Assembly (NCBI RefSeq): GCF_003151075.1
Contig: NZ_CP029482.1
Span: 6,076,001 to 6,140,000 of the forward strand
Origin: Pseudomonas sp. 31-12
GTDB lineage: Bacteria > Pseudomonadota > Gammaproteobacteria > Pseudomonadales > Pseudomonadaceae
DNA length: 64,000 nucleotides
Reading direction: 5' to 3'
This document shows positions 1 through 64,000 of this stretch, in pieces; positions within the stretch are counted from its first letter, which is position 1; each line of letters opens with the position of its first letter. Both the position numbers and the translations under genes were made by a program. Below the pieces are notes generated by a model. It worked only from the letters and a program-made list of their open reading frames with translations, was not told the origin of the DNA and did not search any database.

Positions 1-1437
1 GATATCTGGCCGTTGGCATTGCTGGCGGTCGGCTTCTTTTATGCCGGCTTGCGCGAACTGAGTCCTCGTCAGGCCTTGGGCCGTGGCTGGTGTTTCGGTT
101 TCGGCCTGTTTGGCGCCGGCACTAGCTGGATCTATTACAGCATCCACCACTTCGGCGGCGCTTCGGTGCTGCTGGCCGGTTTCCTGATGCTGATCTTCAC
201 GGCGGCGATTGCCTGGTTCTTCGCCCTGCCCGCCTGGATCTGGGCGCGCTGGCTGCGTCGTAACGAAGCACCGCTGGCGGATGCCTTGGCGTTTGCAGCT
301 CTGTGGGTCGGCCAGGAAGCGTTTCGCGGCTGGTTTCTCACCGGTTTCCCGTGGCTCTACTCCGGTTACAGCCAGCTCGACGGCCCGCTGGCCGGGCTCG
401 CCCCCGTCGGCGGGATGTGGCTGATTTCCTTCACCCTGGCCCTGACGGCTGCGCTGATCTACAACTCAATACGTCTGGTGCGCACGGGCCGCAAAGGCTT
501 CATCGCCGCAGGCGTGTTGCTGCTGGTCGGCCCTTGGGTGGCCGGCATGGCCTTGAAGGAACACGCCTGGACCAGCCCGGCGGGCCCGGCGCTGAGCGTC
601 GCGGCCATTCAGGGCAATATCGAACAAAGCATGAAGTGGGACCCGGCGCAGCTCAACGCGCAGCTGGCGTTGTACCGCGACATGAGCCTCAGCTCCAAGC
701 CAGTCGACTTGCTGATCTGGCCGGAAACGGCCGTCCCGGTGCTCAAGGAGTCCGCCGAGGGCTACCTGAACATGATGGGGAATTTCGCCGCAGAGCGTAA
801 ATCTGCGCTGATTACCGGCGTTCCGATCCGCCAGGAAGTCCGCCACGAGAAACGCTTCTTCAACGGCATTACCGTGCTCGGTGAAGGCGATGGCACCTAT
901 CTCAAGCAAAAGCTGGTGCCTTTTGGCGAATACGTTCCGTTGCAGGACGTGCTGCGCGGGCTGATCGCGTTTTTCGACCTGCCGATGTCTGACTTTGCCC
1001 GTGGCCCGGCTGACCAGGCCATGCTGCAAGCCAAGGGTTATCAGATCGCGCCATTCATCTGCTACGAAGTGGTCTACCCGGAATTCGCCGCCAGTCTGGC
1101 GGCTCGCAGTGATTTGCTGCTGACCATCAGCAACGACACCTGGTTCGGCACCTCCATCGGTCCGCTGCAACATCTGCAGATGGCGCAGATGCGCGCGCTC
1201 GAGGCCGGCCGCTGGATGATCCGCGCCACCAACAACGGCGTGACCGGCCTGATCAACCCGTTCGGGCAGATCACGGTGCAGATCCCACAGTTTGAACGCG
1301 GCATCCTGTACGGCGAAGTCGTGCCGATGCACAACCTGACGCCTTACCTGGAATGGCGTTCGTGGCCGTTGATCATCGTTTGTGTGTTGTTGTTTGGCTG
1401 GGCACTGGTGGCGAACCGGATGGCCAAAACCGTCTGA
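1..1437 (+). CDS. lnt: Apolipoprotein N-acyltransferase, 5' end cut by window
   Basis: Adds the third acyl chain to the N-terminal cysteine of lipoproteins in the inner membrane. The frame is open from base 1 and gives 478 codons to the TGA, so only the start and the first few tens of residues are missing. Hydrophobic spans fill roughly the first 190 codons. A CN-hydrolase (nitrilase-fold) domain follows, with the family triad Glu in WPETAVP (codon 242), Lys in KLVPFGEY (codon 304) and Cys in FICYEVVYPE (codon 354), and then a C-terminal membrane span. Several lipoproteins in this window (LptE, RlpA, the C13 lipoprotein and others) would be its substrates. A REP element follows the stop. Confidence 0.97.
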   Translation, partial: DIWPLALLAVGFFYAGLRELSPRQALGRGWCFGFGLFGAGTSWIYYSIHHFGGASVLLAGFLMLIFTAAIAWFFALPAWIWARWLRRNEAPLADALAFAALWVGQEAFRGWFLTGFPWLYSGYSQLDGPLAGLAPVGGMWLISFTLALTAALIYNSIRLVRTGRKGFIAAGVLLLVGPWVAGMALKEHAWTSPAGPALSVAAIQGNIEQSMKWDPAQLNAQLALYRDMSLSSKPVDLLIWPETAVPVLKESAEGYLNMMGNFAAERKSALITGVPIRQEVRHEKRFFNGITVLGEGDGTYLKQKLVPFGEYVPLQDVLRGLIAFFDLPMSDFARGPADQAMLQAKGYQIAPFICYEVVYPEFAASLAARSDLLLTISNDTWFGTSIGPLQHLQMAQMRALEAGRWMIRATNNGVTGLINPFGQITVQIPQFERGILYGEVVPMHNLTPYLEWRSWPLIIVCVLLFGWALVANRMAKTV

Positions 1438-1451
1438 GACTGGCGAGCTTT

Positions 1452-1585
1452 TGTGGCGAGGGGGCTTGCCCCCGTTCGACTGCGCAGCAGTCGTAAAACC
1501 TGCAATCGCGACTTTACCCGCTGCGCCGCGTCGCATGACTTCAGGGCTGCTCCGCAGCCCAACGGAGGCAAGCCCCCTCGCCACA
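1452..1585. repeat. REP-type inverted repeat, long form
   Basis: Arms of the TGTGGCGAGGGGGCTTGCC type face each other across about 100 bases. The interior holds a second small palindrome, CTGCGCAGCAG. It lies between the convergent ends of lnt and the elyC-like gene. The same arms recur at 7.5, 29.0, 31.5, 33.6, 55.9 and 61.3 kb. Confidence 0.9.
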
Positions 1586-1593
1586 GGTATCGA

Positions 1594-2361
1594 TTATTTC
1601 TGTCGGTAAAACAGCGAATACCCGATCTGCCCCACCGCCTCATTCAACAACTGCCCGCTCTGCCAGATCGATTTGAATTCCGGCATCCAGCCGCCCAGCG
1701 GCCGGGCATTGTCTACGCCTAAAAACCCCACCGGCGCTGGCACCACTTCAAACCCTGCCTGTTCAAAACTCCAGACCGATCGCGGCATGTGCCAGGCCTG
1801 TGTGACCACCACTACCCGCTTGATTCCCTGCGGCAACAACACCTCGGCGCTGAACTGCGCGTTCTCCCACGTCGTGCGGCTGCGCCCTTCCTGCCAGCGC
1901 ACGGTCACGCCGAAATCATCGAGCAACGAATCCGCCATCAACTTCGCTTCGGTGGGCGGCGTACCGTAATGCAGGCCGCCACTGGTGAGAACGGGCAACC
2001 CGGAAGCCTTGGCCAGCCGCGCCGCATACCGTTCGCGCTCCAGACCTATACCTGTCGGCTGATCAACCCCCCAGGCAATATCGCCACGCTCACGCCCGGA
2101 ACCCAGCAGCACAATCGCATCCGCGCGCTGGTTCAGGGTGGCCCATTCCTCCCGTGCCAGTGGCGGCTCACTTTCCAGCGCCTTGGCGCCCCACTGCACC
2201 ACCACCGGCAAACTCATTAACAGGAAGCCGCCGAAACCCAAGGTAAAGAAAACCGCCGCAAGCCTCGGCCTAGAGCGGCGCAACCACCACGCAAGTATCA
2301 GCAACAGCAAAAGAATGCCGGGCGGCAATAGAAGTTGTTTCACGAAATAGCGAAAAGGCAT
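1594..2361 (-). CDS. ElyC/SanA/YdcF family (DUF218) envelope protein
   Basis: A 255-residue inner-membrane protein. Two hydrophobic segments lie in the first 55 residues (PPGILLLLLILAWWL and FFTLGFGGFLLMSLPVVV). A DUF218 domain follows, with DAIVLLGSG near residue 90 and VVVVTQAWHMPRS near residue 190. E. coli ElyC, the family member it most resembles in layout, affects peptidoglycan assembly and lipid-carrier metabolism. The reaction is not settled for the family. Its place beside lnt in an envelope-rich neighbourhood fits that role. Transferring the ElyC role to this protein is inference. Confidence 0.85.
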   Translation of the reverse strand: MPFRYFVKQLLLPPGILLLLLILAWWLRRSRPRLAAVFFTLGFGGFLLMSLPVVVQWGAKALESEPPLAREEWATLNQRADAIVLLGSGRERGDIAWGVDQPTGIGLERERYAARLAKASGLPVLTSGGLHYGTPPTEAKLMADSLLDDFGVTVRWQEGRSRTTWENAQFSAEVLLPQGIKRVVVVTQAWHMPRSVWSFEQAGFEVVPAPVGFLGVDNARPLGGWMPEFKSIWQSGQLLNEAVGQIGYSLFYRQK

Positions 2362-2435
2362 CGAGCATCTCCAAAAGATGCCCGAAGCCTAAGTGGGTTG
2401 ACGCAATGCGACAACAAGTGCGGAAGGACTATTCT

Positions 2436-2459
2436 TTAAAAAGCCATGGGACATGGCTT
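2436..2459 (-). terminator. Rho-independent terminator of the 2467-2787 gene
   Basis: On the minus strand AAGCCATG, a three-base loop and CATGGCTT form a perfect 8-bp stem followed by TTTAAAG. It begins 8 bases after the stop of the minus-strand gene. Confidence 0.75.
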
Positions 2460-2466
2460 GCAGTCG

Positions 2467-2787
2467 TTATTTGAACTGCAGAGACCGGACCTTTTCCGCG
2501 TCCCTGCCAGGTGCCTTGTCCTTGAGCCAGATGATCTTGGCCGAACGTGGTGCGTCGAGTTGCTTCACTGCTGCAGACAAGCATCCGTGCGTCTCACGTT
2601 CACTGCGGTCCAGATAGGCTTTGACCAGTGCAAACTCTGCGGGGCTCAACCCACGCAGTTCCAGCTCCAGGGGACGCTCATCGCGTAGCCGGTCCGCGGT
2701 TTTAGCTGCGTCCAGGGCCATCCCCAGACGATCGATCAGCCTTTCGTACAACTGCGGTTTCGTGACTTTTTTCTGTGACTCAACCAT
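2467..2787 (-). CDS. Small conserved hypothetical protein
   Basis: A soluble, charged 106-residue protein with no signal peptide or membrane span. The first half (LYERLIDRLGMALDAAK, then LELRGLSPAEFALVKAYLDR) resembles from memory the N-terminal helical part of Pseudomonas zinc-ribbon (DUF1451-like) proteins, but the C-terminal CxxC pairs of that family are absent. PAO1 also has a hypothetical gene at this place before leuS. It is transcribed away from leuS and has its own terminator. Function unknown; the DUF1451 link is a weak inference. Confidence 0.7.
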   Translation of the reverse strand: MVESQKKVTKPQLYERLIDRLGMALDAAKTADRLRDERPLELELRGLSPAEFALVKAYLDRSERETHGCLSAAVKQLDAPRSAKIIWLKDKAPGRDAEKVRSLQFK

Positions 2788-2907
2788 CCCTCACCTCATT
2801 GAAGATAAGACTCGCTCCCCATTTAGAGCTTAGCTTCCATGAACAAACCGGCTGGATGCCGCGACCAACGGCCCTCGCGGCGGTTTTCACAAGACGCGCG
2901 GCAGTAA

Positions 2908-5673
<2,766 letters not shown>

Positions 5674-5683
5674 AATTGGATCA

Positions 5684-5705
5684 GGCGCCAGGTGAGCCTG
5701 GCGCC
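5684..5705 (+). other. Intergenic hairpin between leuS and lptE
   Basis: GGCGCCAGG, TGAG, CCTGGCGCC forms a perfect 9-bp GC-rich stem 11 bases after the leuS stop. There is no U-run after it, so it is more likely an mRNA-stability or partial-attenuation hairpin than a full terminator. Confidence 0.5.
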
Positions 5706-5762
5706 GAGTAAAACCTTTCGGGCCGCACGGTCGACCCACATGGTTTCAAGGGGAGCAACAAG

Positions 5763-6368
5763 ATGATCAAACGCAATTTGCTGGTGATGGGCCTTGCGGT
5801 CCTGTTGAGCGCCTGCGGTTTCCAGCTGCGCGGCACCGGCACCAATGAAATGGCGATCAAGGAGCTCGATCTGAGCGCCCGCAACGCCTACGGCGAAACC
5901 GTGACGCAATTGCGTCAAGTGCTGCAAAGCAGCGGCGTCAAGGTTTACACCGGAGCGCCGTACAAGCTTGTGTTAACGGATGAGCAGGAAAGCCAGCGCA
6001 TCCTCAGCTACGCCGGTGCCGGCCGTACTGGCGAATATCAGGTGAGCACCGTGTTGAGCTACGACATCCGGGGTGCGCAAGGCCTGCCGCTGCTGAGCGA
6101 CAAGCTCGAAGTGCAGAAGATCTTCATCCACGATGGCAACAACCTGGTGGGTTCCGACCAGGAAGCCAATACGGCTCGCACAGAAACCCGTCGCGAGTTG
6201 GTTCAACGCATGATGCTGCGCCTGTCACAGCTCTCTCCGACTCAGTTGGAGCAACTGCAACAGACCGCCGACGCCAAGGCAAAAGCCGAAGCCCAGGCAC
6301 TGGAAGCGGCGCAGAAAGCTGAAGCGGAAACCCCGCGTCAGTCGCCCATCGAAATCCCGCAGCAATAA
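5763..6368 (+). CDS. lptE: LPS-assembly lipoprotein LptE
   Basis: Outer-membrane lipoprotein that plugs the LptD barrel and helps place lipopolysaccharide in the outer leaflet. The 201-residue product has a short signal peptide ending in the lipobox LLSAC (Cys18), followed by the family start GFQLRGT. The middle matches the LptE/RlpB fold. The last about 45 residues are rich in Ala, Gln and Glu and are probably a helical or disordered tail. A Shine-Dalgarno AAGGGGA lies 7-13 bases before the ATG. The leuS-lptE-holA order is conserved in gamma-proteobacteria. Confidence 0.95.
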   Translation: MIKRNLLVMGLAVLLSACGFQLRGTGTNEMAIKELDLSARNAYGETVTQLRQVLQSSGVKVYTGAPYKLVLTDEQESQRILSYAGAGRTGEYQVSTVLSYDIRGAQGLPLLSDKLEVQKIFIHDGNNLVGSDQEANTARTETRRELVQRMMLRLSQLSPTQLEQLQQTADAKAKAEAQALEAAQKAEAETPRQSPIEIPQQ

Positions 6369-6373
6369 GACTT

Positions 6374-6395
6374 ACGGGGCGCCCAAGCGCCCCGT
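6374..6395 (+). other. Intergenic hairpin between lptE and holA
   Basis: ACGGGGCGC, CCAA, GCGCCCCGT is a perfect 9-bp stem starting 6 bases after the lptE stop and ending 12 bases before holA. No clear U-run follows, so read-through into holA is expected. Confidence 0.5.
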
Positions 6396-6407
6396 TCGAC
6401 CTCTCTT

Positions 6408-7445
6408 ATGAAACTCGCCCCTGCCCAACTCGCCAAGCACCTGCAAGGCACCCTCGCGCCTATCTACATCATCAGTGGCGATGACCCGCTGCTGTGTCAG
6501 GAAGCCGCCGACGCCATTCGTGCCGCCGCTCGCCAACAGGGGTTTGACGAACGCCAGGTCTTCGCCGCCGACGCCAGTTTCGACTGGGGGACGTTGCTGC
6601 AAGCCGGGGCAAGCATGTCGCTGTTCGCCGAAAAGCGCCTGCTGGAGCTGCGCTTGCCATCCGGCAAACCCGGTGACAAAGGCGCCGCTGCCTTCATCGA
6701 GTACTGCTCGCGCCCGGCCGAAGACACGGTGCTGCTGATCAGCCTGCCCAAGCTGGATGGCAGTGCGCAGAAAACCAAGTGGGGCAAGGCGCTGGTCGAA
6801 GGACAGCAGACGCAGTTCGTGCAGATCTGGCCGGTGGATGCCAACCAGTTGCCAAGCTGGATTCGTCAACGGTTGTCCCAGGCCGGGCTTTCCGCCAGCC
6901 AGGACGCCGTGGAACTGATTGCCGCGCGTGTCGAGGGCAACCTGCTGGCCGCCGCTCAGGAAATCGAAAAGCTCAAGCTGATGGCCGAAGGTGGCCAGAT
7001 CACCGTCGAAACCGTGCAAGCGGCGGTGGCCGACAGTGCGCGCTTCGATGTCTTTGGCCTGACCGACGCGATTCTCAACGGCGAAGCCGCCCATGCCCTG
7101 CGCATCCTCGAAGGGCTGCGCGGGGAAGGCGTCGAACCCCCGGTTATTCTCTGGGCGCTGGCCCGGGAGCTGCGTCTGTTGGCCAACCTTTCGCTGCAAT
7201 ACAGCCAGGGCGTGCCGCTGGACAAAGCCTTCAGCCAGGCTCGACCGCCAGTCTGGGACAAGCGCAAACCGCTGATGAGCAAAGCCCTGCAACGCTACCC
7301 GGCGCAACGCTGGGCGCAGTTGTTGCTGGAAGCGCAGCGCATTGATGCGCAGATTAAGGGTCAGGCTGCCGGATCGCCGTGGATGAGTCTTAGTCGGTTG
7401 TCGTTGTTGATGGCGGGCCAACGGCTGACGTTGCCTGCGGAGTAA
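6408..7445 (+). CDS. holA: DNA polymerase III delta subunit
   Basis: The 345-residue clamp-loader subunit that opens the beta sliding clamp during replication. The N-terminal part (MKLAPAQLAKHLQG, then PIYIISGDDPLLCQEAADAIR) is the typical HolA opening with a degenerate AAA+ fold lacking a working Walker A. The rest is the helical collar domain, including VIEL-type helices and the IDAQIKGQ motif near residue 310. It lies directly after lptE, as in E. coli and other Pseudomonas. Start and length agree with the family. Confidence 0.96.
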   Translation: MKLAPAQLAKHLQGTLAPIYIISGDDPLLCQEAADAIRAAARQQGFDERQVFAADASFDWGTLLQAGASMSLFAEKRLLELRLPSGKPGDKGAAAFIEYCSRPAEDTVLLISLPKLDGSAQKTKWGKALVEGQQTQFVQIWPVDANQLPSWIRQRLSQAGLSASQDAVELIAARVEGNLLAAAQEIEKLKLMAEGGQITVETVQAAVADSARFDVFGLTDAILNGEAAHALRILEGLRGEGVEPPVILWALARELRLLANLSLQYSQGVPLDKAFSQARPPVWDKRKPLMSKALQRYPAQRWAQLLLEAQRIDAQIKGQAAGSPWMSLSRLSLLMAGQRLTLPAE

Positions 7446-7452
7446 GGTTTTT

Positions 7453-7554
7453 TGTGGAGGGAGCTTGCTCCCGCTGGGTTGCGAAGCGACCCCGCTTATC
7501 CCTGAAAGCAGGGGACCGCTGCGCAGTCCAACGGGAGCAAGCTCCCTCGCCACA
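7453..7554. repeat. REP-type inverted repeat, long-arm class
   Basis: GGGAGCTTGCTCCCG at the left and CGGGAGCAAGCTCCC at the right form facing arms over about 100 bases. The element lies between holA and arfA. The left arm reads TGTGGAGGG, slightly different from the other copies. Confidence 0.88.
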
Positions 7555-7648
7555 GATATCATTGCCTACGCAATACGGGGACTAGACAGCCCTCCAACTT
7601 CAGCAGATTATTTCCCCCGCAAAACCCACTCATCCGAGAGATCCGATC

Positions 7649-7813
7649 ATGAGTAAAAAGCCATCCAAAAATGGCCCCAACAAGGCCAAATCCATCATCG
7701 CCCAGCCACTGTTCCGCAGCCGTCAGGAACGAGCCGGAAAGGGCAAAGGCAGCTACCGCCGCGAAGCCTTCCAGTCTAATAGCTGGGAGGCTTCTTACTT
7801 TCTGGCGGCCTGA
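7649..7813 (+). CDS. arfA: Alternative ribosome-rescue factor ArfA
   Basis: A 54-residue basic protein that recruits RF2 to ribosomes stalled on non-stop mRNA, a back-up to tmRNA. The family core is visible: PLFRSRQERAGKGKGSYRRE followed by WEASYF (compare E. coli PLFRQRVEKNKKGKGSY and NWEAS). The ATG at 7649 has GAGAG 8 bases upstream. The reading frame contains a strong hairpin (7763-7794) just before the stop, as described for arfA genes that are made from non-stop messages and are held down by tmRNA tagging. It lies between holA and a lytic transglycosylase. Confidence 0.93.
   Translation: MSKKPSKNGPNKAKSIIAQPLFRSRQERAGKGKGSYRREAFQSNSWEASYFLAA
7763..7794 (+). promoter_or_regulatory. Hairpin inside the arfA coding sequence
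   Basis: GAAGCCTTCCAG pairs with CTGGGAGGCTTC over 12 bp with one G-U pair and an 8-base loop. TTACTTT follows, and the arfA stop is 16 bases downstream of the stem. In E. coli arfA such a stem is cut by RNase III or ends transcription, so the mRNA lacks a stop codon. Confidence 0.85.
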
Positions 7814-7875
7814 AAGGCAAGCCATCGCTCAACATGTTAAGGTCTGCACCTGATTCGTATTCCCTGGACCTGTGC

Positions 7876-9198
7876 ATGCCCCTTTGTATTTCCCGTCGTT
7901 GGCCCCTGCGCCAACTGATCGCTGCCTCCAGCCTCATTTTGCTTGTCGCCTGCGCGGAAAAACCGACCGCCGCTGACGCCCAGCCGCTTCAGACCCTTCC
8001 CGTCGCAACAGCCCCTGCGGTCATTCCGCCCGTGGTGCCGACTGGTGAAAACCTCGACATCCAGCCCACCCAGACGTTTGCCGAATGGCAGGCGGGTTTC
8101 CGCAAAGATGCGCTGGCCGCCGGCATTCGCGCCGATCTGTTCGACCGCGCGTTCGCCAATGTCAGCCTCGACAACAGCGTGATCCGCGCCGATCGCAGCC
8201 AGCCCGAATTTTCCCGTCCGGTGTGGGAATACCTCGACGGCGCCCTGTCGCCGCTGCGGGTACGTAAAGGTCAGGCGCTGGTCAGCCAATACGCTGACAT
8301 CCTGCAAAGCATCGAACAGCGCTACGGCGTCGATCGCCAGGCGTTGGTATCGGTGTGGGGCATGGAGAGTAACTTCGGTCAGTTCCAGGGCAACAAGTCC
8401 GTGATCAACTCCCTGGCGACCCTGGCCTACGAAGGCCGGCGTCCAGGCTTTGCTCATGCGCAACTGATTGCCGCTCTGCAGATCCTGCAACAAGGCGATA
8501 TCGAGCCAGAAAAAATGCTCGGCTCCTGGGCCGGTGCCATGGGCCAGACCCAGTTCATCCCGACCACCTACAACACCCACGCCGTGGACTTCGACGGTGA
8601 CGGCCGCCGGGACATCTGGAACAGCCCGGCCGACGCCCTCGCCTCGACAGCGCACTACCTGCAAAGCTCCGGCTGGCAGAGAGGCCAGCCATGGGGCTTT
8701 GAAGTGCAGTTGCCGGGTAGCTTCAATTACGTTCTGGCCGACGGCACGATTCGCAAGAGCGTCGCGGAATGGCAACAGTTAGGTGTCTCGCTGCCCAATG
8801 GAGCCCAGGTTCCGGCGGGCTCCGAACACCTGTCCGCCGCCCTGCTGCTGCCAGCCGGTTATCGCGGCCCGGCGTTCCTGGTGCTCGACAACTTCCGCGC
8901 GATCCTCAAGTACAACAACTCGTCGTCTTACGCATTGGCGGTGAGCCTGTTGTCCGAGCGCTTCAATGGCGGCGGACTGATCAACGGCACCTGGCCAAAA
9001 GATGATTTGCCGTTGAGCCGCACCGAGCGGATCGAACTGCAAAGCCTGCTGAGCGCGCAGAACTACGATGCGGGCACTGCCGACGGCATCATCGGCGCCA
9101 ACACTCGCAAAGCGATCCGTAGTGCACAGCAGTCCTTTGGCTGGCCGGCGGATGGGTATCCAACGCACAAACTGCTTGAAGGCCTGCGGAACCGTTAA
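7876..9198 (+). CDS. Lipoprotein lytic murein transglycosylase with peptidoglycan-binding domain
   Basis: MltB/SltB-type lytic transglycosylase that cleaves the MurNAc-GlcNAc bond. From the ATG at 7876 it has 440 residues. A signal peptide ends in lipobox LVAC, then comes a Pro/Ala-rich linker and the catalytic SLT_2 domain, with the catalytic Glu in VWGMESNFG and the GAMGQTQFIPTTY and DFDGDGRRDIW motifs. The C-terminal about 60 residues form a PG_binding_1 module (LQSLLSAQNYDAGTADGIIG). The frame is open from an ATG at 7834, but only the later start puts the signal peptide near the N terminus. It corresponds to the second SltB-type enzyme of PAO1; the exact name is not certain. Confidence 0.93.
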   Translation: MPLCISRRWPLRQLIAASSLILLVACAEKPTAADAQPLQTLPVATAPAVIPPVVPTGENLDIQPTQTFAEWQAGFRKDALAAGIRADLFDRAFANVSLDNSVIRADRSQPEFSRPVWEYLDGALSPLRVRKGQALVSQYADILQSIEQRYGVDRQALVSVWGMESNFGQFQGNKSVINSLATLAYEGRRPGFAHAQLIAALQILQQGDIEPEKMLGSWAGAMGQTQFIPTTYNTHAVDFDGDGRRDIWNSPADALASTAHYLQSSGWQRGQPWGFEVQLPGSFNYVLADGTIRKSVAEWQQLGVSLPNGAQVPAGSEHLSAALLLPAGYRGPAFLVLDNFRAILKYNNSSSYALAVSLLSERFNGGGLINGTWPKDDLPLSRTERIELQSLLSAQNYDAGTADGIIGANTRKAIRSAQQSFGWPADGYPTHKLLEGLRNR

Positions 9199-9201
9199 AA
9201 G

Positions 9202-9276
9202 CTTCGCGAGCAGGCTCGCTCCTACAGTTTTTGTGTCGTTCACAAAACCAATGTGGGAGCGGGCTTGCTCGCGAAG
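9202..9276. repeat. REP pair, short-arm class (TTCGCGAGCA...)
   Basis: CTTCGCGAGCAGGCTCGCTCC and its inverted partner ending TTGCTCGCGAAG face each other between two convergent genes. The arms differ from the TGTGGCGAGGG class and match the copies at 43.3, 59.2 and 63.4 kb. Confidence 0.9.
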
Positions 9277-9299
9277 ACTGACTGTCAGGCGACAACTGT

Positions 9300-10250
9300 C
9301 TACCGTTTGACCACCACATCCTGCTCCAACACCAATTCCTTCCTCCCCGCATCCAGTCGAACCAACGCGCCCATCGGTAACGTCAGGTTCGGATCGCAAT
9401 GCCCGCTGCGCCACCCGGCCAGCACCGGAATCCGCAACGACTCGAATGTCTGCTTGAGCAATCGCTCCAGCGCCATCACATCAACCCCCGCCACATCGCC
9501 CACCAGAACTCCGCGCAACTTGCCCAGCGTGCCAGCCAGGCGCAGATGAGTCAGCAAGCGGTCGATGCGATACAGCGGCTCGTTGATGTCCTCGATCAGC
9601 AGAATCACGCCCTCAGCGTCCATCTCGTAAGGCGTGCCCATGGTCGCGGCTATCATCGACAGATTGCCCCCCAGCAAACGCCCGTGAGCAATGCCAGGCT
9701 CAATTGTGGTCAGCGGGAAAGCCACAGGGTGCAAAATCACACTGCCCGCCTTCACCTGCCCTCTGAGCATGTTGAAAAACGAAGACTCGGTCGGCTTTTG
9801 CTTCTCACCAAGCAAATCGGCATTGAGCAGCGGACCGTGAAAGGTCACGAAACCGGCGTAACGGCTGATTGCCACGTGCAGCGCAGTGATGTCGCTGTAG
9901 CCGATAAACGGCTTGGCGTTGTTTTGCAGCAACTCGAAATCGATTCGATCGAGCAGGCGCGGCGTACCGTAACCGCCACGCAGGCAAATGATCGCGTCGA
10001 CTTCGGTGTCGGCGAACGCCGCGTGCAAGTCATTGAGCCGCACATCGTCGCTGCCGGCCAGGTAGCCATCCTGCTCGTACACCCCAGGAAACACCCGCAG
10101 CGCATAGCCGCGAGCACGCATCCAGGCAACGGCCTTATCGGTGTCCAGCCCGGCAGGACCGGCGGGCGCAATGACGCCGATCAGCCCTTGCGAAGGCAAG
10201 GCCGGAACGGGTGAGTGAGGAAACAGCGTGTGAGTGGGTCGAACGGTCAT
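9300..10250 (-). CDS. LD-carboxypeptidase (peptidase S66, LdcA family)
   Basis: Cytosolic serine peptidase that removes the terminal D-alanine from recycled muropeptide tetrapeptides. From the ATG at 10250 (MTVRPTHTLF) it has 316 residues. The family markers are present: GVIAPAGPAG at the start, CLRGGYGTPRLLDRID near residue 95, the nucleophilic Ser in FIGYSDITALH, and GGNLSMIAATMGTPY followed by LLIEDINEP in the C-terminal half. The frame is open 11 codons further upstream. It does not lie in the muropeptide-recycling operon but beside a lytic transglycosylase, which makes its substrates. Confidence 0.9.
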   Translation of the reverse strand: MTVRPTHTLFPHSPVPALPSQGLIGVIAPAGPAGLDTDKAVAWMRARGYALRVFPGVYEQDGYLAGSDDVRLNDLHAAFADTEVDAIICLRGGYGTPRLLDRIDFELLQNNAKPFIGYSDITALHVAISRYAGFVTFHGPLLNADLLGEKQKPTESSFFNMLRGQVKAGSVILHPVAFPLTTIEPGIAHGRLLGGNLSMIAATMGTPYEMDAEGVILLIEDINEPLYRIDRLLTHLRLAGTLGKLRGVLVGDVAGVDVMALERLLKQTFESLRIPVLAGWRSGHCDPNLTLPMGALVRLDAGRKELVLEQDVVVKR

Positions 10251-10370
10251 CCATGAATCTCCCTGCGCGAAAAGCTTCACCACACAGTAGTCAGGAACGG
10301 GGACAAACAGAAGAGGATCAATCGCCCCGCAGGTTGCAGGAAAAGACGGTAGCGGCCGTAGGCACGGCCA

Positions 10371-10408
10371 ACAAAAACGCCCGCAAGGTTTGAAAAACCT
10401 TGCGGGCG
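10371..10408 (-). terminator. Rho-independent terminator after lipA
   Basis: A 14-bp perfect stem (CGCCCGCAAGGTTT and its complement, three-base loop) lies 6 bases beyond the lipA stop. On the minus strand it is followed by TTTTTGTT. Confidence 0.92.
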
Positions 10409-10413
10409 CTTTG

Positions 10414-11439
10414 TTACAAGGACGAGATCAGTTCAGCTTTAACCAGCTTCGCCTGCTCGTCGGCGTGATACGAGGAACGTACCAGCGGGCCGGAAGCGAC
10501 GTTCTTGAAGCCCATCTTGTAACCTTCCTCGGCGAACCAGGCGAATACGTCCGGGTGCACGAAACGCTGAACCGGCAAGTGACTGCGCGACGGTTGCAGG
10601 TACTGTCCCAGGGTCAGCATGTCGATGTCGTGTTCGCGCATGCGCTTCATGACTTCGATGACTTCTTCGTCGGTTTCACCCAGACCCAGCATCAGGCCGG
10701 ACTTGGTCGGAATGTGCGGCATCATCTGCTTGAAGCGTTGCAGCAGAGTCAGCGACCACTGGTAATCCGAACCCGGACGCGCAGCCTTGTACAGGCGCGG
10801 CACGGTTTCCAGGTTGTGGTTGAACACGTCTGGCGGCTCGGCTGCGGTGATTTCCAGCGCGACGTCCATGCGGCCACGGTAATCCGGGACCAGGGTTTCG
10901 AGCTGCACGTTCGGCGACAGCTTGCGGATCTCGCGGATGCAGTCGGCAAAGTGCTGGGCACCGCCGTCACGCAGGTCGTCGCGGTCAACCGAGGTGATCA
11001 CCACGTATTTGAGTTTCAGGTCGGCGATGGCGATGGCCAGGCTTTCCGGCTCATTGACGTCCAGTGGCTTCGGACGACCGTGGCCCACGTCGCAGAACGG
11101 GCAGCGACGGGTGCAGATGTCGCCCATGATCATGAAGGTCGCGGTGCCGCCGGAGAAGCACTCGCCCAGGTTCGGGCAGGACGCCTCTTCGCACACGCTG
11201 TGCAGCTTGTGTTTGCGCAGCAGGGCCTTGATGCGGTCGACTTCCGGGGAAACCGGGATGCGCACGCGGATCCAGTCAGGTTTCTTCGGCAGTTCGGTAG
11301 TCGGAATGATCTTTACCGGGATACGTGCAACCTTCTCGGCGCCGCGCAGCTTGACGCCGGCTTCAACCTTGGCACGCGGGGCCGGACGCTCGGTAACATC
11401 CAGCGTCGGGATCATGGTTTGCACTGCATCAGTAGTCAT
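10414..11439 (-). CDS. lipA: Lipoyl synthase
   Basis: Radical-SAM enzyme of 341 residues that inserts two sulfurs into protein-bound octanoyl groups. It carries both iron-sulfur cluster motifs: the auxiliary [12 protein letters not shown] set and the radical-[12 protein letters not shown] long N-terminal extension rich in Val, Lys and Pro is normal for Pseudomonas LipA. It follows lipB by 1 base, so the two are cotranscribed and likely coupled. A strong terminator closes the ybeD-lipB-lipA run. Confidence 0.98.
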
Positions 11440-11440
11440 A

Positions 11441-12088
11441 TCAGTCGATTCCGCCCGTTAGGGTCGTCTGCTCAGCATAGTCGAGGTGTTTGACGAGCTG
11501 CGCGCGCAGCCGGGCACTTACCTCGGCAAATTCAATCGATCCTGCGTGATCGCTCAGCTGGGTCATCGCCAGCCCGGCGTAGCCGCAGGGATTAATCCGT
11601 CGAAACGGTTCCAGGTTCATGTCCACGTTCAGGGCCAGGCCATGAAAGGAGCAACCGTGGCGGATCCGCAGACCCAGGGACGCGATTTTCGCCCCGTTGA
11701 CGTAGACACCCGGCGCATCGGGCTTGGCCGCTGCGGTCACACCGTAGCTGGCCAGCAGCTCGATCAGGCAATGTTCCATGCGGGTGACAAGGTCACGCAC
11801 GCCGAAACCCAGTTTGCGCACATCGAGCAACAGGTAGGCCACCAACTGGCCAGGGCCGTGGTAAGTCACCTGACCACCGCGATCAACCTGCACCACCGGG
11901 ATATCCCCCGGCAGCAGCAAGTGCTCGGCCTTGCCGGCCTGGCCTTGCGTGAACACCGGCGGGTGTTCGACCAGCCAGATCTCGTCCGCGGCATCGCTGC
12001 CGCGTTCGTTGGTAAACCGCTGCATGGCATGCCAGACCGGCTCGTAAGCCATCTGACCGAGCTCGCGAAAGCCCAGCGTGCCAGACAT
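11441..12088 (-). CDS. lipB: Octanoyl-ACP:protein N-octanoyltransferase
   Basis: Transfers octanoate from acyl carrier protein to the lipoyl domains of 2-oxoacid dehydrogenases and GcvH; LipA then finishes the cofactor. The 215-residue product has the family motifs [16 protein letters not shown], the catalytic Lys in [11 protein letters not shown] and the catalytic Cys in INPCGYAGL. The ATG at 12088 overlaps the ybeD stop as TGATG. A GTG one codon upstream is possible but less likely. Confidence 0.97.
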
Positions 12089-12363
12089 CACAGCACCATG
12101 TGCACGAAACCGGTAGCCCGCAACTCGCTGTTGATGTCATACAGCTGTTCTTGGCCGGTGGCGATGATGTGCAACTGGATGGTCGTGTACTTGCCGTTGG
12201 TGCTCTGGCGCTCGGCCAGGGTCTTGTGGTCAACGGTCGCGTGTTTCTCAAGGATCGCGATGATCTTGTCCTTGAAACCCACGCCGGTATCGCCGATCAC
12301 CTTAATTGGGTAATCCGCGCAGGGGAATTCGATCTTTGGCGCCTTTACTTCGGTATCTGTCAT
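12088..12363 (-). CDS. ybeD: YbeD family (DUF493) protein
   Basis: A 91-residue cytosolic protein of the DUF493 family with an ACT-like fold ([17 protein letters not shown] at the start, [15 protein letters not shown] in the middle). The molecular role is unknown, but the gene sits between dacA and lipB in many gamma-proteobacteria, as here. Its stop overlaps the lipB start by one base, so a role tied to lipoate metabolism or its regulation is a guess from context only. Confidence 0.9.
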
Positions 12364-12395
12364 GGCGTAACGGCCTCGTAAGCCGTGGCAACGGA

Positions 12396-12428
12396 CATGG
12401 CCCCGCTCCGGATTGGAACGGGGCCATG
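12396..12428 (-). other. Hairpin between dacA and ybeD
   Basis: CATGGCCCCGCTCC and GGAACGGGGCCATG pair over 14 bp with one mismatch. No U-run follows on the minus strand, so it may only reduce read-through from dacA into ybeD-lipB-lipA. Confidence 0.5.
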
Positions 12429-12443
12429 CAAGTCCACACTAAT

Positions 12444-13601
12444 TCAGTTGAACAAGCCGTAGAAGAATAGACGGATGCTATCCCACATGCGGCGGAAGAT
12501 ACCACCCTCCTCGACAGCGTCCAGGGCGATCAGGTCAGCGCTGCGCACCACCTTGTCGTCCAGTTTCACTTCGACTTTACCGATCACGTCGCCCTTGGCG
12601 ATTGGCGCAACCAGTTGCGGATTCATGGTCATGCTCGCGGCGAGCTTTTTCAGCTGGCCTTTTGGCAGGGTCATGGTCAGGTCTTGAGCCAGGCCGGCCT
12701 TGACTTGATTGGTGCTGCCTTTCCAGACAGGAGCCTGAGCCAGCTCGGCGCCTTTCTGATAGAAGGTCTGGGTTTCGAAGAAGCGGAAACCGTAGGTCAG
12801 CAGCTTCTGGGTTTCGGAAGCACGGGCCACTTCGCTGTTGGTGCCAAACACCACGGCGATCAGGCGCATGCCATCACGTACGGCCGAAGACACCATGCAG
12901 TAGCCGGCTTCGTCGGTGTGGCCGGTTTTCAGACCATCGACGGTCTTGTCGCGCCACAGCAGCAGGTTGCGGTTAGGCTGCTTGATGCCGTTCCAGAAGA
13001 ACTCTTTCTGCGAGTAGATCGCATAGTGAGCCGGGTCTTCGTGGATGATCGCGCGAGCCAGCACGGCCATGTCGTGAGCCGACGAGTAGTGCTCAGGGTT
13101 CGGCAGACCGGTCGGGTTCATGAAGTGGCTGTTGGTCATGCCCAGGTCGGCCACGGTTTTGTTCATCATGTCGGCGAATGCGTCTTCGCTGCCGGCGATG
13201 TGCTCGGAGAGCGCAACACTGGCGTCGTTACCCGACTGAATGATGATGCCGTGCAGCAGGTCGCTGACAGTAACCTGCGAACCAACCTTGATGAACATCC
13301 GCGAACCGCCGGTACGCCAGGCGTTTTCGCTGACAGTCACCGGATCGTTTTCACCGATCTGGCCACGACGGATTTCCAGGGTCGCGATGTACGCGGTCAT
13401 CAGCTTGGTCAGGCTGGCCGGCGGCAAACGCTGGTCACCGTTGTTCTCGACCAGCACGTTGCCGCTGCTGGCATCCATGAGCACGTAGGATTTAGCAGCC
13501 AGTTGTGGTGGCGACGGCATCATCTCGACCGCGAACGCGGCAGGCGAGAGGAGCAGCGGGACTAGCAGGCACAGGCGTTTGGCAAAGGTGGTGATGTTCA
13601 T
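12444..13601 (-). CDS. dacA: D-alanyl-D-alanine carboxypeptidase (PBP5/6 type)
   Basis: Periplasmic low-molecular-weight PBP that trims the terminal D-Ala of peptidoglycan pentapeptides. The 385 residues comprise a cleavable signal peptide ending near AFAVEM, the SxxK motif in ASLTKLMTAY, SGN in QSGNDASVAL and KTG in LKTGHTDEAG. A PBP5_C beta domain follows, then a C-terminal amphipathic membrane anchor (MWDSIRLFFYGLF). The PAO1 homologue at this locus is called dacC. It lies between rlpA and ybeD on the same strand. Confidence 0.96.
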   Translation of the reverse strand: MNITTFAKRLCLLVPLLLSPAAFAVEMMPSPPQLAAKSYVLMDASSGNVLVENNGDQRLPPASLTKLMTAYIATLEIRRGQIGENDPVTVSENAWRTGGSRMFIKVGSQVTVSDLLHGIIIQSGNDASVALSEHIAGSEDAFADMMNKTVADLGMTNSHFMNPTGLPNPEHYSSAHDMAVLARAIIHEDPAHYAIYSQKEFFWNGIKQPNRNLLLWRDKTVDGLKTGHTDEAGYCMVSSAVRDGMRLIAVVFGTNSEVARASETQKLLTYGFRFFETQTFYQKGAELAQAPVWKGSTNQVKAGLAQDLTMTLPKGQLKKLAASMTMNPQLVAPIAKGDVIGKVEVKLDDKVVRSADLIALDAVEEGGIFRRMWDSIRLFFYGLFN

Positions 13602-13781
13602 CCGTCTCTCGAAATCGCTAATGGAAACTGCCCGAAGGCAAAACTAATCAGATGACCTTCTAACGGGCCATCGCGTGTTCAGTTGCTCACTCAGAACCCT
13701 TGCCGGGCTTTTGTTCTTCAAGAGCCAACAACCAGGCCCACCCCCCAAACCGCAAGTGAACCGTCAATCAAGTACTACGTA

Positions 13782-14795
13782 TTATTCGGCGGTGACCACG
13801 CTCGGCGAACCGAGATTGGCCAGGCGCACGCTGTTCTGCACTTGCTGGATTTCACCCGGCGAGCCGATCGGCCCCAGGCGCACCCGATGCAGCGTCTGTT
13901 GATTACGCACGATCGAGCTGATGAACACCGGAGCGCTCACCATCCCGCTGAGCTTCGATCTCAGGAGCTCTGCAGCGTCCGGGTTGGCGAACGCGCCCAC
14001 CTGCAGATACTGGCCAGAGGCTGGTACAGAAGCGTTTTTTTTTGCATCAATCTGCACGGGCACTACGGCCGCCGCGTGTTGCTGCGGCGGTGGCGTCCAT
14101 TGCTCGACGGTGCCTGCCGAAGCGGTAATCGTCGGCGCGGCATTTTGCGCTACTTGCGGCTCGTTGAGCATCAAAGGCGCCGGACGGCCCTTTTGTGCCC
14201 ACCACTGTTGCGGATCGATGCCTTCGACCTTGACCCGCGCAGTGCCGGTTTCGGCGTAACCGAGTTTTTTCGCGGCGGCGTATGACAAGTCGATGATGCG
14301 GTCCGAATAGAACGGCCCACGATCGTTGACCCGCAGGATCACACTCTTGTGGTTGTCCAGGTTGGTCACCCGAACGTAACTTGGCAGTGGCAAAGTCTTG
14401 TGAGCGGCACTCATGCCGTACAGGTCATACACCTCGCCATTGGCGGTGTTCTGGCCGTGGAATTTGGTCCCGTACCAGGACGCCGTGCCCGAGGCGACAT
14501 AGGTCTTGGATTCTTGCAGCGGGAAGTACGTCTTGCCCAGCACGGTGTACGGGTTGGCTTTATAAGGACCCGAGTGCAGGGTCGGCGTGGCATCCGGGAT
14601 GCGCGATACGTCGACATCCCACCACGGTGCGCCATCTTTGTGCGCACGGTTGATGTCCAGCCCCGGCGTCGAACGCACGGCGGTGGATGACGATTTCTGA
14701 GCCGGCGCGCGGCTGGTCGAGCAACTGGCGACCAGCACCGCCAACGCGGCGAATGCCATCAGCTTCAGGGGTTTATTCATAGGCAATGCCCGCAT
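13782..14795 (-). CDS. rlpA: RlpA septal lytic transglycosylase lipoprotein
   Basis: Outer-membrane lipoprotein that cuts stem-less (denuded) glycan strands at the septum. The lipobox VASC lies near residue 25. The double-psi beta-barrel catalytic domain carries GTASWYGTKFHGQNTANGE, the catalytic His in AAHKTLPLPS and Asp in VNDRGPF. A linker and a C-terminal SPOR domain (QYLQVGAFANPDAAELL) bind septal glycan. The ATG at 14795 overlaps the mltB stop as TAATG; an internal ATG at 14780 is an alternative start. A run of nine A residues (14035-14043 on the complement) lies before the SPOR domain. Confidence 0.95.
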   Translation of the reverse strand: MRALPMNKPLKLMAFAALAVLVASCSTSRAPAQKSSSTAVRSTPGLDINRAHKDGAPWWDVDVSRIPDATPTLHSGPYKANPYTVLGKTYFPLQESKTYVASGTASWYGTKFHGQNTANGEVYDLYGMSAAHKTLPLPSYVRVTNLDNHKSVILRVNDRGPFYSDRIIDLSYAAAKKLGYAETGTARVKVEGIDPQQWWAQKGRPAPLMLNEPQVAQNAAPTITASAGTVEQWTPPPQQHAAAVVPVQIDAKKNASVPASGQYLQVGAFANPDAAELLRSKLSGMVSAPVFISSIVRNQQTLHRVRLGPIGSPGEIQQVQNSVRLANLGSPSVVTAE

Positions 14796-15811
14796 TACTT
14801 GACGCCCCGTGCTTGGACCAGCTGTTCAGACAGTTGATGTACCGCCATGGCGTACATCACGCTGCGGTTATAACGCGTGATTGCGTAAAAATTCTTCAGG
14901 CCCATCCAGTATTCGGGGCCGTTGTCACCTTCCAGGCGGAAAGCCGTGACCGGCATATCATCGCGCAGCGCATCATGACTCGACCAGCCCAAGGCTCGCA
15001 ACTCCCCGACCGTTTTAGTCGGCTCGATGCCCGTCGTCAAACCTTCGTCCACTTGCTCGCCACGCACATCGGCGCGGCTGACCACCGGTTCACCGGCGAC
15101 CCAGCCGTGACGCTTGAAATAACTGGCGACGCTGCCAATGGCATCGTCCGGGTTGGTCCAGATATTAATGTGGCCGTCACCGTCGAAGTCCACCGCGTAG
15201 GCGCGAAAACTGCTCGGCATAAACTGCGGCAAACCCATTGCGCCGGCGTAGGAGCCTTTGAGGGTCAGCGGATCGACCTGCTCTTCACGGGCCAGCAACA
15301 GGAACTCACGCAATTCCTTGCGGAAGAATTCGGCACGGGGAGGATAGTCGAAACCCAAGGTGGACAAGGCGTCGATCACCCGGAAATTGCCGGTGTTGCG
15401 GCCGAAAAATGTCTCAACGCCGATGATCGAGACAATCACCTGCGCCGGCACACCATATTCCTGCTCGGCACGGGCCAGTACCGCCTCGTGCTGACGCCAG
15501 AAGTCCACACCCCGGGCGATCCGCGCGTCGGTAATGAACATCGGGCGGTATTCGTTCCATTGCTTGACCCGTTCGGCAGGCTTCGAGATCGCGTCCAGAA
15601 TCGACTGCTTGCGCTCGGCTTCGCGGAACACGCCCATCAGCTGTTCACCGGCAAAACCGTAGTCGCGGGTCATTTCACCGACGAATTCGGCCACCTGGGG
15701 TGAGCCTTCGTAATCGCCGGCCAACGCGTCCTGCGTTGTGCCAAGGATGCTTACCAGGCCGACCCACGGCGCGTATCGAGTCGCCCAGCCACGCATTACT
15801 TGCATTGACAT
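14795..15811 (-). CDS. mltB: Membrane-bound lytic murein transglycosylase B
   Basis: Lytic transglycosylase of the SLT_2 family that makes 1,6-anhydro ends in peptidoglycan. From the ATG at 15811 it has 338 residues. The catalytic Glu lies in SIIGVETFFGRNTG; GAMGLPQFMPSSFRAYAVDFDG and the substrate-binding KNFYAITRYNRS motif follow. A signal-like hydrophobic N terminus ends near DALAGD with no clear lipobox, so it is probably soluble in the periplasm like PAO1 SltB1. AAGGTG lies just before the start. It is in the rodA-mrdA operon, and its stop overlaps rlpA. Confidence 0.95.
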   Translation of the reverse strand: MSMQVMRGWATRYAPWVGLVSILGTTQDALAGDYEGSPQVAEFVGEMTRDYGFAGEQLMGVFREAERKQSILDAISKPAERVKQWNEYRPMFITDARIARGVDFWRQHEAVLARAEQEYGVPAQVIVSIIGVETFFGRNTGNFRVIDALSTLGFDYPPRAEFFRKELREFLLLAREEQVDPLTLKGSYAGAMGLPQFMPSSFRAYAVDFDGDGHINIWTNPDDAIGSVASYFKRHGWVAGEPVVSRADVRGEQVDEGLTTGIEPTKTVGELRALGWSSHDALRDDMPVTAFRLEGDNGPEYWMGLKNFYAITRYNRSVMYAMAVHQLSEQLVQARGVK

Positions 15812-15822
15812 CTTCACCTTAT

Positions 15823-16968
15823 TCAAACCTGCGCGATCCACTTACGATGGGTATGGATCGACATCAAAACCCCAAACGCTGACAGCAGCGTTACCAGCGA
15901 AGTTCCTCCGTAGCTAATGAACGGCAACGGCACCCCCACGACCGGCAACAGGCCACTGACCATACCGATGTTGACGAAAACGTAAACAAAAAACGTCATG
16001 GTCAGGCTGCCCGCAAGCAATTTGCCGAACAATGTCTGGGCCTGGGCGGTTATCACCAGCCCACGACCGATCAATAAAAGGTAGATCAGCAGCAGTGCGC
16101 AGATGCCCACCAGGCCGAACTCTTCGCCCATGACCGCAATAATGAAGTCGGTGTGGCTTTCCGGCAGGAAATCCAGGTGCGACTGGGTGCCGAGCAGCCA
16201 GCCTTTGCCGAACACGCCGCCGGAACCGATGGCGGCTTTCGACTGAATGATGTTCCAGCCCGTACCGAGCGGATCGCTCTCCGGGTCAAGGAACGTCAGG
16301 ATTCGCTGCTTCTGGTAGTCGTGCATGATGAAGAACCACATCGCCACCGCCACCGGCACGGCAGCGGCCAGCACGCTCATGATCCAGCGCCAGCGCAAGC
16401 CACCCATGAACAAGACGAAAGCGCCACCCGCAAGAATCAGCAGCGAGGTGCCGAGGTCCGGCTGCCGCACGATCAGGATGAAGGGCAAGCCGATCAGGAA
16501 CAGGCTGACTCCGACGTGCTTGAGCTGAGGCGGCAAAGTACGTTTGGACAAGTACCAGGCGATGGTCGCCGGCATCAGGATCTTCATGAATTCCGAAGGC
16601 TGGAAGCGGATCACCCCCGGAATGTTGATCCAGCGCGTGGCGCCCATGGCGTTGTGGCCCATGACGTCCACCACCACCAGCAACAGCACGCCGATCACGT
16701 AACCAACCGGCACCCAGCGCGCCATGAATCGCGGCTCGAACTGGGCGATAACGATCATCGACACCAGACCGATGCCGAACGAAGTGGCTTGCTTGGCCAG
16801 CAGATCCCAGCTCTTGCCACTGGCCGAATACAGCACGAACAGGCTGCCGGCGGCGAGGGTCAGCAGCAGGATCAGCAACGGGCCGTCGATGTGCATGCGT
16901 TGCAACAGCGTCGCACGGCGACGCATCACATCCTCACTGGAGAGGATGCGATCGAAATTACTCTTCAC
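15823..16968 (-). CDS. rodA: Rod-shape SEDS glycosyltransferase RodA
   Basis: Polytopic SEDS-family glycan polymerase of the elongation machinery, working with PBP2. I chose the GTG at 16968 (MKSNFDRILSSEDV, 381 residues) because GGAGG lies 9 bases upstream. This start overlaps the end of mrdA by 11 bases. About ten hydrophobic spans are visible, with the SEDS signatures QPDLGTSLLILAGG and the C-terminal GLLPVVGVPLPFISYGGTSL. The catalytic-site Asp is expected in the EEFGLVG loop region. The mrdA-rodA pairing is nearly universal. Confidence 0.96.
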   Translation of the reverse strand: MKSNFDRILSSEDVMRRRATLLQRMHIDGPLLILLLTLAAGSLFVLYSASGKSWDLLAKQATSFGIGLVSMIVIAQFEPRFMARWVPVGYVIGVLLLVVVDVMGHNAMGATRWINIPGVIRFQPSEFMKILMPATIAWYLSKRTLPPQLKHVGVSLFLIGLPFILIVRQPDLGTSLLILAGGAFVLFMGGLRWRWIMSVLAAAVPVAVAMWFFIMHDYQKQRILTFLDPESDPLGTGWNIIQSKAAIGSGGVFGKGWLLGTQSHLDFLPESHTDFIIAVMGEEFGLVGICALLLIYLLLIGRGLVITAQAQTLFGKLLAGSLTMTFFVYVFVNIGMVSGLLPVVGVPLPFISYGGTSLVTLLSAFGVLMSIHTHRKWIAQV

Positions 16969-18853
16969 GGGCCGTAGCCTCCGCACTGATAGGGCTGGCG
17001 TATTCGGCCTTCAACCGGCCGTCCTGGTCCAGAAGCCAGGCGTCCATGATCTGACGCACCACGGGCGCGGCGACGCCGGAACCGGACTCGCCGTTCTCGA
17101 CCATCACCGACACCACGATTTGCGGGTTGTCGGCCGGTGCAAAGCCGACGAACAAGGCGTGGTCGCGGTGGCGTTCCTGAACCTTGGAGCGGTCGTACTT
17201 CTCGCCCTGCTTGATCGCGACCACCTGGGCGGTACCACTTTTACCCGCGATGCGGTATTGCGCACCGATCGCCGCTTTGCGCGCCGTACCCCGGGCACCG
17301 TGCATCACCTGCTGCATGCCATGGTTGACCTTGGTCCAGTCGGACGGGTCGCGCAGGACGATGTCCGGTATCGGGTTTTCGTCCTTCGGCTTCTCGCCTT
17401 CGACGGTCTTGGCCAGGTGCGGACGGTTCCAGACACCTTTGTTGGCGACCAGCGCGGTGGCCTGGGCCAGCTGTAACGGCGTGGACTGCATGTAGCCCTG
17501 CCCAATCCCAAGAATCAGTGTCTCTCCCGGGTACCAGGCCTGACGTCGGGTTGCACGCTTCCATTCCCGTGTCGGCATCAGCCCCGGTGACTCTTCGAAC
17601 ATGTCCAGCGAGACCTTCTGGCCGATGCCGAACTTGCTCATGTACGCCGACAAGCGATCGATTCCCAATTTGTGGGCCAGGTCGTAGAAGTAGGTGTCGT
17701 TGGACCGCATGATCGCCGTGTCCAGGTCCACGTAGCCGTCACCGGTACGGTTCCAGTTACGGTATTTGTGGTCGTAATTGGGCAACTGGTAATAGCCAGG
17801 ATCGTAGACCCGACTCGACGCAGTCACGACACCAGCATCCAGCCCGGCAATCGCCACCGCCGGCTTGATGGTCGAGCCCGGCGGGTAGAGGCCGCGCAGC
17901 ACGCGGTTGAACAGTGGCCGGTCGATGGAGTCGCGCAGCTCGGCATAGGCTTTGAAGCCGATGCCGGTGACGAACAGGTTCGGATCGAAACTCGGCGCAC
18001 TGACCATTGCCAGCACTTCGCCGGTTTTCGGATCGAGCGCTACCACAGCGCCACGGCGACCACCGAGCGCCGCTTCGGCGGCTTCCTGCAATTTGATGTC
18101 CAGGCTCAGGACGATGTCCTTGCCGGGAATCGGATCGGTACGCTTGAGCACACGCAAGACGCGGCCCCGAGCGTTGGTTTCGACTTCCTCGTAACCCACC
18201 TGGCCGTGCAACTCGGGCTCGTAGAAACGCTCGATACCCGTTTTGCCGATGTGATGGGTGCCGCTGTAATTGACCGGGTCGAGGGACTTCAGCTCTTTCT
18301 CGTTGATCCGCCCCATGTAGCCCACCGAGTGCGCAAAGTGCGGGCCCTGCGGGTAGTGACGCACCAGCTGCGCGACCACTTCCACCCCCGGCAGACGGAA
18401 CTGATTCACCGCGATGCGGGCGATCTGCTCTTCGGTCAGCTCGAACAGGATCGGCACCGGCTCGAACGGCCGGCGCCCCTGACGCATGCGCTTCTCGAAG
18501 ATCACCCGGTCTTCGGGTGTCAGTTCCAGCACTTCGACGATCACGTCGAGCACTTGCTGCCAGTCGCCGGACCGTTCGCGGGTCATGCTCAGGCTGAAGC
18601 TGGGCCGGTTATCGGCCACCACCACGCCATTGCGGTCGAAGATCAGCCCGCGGGTCGGCGGAATCGGTTGCACATGGACGCGGTTGTTTTCCGACAGGGT
18701 CGAGTGGTACTCGTACTGGATCACTTGCAGGAAATACAGCCGCGCGATCAGCACGCAGATCAGCAACACCACCGCAATTGCCCCGAACACGACGCGGCCA
18801 CGCACCAGACGGGCGTCTTTTTCGTGGTCCTTGATGCGGATCGGCTGGGGCAT
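16958..18853 (-). CDS. mrdA: Penicillin-binding protein 2 (elongation transpeptidase)
   Basis: Class B PBP of 631 residues that crosslinks lateral-wall peptidoglycan. One N-terminal membrane span (VVFGAIAVVLLICVLIARL) is followed by the dimerisation (pedestal) domain and the transpeptidase domain, with SxxK in PGSTIKPAVAI, SxN in RSNDTYFYDLA and KSG in IAGKSGTAQV. The ATG at 18853 (MPQPIRIKDHEKD) fits the family; the frame is open upstream across the end of rlmH. Called pbpA in PAO1. It is the expected target of beta-lactams such as mecillinam in this organism. Confidence 0.97.
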   Translation of the reverse strand: MPQPIRIKDHEKDARLVRGRVVFGAIAVVLLICVLIARLYFLQVIQYEYHSTLSENNRVHVQPIPPTRGLIFDRNGVVVADNRPSFSLSMTRERSGDWQQVLDVIVEVLELTPEDRVIFEKRMRQGRRPFEPVPILFELTEEQIARIAVNQFRLPGVEVVAQLVRHYPQGPHFAHSVGYMGRINEKELKSLDPVNYSGTHHIGKTGIERFYEPELHGQVGYEEVETNARGRVLRVLKRTDPIPGKDIVLSLDIKLQEAAEAALGGRRGAVVALDPKTGEVLAMVSAPSFDPNLFVTGIGFKAYAELRDSIDRPLFNRVLRGLYPPGSTIKPAVAIAGLDAGVVTASSRVYDPGYYQLPNYDHKYRNWNRTGDGYVDLDTAIMRSNDTYFYDLAHKLGIDRLSAYMSKFGIGQKVSLDMFEESPGLMPTREWKRATRRQAWYPGETLILGIGQGYMQSTPLQLAQATALVANKGVWNRPHLAKTVEGEKPKDENPIPDIVLRDPSDWTKVNHGMQQVMHGARGTARKAAIGAQYRIAGKSGTAQVVAIKQGEKYDRSKVQERHRDHALFVGFAPADNPQIVVSVMVENGESGSGVAAPVVRQIMDAWLLDQDGRLKAEYASPISAEATAREE

Positions 18854-18863
18854 GAGGGCAGAA

Positions 18864-19331
18864 CTACTTGTGGTAAGGGTGGCCGGACAAGACTGTCCAG
18901 GCACGATACAGCTGTTCGCCGATCAGAATCCGCACCAGCGGGTGCGGCAACGTCAACGGTGACAACGACCAGCGCTGATCGGCCCGCGCACACACTTCCG
19001 GCGCCAGCCCTTCGGGGCCACCGACCATGAAATTTACCGTGCGCGAGTCAAGCCGCCAGCGATCGAGTTCGACCGCCAACTGCTCGGTGCTCCAGGGCTT
19101 GCCGTGGACTTCGAGGGTGACAACACGCTCATTCGGCCCGACCTTGGCCAGCATGGCTTCGCCTTCCTGACGGATGAAGCGTGCCACGTCGGCGTTCTTG
19201 CCACGGGTGTTGAGCGGTATTTCCACCAGTTCCAGCGCCAGCTCGGACGGAAGACGCTTGGCATATTCATGCCAGCCTTCTTCCACCCACTTGGGCATGC
19301 GTGAACCGACGGCGATCAGTCGCAGTCGCAC
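18864..19331 (-). CDS. rlmH: 23S rRNA pseudouridine-1915 N3-methyltransferase
   Basis: SPOUT-family methyltransferase of 155 residues that acts on the helix 69 loop of assembled 70S ribosomes. The family opening [19 protein letters not shown], the SAM-binding knot motif [14 protein letters not shown] and the C-terminal [24 protein letters not shown] are all present. It lies 9 bases after rsfS and 10 bases before mrdA, as in most gamma-proteobacteria. Confidence 0.98.
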
Positions 19332-19340
19332 AGCGGTCCC

Positions 19341-19835
19341 TTATTGCTGGTCTTTGTTGAGCTTGACGAAGTGCTCATGGGTGTTTTCCGGGCTGTGGTG
19401 AGCCGCGTTCAGAGCACGGCTCTGTTCCGCACCGGACCACAGACGCTCCAGGTCGTAAAACTGACGAGCCGAAGCCGTCATCATGTGCACGATGACGTCA
19501 TCCATATCCAGCAGCACCCAGTCGCTGTCGCCCTTGCCTTCTTCACCCAGTGGCTTGACGCCCAGGGCTTTGACGGCTTCTCGGACCTTGTCCAGCATCG
19601 CGCCGATCTGGCGGTTGGAGGTACCGGTGGCGATGATCATGTAGTCAGTAATGCTCTGCTTTTCACGAACGTCGATGACCTGGATGTCCTGGCCCTTGAC
19701 GTCTTCCAGGGCGGCTACGGCAACCTTGACCAGCTCATCACCCTTCAGGGGCTCGGTGGTGAGAACCGGCTCAGGCAGCGGGGCGCTCTTGAACGTGCCT
19801 TTGCGCTTTACTTTAGTTACGTCTTTGTTCGTCAT
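19341..19835 (-). CDS. rsfS: Ribosomal silencing factor RsfS
   Basis: DUF143-family factor that binds uL14 and blocks subunit joining in starvation. From the ATG at 19835 (MTNKDVTKVKRKGTFK) it has 164 residues, about 45 more than most RsfS proteins. The conserved core starts at ELVKVAVAALEDVKGQDIQVIDV and includes ITDYMIIATGTSNRQ and the GEGKGDSDWVLLD motif. The basic N-terminal extension has no strong ribosome-binding site, so the start is uncertain. Gene order nadD-rsfS-rlmH is conserved. Confidence 0.93.
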   Translation of the reverse strand: MTNKDVTKVKRKGTFKSAPLPEPVLTTEPLKGDELVKVAVAALEDVKGQDIQVIDVREKQSITDYMIIATGTSNRQIGAMLDKVREAVKALGVKPLGEEGKGDSDWVLLDMDDVIVHMMTASARQFYDLERLWSGAEQSRALNAAHHSPENTHEHFVKLNKDQQ

Positions 19836-19907
19836 ATAAAACTCGTTTTGCTCGTATGTTCGGGCGCTTCGGTACACGCGTTCACGTGTTTTGAAGCGCT
19901 CCCTTTT

Positions 19908-20597
19908 TCAGTTCGACGCACGGTAGAGTCCGTGCGCATCGATGTAGGCCAGGACCGCGTCGGGCACCAGGAAACGTACCGACTTACCGCTGGCCAGCAG
20001 TTGACGGATCTGGGTGGCGGATACCGCGAGCGGCGTCTGCCAGACGAATGCAATCTGTCCGCTCGGCCCTTTGAGGGCCAGCGGGTCGCTCACCGAGCGT
20101 GCCGCCAACAGATTGCGCAAGGCATCCGGCGGTTCGCTGTCGGCATCCGGGCGTTGCAGCACCAGGATGTGGCAATGCTGGAGCAACTCTTCCCAGCGGT
20201 GCCAAGTGGGCAGGCCGCAAAATGCGTCCCAGCCCAAAAGTAGAAAAACCTGGTCAGAGGCGGCCAATTCGGCGCGCATCAGTTCCAGGGTGTCGATGGT
20301 GTAGGACGGTTTGTCCCGCTGCAATTCGCGGGCGTCCACCACCAACGGCGCCACACCGGCCACCGCGCACTCGACCATCGCCAGACGGTCCTTCGCCGAC
20401 ACCTGCGGCGTACCACGATGAGGCGGCCGGGCACTGGGTGTCAGGCGTAACTCGTCGAGCGCCAGAGATTCGGCGACTTCCAGCGCACCGCGCAAATGGC
20501 CGATGTGCACCGGGTCGAAAGTCCCGCCCAGTACGCCAATGCGTCGAGGCGCAGGCTCGCTGGCGGTTTCCGGAGCTGCCTTTTTGAGGTCGCCCAA
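19908..20597 (-). CDS. nadD: Nicotinate-nucleotide adenylyltransferase
   Basis: Converts nicotinate mononucleotide and ATP to deamido-NAD in NAD synthesis. The nucleotidyltransferase signatures are present: [18 protein letters not shown] at the start and SATQIRQLL near the end. The start is unclear. Family homology begins at RRIGVLGG. I give the TTG at 20597, one base after the proA stop. An ATG at 20630 and a GTG at 20633 in the same frame would add about a dozen residues overlapping proA. The gene follows proA and precedes rsfS, as in other Pseudomonas. Confidence 0.93.
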
Positions 20598-20598
20598 G

Positions 20599-21870
20599 TC
20601 AGACCGACGCCTGGCCGCGCAACTGGCCATCACCGACCACGATGTACTTCTCGCAGGTCAGACCTTCGAGGCCCACCGGGCCGCGGGCGTGCAGCTTATC
20701 AGTAGAAATGCCAATCTCGGCACCCAATCCGTATTCAAAGCCATCGGCGAAGCAGGTCGGCGTGTTGATCATCACCGACGACGAATCGACTTCCGCCACA
20801 AAACGCCGGGTGTCGGCGAGGTTTTCACTGACGATCGAGTCGGTGTGATGCGAGCCGTACTGATTGATGTGCTCGATCGCCTGGTCCAGCCCGTCAACGA
20901 CGCGGATCGACAGAATCGGCGCCAGGTATTCGGTGTTCCAGTCTTCGTCAGTGGCCAAGACAGCCTCGATGATCGCCCGGGTGCGCTCGCAACCGCGCAG
21001 CTCGACGGCTTTTTCGCGGAACTGTGCGGCCATCGACGGCAGGAAATCCTTGGCGACGGCTTGATCCACCAGCAGCGTTTCCATCGCGCCACAGATGCCA
21101 TAACGGTAAGTCTTGGCATTGAAGGCGATGCGCTGGGCTTTCGGCAGATCGGCGTGGGCGCTGACGTAGACGTGGCAGATACCGTCCAGGTGTTTGATCA
21201 CCGGCACGCGGGCATCGCGGCTGACGCGTTCGATCAAGCCACGGCCGCCACGGGGCACGATGACGTCGACGTATTCGGGCATGGTGATCAGCGCGCCAAC
21301 GGCGGCACGGTCGGTGGTTTCGACTACTTGCACGACGGCAGCGGGCAATTCTGCCTCGGCCAGGCCACGTTGAATGCAGGCAGCGATGGCGCGATTGGAA
21401 TTTATCGCCTCGGAACCGCCACGCAGGATGGTTGCATTGCCGGATTTCAGGCAAAGGCTCGCGGCATCGATGGTCACGTTCGGCCGGGATTCGTAGATGA
21501 TCCCGATCACGCCCAACGGCACGCGCATCTTGCCGACCTGAATGCCCGATGGCCGGAAGCTCATGTCGCGAATCGCGCCGACAGGGTCCGGCAGCGCCGC
21601 GACCTGACGCAAGCCGACGATCATGCCGTCGATGCGTTCCGGGGTCAGCGCCAGACGCTCAAGCAATGCCGGTTCGAGACCATTGGCACGACCTGCAGCC
21701 AAATCCAGCTCATTGGCCGCCGTCAGCTCGGCGCGTGCAGCGTCCAGCGCATTGGCAGCCGCCTGCAAGGCGCGGTTTTTCTGCGCAGTGCTGGCACGGC
21801 CAATGACGCGAGAAGCCTCGCGGGCGGCGCGACCCAGGCGGGTCATGTAGTCAAGAACGGACTCAGTCAT
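20599..21870 (-). CDS. proA: Glutamate-5-semialdehyde dehydrogenase (gamma-glutamyl phosphate reductase)
   Basis: NADPH-dependent second enzyme of proline synthesis, 423 residues. It has the aldehyde-dehydrogenase fold, with [20 protein letters not shown] near residue 115, [16 protein letters not shown] and the active-site Cys in [15 protein letters not shown]. It is the first gene of the proA-nadD-rsfS-rlmH-mrdA-rodA-mltB-rlpA series. The 189 bases up to the divergent glycosylase gene hold both promoters. Confidence 0.98.
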
Positions 21871-22059
21871 TGTCTGTGGTGGTCTTTGCTAAGGTCTTGG
21901 TAAAGAGTAAAGCGGCAGATTATAGCTGTCGCGTCCCGGGACTAACAGCGGTGACGGGCGGATGGTCGAAATGGAGGGCAATTAGCCGACGTTCAGCCGG
22001 GATTAAGCTGCAGATTGTTATCATCACGACTCAATCAGCCTTGATAAACATCGTTCATC

Positions 22060-22758
22060 ATGTCCAACCTGACTGTTCGAGCGTCCGCTGCAGGCCTGCC
22101 CACGGGGCTCCCGGACGAGTTTTTCGACCGCGACGCGCAAACCCTGGCCCGGGATTTACTCGGCAAAGTCATCCGTCATCGAGTCGGTGACCTGTGGCTC
22201 AGCGCCCGGATTATCGAGACCGAGGCCTATTACTGCGAAGAAAAAGGCAGCCACGCGTCCCTCGGCTACACAGAAAAGCGTAAGGCTTTGTTTCTGGATG
22301 GCGGGCACATCTATATGTATTACGCCCGCGGTGGTGATTCCCTGAACTTCAGCGCCCAGGGGCCGGGCAACGCGGTACTGATCAAATCTGCCTATCCATG
22401 GGTCGACGAGTTGAGCGGGCCGGCGAGCCTTGCGCAGATGCTGCTGAACAACCCCGACGCCCAAGGCCGCCCTCGCCCGTCGCAAAAGCTTTGCGCCGGG
22501 CAGACATTGCTTTGCAAGTCGCTGGGTTTGAAGGTACCGGCCTGGGATGCCAAGCGTTTTGACCATGAAGTGTTGCTGGTCGAAGACGTCGGCCCGGCGC
22601 CTGTTCACATCATTCAAACCACGCGACTGGGCATCCCCCATGGGCGTGATGAGCATTTGATGTACCGCTTCGTCGACGCAGCTTACGCGCCGTATTGCAC
22701 GCGGAACCCGATGCGAAGGGGGCAGGTCGAAGGTCGCGATTATTTTTTGCTGTCCTGA
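22060..22758 (+). CDS. DNA-3-methyladenine glycosylase (AAG/MPG family)
   Basis: Base-excision-repair enzyme that removes alkylated and deaminated purines. It belongs to the AAG/MPG fold rather than the HhH Tag or AlkA folds. The 232 residues include the family markers DLLGKVIRH, the catalytic Glu region IIETEAYYCEEKGSHASLG, and GGHIYMYYARGGDSLNFSAQGPGNAVLIKSAYP. The ATG at 22060 follows an AT-rich leader. It is divergent from proA, as in PAO1. Confidence 0.95.
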   Translation: MSNLTVRASAAGLPTGLPDEFFDRDAQTLARDLLGKVIRHRVGDLWLSARIIETEAYYCEEKGSHASLGYTEKRKALFLDGGHIYMYYARGGDSLNFSAQGPGNAVLIKSAYPWVDELSGPASLAQMLLNNPDAQGRPRPSQKLCAGQTLLCKSLGLKVPAWDAKRFDHEVLLVEDVGPAPVHIIQTTRLGIPHGRDEHLMYRFVDAAYAPYCTRNPMRRGQVEGRDYFLLS

Positions 22759-22841
22759 ATAATGCCTCCCACATGGGTTGTAGTGTTTTGAAGATTGCGT
22801 TCGTCCCATGGGACCAATGAACATCAGAGGGAGTTGTTTTT

Positions 22842-24158
22842 ATGGGCCCATGGCTCGATAGCGTGACCGGTTGGCTGGCGGCTAACCCGCAATGGCTGGC
22901 CGCTGCGGTGTTCATCGTGGCATTCGTGGAATGCCTGGCAATTGCCGGGCTGATCGTGCCCGGCACGGTGTTGCTGTTCGCCGTGGCGGTGCTGGCCGGC
23001 AGCGGCGCGCTGTCATTGAGCGAAACGCTGTTGCTGGGGTTCGTCGCCGGCGTGCTGGGCGATATCGTTTCGTACTTCATCGGTCGACATTTCCACCAGA
23101 ACATCCGGCGTCTGCCTGGGCTGCGCCACCATCCGGAATGGATCGCCGGCGCCGAGGCGTATTTCCAGCGCTACGGCATCGCCAGCCTGCTGGTCGGCCG
23201 CTTTATCGGCCCGCTACGGCCGATGCTGCCGATGGTCGCCGGGATGTTCGACATGCCGTTCCCGCGCTTCGCCGCTGTCAGCTTGTTGGCCGCCGCAGGC
23301 TGGAGCGTTGCGTACCTGCTGCCCGGATGGGCCACGGGCGCGGCGATTCGCTTGCCATTACCCGAAGGTTTCTGGCCTGAAGCAGGGATCGTCGCCGGCA
23401 GCATTGCGCTAATGATCGGCTTGAGCGTGACCAGCAGCCTGCGCCGCCATCGCCACGCCACCGCCTATATAGCGAGCCTCGGCTTGTTGATTCTGGCGGG
23501 GCTGTTTATCGGCTACCCGCACCTGACCGCGCTCGATCAAGGCGTGATGACCCTGGTGCAGGAACACCGCAGCCCGATGCTCGATGAAGTGGCCGTCACC
23601 TTCACGCTGATCGGCGAATTCCGCAACATGCTGGTGTTCAGCGCCCTGCTGACTGGCTTGCTGCTGCTCACCCGGCAGTGGCGCCAGGCGATTTTCGCCG
23701 GCGGCACCCTGCTCTTCACCGCGCTCGGCAACACGTTCACCAAACAATTTTTCGCCCGTGTGCGCCCGGAAGTGCTGAGCGACCCGCTCACCAGCTACAG
23801 CATGCCCAGCGGCCACGCCTCGGGCGCCTTCGCCTTGTTCCTGACCCTCGCCGTGCTGGCCGGTCGCGACCAACCGCCGCGCATGCGCCTGACTTGGTTG
23901 CTGCTGGGTTGTCTGCCGGCCCTGGCGATTGCCCTGTCCCGGGTATACCTGGGCGCGCACTGGCCGACGGATATACTGGCCGGCGCGATGCTGGCGGCCG
24001 GCGTGTGTGCCGCCAGCTTGTGGCTGAGCCAGCGCCAGACACCGCTCAATGCCATGCCGCCCAAGGTCTGGTGGCTGGTATTGCCGGCGATGGTGGCGCT
24101 GTTCGGGTTCTTCGCATTGCGACATCTGCCGCATGCGATGTTGCGGTATGCCTACTGA
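22842..24158 (+). CDS. DedA-PAP2 fusion: membrane lipid-carrier transporter/phosphatase
   Basis: A 438-residue polytopic membrane protein made of two families. Residues about 1-200 are a DedA (VTT) domain, with acidic ECLAIAGLIVPGTVLL and the conserved GRFIGPLRPMLPMVAGMFDMP. Residues about 230-400 are a PAP2 phosphatase with complete motifs: KQFFARVRP (KX6RP), MPSGHASG (PSGH) and SRVYLGAHWPTD (SRX5HX3D). DedA proteins include undecaprenyl-phosphate flippases, and PAP2 proteins include undecaprenyl-pyrophosphate phosphatases. A joint lipid-carrier recycling role is therefore attractive but inferred. The stop codon abuts the stop of the convergent next gene. Confidence 0.93.
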   Translation: MGPWLDSVTGWLAANPQWLAAAVFIVAFVECLAIAGLIVPGTVLLFAVAVLAGSGALSLSETLLLGFVAGVLGDIVSYFIGRHFHQNIRRLPGLRHHPEWIAGAEAYFQRYGIASLLVGRFIGPLRPMLPMVAGMFDMPFPRFAAVSLLAAAGWSVAYLLPGWATGAAIRLPLPEGFWPEAGIVAGSIALMIGLSVTSSLRRHRHATAYIASLGLLILAGLFIGYPHLTALDQGVMTLVQEHRSPMLDEVAVTFTLIGEFRNMLVFSALLTGLLLLTRQWRQAIFAGGTLLFTALGNTFTKQFFARVRPEVLSDPLTSYSMPSGHASGAFALFLTLAVLAGRDQPPRMRLTWLLLGCLPALAIALSRVYLGAHWPTDILAGAMLAAGVCAASLWLSQRQTPLNAMPPKVWWLVLPAMVALFGFFALRHLPHAMLRYAY

Positions 24159-24755
24159 TCAGGCAAACAACTCGCCCTGCAACTCATCCAGCAACGCCTG
24201 AATCGCATCCAGTCGCTGTTGGGGATCATCGAGTTGCAGCAGGTCGATCTTGTCCAGCTCGGCGAACGGCAGCAGGTACGCCAACTGATTCGCCAGCGAC
24301 TGTTGCCCGGTCGCATCGGTGCCCATGTTCAACGCCTCGACCATCGGGTGTTCGGCCAATGCCTTGAGGAGTGCGACCAGGTCGGCATCCTCGTCCTGCA
24401 GCGGTTGCTCAGGCTCGTCTTCCAGCCACTCGACGTCAGCGACGGTCAACTGATCGCGCTGCACCTCGGTGCGCAATACATGAAAACGCCGCCCACCCTG
24501 CACGCGAATGCCCAGCAGGCCATTGTCCTGTTGCTTGAAATCGGTGATCAGCGCCTCACACCCCACCAGCGCATAGCCGGCCGGAGCAATGCCGACTTCT
24601 TCGCCGTCGAGAATGCACACCACGCCGAAACCGCCGCCCTGCTTCATGCAGCGGCCGATCATGTCCAGGTAGCGCGCCTCGAAGATCTGCAAGTCGAGGA
24701 TGCAACCAGGGAACAGCACCGTGTTCAACGGGAAAAGCGGCAAGCTCATAGACAT
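24159..24755 (-). CDS. LON peptidase substrate-binding-domain protein
   Basis: A 198-residue cytosolic protein formed almost entirely by the N-terminal (LAN/PUA-like) domain of Lon, without the ATPase and protease parts. Conserved features are LPLFPLNTVLFPGCILDLQIFEARY at the start and GFGVVCILDGEEVG. The role is unknown. The gene overlaps no neighbour, but its stop directly abuts the convergent DedA-PAP2 gene. It follows lrgB by 4 bases on the same strand and is probably cotranscribed with cidA-lrgB. Confidence 0.9.
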   Translation of the reverse strand: MSMSLPLFPLNTVLFPGCILDLQIFEARYLDMIGRCMKQGGGFGVVCILDGEEVGIAPAGYALVGCEALITDFKQQDNGLLGIRVQGGRRFHVLRTEVQRDQLTVADVEWLEDEPEQPLQDEDADLVALLKALAEHPMVEALNMGTDATGQQSLANQLAYLLPFAELDKIDLLQLDDPQQRLDAIQALLDELQGELFA

Positions 24756-24759
24756 TTCC

Positions 24760-25476
24760 TTACACCACTATCGACACCGCCAACGGCAGGAACACCGCCG
24801 TGGCTACGCCCATCAGACTCATCGCCAGCGCCGCGAAGGCGCCGCATTCTTCACTTTCCTGCAAGGCCACCGAGGTGCCGACCGCGTGGGCGGTCATGCC
24901 CAGCGCCATGCCCCGGGCTTCAGGGCTGTGCACACCCAGCCGGGTCAGCAGACTCGGCCCGAAGATCGCACCGATCACGCCGGTGATCAACACGAACACC
25001 GCCGCCAGCGCCGCGACACCACCGATCTGCTCGGCCACCAACATGGCAATCGGCGACGTCACCGACTTCGGCGCCATGGTCATCAGGATCATGTGCTCGG
25101 CGCCAAACCACCAGCCCAGCAACACACCCATGCCCGTGGCAACCACGCCGCCTATCACCAGCGTAGTAAATATCGGCCAGAACAACTGCCGAATCCGTCG
25201 CAGATTGAGGTACAGCGGCACCGCCAGTGCAACGGTCGCAGGCCCGAGCAGGATGCTGAGGATCTCGGTGCTCTTGCGGTATTCGATAAAGGTGATGCCA
25301 CACACCGTCAGCACGCCGATCACCAACAGCATGGAGACCAGCACCGGTTGCAGAAAGATCCAGCGGGTCTTCTCGAAGGCCGCCAGCACCAGCTGATAAG
25401 CGCCCAACGTAATGCCGATGCCGAACAACGGATGATGGATCACCGAATCCAGCGCGCCGTGCCAGTCGAGGATCAT
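24760..25476 (-). CDS. LrgB/CidB family membrane protein
   Basis: Multi-span inner-membrane protein of 238 residues, the partner of LrgA/CidA holin-like proteins. Family motifs include FLQPVLVSMLLVIG, ILLGPATVALAVPLY, PKSVTSPIAM and GMTAHAVGTSVALQESEECGAFAAL. The ATG at 25476 overlaps the stop of the upstream cidA-type gene as ATGA; an open frame further upstream is not coding. Such pairs are linked to murein-hydrolase control or to transport of pyruvate and other small metabolites; the sequence does not decide which. Confidence 0.93.
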   Translation of the reverse strand: MILDWHGALDSVIHHPLFGIGITLGAYQLVLAAFEKTRWIFLQPVLVSMLLVIGVLTVCGITFIEYRKSTEILSILLGPATVALAVPLYLNLRRIRQLFWPIFTTLVIGGVVATGMGVLLGWWFGAEHMILMTMAPKSVTSPIAMLVAEQIGGVAALAAVFVLITGVIGAIFGPSLLTRLGVHSPEARGMALGMTAHAVGTSVALQESEECGAFAALAMSLMGVATAVFLPLAVSIVV

Positions 25477-25835
25477 GGGCGATCTCCGCGGTGGGCATGA
25501 CGCTTGACCATGCGCTGCATCAGCACCCCGGCAAACGCCATGGACAACACCAGCGACAACACCAGTGCGCCGACGATGGCCCAGAAATCCGCGGCGATGT
25601 CCTTGGCGTAAACCATCACGCCCACGGCCGGCGGCACCAGCAGCAACGGCAAATAACGCAGCAGGCTGCTGGCCGCCAGGTTCAGCGGCTCGCCGACCTG
25701 CCCGCGTGAAATCAGGTACACCAGCAACAGCAGCAGGCCGACAATCGGCCCAGGCAGTACCGGTAAAAACAAATGGTTGATGGCTGTGCCCAGCAATTGG
25801 AACAGCACCAGCCAGGTCAGGCCACGTAACAACAT
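25473..25835 (-). CDS. CidA/LrgA family holin-like protein
   Basis: A 120-residue protein with about four membrane spans (TWLVLFQLLGTAINHLFL, GPIVGLLLLLVYLI, LPLLLVPPAVGVMVY, VGALVLSLVLSMAFAG) and a basic tail. The conserved LPGPIVGLLLL motif identifies the family. The ATG at 25835 has GGGAG 8 bases upstream. The stop overlaps lrgB, so the two proteins are made together. Confidence 0.92.
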   Translation of the reverse strand: MLLRGLTWLVLFQLLGTAINHLFLPVLPGPIVGLLLLLVYLISRGQVGEPLNLAASSLLRYLPLLLVPPAVGVMVYAKDIAADFWAIVGALVLSLVLSMAFAGVLMQRMVKRHAHRGDRP

Positions 25836-26032
25836 CCAGCATCTCCCGCACGCACTCCCCACCAAACAGGGGCCGGGCATTATAAGCACGTCAACGCTAT
25901 GGATCGGCATTCGCCAAAAGCATGGTCGGTTGACCGGAGCAATTTGCCATGTTGATCTAAAGTGGTTCACAGGGAGGCCAAATCCCCCCACTCGAAAAAC
26001 TATAAATCCGATGAAACCCAAGGAGAGTCTCA

Positions 26033-26488
26033 ATGCCCTATGTTCCCGTTGCAGAGCTCAAAGATTATGTCGGCAAGGAACTCGGACGTTCCGAATGGCT
26101 CACCATCGATCAGGAGCGCATCAACCTGTTCGCAGAAGCCACAGGTGATTATCAGTTCATCCACGTCGACCCGGTCAAAGCCGCGCAAACGCCATTTGGC
26201 AGCACCATTGCACACGGATTTCTGTCGCTGTCGCTGATCCCGAAACTGATGGAAGACATCCTGATCCTCCCTCAAGGGGCGAAGATGGTGGTCAACTATG
26301 GTCTGGACAGCGTGCGTTTCATTCAGCCAGTGAAGGTCAACTCCAGGGTTCGACTCAAGGTCGACATGAACGAAGTCATCGAGAAGAAACCCGGTCAATG
26401 GCTGCTCAAAGCCACCGCCACGCTTGAAATCGAAGGATCGGACAAACCGGCGTATATCGCCGAGCCGCTGTCCCTCTGTTTCGTCTGA
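26033..26488 (+). CDS. MaoC-like (R)-enoyl-CoA hydratase family protein
   Basis: A 151-residue hot-dog-fold hydratase. The catalytic hydratase-2 motif is present as FAEATGDYQFIHVDPVKA with Asp and His, followed by FGSTIAHGFLSLSLIP. AAGGAG precedes the ATG. NodN-like and PhaJ-like members act on (R)-3-hydroxyacyl-CoA or related thioesters; the substrate here is not evident, and no fatty-acid or PHA gene adjoins. It is divergent from the cidA-lrgB genes. Confidence 0.9.
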   Translation: MPYVPVAELKDYVGKELGRSEWLTIDQERINLFAEATGDYQFIHVDPVKAAQTPFGSTIAHGFLSLSLIPKLMEDILILPQGAKMVVNYGLDSVRFIQPVKVNSRVRLKVDMNEVIEKKPGQWLLKATATLEIEGSDKPAYIAEPLSLCFV

Positions 26489-26603
26489 CACAGGCCTGAT
26501 TGCGAAACAGCTCACGCTGTTTCGCGCCGTGTCTCTGCCGTGTCTCTATAAATGCGACACATAGCTGCGGCATACTCCGTCGCATAATTGCCCGGATCCC
26601 GCT

Positions 26604-28322
26604 ATGCGCTCACTTGCCCTCCTCGCCTTGACCCTGTTGCTCACCGCTTGCGGCGATGGCGAATCGCTGCTGCCTCCGGATGCCCGCTTGCCGGACGGCG
26701 GGCGCTATCGCGGTGATCTGGTCAACGGCTTGCTGCAAGGCCAGGGCCGCATCGACTACCCCAATGGCAGCTGGTACGCCGGCGAGTTCGACAAAGGCCA
26801 ATGGCATGGCCAGGGCGAATGGCATGGCAGCAACGGCGAGGTCTATCGCGGCCAATTCAATCAAGGCTTGTTCGACGGCCAAGGCACACTGACCACCAAC
26901 GGCAGCAGCTACACCGGCGGATTCAAACTCGGCCGTCGTGATGGCGAGGGCACGCTCAAAGAAAACGCGATGACCTATCGCGGTGAATTCAAGGCCGATC
27001 AATATTCAGGGCTCGGTCGTCTCGAACTCGACGACGGCAGCTCCTACCAGGGCCAGTTCGCCTACGGTAAACCCAACGGTGAAGGCCAGCGCGGCGACGC
27101 CAGCGGCAATCAGTTCACCGGGCACTTCAAGGACGGTCAGCTGGAAGGCAACGGGACCTTCAACAGCGCCGACGGCGACATCTACGTCGGTGGCTTCAAG
27201 AACAATCAACTGCACGGCAAGGGCCGCTACGAGAACGCCGACGGCGATGTCTGGCTGGGCCAGTTCAAGGAAGGCTCGCTGAACGGCAAGGGCGAGTTGA
27301 TTGGTGCCGATGCCAGTCATTACGTCGGCCAGTTCAGCGACTGGCGCTTCAGCGGCCAAGGCCGATTGAACCTGCCCGACGGCAGCTTCTACATCGGCCA
27401 GTTCGACGCAGACGCCTATTCGGGGCGCGGCACGCTGGTGCTGACGGACGGCACGGTGCAAAGCGGCACGTGGATCAATGGTCAGCGGGTCCGCGATGCC
27501 GATGGCAAATTGTTGCCCGATAGCCTGGAGCTCGGTTTGCTGGCCCAGGGCCGTTTGCTCGACGATGCACTGACCAACGTGCCGGCCTCGACGCCAGCGG
27601 TTGAGCTGTACACGTTGACCGTCGGCGGTGACGGTAAGCAGAGCGTGTTCCTGCGTGAGTCCGATTACGTCAGCAACATGCTGACCAGCCGCTTCGGCGC
27701 CTTCGGCCAGATCCGCCTGGTGAACCATCGCGATCACCTCGTCGACCGGCCGATGGCCACCCGGGAAAACCTGCGCCGCGCTGCGTTGACCCTCGCCGAG
27801 CGCAGTGGCCCGGAAGACTTGATTTTCATCTACCTGACCAGCCACGGCAGCAGCGAACATGAACTGGTGCTCGACCAGCCGCGCATGGAGTTGGCCGATC
27901 TGCCGGCCGATGAACTCGCCGCCGTCCTCGCACCGCTGAAAAATCGCGACAAGATCATCGTGATTTCATCCTGCTACTCCGGCGGTTTCATCCCCGCGCT
28001 CAAAGATGAACGCACGCTGATCATGACCGCCTCACGCGCTGACCGGGTGTCCTTCGGTTGCTCGGAAGAAGCCAATTTCACCTACTTCGGCGATGCGCTT
28101 TTTGCCCAGGCACTGAACCAGACCGATGACCTGGAGCAGGCCTTCAAGCTGGCCAAGGCCACGGTGGCGGAGCGTGAGCTGGCTGACGGCTTCGAAGCCT
28201 CTGAACCGCAGATCTGGGCGCCGAAAACCGTTCTCTCGCACTGGCAGCTGTTACGCAAGCAGCAGGCACGAAAAGCACTACAAAGTGTCTCTATCAGCAA
28301 CAAGGATGCAAAGAGCAACTAA
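26604..28322 (+). CDS. MORN-repeat lipoprotein with C13 (legumain/caspase-like) peptidase domain
   Basis: A 572-residue predicted lipoprotein. The signal peptide ends in lipobox LLTAC. Residues about 30-300 hold eleven full and one partial MORN repeats of about 23 residues (pattern YxGxFxxGxxxGxGxxxxxxG). A C-terminal Peptidase_C13 domain follows, with the catalytic His in LTSHGSS (His414) and Cys in SSCYSGGF (Cys457). This suggests a surface- or periplasm-anchored cysteine peptidase on a beta-sheet stalk. Substrate and role are unknown. It stands 28 bases before the next gene and may be cotranscribed with it. Confidence 0.92.
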   Translation: MRSLALLALTLLLTACGDGESLLPPDARLPDGGRYRGDLVNGLLQGQGRIDYPNGSWYAGEFDKGQWHGQGEWHGSNGEVYRGQFNQGLFDGQGTLTTNGSSYTGGFKLGRRDGEGTLKENAMTYRGEFKADQYSGLGRLELDDGSSYQGQFAYGKPNGEGQRGDASGNQFTGHFKDGQLEGNGTFNSADGDIYVGGFKNNQLHGKGRYENADGDVWLGQFKEGSLNGKGELIGADASHYVGQFSDWRFSGQGRLNLPDGSFYIGQFDADAYSGRGTLVLTDGTVQSGTWINGQRVRDADGKLLPDSLELGLLAQGRLLDDALTNVPASTPAVELYTLTVGGDGKQSVFLRESDYVSNMLTSRFGAFGQIRLVNHRDHLVDRPMATRENLRRAALTLAERSGPEDLIFIYLTSHGSSEHELVLDQPRMELADLPADELAAVLAPLKNRDKIIVISSCYSGGFIPALKDERTLIMTASRADRVSFGCSEEANFTYFGDALFAQALNQTDDLEQAFKLAKATVAERELADGFEASEPQIWAPKTVLSHWQLLRKQQARKALQSVSISNKDAKSN

Positions 28323-28349
28323 GCTGAACAGTATCAAGGGGGAAACACT

Positions 28350-28991
28350 ATGTACTTGACGCCTCAGCATGTATTGCTTGCCGGAGCTACCGGGTTGACC
28401 GGTGAACATCTGCTTGATCGCCTGCTCAATGAGCCAACGATTTCAAGGGTATTGGCCCCCTCACGCCGGCCACTGGCCGAGCATCCCCATCTGGAAAATC
28501 CGGTCGGTGACCCGGCGGTGTTTCTGCCGCAGTTGAACGGTCGCGTCGACATCGCCTACTGCTGCCTCGGCACCACGATCAAACAGGCCGGCTCCGAACA
28601 AGCCTTTCGTGCGGTGGACCTGGACATGGTGGTGGCGTTCGCCAAACGTGCGCGGGAGATGGGCGCACGACACCTGATCGTCATCAGTGCCTTGGGGGCC
28701 GATCGCAGATCCTCGGTTTTCTACAACCGGGTCAAAGGCGAGATGGAATACGCATTGCGTGCGCAGGACTGGCCGCAGCTGACCATTTGCCGACCTTCGG
28801 TGTTGTTGGGCGAGCGACTCGAACCGCGCACGGCTGAGCAATTTGTCGGGCCGTTGTCGCGCTTGATCCCTGGCAAATACCGCGGCATCGAAGCCTGCCA
28901 ATTGGCGCGGGCGATGTGGCGGCTGGCACTGGAAGAACAGGATGGGGTGCGGATTGTCGAATCGGACGAGTTGCGCAAGTTAGGCAAATAG
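28350..28991 (+). CDS. NAD(P)-binding Rossmann oxidoreductase
   Basis: A 213-residue atypical short-chain dehydrogenase-like protein of the NAD(P)H-binding group that includes HTATIP2/TIP30. The dinucleotide motif [11 protein letters not shown] is near the N terminus; [16 protein letters not shown] and [11 protein letters not shown], followed by [13 protein letters not shown], complete the family pattern. The product is cytosolic with no signal. GGGGG lies just before the ATG at 28350. The substrate is unknown. It closes a two-gene unit with the C13 lipoprotein. Confidence 0.85.
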
Positions 28992-29002
28992 TCCGCAGGA
29001 CC

Positions 29003-29094
29003 TGTGGCGAGGGGGCTTGCTCCCGTTGGACTGCGCAGCAGTCCCTATTTTGGGGCCGCTTCGCGACCCAACGGGGGCAAGCCCCCTCTCCACA
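29003..29094. repeat. REP-type inverted repeat, TGTGGCGAGGG class
   Basis: The arms GGGGGCTTGC and GCAAGCCCCC face each other between convergent genes, with the small palindrome CTGCGCAGCAG inside. Confidence 0.88.
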
Positions 29095-29101
29095 GGGTCT
29101 C

Positions 29102-29386
29102 CTACAACCCACCCGTTGCCTGAAAACTTACCCCGATCACCGTCAGCAATGACAACGGCAATAACAGCGTGTCGAGCAACGCGCTGGCCGGCAGGTCGAC
29201 ACCAGGGTAGCTCGGCGCTTCGGCGCCAAACCGGTCCATGGCGCAGCACCCACCGTTCATGGCGTACAAATCAAGACGCGTCCCGGCGTACACCACTGGC
29301 GCCCCCGGCTTGGCGGCGTCCAGCGTGCGTGCCGTGGCGCAGCCCGTCAGTTGCAGCGCCAGCAGCATAATCAGCAGCTTATTCAT
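29102..29386 (-). CDS. YceK/YidQ family small lipoprotein
   Basis: A 94-residue predicted lipoprotein. The signal peptide ends in lipobox LTGC; the family features [15 protein letters not shown] and [17 protein letters not shown] follow. The family (DUF1375) has no known function. The ATG overlaps the end of ubiX by 8 bases, so it is expressed with mpl-ubiX. Its stop lies 8 bases from a REP element. Confidence 0.85.
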
Positions 29387-30011
29387 CGCTGCTCAAATGA
29401 TGTTCGCCCCAGCGCGGCAGCATGTCTTGCGGGATGTTCAACAGGTTGAGAATCCGCGCCACCACAAAGTCGATCAAATCATCGATGGTCTGCGGTTGGT
29501 GATAGAAGCCAGGGGATGCCGGCAAAATCGTCACGCCCATGTTCGACAACTTGAGCATGTGCTCCAGATGAATGCTCGAATACGGCGCCTCGCGCGGCAC
29601 CAGAATCAACTGGCGACGCTCCTTCAACGTCACATCGGCAGCCCGCTCGATCAGGTTGTTGCAGGCACCGGTCGCGATGGCCGACAAGGTCCCGGTAGAG
29701 CAAGGCACCACCACCATCGCCGCGGGCGCACCGGAGCCCGAGGCCACCGGCGACATCCAGTCTTCCTTGCCGTACACCTTGATCTGCCCGGCCGCCGCGC
29801 CGGTGTATTCAGTGAGGAAGGCCTGCATCGACTGCGGCTTGGCCGGCAGCGTGACGTCAGTTTCGGTCGCCATCACCAGTTGCGCCGCCTTGGAGATCAG
29901 GAAGTGCACTTCGCGGTCTTCGCGGATCAGGCAGTCGAGCAGACGCAAACCGTACTGGGCGCCCGAAGCGCCGGTCATCGCGAGGGTGATGCGTTCCGGG
30001 CCGTTGTTCAT
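29379..30011 (-). CDS. ubiX: Flavin prenyltransferase UbiX
   Basis: Makes prenylated FMN, the cofactor of UbiD-type decarboxylases in ubiquinone synthesis. From the ATG at 30011 ([21 protein letters not shown]) it has 210 residues, the family length. The FMN-binding [29 protein letters not shown] and [17 protein letters not shown] motifs are present. The start overlaps the mpl stop as ATGA. The mpl-ubiX pairing is conserved in Pseudomonas. Confidence 0.97.
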
Positions 30012-31357
30012 TGCAGCGCCTCGGCGAGTTTGCCGTGCAGGCCGCCGAAGCCGCCGTTGCTCATGATCACCACGTGGGTGCCGGGCTGGGCCTGGCTCTT
30101 CACGCGCTCGATGATACCTTCCAGGGAGTCGCTGACAATCGATGGCACCGTGCACAATGCGGCGGTCGCGCCCAAGTCCCAGCCGAGGTTGGCAGGGGCG
30201 TACCAGATCACTTGATCGGCATCGACCACGCTTTCCGGCAAACCGTCACGGTGAGCGCCGAGCTTCATGGAATTGGAGCGCGGCTCGATGATCGCAATCA
30301 ACGGCGCATCGCCGATGCGTTTGCGCAAGCCGTCGAGGGTCGTCGCAATCGCCGTCGGGTGGTGAGCGAAGTCGTCGTAGATGGTGATGCCGCGAACCTC
30401 GGCGACTTTTTCCATCCGGCGCTTCACGCTTTTGAACGCGCTCAACGCGGCGATGCCCATGGCAGGCACCACGCCGACATGGCGAGCGGCCGCCAATGTG
30501 GCCAGGGCGTTAGCGACGTTGTGCTGGCCGGTCATGTCCCAGTCGACGACGCCTTGGGCCACGCCTTCGAACATCACTTCGAACTTCGAACCGTCTTCGC
30601 TGAGCAGTTTGACCTGCCACTGACCGCCGGCACCGGTGGTTTGCACCGGGGTCCAGCAGCCCATCTCGATGACCCGCTGCAACGCCGGCTCGGTGGTCGG
30701 GTGGATCACCAGGCCTTCGCTCGGGATGGTGCGCACCAAATGGTGGAACTGCCGCTCGATGGCGGGCAAATCCGGGAAAATGTCGGCGTGATCGTATTCC
30801 AGGTTGTTCAGGATCGCCGTGCGCGGACGGTAGTGAACGAACTTGGAGCGCTTGTCGAAGAACGCGCTGTCGTACTCGTCCGCTTCGATGACGAAGAACG
30901 GCGTACCGCCCAGACGCGCTGACACCGAGAAGTTTTGCGGCACGCCGCCGATCAGGAAACCCGGGCTCATGCCCGCGTGCTCCAGGACCCAGGCGAGCAT
31001 GCTGCTGGTGGTGGTTTTGCCATGGGTGCCGGCGACAGCCAGGACCCAGCGACCTTGCAGCACGTGGTCAGCCAGCCATTGCGGGCCGGAGACGTAAGGC
31101 AGGCCTTTGTTGAGCACGTATTCGACGGCCGGGTTGCCGCGGGACATGGCGTTGCCGACCACCACCAGATCCGGCGCCGGATCGAGTTGGGCGGGGTCGT
31201 AGCCTTGGGTCAACTCAATGCCCTGCGCTTCAAGCTGAGTGCTCATCGGCGGATAGACGTTGGCATCGGAGCCCGTCACGTGATGGCCCAGCTCTTTGGC
31301 CAGAACTGCCATCGAACCCATGAAAGTGCCGCAGATACCGAGAATATGAATGTGCAT
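30008..31357 (-). CDS. mpl: UDP-MurNAc:L-Ala-D-Glu-mDAP ligase
   Basis: Murein-recycling ligase that joins recovered tripeptide to UDP-MurNAc. From the ATG at 31357 ([17 protein letters not shown]) it has 449 residues. The Mur-ligase ATP loop is [21 protein letters not shown], with LEYDHADIF and [14 protein letters not shown] further on. The frame continues 18 codons upstream but without homology. With ldcA, mltB, rlpA and dacA it makes this window rich in wall-recycling and remodelling genes. Confidence 0.97.
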
Positions 31358-31437
31358 AGTCGACCTCGTAAAACATGGCCGCAGGTTAGCGTAGGGAGGA
31401 GAAAATCGCACTCTTTAGCTGATGGTGCCCCGGTCTC

Positions 31438-31570
31438 TGTGGCGAGGGAGCTTGCTCCCGTCCGGCTGCGCAGCAGTCGTAAAACCTGAGTTCGCGATGT
31501 ACCTGATACACCGTAGTTGCAGATTTTTGGGCCGCTTCGCAGCCCAGCGGGAGCAAGCTCCCTCGCCACA
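31438..31570. repeat. REP-type inverted repeat, TGTGGCGAGGG class
   Basis: Facing arms GGGAGCTTGCTCCCG and CGGGAGCAAGCTCCC, about 130 bases overall, with the shared interior CTGCGCAGCAGTCGTAAAACC. It lies between mpl's 5' side and the 3' end of the sigma-54 regulator. Confidence 0.9.
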
Positions 31571-31577
31571 AAAGCCT

Positions 31578-33491
31578 CTAGCGGGCGATTCCGTGTTTGC
31601 GCAGCTTCCGATAGAGGGTGTTACGACTGACGCCAAGCTGTTCGGCGGTATGCGTCATGTGCCAGCGCGTCTGCTCCAGCGCATTAAGCAACGCCAGCCG
31701 CTCTGCATCGTCCAGCGGATATTCGGAGGGCTCTTCGACGGCCACAACCGGCACCGGCCTAGCCTGGCGAATCATCGCCGGCAAATCCTCCAACCCGATC
31801 CGCCCGTCGTCACACAACGCCGCCAAGGTGCGCAGCACATTGCGCAACTGCCGCACGTTCCCCGGCCAGGCGAAGCCCAGCAAGGCTTGCCGGGCCGGCT
31901 CATCGATCAGCACCGTCTCACCGCCCGCCTCTTCGGCCAGCAGGAAATCAAGCAGCTGCGATTTGTCACTGCGCTCACGCAACGCCGGCAACGCAACCTC
32001 CAGCCCATTGAGCCGGTAATACAGGTCCTCGCGGAAGCTACCGTCCTGCACCCGGTCCAGCAAATTACGGTGAGTGGCGCTGATGATCCGCACATTGACC
32101 GCCTCCGGTTCGCCGCCAATCGGCACCACCTGACGATCTTCCAGCACTCTTAGTAGTCGGGTCTGCAACGCCAACGGCATGTCGCCGATTTCATCGAGGA
32201 ACAGCGTGCCGCCGTCCGCCTGCTGCAACTTGCCGCGCATGCCTTCCTTGCGCGCGCCGGTGAAGCTGCCGCCGCGATAACCGAACAGCTCGCTCTCGAT
32301 CAGGCTTTCGGGGATGGCTGCGCAGTTAAGGGCGACGAACGCTTTCTCGGCTCGCTGGCTGGCCTGATGCACGGCTTTGGCAAAGGCCTCTTTGCCGGAA
32401 CCGGTTTCGCCATTGATCAACAGCGGCACGTCTCGCTCGAAGACCCTCAAGGACTTGCGGAAATCTTCCTGCAACGCGGCATCGCCCAGGCAAATGCCCG
32501 ACAGACGCGGACGCTCGGCAATCGCCGGGCTTGGCACCACGGGTACCGGAATGCTGCGCGGCTGCCCGCGCAACAGGGCAAACAGGCTCCGCCCATCGCG
32601 GGTGCGCAATGGCCAACTGGCGCTGGCGTTGACACTGGCTCGACCGAGCAAGTCGTCCAGCGAGCAATCGAAAAACGCCTCGACCGGCTTGCCCAACAAT
32701 CCGCCGCGAATATGCCCCAGCAAGTTCAACGCACTCTGGTTGACCGCACTGATCCGCCCTTCCCCGTCGAATGCCAGCAACCCTTCGCTGAACAGCCCGA
32801 CGGATTCAGCCTGCAAGTGAAAGCGCAGCAGCCATTGATTGTCGAAGTAGCGCAGGAAATAGCAGCTCTCGATCATCTTCGCCGACAGATTGACCAGGGC
32901 CATGGTGTGGAATTGGCTTTGTCGTGAAACCTCGTGACGCGCCGAGGACACGTCAAGCACCGCCAGCAGCTCGCCGTGAGGGTCGAACACCGGGCTCGCC
33001 GAGCACGTCAGGCCCGTGTGGCGGCCGCGAAAGTGTTCATCCTGGTGAATGGTCAGCGACTGGCGCTCCACCAGGCAGGTGCCGATACCGTTGGTGCCTT
33101 CGCAGGCTTCGCTCCAGTCGGCGCCGAGCCACAGGCCTGCGCGTTCGAAGATTTTCCGTTCGGCGGGCGCGGTGACACAGTTGAGGATCACCCCGCGGGC
33201 GTCGGTCAGCAGTACGGCATGCCCGGCGCCGGAGAGTTGCTGATGCAGGCTGGTCATTTCGTTGCCGGCAATGTGCAGCACTTGCTGCAAGCGTTCGCGG
33301 CTTTCGAGCACCCGCCCATGTTCCAGCACCGTCGGCGCCATGGTCAGGGCCGGGTCGAGGTGATAGTCCTCAAGACAGCGCAGCCAGGAACGGGCAATGG
33401 ACGGATCGCTGCCGGGACCGTGCAGGTGGGACTTGCCCTGAGTGACGGTCAAGACTTGCTGGGCATGGCGACTCAAATGGTTGTCGTGCAT
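31578..33491 (-). CDS. eatR: Sigma-54 enhancer-binding regulator, EatR/AcoR type
   Basis: A 637-residue activator of sigma-54 RNA polymerase. The N-terminal about 300 residues are a GAF/PAS-type sensory region (AcoR-like, beginning [16 protein letters not shown]). The AAA+ domain has Walker [10 protein letters not shown], the sigma-54 contact loop GGSFTGA and [11 protein letters not shown] Fis-type helix-turn-helix ([19 protein letters not shown]) ends the protein. It diverges from exaC-eat-eutBC. The PAO1 gene at this locus, eatR, is known to activate ethanolamine catabolism with RpoN, so the symbol is given by position and type. Confidence 0.92.
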
Positions 33492-33539
33492 TTCTTATTA
33501 TTCTCCCCGAGAGCTAAATACATAGCTTTAGCCACTTCC

Positions 33540-33689
33540 TGTGGCGAGGGGGCTTGCCCCCGTTCGGCTGCGCAGCAGTCGTAAACCCTGAACACGCGGC
33601 ACGTGCCTGCTATATCGAGGTGGCCGGTTTGGGGCCGCTGCGCAGCCCAACGGGGGCAAGCCCCCTCGCCACAAAGCTCCCTCGCCACA
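33540..33689. repeat. REP-type inverted repeat plus extra half-arm
   Basis: A full TGTGGCGAGGG-class element (33540-33673) is followed at once by a second right arm, AGCTCCCTCGCCACA. This suggests a partial duplication or the remnant of a second element. It lies between eatR and the enhancer region. Confidence 0.85.
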
Positions 33690-33766
33690 GAGAAATACCG
33701 GTGCAGTGATTTGTGGCCCAGCATCCTCCAGCCATCGGCGCATTGCAATGCTGGCAAGACCGCCCG

Positions 33767-33827
33767 GTCACAGCTTGTGCCACAAGCGGTACAAAGTGTC
33801 ACAGGGGCTGTACCGAAAGCGTCACAG
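33767..33827 (+). promoter_or_regulatory. Candidate upstream activator (EatR) binding region
   Basis: Three GTCACAG copies (33767, 33798, 33821), a perfect CTTGTG-C-CACAAG palindrome (33774-33786) and CGGTACA/TGTACCG inverted across 15 bases (33787-33815). They lie about 65-125 bases before the -24 element, the usual place for sigma-54 enhancers. Which repeat is bound is not shown by the sequence. Confidence 0.6.
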
Positions 33828-33857
33828 GCGCGGTCCGCCTGTCCGACAAAAACCACG

Positions 33858-33870
33858 CAAGGCCTTGATT
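33858..33870 (-). promoter_or_regulatory. IHF consensus between enhancer and promoter
   Basis: The minus strand reads AATCAAGGCCTTG, an exact match to WATCAANNNNTTR. It sits between the activator repeats and the -24/-12 element, where IHF usually bends DNA at sigma-54 promoters. Confidence 0.6.
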
Positions 33871-33889
33871 TGCCTGACCTGCAGGGCAG

Positions 33890-33905
33890 TGGCCCGACCT
33901 TTGCT
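33890..33905 (+). promoter_or_regulatory. Sigma-54 (-24/-12) promoter of exaC-eat-eutBC
   Basis: TGGCCCGACCTTTGCT matches the TGGCACG-N4-TTGCW consensus with one change. It ends 64 bases before the exaC ATG, leaving a leader of about 50 bases. Confidence 0.85.
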
Positions 33906-33969
33906 CTACGCTTATAGCAGGCGCACATGCGCTCTCCCTTATAAGCACAAAAGCCAAGGAGAAATCACC

Positions 33970-35490
33970 ATGCGTTACGCTCACCCCGGTACTGAAGGCG
34001 CTATCGTTTCGTTCAAGAGCAAATACGGTAACTACATCGGCGGCGAGTTCGTCGCGCCTGTCAAAGGTCAGTACTTCACCAATACCTCGCCAGTGAATGG
34101 CCAACCGATTGCCGAATTCCCGCGGTCCACGGCCGAAGACATCGAAAAGGCCCTGGACGCTGCCCACGCTGCGGCCGATGCCTGGGGCGCCACGTCCGCC
34201 CAGGCGCGCTCGCTGGTGCTGCTGAAAATCGCCGACCGCATCGAACAGAACCTCGAAGTCCTGGCAATCACCGAATCCTGGGACAACGGCAAAGCCGTGC
34301 GTGAAACCCTCAACGCTGACATTCCGCTGGCCGCTGACCATTTCCGTTACTTCGCCGGTTGCATCCGCGCTCAGGAAGGCAGCGCCGCCGAGATCGATGG
34401 CAACACCGTGGCTTATCACATCCACGAACCGCTGGGCGTGGTCGGGCAGATCATCCCGTGGAACTTCCCGATTCTGATGGCGGCGTGGAAACTCGCCCCG
34501 GCCCTGGCTGCCGGTAATTGCGTGGTGCTCAAGCCGGCCGAGCAGACGCCACTGGGCATCACCGTGCTGATGGAACTGATCGGCGACCTGCTGCCGCCAG
34601 GCGTGCTCAACGTCGTGCAAGGTTTCGGCAAAGAAGCCGGCGAAGCGTTGGCCACCAGCAAACGCATCGCCAAGATCGCCTTCACCGGCTCGACCCCGGT
34701 CGGCTCGCACATCATGAAATGCGCCGCTGAAAACATCATTCCGTCCACCGTGGAGCTGGGTGGCAAGTCGCCAAACATCTTCTTCGCCGACATCATGCAA
34801 GCTGAAGAGACCTTCATCGAAAAAGCCGCCGAAGGACTGGTGCTGGCGTTCTTCAACCAGGGCGAAGTCTGCACCTGCCCATCCCGTGCATTGGTGCAAG
34901 AGTCGATCTACGACGACTTCATGAAAGTGGTGATGAAGAAAGTCCTGTCGATCAAGCGTGGCGACCCGCTGGACACCGACACCATGGTCGGCGCCCAGGC
35001 GTCCGAGCAGCAATTCGACAAAATCCTTTCGTACCTGGAAATCGCCAAGGGCGAAGGCGCCGAGCTGCTAACCGGCGGCAAGGTGGAAAAACTCGAGGGC
35101 AACCTGGCGACCGGGTATTACATCCAGCCGACCCTGCTCAAGGGCACCAACAAAATGCGTGTGTTCCAGGAAGAAATCTTTGGCCCGGTGGTGAGCATCA
35201 CCACGTTCAAGGACGAAGCCGAAGCCCTGGCCATCGCCAACGACACCGAGTTCGGCCTGGGTGCCGGCCTCTGGACCCGTGACATCAACCGCGCCTACCG
35301 CATGGGCCGCGCCATCAAGGCCGGTCGTGTGTGGACCAACTGCTACCACCTGTACCCGGCGCATGCCGCGTTCGGCGGTTACAAAAAGTCCGGCGTCGGT
35401 CGTGAAACCCACAAAATGATGCTCGACCACTATCAGCAGACCAAAAACCTGCTGGTGAGCTACGACATCAATCCGTTGGGCTTCTTCTAA
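33970..35490 (+). CDS. exaC: NAD-dependent aldehyde dehydrogenase (ExaC type)
   Basis: Oxidises acetaldehyde released from ethanolamine to acetate. From the ATG at 33970 (AAGGAG 9 bases upstream) it has 506 residues. ALDH signatures are [21 protein letters not shown], the catalytic Glu in [14 protein letters not shown] and the catalytic Cys in [13 protein letters not shown]. The long open frame further upstream crosses the promoter and is not coding. The PAO1 gene at this place (PA4022) is also described as hydrazone dehydrogenase. It leads the ethanolamine operon. Confidence 0.95.
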
Positions 35491-35504
35491 ACCGTCTGTC
35501 GCAG

Positions 35505-35536
35505 GCAAGCCACTCTCCTTGAGGGAGTGAGCTTGC
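35505..35536 (+). other. Hairpin between exaC and eat
   Basis: GCAAGCCACTCTCC and GGGAGTGAGCTTGC form an imperfect stem 15 bases after the exaC stop. It resembles a worn REP element and may tune downstream expression. Confidence 0.45.
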
Positions 35537-35606
35537 TTGCACATCGGGCCTTCGTGCCAACCCGGCAATCACGCCGGTCAAAAACAATAAGAACAGGTGA
35601 ACCCCT

Positions 35607-37055
35607 ATGCCTAGCGATCAAGCCAGCGTGCAGCCGGCTACCTCCTCGGTCGACTTTGAAAAAGTTGGCTCCGACTATTTCCAGCAACGGGAACTGAAAA
35701 AAGGTGCAGCAGGCTGGGTCCTGCTGGTGGGTCTTGGCGTGGCCTACGTCATCTCCGGCGATTACGCGGGTTGGAACTTCGGCCTGGCCCAGGGTGGCTG
35801 GGGCGGCATGTTTCTCGCCACGTTGCTGATGGCGACCATGTACCTGTGCATGTGTTTCTCCTTGGCGGAACTGTCTTCCATGATTCCTACTGCGGGTGGC
35901 GGCTACGGTTTTGCCCGTAGCGCATTCGGGCCGTGGGGCGGCTTTCTGACCGGGACCGCAATCCTGATCGAATACGCCATCGCCCCGGCGGCGATCGCGG
36001 TGTTTATCGGCGCCTATTGCGAGTCACTGTTCGGTATCGGTGGCTGGATGATTTACCTGGCGTTCTACATCATCTTTATCGCCATTCACATTTTCGGGGT
36101 CGGCGAAGCCCTGAAATTGATGTTCGTCATCACCGCCATCGCCGCCCTGGCACTGGGCGTGTTTCTGGTGGCGATGGTGCCGCACTTCAACGTCGCCAAT
36201 CTGCTCGACATCCCGGTGACTGAGGCCAAGGGCGCCAGCAGCTTCCTGCCCTTCGGCTACGTCGGCGTGTGGGCGGCAATTCCTTACGCGATCTGGTTCT
36301 TCCTTGCTGTCGAGGGCGTGCCGTTGGCAGCAGAAGAAACCAAAAACCCGAAACGCGACCTGCCCCGCGGATTGATCGGCGCCATGCTGGTGCTGGTGAG
36401 CTTTGCCCTGCTGATTCTGGTCATCGGCCCGGGCGGTGCGGGCGCCAATGCGCTGCTGACCTCGGGTAATCCGTTGGTCGAAGCATTGAGCAAGGCCTAT
36501 GGCGGCTCGACCTGGATGGGCCACTTCGTCAATCTGGTGGGTCTGGCGGGTCTGATTGCCAGTTTCTTCTCGATCATCTACGCCTACTCGCGGCAGATCT
36601 TCGCGCTGTCCCGCGCCGGCTACCTGCCGCGCAAACTGTCAGAAACCAACAAGAGCAAGGCCCCCGTACTGGCACTGATTATTCCTGGCATCATCGGATT
36701 CGGCTTGTCGCTGACAGGTCAAGGCGACCTGCTGATTCTGGTAGCAGTGTTCGGCGCGACCATTTCCTACGTCCTGATGATGGCGGCGCACATCACACTG
36801 CGCATTCGGCGCCCCAAAATGGATCGCCCATATCGCACGCCCGGCGGTATCTTCACCTCCGGCGTAGCGTTGGTGCTGGCTTGCATCGCCGTAGTAGCGG
36901 GTTTTCTGGTAGACCCTCGCGTGGTGATTGGCGCTGCGATCATCTATGGAGTGTTAATTGCTTACTTTGCTTTCTACAGTCGGCATCACTTGGTAGCAGG
37001 CACGCCCGAAGAAGAATTCGCGGCCATTCAGAACGCTGAAAAAGCCCTGCACTAA
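35607..37055 (+). CDS. eat: Ethanolamine permease (APC superfamily)
   Basis: A 482-residue inner-membrane permease with about twelve hydrophobic spans. APC-type features include GVAYVISGDYAGWNFGLAQGGWGGM in span 1-2, ELSSMIPTAGGGYGFARSAFGPWGGF, and the AVEGVPLAAEETKNPKRDLPRG loop near residue 240. It sits between exaC and eutB, which fixes the substrate by context. It corresponds to the eutP/eat gene of other Pseudomonas. AGGTG lies before the ATG. Confidence 0.94.
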   Translation: MPSDQASVQPATSSVDFEKVGSDYFQQRELKKGAAGWVLLVGLGVAYVISGDYAGWNFGLAQGGWGGMFLATLLMATMYLCMCFSLAELSSMIPTAGGGYGFARSAFGPWGGFLTGTAILIEYAIAPAAIAVFIGAYCESLFGIGGWMIYLAFYIIFIAIHIFGVGEALKLMFVITAIAALALGVFLVAMVPHFNVANLLDIPVTEAKGASSFLPFGYVGVWAAIPYAIWFFLAVEGVPLAAEETKNPKRDLPRGLIGAMLVLVSFALLILVIGPGGAGANALLTSGNPLVEALSKAYGGSTWMGHFVNLVGLAGLIASFFSIIYAYSRQIFALSRAGYLPRKLSETNKSKAPVLALIIPGIIGFGLSLTGQGDLLILVAVFGATISYVLMMAAHITLRIRRPKMDRPYRTPGGIFTSGVALVLACIAVVAGFLVDPRVVIGAAIIYGVLIAYFAFYSRHHLVAGTPEEEFAAIQNAEKALH

Positions 37056-37106
37056 CGGCCAGAAATCGCGGCGCAGGCCCTGTCTGCGCCGTCACGGAGA
37101 ATCTGT

Positions 37107-38501
37107 ATGGCAAGTTTTGCTCAAACGATCGGCGCCCAGACCTACCGCTTCGCGAGCCTCAAGGACGTCATGGCCAAGGCCAGTCCGGCGCGCTCCGGGG
37201 ACTTTCTGGCCGGCGTCGCCGCCCTCAACGACGGCGAGCGTGTGGCCGCACAAATGGCCCTGGCTGACATCCCCCTGAGCCATTTCCTGCAGGAAGTACT
37301 GATTCCTTACGAAGCCGATGAAGTCACCCGACTGATCATCGACACTCACGACAAACAAGCCTTCGCCGCCGTCAGCCATCTCACCGTCGGCGGGTTCCGC
37401 GACTGGCTGCTCAGCGATGCGGCCGACGAACAGAGCCTGCGCGCCCTCGCTCCCGGCCTGACCCCGGAAATGGTTGCCGCCGTGTCGAAGATCATGCGCG
37501 TGCAGGATCTGGTACTGGTGTCGCAAAAGATCCGCGTGGTCACGAAATTCCGCGGCACCATGGGTTTGCGCGGGCGACTGTCCACGCGCCTGCAACCCAA
37601 TCACCCCACCGACGAACCGGCCGGCATTGCGGCGAGCATTCTCGACGGCCTGTTGTACGGCAACGGCGACGCGATGATCGGCATCAACCCGGCCACCGAC
37701 AGCATCGCGTCGATCTGCGCCATGCTGGAAATGCTCGACGCGATCATCCAGCGCTACGAAATTCCGACCCAGGCCTGCGTGCTGACCCACGTCACGACCT
37801 CCATCGAGGCGATCAATCGCGGTGTTCCGCTGGATCTGGTGTTCCAGTCGATCGCCGGCACTGAAGCGGCGAACGCCAGTTTCGGCATCAACCTGAATGT
37901 CCTGCAGGAAGGTTATGACGCCGGCCTGAGCCTGAATCGCGGCACTCTGGGCCAGAACCTGATGTATTTCGAGACCGGCCAGGGCAGTGCCCTGTCGGCC
38001 AACGCCCACCATGGCATCGATCAACAGACCTGCGAAACCCGCGCCTACGCCGTGGCGCGCCATTTCAAACCGTTTTTGGTCAACACCGTCGTAGGATTTA
38101 TCGGCCCGGAATACCTCTACAACGGCAAACAGATCATCCGCGCAGGTCTCGAAGACCACTTCTGCGGCAAGCTGTTGGGCGTGCCGATGGGTTGCGACAT
38201 CTGCTACACCAATCACGCCGAAGCCGATCAGGACGACATGGACACCCTGCTGACCCTGCTGGGCGTGGCCGGGATCAACTTCATCATGGGCATCCCGGGC
38301 TCTGACGACATCATGCTCAACTACCAGACCACCTCGTTCCACGACGCCCTTTACGCCCGCCAGACCCTGGGCCTGAAACCGGCGCCGGAGTACGAACAGT
38401 GGCTGGCAAAAATGGGCATCCTGACGCAGGCGGACGGCAAGATTCACTTCGGCGACAAGCTGCCGCCGGCCTTCCGCCAAGCAATGGCGCAACTGGGATG
38501 A
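37107..38501 (+). CDS. eutB: Ethanolamine ammonia-lyase large subunit
   Basis: Catalytic subunit of the adenosylcobalamin-dependent lyase that splits ethanolamine into acetaldehyde and ammonia, 464 residues. Family motifs include [69 protein letters not shown] and [12 protein letters not shown]. It overlaps eutC as ATGA. No microcompartment genes and no eutA reactivase are present in the window. Confidence 0.98.
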
Positions 38502-39334
38502 GTGTTGAAATGGATAAACCACCTGTTGATCCTGAGAATCCGCTATTGGAACTGCGTCGCCTGACCCCGGCGCGGATTGCCCTGGGCCGCACCGGCACCA
38601 GCATGCCGACCCGTGCGCAACTGGATTTCCAGTTCGCCCACGCTCAGGCCCGGGACGCGGTGCACTTGCCGTTCGATCACGCTGGACTCAGCTCACAACT
38701 GGCCAAGGCCGGGCGTGAGAGTTTGCTGCTGCACAGTGCCGCCACGAACCGGGACACTTACCTGCAGCGGCCCGATCTGGGGCGAAAGTTGAGTGATGAG
38801 TCGGCGCAGACCCTGCGCGAGTACGCGCTGGCCAAACCGGGCGGTGTGGACCTCGTGATCGTGGTCGCCGATGGCTTGTCGGCGCTGGCCGTTCATCGCC
38901 ATACCTTGCCGTTTCTGGCGCGGATGCAAGAGCAGATCGAGGCTGAAGGCTGGTCCGTTTCGCCGGTGGTGCTGGTGGAGCAAGGCCGGGTCGCCGTGGC
39001 CGACGAGATTGGCGAATTGCTCGGCGCAAAAATGGTGGTGATCCTGATCGGTGAACGCCCCGGCCTCAGTTCGCCGGACAGCCTGGGGTTATATTTCACC
39101 TACAATCCAAAGGTCGGGCTGACGGACGCCTACCGCAATTGCATCTCCAATGTCCGGCTCGAGGGCTTGAGCTACGGCATGGCGGCACACCGTTTGCTGT
39201 ACCTGATGCGCGAGGCTTGCCGCCGGCAGCTGTCGGGAGTCAATCTGAAGGACGAAGCCCAGGTTCAGACGCTGGAGTCGGACGCAGGTGCAGACATGAA
39301 AGGTAATTTCCTACTGAGCCCGCCGAATGCCTGA
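38498..39334 (+). CDS. eutC: Ethanolamine ammonia-lyase small subunit
   Basis: Small subunit that helps form the B12 site of ethanolamine ammonia-lyase. From the ATG at 38498, which overlaps the eutB stop, it has 278 residues; a second in-frame ATG lies at 38510. Family features: [62 protein letters not shown] and [20 protein letters not shown]. It ends the ethanolamine unit. Confidence 0.97.
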
Positions 39335-39454
39335 ACCGTTTCCGCATTGCGTTTCTGTTCCGGTTTCAGGCAGGATCGATGCACGGCTGCCCGAGTGAAG
39401 AACCGTTCGCCGTCAGAGCACGTGAAGACAGCCACTTGAAGACGAGACCTATCG

Positions 39455-39913
39455 ATGCGGATTATTCAAGCGACCCTCGAACACCTGGACCTGCTGACCC
39501 CGTTGTTCGTCAAATATCGCGAGTTTTATGGCTCCCTGGCGTATCCGGACTCGTCCCGGGCGTTCCTTGAGAAACGCCTGCGACGCAAGGAATCGGTGAT
39601 TTACCTGGCGCTGGCCGATGGCGACGACAAACTGATGGGTTTCTGTCAGTTGTACCCGAGCTTTTCGTCCCTTTCGCTCAAACGCGTGTGGATCCTCAAC
39701 GACATCTACGTCGCCGAAGACGCCCGCCGCCAATTGGTGGCCGACAACCTGATCCGCACCGCGAAGAAAATGGCCAAGGAAACCAATGCCGTGCGCATGC
39801 GCGTTTCCACCAGCAGCAATAACGAAGTGGCGCAGAAAACCTACGAATCCATCGGGTTCAAGGAAGACACCGAGTTCAAGAACTACGTGTTGCCGATCAG
39901 CGACGAGCTCTGA
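39455..39913 (+). CDS. GNAT family N-acetyltransferase
   Basis: A 152-residue protein with the Gcn5-related acetyltransferase fold. It has WILNDIYVAEDARRQLVADNLI (acetyl-CoA loop region) and the C-terminal NEVAQKTYESIGFKED. The acceptor is unknown. It lies 120 bases after eutC, and PAO1 has an acetyltransferase at the same place. A strong hairpin (39925-39960) follows, so it probably closes the transcript. Confidence 0.9.
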   Translation: MRIIQATLEHLDLLTPLFVKYREFYGSLAYPDSSRAFLEKRLRRKESVIYLALADGDDKLMGFCQLYPSFSSLSLKRVWILNDIYVAEDARRQLVADNLIRTAKKMAKETNAVRMRVSTSSNNEVAQKTYESIGFKEDTEFKNYVLPISDEL

Positions 39914-39924
39914 TGCCTGCCGGC

Positions 39925-39960
39925 TTCTGTGATGAGGGATCGTTCGCCCTCATCACAGAA
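39925..39960 (+). terminator. Strong hairpin after the acetyltransferase gene
   Basis: TTCTGTGATGAGGG pairs perfectly with CCCTCATCACAGAA over 14 bp with an 8-base loop, 11 bases after the stop. GGGTTATTTATT follows. This is a weak U-rich tract, so termination is likely but not certain. Confidence 0.65.
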
Positions 39961-40044
39961 GGGTTATTTATTGTCACCAGTCTTCCGGCCGCGCCATAGA
40001 CATCCCCCGCTACAATCTCGACGCGCGTTTCACCACTCAGCCCG

Positions 40045-40050
40045 TATAAT
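40045..40050 (+). promoter_or_regulatory. Candidate -10 box (TATAAT) before the dedA-mtfA pair
   Basis: An exact TATAAT lies 104 bases before the DedA ATG. No good -35 was seen at 16-18 bases, so support is limited to the -10. Confidence 0.4.
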
Positions 40051-40154
40051 GCCGGCCTTTTCGGCTTGTAAGAAAAACTACACTCCTCTGTAGGCTTTCG
40101 CGAAGTCATCCGCACAGGCCCGCAGAGTCCGGCCGTCACCACAGGTGCCCCTCC

Positions 40155-40811
40155 ATGGATTTCAACCCGATCGACCTTATCCTGCATCTCGATGTTTACC
40201 TCGACTTGCTGGTGAACAACTACGGGCCATGGATCTACGCCATCCTGTTTCTGGTGATCTTCTGCGAAACCGGCCTGGTGGTAATGCCCTTCCTGCCGGG
40301 CGATTCCCTGTTGTTCATCGCTGGCGCCGTAGCGGCCGGCGGCGGCATGGACCCGGTATTACTGGGAGGCCTGTTGATGCTGGCGGCGATCCTCGGTGAC
40401 AGCACCAACTACGTCATCGGCCGAACCGCGGGCGAACGTTTGTTCAGCAACCCGAACTCGAAAATCTTCCGTCGCGACTACCTGCAACAGACCCACGACT
40501 TCTATGACAAGCACGGCGGCAAGACCGTGACCCTGGCGCGCTTCCTGCCGATCATCCGCACCTTTGCACCGTTCGTCGCCGGCGTCGCCAAAATGCCTTA
40601 CCCGCGTTTTTTTGCCTTTAGCGTCCTCGGCACCATTCTGTGGGTCGGCGGCCTGGTGACCCTGGGTTACTTCTTCGGCAACGTACCGTTCATCAAGAAA
40701 AACCTTTCGCTGCTGGTGGTGGCCATCATCCTGCTGTCGCTGGTGCCGATGATCATCGGCGTGGTCCGCAGTCGCTTCGGCAACGCCGCGTCCAAAACCC
40801 AATCGCGCTGA
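40155..40811 (+). CDS. DedA family membrane protein
   Basis: A 218-residue inner-membrane protein of the DedA/VTT family, members of which flip undecaprenyl phosphate and support proton-motive force and antimicrobial resistance. Conserved points are the acidic FCETGLVVMPFLPGDSLLF loop, GDSTNYVIGRTAG, the Arg-Pro pattern ARFLPIIRTFAPFVAGVAKMPYPRF and C-terminal spans. It lies 6 bases before mtfA. A second DedA domain occurs in the fusion at 22.8 kb. Confidence 0.94.
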   Translation: MDFNPIDLILHLDVYLDLLVNNYGPWIYAILFLVIFCETGLVVMPFLPGDSLLFIAGAVAAGGGMDPVLLGGLLMLAAILGDSTNYVIGRTAGERLFSNPNSKIFRRDYLQQTHDFYDKHGGKTVTLARFLPIIRTFAPFVAGVAKMPYPRFFAFSVLGTILWVGGLVTLGYFFGNVPFIKKNLSLLVVAIILLSLVPMIIGVVRSRFGNAASKTQSR

Positions 40812-40817
40812 CTCGCG

Positions 40818-41630
40818 ATGTGGTCCCTGAGCGCCTGGCGTCGCCGGCGTATCCTGGCCAGACACCCGATTGCCGACGATCTGTGGCAACGGGTGCGCCA
40901 TCACTTGAGTTTTCTCGATGGCCTCAGCGCCGCCGAAGATCAATGGCTGCGCGAAGCCTGCGTGCTGTTCCTGGAAGATAAACACCTGACCGCCCTGCCC
41001 GGCGTCGAACTCCATCAGGAGCAACGCCTGCTGCTCGCCGCTCAAGCGCAATTGCCTTTGCTGCACCTGGGCGACCTGAACTGGTATCAGGGTTTCCATG
41101 AAATCGTCCTCTACCCCGATGACTTCCTCAGCCCTCAACGCCATCGTGATGCCAGCGGCGTCGAACACGAGTGGGACGGCGAGCACAGCGGCGAAGCCTG
41201 GCAGCAAGGCCCGATCATCCTCGCCTGGCCGGGCGTAATGGCCAGCGGCGGCTGGGAAGGCTACAACCTGGTGATCCACGAACTCGCGCACAAACTCGAC
41301 ATGCTCAACGGCGACGCCAACGGCTTGCCGCCGCTGCACCCCGACATGCGGGTCAGCGAATGGGCCAAGGTCATGCAGCACGCCTACGACGACCTGAATA
41401 AGCACCTTGACCGTAATCCGGACGCCGAAACGGCTATCGACCCCTACGCGGCAGAAAACCCCGCCGAATTCTTCGCGGTCACCAGCGAATACTTCTTCAG
41501 CGCCCCGGATTTGCTGCACGAGGCGTATCCTCAGGTCTATGAGCAGCTGAAGCTGTTTTACCGCCAGGACCCACTGGCCCGGCTGCGGCAACTTCTGGCC
41601 GAGAACCCGGTCTATCAGGCACACGACTAA
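40818..41630 (+). CDS. mtfA: M90 family zinc peptidase MtfA
   Basis: Cytosolic zinc aminopeptidase of 270 residues. The E. coli homologue binds the Mlc repressor and is thereby linked to the sugar phosphotransferase system. The zinc site HExxH is in LVIHELAHKLDMLNGDANG, and a later Glu in AENPAEFFAVTSEYFF is the likely third ligand region. The N-terminal WRRRRILARHPI and FLDG motifs agree with the family. It is cotranscribed with the DedA gene. Confidence 0.93.
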   Translation: MWSLSAWRRRRILARHPIADDLWQRVRHHLSFLDGLSAAEDQWLREACVLFLEDKHLTALPGVELHQEQRLLLAAQAQLPLLHLGDLNWYQGFHEIVLYPDDFLSPQRHRDASGVEHEWDGEHSGEAWQQGPIILAWPGVMASGGWEGYNLVIHELAHKLDMLNGDANGLPPLHPDMRVSEWAKVMQHAYDDLNKHLDRNPDAETAIDPYAAENPAEFFAVTSEYFFSAPDLLHEAYPQVYEQLKLFYRQDPLARLRQLLAENPVYQAHD

Positions 41631-41675
41631 GGTCTCTACGACCCTTGGTACGTAGCATCAACGGCGGAATATGCC

Positions 41676-41724
41676 TATAATCGCCGCCACTTTTTGGTCA
41701 ATCCGGCCAAGTGTTTTTGGTCAA
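41676..41724 (+). promoter_or_regulatory. ppa promoter -10 and leader direct repeat
   Basis: TATAAT at 41676-41681 is followed by two exact TTTTTGGTCAA copies (41691-41701 and 41714-41724) 23 bases apart, in the leader of ppa. The repeat could bind a regulator or be chance; no strong -35 was seen. Confidence 0.5.
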
Positions 41725-41743
41725 CTAACGGGGGCACCGCCCA

Positions 41744-42271
41744 ATGAGCTACAGCAAGATTCCGGCTGGCAAAGACCTGCCGAACGACATCTACGTCGCG
41801 ATCGAGATTCCGGCCAACCACGCGCCGATCAAATACGAAATCGACAAAGACAGCGATTGCCTGTTCGTTGACCGTTTCATGGCCACCCCGATGTTCTACC
41901 CGGCCAACTACGGTTTCATCCCGAACACCCTGGCTGACGACGGTGACCCCCTCGACGTGCTGGTCGTGACCCCTTACCCGGTTGCACCAGGCTCGGTGAT
42001 CCGCGCACGTCCGGTCGGCATCCTGCACATGACCGACGACGGCGGCGGCGATGCCAAAGTCATCGCAGTCCCACACGACAAGCTGTCCCAGCTGTACGTC
42101 GACGTGAAGGAATACACCGATCTGCCTCCACTGCTGCTGGAACAGATCAAGCACTTCTTCGAGAACTACAAAGACCTCGAAAAAGGCAAATGGGTGAAGA
42201 TCGAAGGTTGGGGTGACGCAGAAGCCGCTCGCACCGAGATCATGAAGTCGGTTGCTGCCTATAAAGGCTAA
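41744..42271 (+). CDS. ppa: Inorganic pyrophosphatase, family I
   Basis: Hydrolyses pyrophosphate to drive biosynthetic reactions; 175 residues, the usual length for bacterial type I enzymes. The metal-binding signature is [21 protein letters not shown] and KYEIDKDS are also present. GGGGG lies before the ATG, and a strong terminator follows 35 bases after the stop. It marks the end of the conserved block; accessory genes begin just after it. Confidence 0.98.
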
Positions 42272-42306
42272 GGCGCCATTGGCCTCGTGCCTGTGACGGC
42301 TTGAAG

Positions 42307-42333
42307 AAAACCCCGGTTGATCCGGGGTTTTTT
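42307..42333 (+). terminator. Rho-independent terminator of ppa
   Basis: AAAACCCCGG, TTGAT, CCGGGGTTTT gives a perfect 10-bp stem followed by TT. Confidence 0.93.
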
Positions 42334-42501
42334 GTGGGCGTCCATTAAGGGCTTTTTAAACGGCGCGTTTACTTCCAGAACGCTACGTTTTTTCTTGTTT
42401 AATTTGTTCCAAATACGTCTTACATCCGGTCGTAAATTTCCCTCGAAATTTGAACGGTTCGTTTATTCAAAGCCCGCCCCAGCGCCCGTAGACTCGTGTT
42501 T

Positions 42502-43248
42502 ATGAAAAAGAACACTAGCGGCCCACGGTTTAAAGCGCTCCTCGAAAAAGCGAAAATAACGACGACAGGATTTGCCGCTTTCTTCGATACGGAGCCGCAA
42601 AATATCCACAACTGGTACACCCGCGGTGTACCCGCCTACCGCATGGAAGAAGTCTCCAGACTACTCTCGGTAAACAGCGACTGGCTGAAAACCGGCGAGG
42701 GTTCCCAAGACTCCAAACACCTGCGCCTGCTCGACGAAGCCGGCAACACCTTCGACGCCCAGGCCATTCGCGGCATCTACACGGTGGTCGAACCCACCGA
42801 TGTCGAATTGCCCCTCTACAAGGAAATACCCATCGCCCCGGGCTCCTTCAACACTCACGTCGTCGAAGACCCCGGCCAATTCATCCGCCTGCCCAAAAGC
42901 CACCTCGACTCCCTGGAAATCAAATACACGGATGTCTTCTGCGTCCACATGAGCGGCAACGGCATGGGAGCACGGATCGAGGACGGCTCCACACTCGCCA
43001 TCGACCGCGGACTGACCAAGGTGATTGACGGGGAAATCTACGCCATCGAGCACGACGGCATGCTGCGCATCAAATACCTGCACCGGATGCCGGGCAATGC
43101 CCTGCGGTTGCGCAGCTACAACCAGGCCGAACACCCGGATGAGATCTTCAATGCCGAGCAGATTGATAAGCAGAACATCAGGGTGCTGGGGTGGGTGTTC
43201 TGGTGGTCGACGCTGAACAAACGGCGGCCGGCGGTGCCGTTTTTGTAA
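42502..43248 (+). CDS. S24/CI-like repressor lacking the catalytic serine
   Basis: A 248-residue phage-repressor-like protein. The N-terminal about 65 residues form a helix-turn-helix (FAAFFDTEPQNIHNWYTRGVPAYRMEEVSRLL). The C-terminal half is a LexA/CI S24 domain ending WVFWWSTLNKRRPAVPFL. The position of the self-cleavage Ser, usually GDSM or GNSM, reads GNGM (Gly154). The lysine of the dyad survives (Lys191 in LRIKYL). It is predicted to dimerise and bind DNA but not to self-cleave. The upstream region is AT-rich, unlike its neighbours. No other phage genes follow. Confidence 0.88.
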   Translation: MKKNTSGPRFKALLEKAKITTTGFAAFFDTEPQNIHNWYTRGVPAYRMEEVSRLLSVNSDWLKTGEGSQDSKHLRLLDEAGNTFDAQAIRGIYTVVEPTDVELPLYKEIPIAPGSFNTHVVEDPGQFIRLPKSHLDSLEIKYTDVFCVHMSGNGMGARIEDGSTLAIDRGLTKVIDGEIYAIEHDGMLRIKYLHRMPGNALRLRSYNQAEHPDEIFNAEQIDKQNIRVLGWVFWWSTLNKRRPAVPFL

Positions 43249-43288
43249 CGCCCGGGCATTTTTACACCCACAGGCATCACACAATCCC

Positions 43289-43312
43289 TGTGGGAGCGGG
43301 CTTGCCCGCGAA
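43289..43312. repeat. Single REP sequence
   Basis: TGTGGGAGCGGGCTTGCCCGCG is one arm of the short-arm REP class, without a facing partner nearby. Confidence 0.85.
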
Positions 43313-43576
43313 AGCGATGGAACATTCACCCTGGATATCCAGACGGATCACTCGATCCCAAGCCCCGACAGCTCTAATACGCTCACCGCACTGGGAATCC
43401 GGCAAAAAAATCAGTATGCTGCGCCCCACATTTGCGCATCACCCCGCCCCGCGGCTCTGATCGCACCGACAAGGCAGATGATTTTCTCGCCGAGTCCCAC
43501 AGCCGGACGCAAGATCCGGGTGTACGTTTTGAAGGCTGGCGAGGTTTACCAAAAATGAACCAAGCCAGTCCCCGAG

Positions 43577-43600
43577 AAGCCGGCCACAAGCCGGCTTTTT
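43577..43600 (+). terminator. Rho-independent terminator of an unassigned transcript
   Basis: AAGCCGGC, CACAA, GCCGGCTT forms a perfect 8-bp stem running into TTTTT. It is too far from the repressor gene (about 330 bases) to be its obvious terminator. Confidence 0.8.
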
Positions 43601-43811
43601 AATGCCTGTAAGAATCAGAATTGGGGCCCACATCGCATTAGTCAGCAGCCTGCCGACTAACTTTGCCTGCCTAGTTCAAGCAATTGTGCAACAGGTTGCT
43701 GCCCAATTAATAACCTCGCCCCTAATAAGCCTGTCTCGCTCAAATATCAGCAAAGACCGTCCAACAACCAGTACTCTCCGTCACCTCGACTCCCACCCTC
43801 TCTGGCCCTGC

Positions 43812-44216
43812 ATGAAGAACCTGATCGTCACCACAGCCCTGATTTTCTGCCTGACTGGATGTGTCGGCGTACTCGTAGCGGTGCCGGAAAAGACGACACT
43901 TAAAACCGACGCCTACCGGGATCTGACTTATCAATCCAGTACGCCGGTGATTACCAGTACGGTCAAATCCTCGCCAACCCGCGAGTGGTGCGGTATTACG
44001 CTGTGGGCTGTGATAATTCCGGTGCCATTGAAGCTGCCAGTTTGCGAGTCGTACTACGAACAATCCTTCGGCAACGATGTATTTGGAAATACCGTAGTGC
44101 TGCTGAATTCCGAGCAAAAGGTACCCGAACCCTTTTATACCTGCGGCCCATTCATGGTACTTGGGCCGATCAGTCATGGGTATGAAGGCAACGCTCTGTG
44201 CGGGACGTTTCCCTAA
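43812..44216 (+). CDS. Small lipoprotein of unknown function
   Basis: From the ATG at 43812 it has 134 residues: a signal peptide with lipobox CLTGC (MKNLIVTTALIFCLTGCVG), then a short domain with several Cys (WCGITLW, PVCESYY, YTCGPF, ALCGTF) that could form disulfides in the periplasm. I do not recognise a family. The frame is open 70 codons upstream, but the signal peptide marks the true start. It converges on the yfa cluster with a 2-base gap, and its role there is unknown. Confidence 0.75.
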   Translation: MKNLIVTTALIFCLTGCVGVLVAVPEKTTLKTDAYRDLTYQSSTPVITSTVKSSPTREWCGITLWAVIIPVPLKLPVCESYYEQSFGNDVFGNTVVLLNSEQKVPEPFYTCGPFMVLGPISHGYEGNALCGTFP

Positions 44217-44218
44217 GA

Positions 44219-45034
44219 TCAGGGATAACTAAACCCCTTAACCAACGTCAACTCTCCCACCGCCCGCATCGGCACCAGAAAAGTCTCCATCTTCTCGTTC
44301 GGCGTCCCTTCCTCCGTAATCACCGTCACCTGCGCCGTGGTCAGCGCCTGAACCGCCTCCTCCTGCCCTTCCTCATCACTCCGATACCCGCCCCCGAAGT
44401 AATTCACATAAACGAGGTATTGCCCCTTGATCGGCGCCGGCATGGCGAAGATTTCAGGGCCATACCCCGTCGTCACGTCAACATCCAGCGCCGCACCATT
44501 AGGCACAACCCGATCGCCATACCAGATGTGCGCACCATCGGGCGTGATGAGGTGCAGATCCAGATCCGTCCCATCGCTGTCCCACGCCAGCAGCACCCGC
44601 AACTTGGCCGGTGTGGCACCACCACTGGCATTGAGAAACTGCGTCCGATGCCGTTGCTGTCCATCGGGGCTGCGAACTTCAACGCTGTTGCTGCCATTGG
44701 GAAACGAGAACGGTCGATCAAAGCGTCCAGCCGGATCAATCTTCAGCGGCATGCTGACGCCGTTGATGATCAACCGTCCCGGTTCACCGGACTTGGGCGT
44801 GGCGTTGATCTGCCCGGTGATACGCGCCGTGTTGGCCTGACCCACCGGGGTGTTCACCGACGAAGCCGGGTAGTTGACGGTCTGACGAAAGCTTTCACCT
44901 TCACCTTCGGACGCGCCAGTGCGCCAACCACCAACAGGCGTATCAAGTTTCACGCCGCTATCAGCCGCAAAAACCGTCGGCAATACGCAAAAAGTACAAA
45001 GGAACAGGAAGACCTGTGGATAACGGAGTTTCAT
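44219..45034 (-). CDS. yfaP: YfaP family protein (DUF2135), downstream copy
   Basis: A 271-residue secreted protein. After a signal peptide (cleavage near TVFAADS) comes a conserved VGGWR motif, an Ig-like middle part (NGSNSVEVRSPDG) and the DUF2135 domain (LRVLLAWDSDGTDLDLHLITPDGAHIWYG, then PIKGQYLVYVNYFGG), which resembles bacterial beta-sandwich domains. It is the last gene of the yfa cluster, 3 bases after yfaQ. A clear paralogue lies at the other end of the cluster (53605-54396). Function unknown; periplasmic placement is inferred from the signal. Confidence 0.9.
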   Translation of the reverse strand: MKLRYPQVFLFLCTFCVLPTVFAADSGVKLDTPVGGWRTGASEGEGESFRQTVNYPASSVNTPVGQANTARITGQINATPKSGEPGRLIINGVSMPLKIDPAGRFDRPFSFPNGSNSVEVRSPDGQQRHRTQFLNASGGATPAKLRVLLAWDSDGTDLDLHLITPDGAHIWYGDRVVPNGAALDVDVTTGYGPEIFAMPAPIKGQYLVYVNYFGGGYRSDEEGQEEAVQALTTAQVTVITEEGTPNEKMETFLVPMRAVGELTLVKGFSYP

Positions 45035-45037
45035 GGC

Positions 45038-46657
45038 CTATTCCAGCAAGAGGTGGCGGGCGAGCCCTTCGATGTAGGTTTCATCCTGGCCGTTGGGATG
45101 TGCTTCGAAGGCCAGGTGCAGGTATTCGTGGGTCAGGTCGAGGCGGTCTTGCAGCGACAGCACGCCGCGCACGTAGATGCGCTGGCGTTCGCGGTCGACA
45201 TAGGGGCGGCCGAAGGCCAGGCGGCAGACGGCGAAGGTGCTGACGTCGTTGTAGCCGACTTCGCTTTCCAACCGCGGACGCCAGCCGCGGCGTTGCTTTT
45301 GCAGCCAGTCTTGCGCGGCGGGCAGTGCTTCGCAGGAGGCGACGGGGTTGTCCCAGCGGCTGAGGCTGGCGCGCGGGTAGGCGTGCAGCAGGATGGCGTC
45401 GTAGCGTTGGCCGGCGTTGGCTTGTTCGACGGCGTGCTGCCAGGACAGTTTGTCCGGGCCGGGTTGGTCGGAGTGATAGGTGACGGTGCTGCCGGCGAGG
45501 ACCAGGTCGCTGGTCCAGGCGGCGATGTGGCGTGATTCGGCGGTGGCCGGGCGTGGGGCGACGCGTTGGCGGCTGCTGCTGTCGTCGATGCTCAGGCAAT
45601 CGCCGTGGCGGGTGGCGTTTTGCAGCAGGTAGGTGCGGATGGCGACGGCCAGGGCTTTGGCGGCTTCAGCGGGTTCGGGTTTGGCTTCACGTTGCAGGAC
45701 ACGGGCGACGTACTCTTCACGGTCCAGCCGGGCGACGAGCTTGTCCTTCAACAGAAACAGTTCGCCATCGCTGTGGATATCGAGTTGATTGCCGTTGGCG
45801 AATTCGACGCGGTAATCGCCTTGCAAAGGCCCGGAAGCCACAACGTGATCCCCGGCCAGAACACGCCCGATCGGATAACGGGAAAACAGACCGACCTCGA
45901 CACATCGTCCTGCGTCCGCGGGCCAATCCACCGGCAACACCGAAGCCAACGCAGCCCCGTAATGACGAAGAACCATCTGACTGGTCCCGCGCCCACCCGC
46001 CCAGATCGGCGTGCCGTCCGTCATCCAACCGGCAAACCCGCCCTGACGCGACGATGGATCCTGATCGCCCAGCCAGCTCCAGGTTTTCACCCGCAGTCGA
46101 CCACCGAGTTCGCCAACGACGTTGCCGTCAGCCGCATTGAGCACCACATCGAGCAACACCCGCCGCGCCTGATCCTGAGTCGGCATCACGGCCAGCACCT
46201 TCAGCAATTCCGCCACCGACACGCGCGTAGAAGGCTGCAACGAAGGCAAGTCCAGCAACCATTCCGGAGCCTGCCGAGCCTGCCAATATTCCCGCCAGCC
46301 AGCATCAGAAATGCCCAATCGCGCCGGATCAAAGTACAAGCCGCACGATTTCACCAACGCCTGATCGCGCTCGATCTTGCCACCCGCCGTGCAGCAATAA
46401 ACTTCCTCTTTCGACTGCCCGCGACACTCATACGCCGGCTCACGGGCGCCGGTATCCACCAGCCAGCCGTACACAAACAATTTCCACAAACTGCCGAGCG
46501 GTGCCTGCACATCAGCAGGCAATGGCTCGCGGGAAATCACCTGAGTCCGGTTCAGCGAAATCAATTCACCCTTGAAGCCCAGTCGCAGCGGTTCGTCCTG
46601 CGCTGTCGCCAGCGCAGGAATCAAACACAGCAACCAAAAGACCAGCGCTCGGGTCAT
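45038..46657 (-). CDS. yfaQ: YfaQ family (DUF2300) multidomain envelope protein
   Basis: A 539-residue secreted protein (signal to about residue 20). Three parts can be read. Residues about 45-240 resemble a penicillin-binding transpeptidase with SxxK at Ser56-Lys59 (GSLWKLF), SCG in place of SxN at Ser104, and KTW in place of KTG at Lys191. Residues about 290-400 resemble SpoIID (LDREEYVARVLQREAKPE with Glu324, then AKALAVAIRTYLL). The C terminus has a zinc-peptidase HEYLH at 510-514 with Glu530. The family is named DUF2300; the domain reading is mine. It lies 1 base after yfaS. Confidence 0.85.
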   Translation of the reverse strand: MTRALVFWLLCLIPALATAQDEPLRLGFKGELISLNRTQVISREPLPADVQAPLGSLWKLFVYGWLVDTGAREPAYECRGQSKEEVYCCTAGGKIERDQALVKSCGLYFDPARLGISDAGWREYWQARQAPEWLLDLPSLQPSTRVSVAELLKVLAVMPTQDQARRVLLDVVLNAADGNVVGELGGRLRVKTWSWLGDQDPSSRQGGFAGWMTDGTPIWAGGRGTSQMVLRHYGAALASVLPVDWPADAGRCVEVGLFSRYPIGRVLAGDHVVASGPLQGDYRVEFANGNQLDIHSDGELFLLKDKLVARLDREEYVARVLQREAKPEPAEAAKALAVAIRTYLLQNATRHGDCLSIDDSSSRQRVAPRPATAESRHIAAWTSDLVLAGSTVTYHSDQPGPDKLSWQHAVEQANAGQRYDAILLHAYPRASLSRWDNPVASCEALPAAQDWLQKQRRGWRPRLESEVGYNDVSTFAVCRLAFGRPYVDRERQRIYVRGVLSLQDRLDLTHEYLHLAFEAHPNGQDETYIEGLARHLLLE

Positions 46658-46658
46658 G

Positions 46659-49600
46659 TCAGTTGACCGTGACCTGACCGAGAGCCGGTTTCTGTTCCTG
46701 GGCCTGATGTTGTGGCGCGTAGACCTGAGTGAAGCGCACCGGCGGCAGGTCGAACTGGCCTTTCTGCGAGAAGCGCACCAGATGACGCAGGCGCAGTTCG
46801 CCGCTCAAGGCATCGACCGGAATGGCATACGCCATCTGGCCCGGTTCGAAACGCGCTTTCTCCAGTGCAGTCGGTTCCGTGCCGGCCTTGCCCATGAGCT
46901 TGATGCCCCAAGTCGTGCGCTCGACATCGGCGCCCGGCGGCAGCGGCACTTCAATCATGCCGTAGCGCAACGGCTTGGCGGCTTTGCTGGTGATGATCAC
47001 TTCGTCCAGATACAGGCCGTCACTGGACAACGGTTTGTTGCCCACCGCTTCAAGCTTGAATTGGAACGCTTCGTCACCCGGCACCAATCGAGACAGGCGC
47101 CGGGTGATGGTCACCGCCATCGGCTCAACCGGCGGTTGTTTGGTCTGGAAGCTCAGCGCGGCGCGCAACGGACGTTCCTGCGTTCCGGTCAGCGACAACA
47201 CCGCCGGCACAGACGAAGCACCCTGCCATGTCCAATACATCTCACCGGTAGCACTGTGTTGTTTTTTCCAGCCTTCACCCGGAGCCAGTGCAATCGTCGG
47301 CGACGCTTGCTCGATGCTGCGCTGCAACCAGGTCAGCGCCAACGCGCGCTCCAGGGTTGATTGCTGTGGCAGCAACCGTTGCAACAACGCTTGCGCACGA
47401 GCCTGATCGAAGGTTTGCAGCGACAGGTTCAAGGCTTCGGCAAAGGGCTGAGAACTGACCGCCAGACGTTGCTGTGCATCCGGCAGCTGACGATTGAATG
47501 CGTCGGGCAAAGCCACCTTCGACTGACGCGCCAGCGATGCCGTCAGCGCACGAGCAGCCGCCAGACCCAATGCGGAATCCGGATCGCTCATGACAAGGCT
47601 GTCCCCGCCATCCTCCATCAGGTTCGCCGCATTGCCCTCGCCTGCGTTGGCCAAGTCATCCATCAAACCGCTGAGCAACGTATTGACCGGCAATTGCATC
47701 TGCTTGGCGAACGACAGAATCAGCGCCCGCTGCAACAACGGCGTGTTTTTCGCCTGCTTCGAATACACCTCCAGCACTCGCTGCCAATGCTCCGGCGGCA
47801 GGCTCAGTTCCAGCGCTTTGCTGGCGTGCCAGTCGGCGTAATAGGCGTAGGCAGTGAGGAACGCATCCGGCTCACCGTCCATGCCCCACCAGGTGAAGCT
47901 CGCGGAAGGCCCGGCCATTTGCACCAGGCGCAGGCGGCTGTTCTGCATGATCAGGCGCAAGCGATCGCGGATCTGCGGGTTCGACGACAAGGTCGGATAC
48001 GCAATGCTCAACGGCAGCAAACGGCTAGCCGTTTGTTCGACGCCGCCGTACGGATAGCTCAGCAAATCATCGAGCGCCGAGCGGAACAGCGCTTGCGGAC
48101 TGTCATCCAGACGCAGGCGAATATCCGTCGCGTCCGCCGGCAGCGTCAGCGGCGTGTCACCGCTGGCCACGTCCAGGCTCTGGCTTTGCGTCACCTGCCA
48201 ACCTTCGCCGGTCGCAGTCAGGCGCACGGCCAGGGCATCGGCGGTTTTACCGTCCTGCACCAGTTCGGCGGCCCACTCGCCGGAGGCCAGCGCGAACGCC
48301 GGCAGCGCGATGTAGTTGATGCCGTTGTTGAGCGTTACCGGCACGCGCTGCTCGGTGCCGCCGTAATGGATGACCAGTTCAGCCTTGACCGATTTTTCGG
48401 CCTGGCTGAAAGCGAACACACCGAGATCCGGTTTGTCGCCATTGCGGAACTTGGTCGGGCCGCTCCACTTCAGGTACAGCGGTTTCTCCGAGCGCACGAA
48501 TTGCTTCTTCTGCCCGACCTGACCGTCATCGGCGATGGCCCGCGCAGTGATGCGCCAGCGGGTCAGCGAGTCCGGCATTTTGAAGGTGAAGCGGATTTTG
48601 CCGTTGGCGTCGGTGATCAACTCAGGTTCCCACGCGGCGGTGTCGACGTCTTCGCGACGCGGCCGCTCCAGCACTTTCACGCCGCGCTCGCTGCGGTTGG
48701 CTTTGCCCGGTGCCCCGGGGCTGCCCGGCAGCGCAACGTCGTAGCTGATAAACGACAGACTGGCGCTGGTACGCACGTTGTTGCGGCGCGGGTGGTAGAA
48801 GAACTGGTCGATGGTCGGCGCGACTTCCGGTTGCAACGCGTAGACCATTTCATCGACCACGCTGACGGTCAGGTGCGCCGGAATCGGCTTGCCGGCGAAC
48901 TGGGTAGTCAGGTCGACCGACACGGTATCGCCCGGCTGGTACGACTCTTTATCGGTGGCAATGGCGACGTCGATTTGCGGCGCGATCACCTTGATGCCGG
49001 CGTTCTGGAAGCTGTACTGACCGCCCTTGGTGTACAGCACCGAGAACGTCAGGTTCGGCGCGAAATTGTCCTTCACCGGAATGCGCGCGCGGTATTGGGT
49101 GTCGCTGAGTTTTTCCATCTTCAGCCAGTCGCCGCCCTTGGACAACAGCGCGGTGGACTCGACCTTGTCGCGTTCCAGCGACAGCAAGGCATCGCTCACT
49201 GGCTCAGGGAAAGTGATCAGCGCCAAGGCTTCATCGCCCGCCTTGTACTCGGGTTTGTCGAGAACGATTTCCACGGTGCCGGGCACCGCTTTCACGCCAT
49301 CGCCCGTGACCGAATGGCCAGTGGCGCCGACGACTCGACCATGGCCATCTTTCAACGTCAGGTTGTAGGTGCCCGGACGGTCGAAGGCCAACGTGAAGCC
49401 TTTGTCGGTTGCGGCGAGTTTGCCATCACCGATGCTCTGATCTTCCAGACGCACCCAGCTGTAGCTGCCCGGCGTGACCGCTTTGCTTTCCTCGCTGCCA
49501 CCTTCATTGGCGTAGCTGAACGCAACTTTGTCGCCTACTGCGCTGAACCGCTGCGGGGCGCTCAAGCGGAAACTGGCGGCACCACGGTCGATGAGGATTT

Positions 49601-51224
49601 CCTTGGTGGTCTTGACCCGATACGCCGCGCCATCGCTGGCAAACACGGTGAGCATGTAGCGGCTCGGTTTCTCGGCGGCCGGCAGGTCGAGGGTCGCGCT
49701 GCCCTTCGAATCCGTGGTCAGTTCGGTGCTGGTCAGTTCCACCGGGAATTGCCCGAGGTATTGCAGCTCGTTGTCGACCATCGACAATTGCTGGGCGCGC
49801 AGGCTCAGGCTCAATTTGGCGTTCGCCACCGGCTTGCCGTCCGGGTACAGCAGCACGAGGCTGCCCTTGACCGGTTCGCCGGTGCGGTAATCCTGCTTGG
49901 CCAGGTTCAGCGAGATTTCGAAGTGCGGCTTGATGTATTCGGCGACGCGAAATGCGCTGCTGTAAGCCTGATCCTTGTAGCTGAAACGCAGTTCATAACC
50001 ACCCGCCACCGCGTTATCCGGTAGCTGGAAGCGGCCCTGGGTGCCGGACTTGGAATCGAGTTTCAGCGAGAGCGATTGCAGCGCCGTGCCAGTAGCATCG
50101 AGCACGGTGACGTTGACGTCGGCAGCGGTCGGCTGCACCGAGTCCCGGGCATTCTTGAACTCGCGGCCGACGATTTTCAGCGACACCCAATCCCCCGGCC
50201 GATACAGCGGCCGATCGGTGAAGGCATAGAGTTTGGTGTCGTAGATTTCGCTGTCGTAATAGAAGTTCTCGGAGACGAATACACCGCCCTCCTCGTCCTC
50301 GCCGATCACGAACGAACGCTCCGGGCTGACGTGTTTGAGGCGTAGCAAACCATCGGTATCGGTGGCGCCGCTGCTCATCACGCCCAAGCCATCGGTCCAC
50401 AGCACATTCACTTTTGGTACCGAACTGCCTTCGTGTTTGCGCGCGGCCCAGACCAGCAATTCATCACCGGCAATCTTGCTCACGGCGACGGTGTTGGAGA
50501 CAAAGACCATGGTGGTCGCGCGGTACTTGCCGATCAGCGCTTCCACCAGGTACAAACCCGGTTTCAGGTTGCCCAGCGGAATGTAAACGTTGCCCGGTGC
50601 GACGCTGACGAACTCACTGGAAGAACCGGCCAGATTCACACCGGTAGGCGGCTGGATCGGCTTGGCTTGCCACAGCGGATAACGGAACTGACTGACCACC
50701 GGCAAACCCGGGATCAATGCGAATTGCGGCTGTGCGTCGTAAGGCGTTGGCGCGGCAATCGCGCTGCCCATCTTCAGTTCCGGCACTTCCTCGGTGACTT
50801 GTTTACGGGACTCGTAGGAAAACGCCCGCTGCATCACGCGACGGGATTTGCGATACCAGTTGTCCCACAGGTACGCGAGGGTGTTCGACAGCCCTTCGCC
50901 CTTGAACTGGCCGTCACTGACCACGCGGTGCAGGTTCTTCTGGCGCTTGAGGAAATCCAGCGGTTTGTCGATGCGATACACGCGGATGTCGGCGCCGCCG
51001 TAAGGCTCCATGCGGAACCGGCGATAGTCGCGGCCCGGCGCTTCGAGGCGCACCATCGCCTGTTCGTCGCTGGCGAAACTGCTGTCCGCCAGCAGGAAAA
51101 AGCTTTCACCGGCCACCGGCGTGTAGCCGCTCGGCTCGACGGAGTCTTCAGCGTTGACTGCTGAAAACGGCAACACCAGGAGCAACAGCAAAGGCAGAAA
51201 ACGCAACATGCGGGCACCGATCAT
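46659..51224 (-). CDS. yfaS: Alpha-2-macroglobulin family protein YfaS, thioester-less
   Basis: A 1521-residue periplasmic alpha-2-macroglobulin-like protein. From the ATG at 51224, overlapping the yfaT stop as ATGA, there is a signal peptide without a lipobox ([17 protein letters not shown]). MG beta-domains ([16 protein letters not shown] repeats) follow, then the family hallmark [17 protein letters not shown] and the thioester-domain toroid. The thioester motif CxEQ reads GVEQ (Gly1061) in [12 protein letters not shown], so no covalent trap can form. The frame is open 134 codons upstream through yfaT and is not coding there. Bacterial members bind proteases in the envelope. Confidence 0.92.
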
Positions 51225-51871
51225 TGGGAGAGGAAGTTCAGTCGATAGACGCCGATGAAGTTGGGGTTGGCTGCGTCGGGTATCCATCGGGTGTCCTTCC
51301 ATGTCATGAGTTGCTGCAGGCTCGCGGAACGCATGCCGTTGTCTGTGGGGGTGGTGGTGCCGGTGTGATAAGCGATGTAGCGGCCCATCCAGATCATCAG
51401 GTGCTGGTCGTCGCCCTGATCGAAAAACATCAGGTCGCCAGGCCGGGCCTGCGATACGTCGCGGCCCACCAGATGACTGTTGAACTGGATCAGTTTGATT
51501 GCGTTGACGTACGGCCCGACCTTGCCGCCGCCCTGCTGCCACTGCTGGGCGAGGCCGCGTTGGGCTTCGCTCAGTGGCAGCTCTGGCGGCAGGTAACGGT
51601 TGGACAGGCCATTGCTGCGCAGCCATTTATCGTCGTGGACTTTCAGCGCTTCGTTGGCGGCGAAACGCACCAGACCCGCACAGTCCTGCTGATACCAGCG
51701 CGGACTCGGGCCTTGGGTCAGTTGTTCCTGGGCGATGCGCACGAACCAGGCGCGGAACACCTGGGATTGCTGCGGATCCAGCGCTGCCGCTTCTGTGGCA
51801 AATGCGCGACTGCCCAGCAACATCGCCAGCAGGCCGAGGCCTCGGATGAGTGCGGTCACAGGGCTTTCCAT
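51221..51871 (-). CDS. yfaT: YfaT family (DUF1175) NlpC/P60-like protein
   Basis: A 216-residue secreted protein (signal cleaved near AFATEA). It has the pattern of NlpC/P60 cysteine hydrolases: Cys64 in [17 protein letters not shown], then [22 protein letters not shown] with His157 and YIAYHTG with His169. The family is labelled DUF1175 with no known function; cleavage of wall peptides is inferred from the pattern. The ATG at 51871 overlaps the yfaA end by 16 bases, and its stop overlaps the yfaS start. Confidence 0.87.
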
Positions 51872-53568
51872 TCCAGCGGCAGCCACTGCCAATGGCCGTC
51901 AGGCTCACTGCCTTCAGGCAAGGTCAGGGCGTATTTTCCGTAACCGCCGAGCTTGCGCAGTTTCGGGATCAGGTAGGTTTGCGCGGCGTTGTAGAACACC
52001 GGTTCCATGTCCTGCGGCAGGCTGTCGAGGGTTTCCTGTTGCATCAGTTGCGCCATGGCATCCGGGCCGAAGTAGACCGGCATCAGCAGGTCTTTCGGCA
52101 CCACGTCGGCCATCGGCGGGAAGCGTTTGTCGAGGGTGCCGAGTGCCTTGTCCACGAGCTTGTCGTCGAGGGAGAACAGCAACGTCGAACCGTGACGCGT
52201 CAGGCTGACCTTCATGAACGCCTTGCCGGTGATCGCATCCGGGGTCTCGGCATCCTTGGCTTTATAAGGACCGAAGTTGGAGCTGACCTGGCGCTGCCAT
52301 TGATGGCTTTGGCCTTCCTGCTTCTCGACCACCGGGAACGCGTGTTCTTCAACGTTGCCTTCGTAGGCGCCGACCATCGAGCCGAACAGAGTGCCCAGGT
52401 CGCCGTCGAGTTTGGCGCTGTCATCATCGTTCAGGCTGGCCACCAGCAACGGCGTGTACAGCCGCGAATCGGCGTACCAGCAGAGTCCGGCCGCACCGGC
52501 CATGTGTTCGGTCAGGGACTGGGCCACGGTTTCGTCGGCGCCCAGTTTCACTAGCAGCGGTTTCTGTTGTTCGGCGGCGAGCGGCAAGGCCACGCAAGCA
52601 CTGGCGCCCATCGGCATGGCTTGCCAGATCGGTTTGAAATCGAAGTCCGGCTGGTTGTCCAGTTCGTCCATGGCGAGGAAGCTGTGCCAGCCCTTGTCGT
52701 CCATGTCGAAGCGCAGGCCGGCGAAGTTCGGGATGAAACGCTGGTAACCCATGGCCAGAACGCTGGCGTTGACCGACAAGCGTTGTTTCACTTCAGGCGT
52801 GCGCGGTGGCAGGCCGAAGGCTTCGGGGAACAGTTTCTGACCGCCGAGCAGTGCTTCCAGCGCTTGGGTCGACACCATGCCGCGCTCGTCAGTCGGGCCG
52901 TGGCCGGTGTCATACAGCTTCGAAGGGTTGGACAGCACCACCAACTTGTCGCCATAGGAGACGAACACCAACGCTTTGCTGTTGTTATAGGTCAGTTGAT
53001 ACAGCGGCACCGCATCGCCGGCGACCTTGATTTCACCGAGCTGGGTCAGCTGCGTATCATCCAGTGCCACTTTGGCCAGCGGCTCCAGCACCTTGGCCAG
53101 ACCACCGCGATCCATCACCAACAAAAAGTCTTTCAGACGACCATCCGCCCCGCGCCACAACGCCACATCCGCCGGCTGATCGAAGAGTTGCTCGATCAGG
53201 CTGTCCTGCAATTTCAGGTCATGCTCGTAAATGATCCGCCGCAGGCTGCCAATCAAGCCGAGGCGATCGGCATGCGCTTCGTAATAGAAGACGAAATCTT
53301 CGGTCAGGGTTTCCTTGAGGAACGGCACGGCCAGCAAGTCCTTGGGCAACTGGCTCAAGGAGTGGGTTTCGAGCAGGCCGTCCGGGCGGCTCATGCCCAG
53401 TTTGTCACTGGCCAACTCTGCCGGTGGCGCCTTGGGTTTGTGCATGAACCAGCCCAGTCCGGCCGCGACGCCGGCCACCAGGCACAGTCCGATCAGCACG
53501 GCTGGCCAGCGCCGGGAAGGTTTGGCGGCCGGTGCGTCAGCGGCAGGAGTCACAGTGTTATCACTCAT
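51856..53568 (-). CDS. yfaA: YfaA family (DUF2138) membrane-anchored protein
   Basis: A 570-residue protein with a short cytosolic, Ala/Pro-rich N terminus, one membrane span ([21 protein letters not shown], about residues 24-44) and a large periplasmic domain assigned to DUF2138 by its place in the yfa order. No catalytic motif is evident. The one-span, long-periplasmic layout would tether the cluster's products to the inner membrane; that is inference. It is followed by yfaT with a 16-base overlap. Confidence 0.85.
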
Positions 53569-53604
53569 TTCACAAAGCCCAATTCATCCGTGGAGGCGGG
53601 ATGC

Positions 53605-54396
53605 TTAATAGTTGAAAGTCTTGACCAGCAGCAGGTCACCGATGGCCCGCAGGGGCACGATGAAGGTCTCGCGTTTTTCGTCGACGGTGTTTTCGTTGAG
53701 CACCAGGTTGATCTGCGAAGTGATCACCTCGTTCTGGTTGCTGGTCTCATCGAAGTTATAGCCGCCGCTGCCGAAGTTGCCCCAATAGTTCACGTAAACC
53801 AGATAGGTGCCATGCATCGGTGCGGTCATGGTGAACATTTCCGGGCCAGGGCCATCGACACCGTCCGGGTCCAGGCCGCCGCCGTTGCTCATCGCCGGGC
53901 GAGCCCAGAACGCATGCTGGCCGTCGGGGGTCACGATGTGCAGATCGAGTTCGGCTTTCGGATCGTCCCATCCCAGCACCACGCGAATCCACGCCGGGGT
54001 GCGCAGGTTGTTCGCTTCATAAAATTGAACGCGCTTGAGGGATTTGCCTTCGACACTGCGCACTTCGACGCTGTTGGAGCCGGCACCGAACGCATACGGC
54101 CGGGCGAAACGCCCTTGGTCGTCGGTGTACAGATTCAGGGGATTGCCGTTGACCGCCAGCGTGTGCGGCCCGCGTTGCGTGCCGATGGCCTTGAGCTGGC
54201 CCTGGATCATCGTGCGATTACGCTGCACGCCCCGGTCGATGGGCGGCGTGGGATAGGCGACTTGAGGGTATTCGCTGCGATCGAGCAGGCCGTTGTAGCG
54301 CCAGCCGCCGACCGGTTCCGACAGCTCAGCCGTCGACTCGGCCCAGGCAGCGGTCGCGCAGACCCACCCCATCAGCACTAGAAGAAATGAACGCAT
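53605..54396 (-). CDS. YfaP-like protein (DUF2135), upstream copy
   Basis: A 263-residue secreted paralogue of the downstream yfaP. It has a signal peptide (cleavage near AAWAEST), PVGGWRYNG, GSNSVEVRSVEG, then DUF2135 with LGWDDPKAELDLHIVTPDGQHAFWA and HGTYLVYVNYWGNFGSGGYNFDE. The ATG at 54396 was chosen because AGGAGG lies 6 bases upstream. It is the first gene of the six-gene cluster, 36 bases before yfaA. The 277 bases to the Fic gene hold its promoter. Confidence 0.88.
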   Translation of the reverse strand: MRSFLLVLMGWVCATAAWAESTAELSEPVGGWRYNGLLDRSEYPQVAYPTPPIDRGVQRNRTMIQGQLKAIGTQRGPHTLAVNGNPLNLYTDDQGRFARPYAFGAGSNSVEVRSVEGKSLKRVQFYEANNLRTPAWIRVVLGWDDPKAELDLHIVTPDGQHAFWARPAMSNGGGLDPDGVDGPGPEMFTMTAPMHGTYLVYVNYWGNFGSGGYNFDETSNQNEVITSQINLVLNENTVDEKRETFIVPLRAIGDLLLVKTFNY

Positions 54397-54586
54397 GTGA
54401 CGCCTCCTGCCATGCATAACGAAACCTTGCACCCGATCCTCGGCGCGTTACAGATCCAAAAACTGCGTTTCGTCAGAAAGACCCGTGACTATTGGGTCGT
54501 AGAAGGCGCGAAGGTTAGCCATTTGGCGGTTTTTTAACAATCGGATACATCTATATTTGCGGTAGGAATCACGGTGATTTTTGGAC

Positions 54587-54617
54587 GTGAGCCGAATAAA
54601 GAGGTTATTCGGCTCAC
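54587..54617. promoter_or_regulatory. Perfect palindrome 1 before the Fic gene
   Basis: GTGAGCCGAATAA and its exact complement TTATTCGGCTCAC face each other across 5 bases. The core GAGCCGAAT is shared with the next palindrome. An operator or RNA stem is likely. Confidence 0.75.
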
Positions 54618-54619
54618 GA

Positions 54620-54652
54620 AATGAGCCGAATACGACTATCATTCGGCTCATT
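54620..54652. promoter_or_regulatory. Perfect palindrome 2 before the Fic gene
   Basis: AATGAGCCGAAT and ATTCGGCTCATT are exact complements across 9 bases. The centre lies 34 bases from that of palindrome 1 and about 38 bases before the Fic ATG. Together they give four GAGCCGAAT half-sites. Confidence 0.75.
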
Positions 54653-54673
54653 GACCTTGGAGCACCTGAATTC

Positions 54674-55819
54674 ATGGCACCTCACTGGATCTGGCAACAG
54701 CCCGAATGGCCGAATTTCAACTGGCAAGCCGAGCGCCTGACACCGCTGCTGCGTGAGTGCGTGCAGGCGCAAGGCCGGTTGATGGGCATGGCCAGTTCCG
54801 TGGGTGGCTCGCTAAGTGCGCAGAGCGAACTGGATGCGTTGTTGCAAAACATCGTGACGTCTTCCGCTATCGAAGGTGAACAGCTCAATGTTGGCTCGGT
54901 CCGCTCTTCGCTGGCGCGGCGCCTGGGTCTGGAACAGGTCGATGGCGATCACGTCAGTCAGCGCAGCGAAGGTCTGGCGGAGTTGATGCTCGATGCCACC
55001 CAGCACTTTGCGAAACCGCTGACGCTGGAGCGATTGCTGGAATGGCATGAGTGGCTGTTTCCGGATCAGGACACTGACCTTGCTGCTCGAGCGATGCATG
55101 TCGGCGCGTTACGCGGCGATGAGCCGATGCAGGTAGTTTCAGGCCGGCTCGACAGACCGACCATTCACTTTGAAGCGCCTCCCCGTCGTGGCCTTGAGCA
55201 ACAACTCGATACGTTCCTTGCCTGGTTTGAAGCCAGCCGAAGTCAGGAAGGGCTCGATCCATTGCTGCGGGCCGGCATCGTGCACTTCTGGTTCGTCACC
55301 TTGCACCCCTTCGACGATGGCAATGGCCGCCTGACACGCACCCTCACCGATCTGGCGCTGGCTCAGGGCGAGGCACAGGCCATCCGTTTCTATGCGATGT
55401 CAGCGAGCATTCTTGAGGATCGCGCTGGCTATTATCGGGCGCTGGAAGCCAGCCAGAAGGCGACGACGGATATTACTGATTGGTTGGAATGGTTTCTGAA
55501 AACCTTGCTGCGCAGCTTGCATCAGGCCATGGCGCGGATCGAATCGGTGCTGGGCAAGGCGCGTTTCTGGCAGACGCATCGGCAGTCCCCCTTAACGGCG
55601 GAACAGACCAAAGTGCTGAATCGCCTGCTTGATGGCGGGGAGCGCGGTTTCGAGCATGGCATCAGTGCGGCGCAGTATCAGGCAGTGGCGAAAGTATCCA
55701 AAGCTACTGCCACTCGTCATCTGAGCGAACTGTTGGAGAAAGGCTACCTGAAGCGTCTACCAGGCGGCGGGCGCAATACTCGCTACCAGATCAGCTACCC
55801 CGATGCCTCCACCGATTAA
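54674..55819 (+). CDS. Fic family protein with N-terminal inhibitory motif and C-terminal winged helix
   Basis: From the ATG at 54674 it has 381 residues. The N-terminal DUF4172-type region begins PHWIWQQPEWPNFNWQ. The inhibitory (S/T)xxxE(G/N) motif is SSAIEG (Ser63-Gly68), as in class II Fic proteins. The full Fic motif HPFDDGNGRLTR (211-222) predicts adenylyl transfer from ATP to a target hydroxyl. The C-terminal about 80 residues look like a winged-helix DNA-binding domain (AVAKVSKATATRHLSELLEKGYLKR). Two tandem palindromes lie just upstream, suggesting autoregulation. The target is unknown. Confidence 0.92.
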   Translation: MAPHWIWQQPEWPNFNWQAERLTPLLRECVQAQGRLMGMASSVGGSLSAQSELDALLQNIVTSSAIEGEQLNVGSVRSSLARRLGLEQVDGDHVSQRSEGLAELMLDATQHFAKPLTLERLLEWHEWLFPDQDTDLAARAMHVGALRGDEPMQVVSGRLDRPTIHFEAPPRRGLEQQLDTFLAWFEASRSQEGLDPLLRAGIVHFWFVTLHPFDDGNGRLTRTLTDLALAQGEAQAIRFYAMSASILEDRAGYYRALEASQKATTDITDWLEWFLKTLLRSLHQAMARIESVLGKARFWQTHRQSPLTAEQTKVLNRLLDGGERGFEHGISAAQYQAVAKVSKATATRHLSELLEKGYLKRLPGGGRNTRYQISYPDASTD

Positions 55820-55837
55820 TCAGGATCAACGCTGTCC

Positions 55838-55970
55838 TGTGGCGAGGGAGCTTGCTCCCGCTCGGCTGCGCAGCAGTCGTAAATTGCTGAATGCGGTCTT
55901 CTTGAAAAAACCTGGGTGAATGGTCTTGGGGCCGCTGCGCGACCCAGCGGGAGCAAGCTCCCTCGCCACA
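55838..55970. repeat. REP-type inverted repeat, TGTGGCGAGGG class
   Basis: Facing GGGAGCTTGCTCCCG and CGGGAGCAAGCTCCC arms with the interior CTGCGCAGCAGTCGTAAA. It lies between the Fic gene and xseB. Confidence 0.9.
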
Positions 55971-56079
55971 AGGGGTGTTTTCAACTTGGGATCAAGGCTC
56001 AAAAACCCGCCCTCATTTGCCCATAACCCCCATGTCTGCTAGTGTCGCGCCGGTTTAACGTCAACCGGAAATAGCCGCC

Positions 56080-56322
56080 ATGGCCCGCAAAAAAGCTGCA
56101 CTGGATTTCGAACAATCCCTCGCTGACCTGCAAACGCTGGTAGAGCGTCTGGAGAACGGCGAATTGTCGCTGGAAGACTCGCTGACGGCTTTCGAGCAAG
56201 GCATCGGTCTGACCCGCGATTGCCAGGCGGCGCTGGCCCAGGCCGAGCAAAAGGTTCAAGTGCTGCTCGAACGTGATGGCGAGCTGGCCGAGGAACCCTT
56301 CGACGCGGATCAGCCAGAATGA
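56080..56322 (+). CDS. xseB: Exodeoxyribonuclease VII small subunit
   Basis: An 80-residue subunit that with XseA degrades single-stranded DNA. The family motif [35 protein letters not shown] occupies most of the protein and predicts a helical hairpin. The stop overlaps ispA as ATGA. xseB-ispA-dxs is a conserved proteobacterial order. Confidence 0.97.
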
Positions 56323-57221
56323 TTGCAGCGTATTCGGCGACCAGCCAGGCCCGCGTCAACGCCGCACTGGAAACCTTGTTCAACGCGCCGAGCCCTGAGC
56401 TCGCGCGCTTGTACGAAGCCATGCGCTACAGCGTGATGAATGGCGGCAAACGGGTTCGCCCGCTACTGGCCTACGCCGCGTGCGAAGCGCTCGGTGGCAA
56501 GGCCGAGCAAGCCAACGGTGCGGCCTGCGCCGTTGAGCTGATTCACGCTTATTCCCTGGTGCATGACGATTTGCCGGCCATGGACGACGACGATCTGCGT
56601 CGTGGCCAGCCGACCACGCACAAGAAATTCGATGAAGCCTGCGCAATTCTGGCCGGTGACGGCTTGCAGAGCCTGGCGTTCAGCGCCCTGCTTGATCCGC
56701 GCCTGAGCAACTCTGACGCTGCTCTCACCTCCGATCACCTTCGCCTGCAAATGGTCAGTGCGCTGGCATTGGCGGCAGGCCCGGCCGGTATGGTCGGCGG
56801 CCAAGCCATCGACCTCGGTTCGGTTGGTCTGAAACTCGATCAAAAAGCCCTCGAAACCATGCACCGGCACAAGACCGGCGCGCTGATCGAGGTCAGCGTC
56901 AAACTCGGCGCCCTGGCCAGTGGCCGCGCCGAGAAGGACGAACTGAAGTCCTTGCAGACTTATGCACAGGCCATCGGTCTGGCGTTTCAGGTGCAGGACG
57001 ACATTCTCGACGTCGAAAGCGATACCGAAACCCTCGGCAAACGTCAGGGCGCCGACATCGCTCGTGACAAGCCGACCTACCCGGCCCTGCTCGGCCTCGA
57101 CGCGGCCAAGGCTTACGCCCTGGAATTGCGCGATCAAGCCCTGCATGCGCTGCGACCGTTTGACGCGGCCGCCGAGCCGTTGCGCGATCTGGCCCGCTAC
57201 ATCGTCGAACGGCGCAGCTGA
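56319..57221 (+). CDS. ispA: Farnesyl diphosphate synthase
   Basis: Condenses isopentenyl diphosphate with dimethylallyl and geranyl diphosphates to make C15 farnesyl diphosphate, the precursor of undecaprenyl phosphate and quinone tails. The product has 300 residues. The first Asp-rich motif is [14 protein letters not shown], the second is QDDILD, and GGKRVRP is near residue 45. It overlaps xseB and lies 91 bases before dxs. Confidence 0.97.
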
Positions 57222-57312
57222 CAGCGTATCCGCCAAAAAAGAGCAACGCGTGGGCAGGGGGCGATGCATCAGGTAAACTGCCGCATCTTTTATACCTATA
57301 ACGATTCGCCTG

Positions 57313-59211
57313 ATGCCCACGACGTTTCATGAGATTCCCCGCAAGCGCCCGACCACGCCCCTGCTCGACCGTGCCAACACGCCGGACGGCCTGCGCCGGT
57401 TAGGCGAAGCCGAGCTGGAAACCCTGGCCGATGAGTTGCGCCTGGAATTGCTCTACACGGTCGGACAGACCGGCGGGCATTTCGGTGCCGGCCTGGGCGT
57501 CATCGAGCTGACCATCGCGTTGCATTACGTCTTTGACACACCGGACGACCGGCTGGTGTGGGACGTGGGTCATCAGGCCTATCCGCACAAAATCCTCACC
57601 GGCCGTCGCGAGCGCATGGGCACCCTGCGCCAGAAGGACGGCGTTGCGGCTTTCCCGCGTCGCTCCGAGAGCGAGTACGACACCTTTGGCGTCGGTCACT
57701 CCAGCACCTCGATCAGCGCAGCGCTGGGCATGGCCATTGCCGCCCGTCTGCAGAACAGTGATCGCAAGGCCATTGCTGTGATCGGCGACGGTGCTCTGAC
57801 CGCGGGCATGGCGTTCGAGGCGCTGAACCATGCGCCGGAAGTGAACGCCAACATGCTGGTGATCCTCAACGACAACGACATGTCGATCTCGCGCAACGTT
57901 GGCGGGCTGTCGAATTATCTGGCGAAGATCCTCTCCAGCCGCACTTACGCGAGCATGCGTGAAGGCAGCAAAAAGGTCCTGTCGCGCCTGCCCGGCGCCT
58001 GGGAAATCGCCCGTCGCACTGAAGAATACGCCAAAGGCATGCTGGTTCCCGGCACGCTGTTCGAAGAGCTGGGCTGGAACTACATCGGCCCGATTGATGG
58101 CCACGACCTGCCGACCCTGATCGCCACCCTGCGCAACATGCGCGATCTGAAAGGCCCGCAGTTCCTGCACGTCGTCACCAAGAAAGGCAAAGGCTTCGCC
58201 CCCGCAGAAGTCGACCCGATCGGTTACCACGCCATCACCAAGCTTGAACCTGTTGATGCGCCGGCCGCGGCGCCGAAGAAATCCGGCGGACCGAAGTATT
58301 CCGGCGTGTTCGGCGAATGGCTGTGCGACATGGCCGCGTCTGACCCGCGCTTGGTGGGCATCACTCCCGCGATGAAGGAAGGCTCCGATCTGGTGGCCTT
58401 CAGCGAGCGTTTCCCGCTGCGCTATTTCGATGTGGCGATTGCCGAACAGCATGCTGTGACCCTCGCCGCCGGCATGGCCTGCGAAGGTGCGAAACCGGTG
58501 GTGGCTATCTATTCGACGTTCCTGCAACGCGGTTACGACCAACTGATTCATGACGTCGCGGTGCAAAACCTCGACGTGCTGTTCGCCATCGACCGCGCAG
58601 GGCTGGTGGGCGAAGACGGCCCGACGCATGCGGGCAGCTTCGACCTGTCGTTCCTGCGCTGCATCCCCGGCATGCTGGTGATGACCCCGAGCGACGAAAA
58701 CGAACTGCGCAAAATGCTCACCACCGGTCACTTGTTCAACGGCCCGGCGGCGGTGCGTTACCCGCGCGGTAGCGGCCCGAATGCAACGATCGAGAAAGAC
58801 CTGCAACCGATCGAAATCGGCAAAGGCGTGGTTCGTCGCCAGGGCAACAAAGTCGCCCTGCTGGTGTTCGGTGTGCAACTGGCCGAGGCGCTGAAAGTCG
58901 CCGAGAAGCTGGATGCGACCGTGGTCGACATGCGTTTCGTCAAGCCGCTGGATGAAGAACTTGTTCGCGAAATCGCTGGCAGCCACGAGTTGCTGGTGAC
59001 CATCGAAGAGAACGCGATCATGGGCGGTGCCGGTGGCGCGGTCAGCGAATTCCTTGCCCGTGAAAACATCCTCAAATCGATGCTGCATCTGGGCTTGCCG
59101 GACAGTTACGTCGAGCATGCGAAGCCTGCGCAGATGCTGGCCGAGTGTGGGCTGGATGAGGCAGGGATCGAGGCTTCGGTGCGTGAGCGCCTGACCCTGC
59201 TCAACATCTGA
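57313..59211 (+). CDS. dxs: 1-Deoxy-D-xylulose-5-phosphate synthase
   Basis: Thiamine-diphosphate enzyme that joins pyruvate and glyceraldehyde 3-phosphate, the first step of the MEP isoprenoid pathway. The 632 residues carry the catalytic His region [17 protein letters not shown], the ThDP motif [15 protein letters not shown], and the transketolase Pyr-domain [17 protein letters not shown] and [12 protein letters not shown]. It supplies precursors used by ispA just upstream. Confidence 0.98.
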
Positions 59212-59228
59212 ATAAATGCAAAACCCCT

Positions 59229-59318
59229 TGTGGGAGCGGGCTTGCTCGCGAATGCGGCGTATCAATCAGCATAGATGTTGACTGATACGCCGCATTCGCG
59301 AGCAAGCCCGCTCCCACA
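59229..59318. repeat. REP pair, short-arm class
   Basis: TGTGGGAGCGGGCTTGCTCG and its complement enclose a second pair of arms GCGAATGCGGCGTATCA / TGATACGCCGCATTCGC. The whole can fold as one near-perfect hairpin of about 40 bp, right after dxs. Confidence 0.92.
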
Positions 59319-59375
59319 TTGGTTTTCTGTGACTTTCAAAATTTGTGTTCGCCTTAAAGCGCCAACGGATTGCCG

Positions 59376-61259
59376 ATGAAACTCTCCCCCCTCGCCCTGA
59401 CGCTGACCCTGCTGCCGGCCGGCCAACTCTTGGCTGACACCTTCGAACGCGATCAAGCCCTGAAGCTCCCCGAAGTGCTGATCAGCGCCAACCGTCAGGT
59501 CGAAGCGCGCAACGACAGCAGCGCCGCCAACACCGTCTTCACCCGCGAAGACATCGACCGCCTGCAACCGAGCAGTGTCACGGACTTGCTAAGTCGTGTG
59601 CCGGGTGTGCAGGTCGGGCAAACCGGCGGGCGCGGCAGTCTGCCGGGGATTTACATTCGCGGGACGAAGTCGGCGCAGAGCCTGGTGCTGGTGGATGGTC
59701 AACGCATCGGCAACTCGACTTCCGGCGACAGCAACCTGCAACACATCAACATCGAACAGGTCGAGCGCGTGGAAGTGTTGCGCGGCTCCCGCTCGGTGAT
59801 TTATGGCAGTGATGCAATTGGCGGCGTTATCCAGATTTTCACCCGGCGTGGCGTCGAACAAGGCCTGCAACCGCGTCTGCACGCTGGATTTGGCAGCAAC
59901 CAGACGTGGGAGCGAAGCCTGGGGTTGTCCGGTGGCAATGAAAAAACCCGTTTCAACCTTGGCGCCAGCCTCGATGAAACAGCCGGAATTAATCGCACCC
60001 ACGAGTCGTATCCCAGTGATGGCGATCACGATGAGTATCGCAATAAATCGGTGAGTTTGAGCTTGAGCCATGCCCTCACCGATGACATCGAAATCGGTGC
60101 CAACGCTCTCGATAATCGCGGCAAAAGCGAGTTCGACAATCCATTTGGCCGCTTCGACACGACGACCTTCGAATCGCTCCAGCAGCAGCCTTACAGCGAC
60201 TTTGCCGTAAGCAGCATCAGCAGTTATGTCGATGCCCGGGTTAACGGTCTCTGGAAAACCCGTGTCGAATTCGCTCACAGTGAAAACCGCGAGAAGACAC
60301 TGGACACGCTCAGCGATGAGCGCAGCGTGTTCAACACGTACCGTGATTCGGTGAATTGGCAGAACGACCTGACGCTCAATGAGCGCAACAGCCTGATTCT
60401 CGGCGGCGACTGGTACGAAGACCGGATCAACAGCAGCACCCCGTTCGACGAGGACAGCCGCTGGAACCGCGCGGCGTTTATCCAGCATCGCTATCAGGCG
60501 GACAACTTTTCCACGGAACTGGGTCTGCGCCGGGACCAGAACCAGCAGTTCGGTGGACAGAACAGCTGGAGCGGCACCTTCACGCTGCCGCTGAACCCGG
60601 ACAACGACGTGCTGCTGACCTACAGCGAAGGTTTCCGCGCACCGACTTTCAATGACTTGTACTACCCGGATTTCAGCAATCCGGACCTGACGCCTGAAAC
60701 CTCGAAAAGCTACGAGCTGCAATGGCGCAGCCAATTGACCGAGACCAGTCGCCTCGAAGCTTCGCTGTATCGCACGGACCTTGAAGACGCGATTATCTTC
60801 GGCAGTAACTCACGGCCGCAGAACGTGGCTTCAGCGCGTATCAACGGGTTCGAAGCGACACTGAAACAGGAACTGTTCGGCTGGCAGAGCAACCTCGGCG
60901 TGGCGATCATCGACCCACGGGATCGCGACAGTGGCCATACCCTGGCCCGTCGTGCGCGGCGGACCTTGAGCCTGGATCTGGATCGACAGTTCGACCGGCT
61001 AGGCCTCGGCGCCAGTTGGCAGGCGGTGAGCAGCAGCTATGACGATGAGAACAATCTGCAGCCGCTGGGCGGGTATGCGTTGCTGGGGTTGCGCAGTAGC
61101 TGGAAATTGAATCGTGAGATCAAGCTTGAGCTGAAGGTCGATAACCTGCTGGACAAGGGTTATAGCCGGGCGTTGTACAGCCATGATGGCAGTCAAAACG
61201 GGTATCGCGAGGAAGGTCGGGCGTGGATGTTCGGGGTGACCTGGACGCCGGAGCTCTAA
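59376..61259 (+). CDS. btuB: TonB-dependent vitamin B12 receptor, BtuB type
   Basis: A 627-residue outer-membrane receptor. A signal peptide (LTLTLLPAGQLLADT) is followed by a TonB-box-like LPEVLISANR and a plug domain (FTREDIDRLQPSSVTDLLSRVPGV, IRGTKSAQSLVLVDGQRIG). A long beta-barrel ends FGVTWTPEL. The plug sequence and the downstream btuF-like gene point to cobalamin; other corrinoids or a siderophore cannot be excluded. The 58 bases between the REP pair and the ATG leave no room for a cobalamin riboswitch. The final residue is Leu, not the usual aromatic. Confidence 0.88.
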   Translation: MKLSPLALTLTLLPAGQLLADTFERDQALKLPEVLISANRQVEARNDSSAANTVFTREDIDRLQPSSVTDLLSRVPGVQVGQTGGRGSLPGIYIRGTKSAQSLVLVDGQRIGNSTSGDSNLQHINIEQVERVEVLRGSRSVIYGSDAIGGVIQIFTRRGVEQGLQPRLHAGFGSNQTWERSLGLSGGNEKTRFNLGASLDETAGINRTHESYPSDGDHDEYRNKSVSLSLSHALTDDIEIGANALDNRGKSEFDNPFGRFDTTTFESLQQQPYSDFAVSSISSYVDARVNGLWKTRVEFAHSENREKTLDTLSDERSVFNTYRDSVNWQNDLTLNERNSLILGGDWYEDRINSSTPFDEDSRWNRAAFIQHRYQADNFSTELGLRRDQNQQFGGQNSWSGTFTLPLNPDNDVLLTYSEGFRAPTFNDLYYPDFSNPDLTPETSKSYELQWRSQLTETSRLEASLYRTDLEDAIIFGSNSRPQNVASARINGFEATLKQELFGWQSNLGVAIIDPRDRDSGHTLARRARRTLSLDLDRQFDRLGLGASWQAVSSSYDDENNLQPLGGYALLGLRSSWKLNREIKLELKVDNLLDKGYSRALYSHDGSQNGYREEGRAWMFGVTWTPEL

Positions 61260-61275
61260 GAGCGACTCGGTCACC

Positions 61276-61407
61276 TGTGGCGAGGGGGCTTGCCCCCGTT
61301 GGGCTGCGAAGCGGCCCCAAATCCAGGCACCGAGCTTTATCAGACACACCGAATCAACCGAATTACGGCTGCTGCGCACCCGAACGGGGGCAAGCCCCCT
61401 CGCCACA
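61276..61407. repeat. REP-type inverted repeat overlapping the btuF-like 3' end
   Basis: GGGGGCTTGCCCCCG and CGGGGGCAAGCCCCC arms face each other. The right arm supplies the last codons and the stop context of the btuF-like gene on the minus strand. Confidence 0.9.
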
Positions 61408-62199
61408 GGGCGCGATGACTTGGCACAGTTTGGCCGTCGCCTCGATCATCTGCCCACTCGGTCGCTCCAGGCCCTTATCGGTCACCAGCAGCAATTGCTC
61501 CCGAGTCACTGCAGCGACTTGCGGCCAGGCTTTCCACGCGTCCAGTTGCGCCTGATCACCGGCCAGAACCACCTCGGGATTACGCTGCAACACGGCTTCG
61601 ACGCTGACCTGCGGTGCCGGCAATGTCAGGTCGGCAAACACATTCCGCGCCCCGCACACTTCCAGCGCATCACTGATGATCTGCCCGCCACCCACGGTGT
61701 ACAGCGGTCGATCCCATACCTGATAAAACACCCGCAACGGCTCATCCCGGCGATAACGCAGACGCAGCGCATCCAGTCGCTGGCGTAATTGCGCGGCCAA
61801 TGAAACGCCACGCTCAGGCCGACCGAGTTGCGTGGCAATCGCTTCGATCTGCGCGGTCAGTTGTTCGAGGGTATGAGGTTCGGCGACATACGTGGGGATG
61901 TTCAGTCGCTTAAGCTGCTCACGCTGGGCCGGGCCAACGCTGCCGGGCCAGAGCAGCAGCAAATCGGGCTTGAGGCTGAGCAGCCGCTCCATGTCCAACT
62001 GGCCATAACGGCCAACCGATGGAAGCCCTTTGAGTTCGGCAGGACGTTCACCTGCATCCAGCACGCCGACCAGAAGGTCCGCGGAACCCAGTTCGACAAC
62101 GATTTCAGACAGAGACGGCGCGAGGCTGACAACGCGCTCGACAGCAGAGGCCATGCCGCTACTGGCCAGCAGCATCACCGCCAGCCAGACGCGAAACAT
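61363..62199 (-). CDS. btuF: Cobalamin-binding periplasmic protein, BtuF type, with REP-derived tail
   Basis: A 278-residue periplasmic binding protein. A signal peptide (VWLAVMLLASSGMASAVE) is followed by the Fe/B12-binding fold (RVVSLAPSLSEIVVELGSADLLVGV, VGRYGQLDMERLLSLKPDLLL, QVWDRPLYTVGGGQIISDALEVCGARNVF). Family homology ends near AKLCQVIAP. The last about 14 residues ([14 protein letters not shown]) are the translation of a REP arm. The ATG at 62199 overlaps the upstream stop as TGATG. Cobalamin is the likely ligand; no btuCD is in the window. Confidence 0.85.
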   Translation of the reverse strand: MFRVWLAVMLLASSGMASAVERVVSLAPSLSEIVVELGSADLLVGVLDAGERPAELKGLPSVGRYGQLDMERLLSLKPDLLLLWPGSVGPAQREQLKRLNIPTYVAEPHTLEQLTAQIEAIATQLGRPERGVSLAAQLRQRLDALRLRYRRDEPLRVFYQVWDRPLYTVGGGQIISDALEVCGARNVFADLTLPAPQVSVEAVLQRNPEVVLAGDQAQLDAWKAWPQVAAVTREQLLLVTDKGLERPSGQMIEATAKLCQVIAPCGEGACPRSGAQQP

Positions 62200-62618
62200 C
62201 AGGCGAGTTGACGCGGGATACGGTAGAGGTAGAACAGCACCGTGGTCGACAGCGCCAGCAGCACCAACGGCACTGCTTCGAGGCCGACGAACACCGCCAG
62301 CGCACCGATCCACGCCGGCAGACTCGCGACTAGCAACGCCGTGCGACGCTTGGCAGCCAGGGTGATCCAGGCGGCGGGTTCTTCAGGGGTGTCGAGGGCT
62401 TTCTGGGTGGCGATCAGTGCGTGCTTGTAGCCGCCGAAAAACTTCAGGCTGACAAACATAGAAGCGACACCAGCAATGAACAAAGGCATCGCCAGCACCG
62501 GCAAGATCGCCTCGCCCTGGCCAAAGACGCCATTGATCACGAACAGCGGCAACAGGGCCAAGGCCATGTATTGCCACCAGTTGAAGGACAATCGCCGCCT
62601 TACTTGACCGCGCGTCAC
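62199..62618 (-). CDS. Small conserved membrane protein
   Basis: A 139-residue protein with about four hydrophobic spans ([71 protein letters not shown]). I know no function. Its GTG start overlaps the ribA stop as GTGA, and its stop overlaps the btuF-like start, so the three genes form one unit. PAO1 keeps this order. Confidence 0.8.
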
Positions 62619-63232
62619 GCCCGGTCTGCCTCGCCCTGATGCTCGTTGCCCATCATGTGGTCGAGCTTGCTGGCCTTGGTGGCCAGGTAGAGTTTGTTGT
62701 GCGGGTTATGCCCGGTGTGCAGCGGCACGCGCTCGGCGACCAAAATGCCCATGTCGGTCAAGGCTTTGACCTTGCGCGGGTTGTTGGTCATCAGGCGCAG
62801 GGATTTCACGCCCAGGTGTTCCAGCATCGGCAGGCACATGGCGTAGTCACGCTGGTCGGCGGCAAAGCCCAAGCGTTCGTTGGCTTCAACGGTGTCGGCA
62901 CCGCCATCCTGCAACTCATAGGCGCGGATCTTGTTCAGCAGGCCAATGCCACGGCCTTCCTGGCGCAGGTAAAGCAACACGCCACGGCCTTCACGAGCGA
63001 TAGCCTGCAAGGCGGCTTCAAGTTGCGAGCCGCAGTCGCAACGCTGGCTGAACAAGGCATCACCCGTCAGGCATTCGGAGTGCAACCGGCCGAGTACCGG
63101 GGCACCGTCGGCGAACTCACCCAGGCTCAACACCACGTGCTCGCGCCCGTTTTCTTCATCGAGAAAGCCGTGCATGGTGAATTGCGCAAAAGGCGTTGGC
63201 AGCTTGGAAGCGGCGACAAAAACGACAGGCAC
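62615..63232 (-). CDS. ribA: GTP cyclohydrolase II
   Basis: Opens the imidazole ring of GTP as the first step of riboflavin synthesis; zinc-dependent, 205 residues. I chose the GTG at 63232 ([15 protein letters not shown]) because AGGAG lies 8 bases upstream; a TTG 6 codons earlier is the only alternative. Zinc ligands lie in [36 protein letters not shown] and [12 protein letters not shown] are the other family motifs. It leads a unit with the membrane protein and btuF-like gene. Confidence 0.97.
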
Positions 63233-63365
63233 CGGTGTGCTCCTGATCAATAAGTACTGGAGATTCGCAGAGGCGGCATTGTAACAGCAGGTTCCTGCAG
63301 ACGCTTAGGCTGAATTATGGGGCATAACGATCAAAAAGTTAGATCTCAGGCCCACCATCAACCCC

Positions 63366-63455
63366 TGTGGGAGCGGGCTTGCTCGCGAATGCGGGCTGTC
63401 AGTCGACTGAAATGTTGACTGAACTACCGTTTTCGCGAGCAAGCCCGCTCCCACA
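63366..63455. repeat. REP pair, short-arm class
   Basis: TGTGGGAGCGGGCTTGCTCG and its inverted partner enclose a less perfect inner repeat, between ribA's 5' side and the 3' end of the next minus-strand gene. Confidence 0.9.
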
Positions 63456-63465
63456 TTGACCGTGT

Positions 63466-64000
63466 TCAGTTCGGGTTGAACGGATAGGGTTGTTTCCAGC
63501 GTTCGAAGATCGGTTTCAATCGGCCGCTTTTCACCAGCAGTTCCATGCGCTGATCGAACAGCGCCATCAATGCGCGAGCCTTGGGCGTATCGGCGAAGCA
63601 CAGGTACAGCGGCAATTCCGCGATGTGTGTTCGGCGAAACTGCGACGGTTCCTTGGCCCACTTCAGGATGTAGTCGACCTCGGTCAGCGCGTCGATGTAG
63701 AAGTCGGCACGGTTACGGGTCAGCATCGACAGAATGCCGGTGCGCCGCACGACCTCGTTATAGCGCTGCACGCCGGGCAGGTATTTCTGGTACTCGTAAC
63801 CGCGGACCCAGGCCAGTCGATAGTTGCCAAGGGTTTCCGGGGTCGGCGCCGGATTACTGGCCAGGCCTAGGGCGTAGATGTGATCGGTATCGTAATTCCA
63901 GCGTGGATAAAGCACATCACTGGCCTCGTCACGGTAAGAACCGACACAGGCATCCACTTCACCACGCTGGGCCAGGCCCACGGCGCGGGTGTAAGGTTCG
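63466..64000 (-). CDS. Periplasmic substrate-binding protein (SBP_bac_3-like), N-terminal part cut
   Basis: The C-terminal about 178 residues of a protein resembling extracellular solute-binding family 3. The frame is open to the window end. Visible features are EPYTRAVGLAQRGEVDACVGSYRDE, a lobe-swap region YRLAWVRGYEYQKYLPGVQ and a C-terminal LVKSGRLKPIFERWKQPYPF. Many such stand-alone Pseudomonas proteins bind amino acids or act as sensors; the ligand is unknown and no permease genes are visible. Confidence 0.85.
   Translation of the reverse strand, partial: EPYTRAVGLAQRGEVDACVGSYRDEASDVLYPRWNYDTDHIYALGLASNPAPTPETLGNYRLAWVRGYEYQKYLPGVQRYNEVVRRTGILSMLTRNRADFYIDALTEVDYILKWAKEPSQFRRTHIAELPLYLCFADTPKARALMALFDQRMELLVKSGRLKPIFERWKQPYPFNPN

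Follow-up and report, generated by a model that had tools for sequence, protein, structure and literature searches.

The six genes at 44219-54396 of the window (the whole stretch of 64,000 nucleotides of Pseudomonas sp. 31-12 DNA that was analysed) are almost certainly the ortholog of the P. aeruginosa magABCDEF operon (PA4492-PA4487). The two operons share the same six genes, families and order, the MagD proteins of both lack the thioester, and we found no feature that sets the window operon apart. The new content presented here is mainly the domain make-up of MagE and a natural version of this protein that consists of the peptidase domain alone; comparison with distant relatives suggests that MagE, the least understood member of the set, is in essence a compact zinc peptidase. 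Because of the orthology, the statement in the initial annotation that the gene order of the system is known and its role is not is out of date: the papers on the P. aeruginosa operon report that a complex assembles, that proteases are trapped, and that protection is given against some type VI effectors directed at peptidoglycan (PMC5764988; PMC12663445).

All six genes lie on the minus strand and are tightly packed, and the ORF list and the Pfam scan agree with the initial annotation on their adjacency, their families and the overlaps or gaps of at most 36 nt. The spacing is 36 nt between magA and magB, 1 nt between magD and magE, and 3 nt between magE and magF; magB overlaps magC, and magC overlaps magD by 4 nt. 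The magD start at 51224 is a re-reading of the mechanical ORF start at 51626. When the sequences were read by eye, every product except MagB had a signal-peptide-like start, and MagB had one transmembrane segment. Apparently, all six products are exported.

53605..54396, minus strand: magA, putatively secreted DUF2135 protein, paralog of magF (Pfam PF09906, 50.5 bits)
51856..53568, minus strand: magB, putatively membrane-anchored DUF2138 protein (Pfam PF09909, 722.8 bits)
51221..51871 (ATG start) or to 51892 (TTG start), minus strand: magC, putatively secreted DUF1175 protein, NlpC/P60-like (PF06672, 201 bits)
46659..51224, minus strand: magD, alpha-2-macroglobulin with MG2, bait-region domain, A2M and bMG10 (Pfam)
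45038..46657, minus strand: magE, DUF2300 protein with three domains (Pfam and AlphaFold2 model)
44219..45034, minus strand: magF, putatively secreted DUF2135 protein (PF09906, 62.1 bits)

The window MagE matches a Pseudomonas sp. protein at 97%, and the host is a Pseudomonas of the P. fluorescens/mandelii type. The order A-B-C-D-E-F is found in 74 of 80 Pseudomonas loci and is incomplete in the other six; these 80, all Pseudomonas, are the relatives listed out of 257 confirmed. G294, which belongs to the same family as the window genome, likewise has the full order, and its MagE matches that of the window at 64%. In E. coli, yfaA-yfaT-yfaS-yfaQ-yfaP are orthologs of magB-C-D-E-F in identical order, as the initial annotation had pointed out, but it missed that E. 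coli lacks magA, which the window has. E. coli MagE (YfaQ) is 53% identical to the window MagE, with the SxxK, SpoIID and HExxH stretches conserved. Among 19 further loci compared, 13 have the order B-C-D-E-F; of the remaining six, four are cut by contig ends, and two (sub-cut-off matches with stops) hold no operon genes. The ORF bounds of locus L119 are mechanical and overlapping. A MagA-type copy is present in G294, G831 and G347, and G796 has a magA-like gene between magE and magF, adjoining the latter.

Of 203 genomes sampled from the class, two carry DUF1175 and the same two carry DUF2138; DUF2300 is present in three (one below the cut-off) and DUF2135 in three. Both genomes holding all four families carry them in a single cluster. 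Because these rare families co-occur and are clustered wherever all four are held, the clustering is not due to chance. The distribution of DUF2300 is patchy (16/398 genomes of the phylum and 7/244 of the order). The flanks of five distant loci gave no clue: of 10 ORFs, six had a Pfam family, none of them wall-related and none shared. The two findings that the initial annotation named as speaking against its reading, genes scattered in other genomes and predicted folds devoid of PBP, SpoIID or NlpC/P60 likeness, were not obtained, an outcome in favour of that reading.

The AlphaFold2 model of MagE has a mean pLDDT of 90.2, and the only candidate membrane segment in it is a signal-peptide-like helix at the N-terminus. 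The features of the three domains are as follows.

45929..46600, minus strand: MagE residues 20-243, class D beta-lactamase/BlaR1-sensor/PBP-like fold
46481-46492, minus strand: SxxK, within residues 20-243
45566..45742, minus strand: SpoIID-like domain, residues 306-364 (Pfam stretch; PF08486, 31.9 bits against a cut-off of 23)
45041..45385, minus strand: residues 425-539, HExxH zinc-peptidase-like domain (model pLDDT 89.3)
45116-45130, minus strand: HExxH codons
45080-45082, minus strand: Glu526
45068-45070, minus strand: Glu530

A fold search with the predicted model indicates that the overall fold of the N-domain is that of beta-lactamases and PBPs; matches to residues 20-243 filled the listing of the full-model search. 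The SxxK motif, the SpoIID Glu, HExxH and its two Glu residues are invariant in 30/30 divergent long MagEs. The PBP-like part proposed by the initial annotation holds as a resemblance in its fold and SxxK, but the third PBP motif, K[T/S]G, is replaced by K[T/S]W in all 30 (KTF in G743). The second domain, above the Pfam cut-off for PF08486 as noted and with a catalytic-type Glu324 in 30/30, probably belongs with SpoIID, as had been suggested; we take Glu324 to be the equivalent of SpoIID Glu88. Pfam matches DUF2300 to MagE twice, and an internal 'tandem DUF2300' duplication was considered and rejected on account of the dissimilarity of the regions (hhalign probability 0.3%, shallow alignments). 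Because their profiles show no mutual similarity, we treat the two regions as different domains. A sequence search for solved relatives of MagE yielded none (best E 0.86).

HExxH, Glu526 and Glu530 are invariant in 102/102 aligned MagEs (81 long and 21 short) and are also present in 42/42 short forms. HExxH with a downstream Glu constitutes the gluzincin motif, the candidate ligand being Glu526 or Glu530, and the structural neighbours of the C-domain model are zincin-type or gluzincin-type peptidases. The zinc-peptidase part named in the initial annotation thus holds as a resemblance. In another clade, the MagE protein is the HExxH domain alone, a form that the initial annotation had missed. 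In seven genomes this short gene is flanked by magD and magF (magD is partial in G470); in G528 and G554 it is close to a contig end. The protein search that gave 41 short MagEs was limited to 0.55-1.75 times the query length, so that some of them could be fragments of longer proteins from short contigs; the seven flanked cases are firm. One short MagE is named Candidatus Competibacteraceae. According to the 2025 paper (PMC12663445), the mechanism by which the mag complex withstands type VI toxins that cut the wall is an open question. With a conserved core of 115-130 residues and a natural peptidase-only version, MagE makes this question reducible to one residue.

As in MagE, a class D beta-lactamase-like sensor and a gluzincin-type HExxH peptidase occur in one protein in BlaR1/MecR1, judging from the fold matches. 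BlaR1/MecR1 is an integral membrane receptor whose peptidase domain faces the cytosol, whereas MagE is secreted and has its sensor first, a SpoIID domain in between, and no K[T/S]G in the sensor. We do not place MagE in the BlaR1/MecR1 family, since its model shows only the signal-peptide-like helix; the resemblance is one of parts only.

In MagC, three residues are assigned to the putative active site.

51680..51682, minus strand: Cys71 codon, predicted nucleophile (TTG-start numbering)
51401-51403, minus strand: His164
51365-51367, minus strand: His176

This NlpC/P60-type Cys-His-His set is invariant in 15/15 MagCs. The Pfam NLPC_P60 score is 20.9 bits, below the cut-off of 23, and the best PDB match by sequence profile is the solved structure 7bk8 'MagC' (E 1.6e-112), so that the proposed likeness to NlpC/P60 cysteine proteins stands. 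Corresponding searches found no solved relatives by sequence for MagA/MagF or for MagB. Excerpts of a review describe the MagC family (DUF1175) as inactive but peptidoglycan-binding, citing the 2021 FEBS Lett MagC paper (PMC10318531).

The alternative nearest to the idea of the initial annotation is a wall repair set, in which MagE (transpeptidase-like and SpoIID lytic transglycosylase-like) and MagC would act directly on peptidoglycan at damaged sites, and MagD would serve to recruit or to shield. The SpoIID domain with its invariant Glu324 and the invariant Cys-His-His of MagC are in line with it, and an E. coli strain deleted for yfaQ is reported to have a phenotype like that of wall mutants. 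However, 'repair' agrees poorly with the substituted third motif of MagE and the reported inactivity of DUF1175, and one clade retains the operon although its MagE has neither the PBP-like nor the SpoIID domain. We regard this alternative as unlikely.

The thioester site of MagD was compared among the operons.

48033..48044, minus strand: MagD thioester site, GVEQ in place of CxEQ

GVEQ is found in 75/80 Pseudomonas loci, as read from ORFs matched by the MagD of G068, the other five having no readable motif, and the E. coli site is GVIN. With A2M, A2M_BRD and MG2 above the Pfam cut-offs and GVEQ instead of CxEQ, the window MagD corresponds to a Type II bacterial alpha-2-macroglobulin. Absence of CxEQ fails as a family rule for Type II, because 10/15 operon MagDs, the window MagD not among them, keep the motif. 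'Type II lacks the thioester' therefore fits P. aeruginosa and E. coli but not the whole system, and the thioester-bearing relatives could serve to probe what is captured by the complex. CxEQ is a feature these 10 share with Type I proteins such as E. coli YfhM, which is encoded beside pbpC and is likewise a macroglobulin genetically paired with wall enzymes; the partners in the mag operon differ, however, and the window MagD lacks the Cys. We rejected the idea that short MagE goes with loss of the thioester, as both thioester states occur with both MagE forms. On the tree, thioester loss is not significantly clustered (three changes; 52/500 shuffles as low with one label and 42/500 with the other). 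The three changes could also be one gain and two losses.

The best explanation overall, which we hold with middling confidence, is that the mag operon encodes a membrane-tethered macroglobulin complex with two wall-facing partners, including a peptidase step by MagE. On the basis of published MagD data, this complex likely shields the periplasm from proteases and from wall-cutting toxins delivered by injection: MagD is reported to be protective against some wall-cutting type VI toxins (PMC12663445). For P. aeruginosa, PMC5764988 states that MagA, MagB and MagF bind MagD, with MagB holding it at the inner membrane, an arrangement that we assume here. MagC would face peptidoglycan, binding through its NlpC/P60-like domain, and MagE would do so through its penicillin-fold and SpoIID domains, with the C-terminal HExxH zinc peptidase as its indispensable part. 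The first two domains might sense wall fragments or wall damage and, by analogy, switch the peptidase, leading to processing of MagD (activation, turnover or release); we put this forward tentatively. MagE would then pair its parts as BlaR1 does, but within one secreted protein. In the peptidase-only clade, wall recognition would have to be supplied by another part, e.g. by the LprI domain that some members carry as a MagF fusion.

According to the published model, the complex is a protease trap only: MagD traps proteases entering the periplasm, MagA, MagB, MagC, MagE and MagF are assembly or stability factors, and MagE is a chaperone or an aid to signal-peptide processing. PMC5764988 reports that TEV protease is trapped once a suitable site has been engineered into MagD, that MagB stabilises MagD, and that loss of magE gives larger MagD forms, taken there as carrying the unprocessed signal peptide. 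However, MagE has its own signal-peptide-like start, as also reported for YfaQ, and its peptidoglycan-type domains and its invariant residues of active-site type exceed the needs of a chaperone. The 2025 protection data concern wall-cutting effectors, not proteases (PMC12663445). We regard trapping as the sole function as unlikely.

Returning to the tethered complex with a MagE peptidase step, a joint reading of the observations is conceivable, though improbable as a whole. MagE would be a soluble periplasmic counterpart of BlaR1, in which the penicillin-fold and SpoIID domains read the wall and license a mini-gluzincin that arms or recycles the trap. The ancestral trap would have been covalent (CxEQ) and the ancestral MagE perhaps the peptidase alone, with sensing added toward Pseudomonas and E. 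coli and an LprI-MagF fusion arising in the sister lineage. If true, the mag operon would amount to a complement-like system of bacteria that is set off when the wall is injured.

The LprI ('lysozyme inhibitor') domain is fused to MagF in 4/9 genomes with short MagE, and it is N-terminal in those MagF relatives. Seven MagFs of the short-MagE clade were scanned for PF07007: three scored above the cut-off, one at 21.8 against 22, one weakly (14.9), and two gave no match. The Pfam scan of the window MagF found no LprI domain. The Salmonella LprI protein ScwA is reported to govern the levels of wall hydrolases without contributing to lysozyme resistance (PMC7933661). E. coli cells without yfaQ are reported to be wider in several media, and a magD mutant to grow better in chlorhexidine, the latter in PMC12663445. 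Together these reports could speak for a housekeeping role, in which the operon would regulate the amount of wall hydrolases or the width of the cell and toxin resistance would merely follow from a sturdier envelope, but the patchy distribution of DUF2300 and the regulation of mag by GacA, shared with type VI secretion genes (PMC12663445), fit defence better; we consider the housekeeping explanation very unlikely. The LprI-MagF fusions tie the mag operon to wall-hydrolase control.

The initial annotation singled out six minus-strand genes at 44219–54396, and gene calls and Pfam families confirm that they are genuine. Together they form an unremarkable ortholog of the already described six-gene magABCDEF operon of P. 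aeruginosa (PMC5764988), and their analysis yields a sharper, testable view of MagE and a broader picture of the variants of the mag system. The host is a Pseudomonas. The closest MagE in the protein database shares 97% identity, and the neighbours with species names belong to P. fluorescens/mandelii-type species. The genes are tightly packed as described (intergenic gaps of at most 36 nt, overlap in two pairs), and a signal-peptide-like or membrane segment was recognized by eye at the N-terminus of all six products. The proposed match to E. coli yfaA-T-S-Q-P holds for families and order, but magA is absent there. The Pfam assignments and neighbouring genes are as follows.

Genes of the mag cluster and its surroundings
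Within 44219–54396, minus strand: magA, DUF2135
Within 44219–54396, minus strand: magB, DUF2138
Within 44219–54396, minus strand: magC, DUF1175
Within 44219–54396, minus strand: magD, alpha-2-macroglobulin
Within 44219–54396, minus strand: magE, DUF2300 with SpoIID
Within 44219–54396, minus strand: magF, DUF2135
54581–55819, divergent from magA: Fic/DUF4172 protein gene (Pfam)
42496–43248, near the operon 3′ end: S24-peptidase-type repressor gene (Pfam)
43602–44216, strand opposite to magF, ending 3 nt before the magF end: ORF that matches no Pfam family and has a lipoprotein-like start inside it

The genes occur together rather than scattered, with the B-C-D-E-F order in 13 of 19 compared loci; four of the other six are truncated by contig ends, and two are weak matches without an operon. 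The full A–F order was found in 74/80 Pseudomonas loci (6/80 incomplete). The distribution is patchy, with DUF2300 in 16/398 genomes of the phylum and 7/244 of the order. In a 203-genome sample of the class, DUF1175 and DUF2138 were found in the same two genomes, DUF2300 in three (one below cut-off) and DUF2135 in three. Isolated matches outside the operon pattern were a DUF2300 below cut-off (genome G064) and a DUF2135 slightly above it (G091). The 10 flanking ORFs of five distant loci had nothing in common. Three further Pseudomonadaceae genomes (G294, G831, and G347) carry magA-type genes. In G796, a magA-type gene adjoins magF at the 3′ end (locus L121, 6944–8534), whereas Pseudomonas magA lies at the 5′ end, suggesting duplication and relocation.

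In seven genomes (G068, G469, G470, G587, G580, G538, and G519), a short secreted protein consisting of the HExxH domain alone lies between magD, which is partial in G470, and magF. G528 and G554 have a peptidase-only MagE close to a contig end. A protein search retrieved 41 short MagE-type proteins of 107–170 residues. The HExxH motif and both Glu residues are invariant in 42/42 short forms (query included) and in 102/102 MagE of a mixed alignment, and nine further MagE keep them as judged by eye. The peptidase-type site of MagE is invariant, and the HExxH domain is thus the never-lost part of the protein, the beta-lactamase-like and SpoIID domains being lineage-specific. One change, on a 100/100 branch of the 15-row MagD tree, separates short from long MagE. 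The "tandem DUF2300" label for MagE (45038–46657) is probably misleading, because its two Pfam-matched regions have no detectable profile similarity.

In P. aeruginosa, MagA, MagB, and MagF bind MagD, MagB anchors MagD to the inner membrane, and strains without magE have less MagD, with larger forms remaining (PMC5764988). Others have established both that MagA, MagB, MagD, and MagF form a complex tethered by MagB and that MagD protects; our comparison adds that the architecture is conserved. We infer that MagE may link wall reading to a proteolysis by which MagD would be processed. Against this coupling, published experiments detected no stable complex of MagE with MagD in vitro, and MagE has once been placed in the cytoplasm; moreover, short MagE lacks the wall-reading parts.

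P. aeruginosa MagD traps protease without a thioester (PMC5764988). The CxEQ thioester motif, said to be absent from "Type II" macroglobulins, is present in 10/15 operon MagDs, and its distribution requires at least three changes on the MagD tree; this count and tree are new here.

CxEQ motif in operon MagDs
Present: G068, G469, G743, G768, G796, G580, G538, G519, G831, G229
Absent: window, G347, G294, G587, E. coli

In some relatives, MagF carries a wall-hydrolase-related fusion. An N-terminal LprI domain scored above the Pfam cut-off of 22 in G538 (30.8), G580 (24.7), and G519 (22.3), narrowly below it in G554 (21.8) and weakly in G587 (14.9). The scan covered the MagFs of these five genomes and of G528 and G068, where it gave no LprI match; the MagFs of the two other genomes with short MagE, G469 and G470, are short. 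Counting G554, LprI-MagF occurs in 4/9 genomes with short MagE. Among 48 genomes of the same order as the carriers, six have a full MagF, four of which align across the LprI part. LprI is named after a lysozyme inhibitor of mycobacteria; the Salmonella LprI protein ScwA is described as setting wall-hydrolase levels instead (PMC7933661).

The top PDB sequence match of MagC is 7bk8, "MagC". Cys71, His164, and His176 are invariant (15/15 aligned sequences); by contrast, a review citing a 2021 MagC paper describes the family as inactive and peptidoglycan-binding (PMC10318531).

According to a 2025 CRISPRi screen, MagD is protective against the wall-cutting type VI effector VgrG3, to a limited degree against the wall-cutting Tae1, and not against TseH, and is dispensable against B. 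thailandensis; the GacA regulon includes the operon (PMC12663445). The single TssC/VipB match in genome G000 (G000:C1:69568–70467) makes a type VI secretion system there likely. In the magA leader (54397–54536), two elements are conserved in 90% or more of the 69 Pseudomonas leaders aligned: an AGGA flanked by CC and GG, some 43 nt upstream, and the Shine-Dalgarno sequence (GCAGGAGGCG). This could fit the Gac/Rsm control reported for P. aeruginosa, although the aligned leaders are close relatives of one another.
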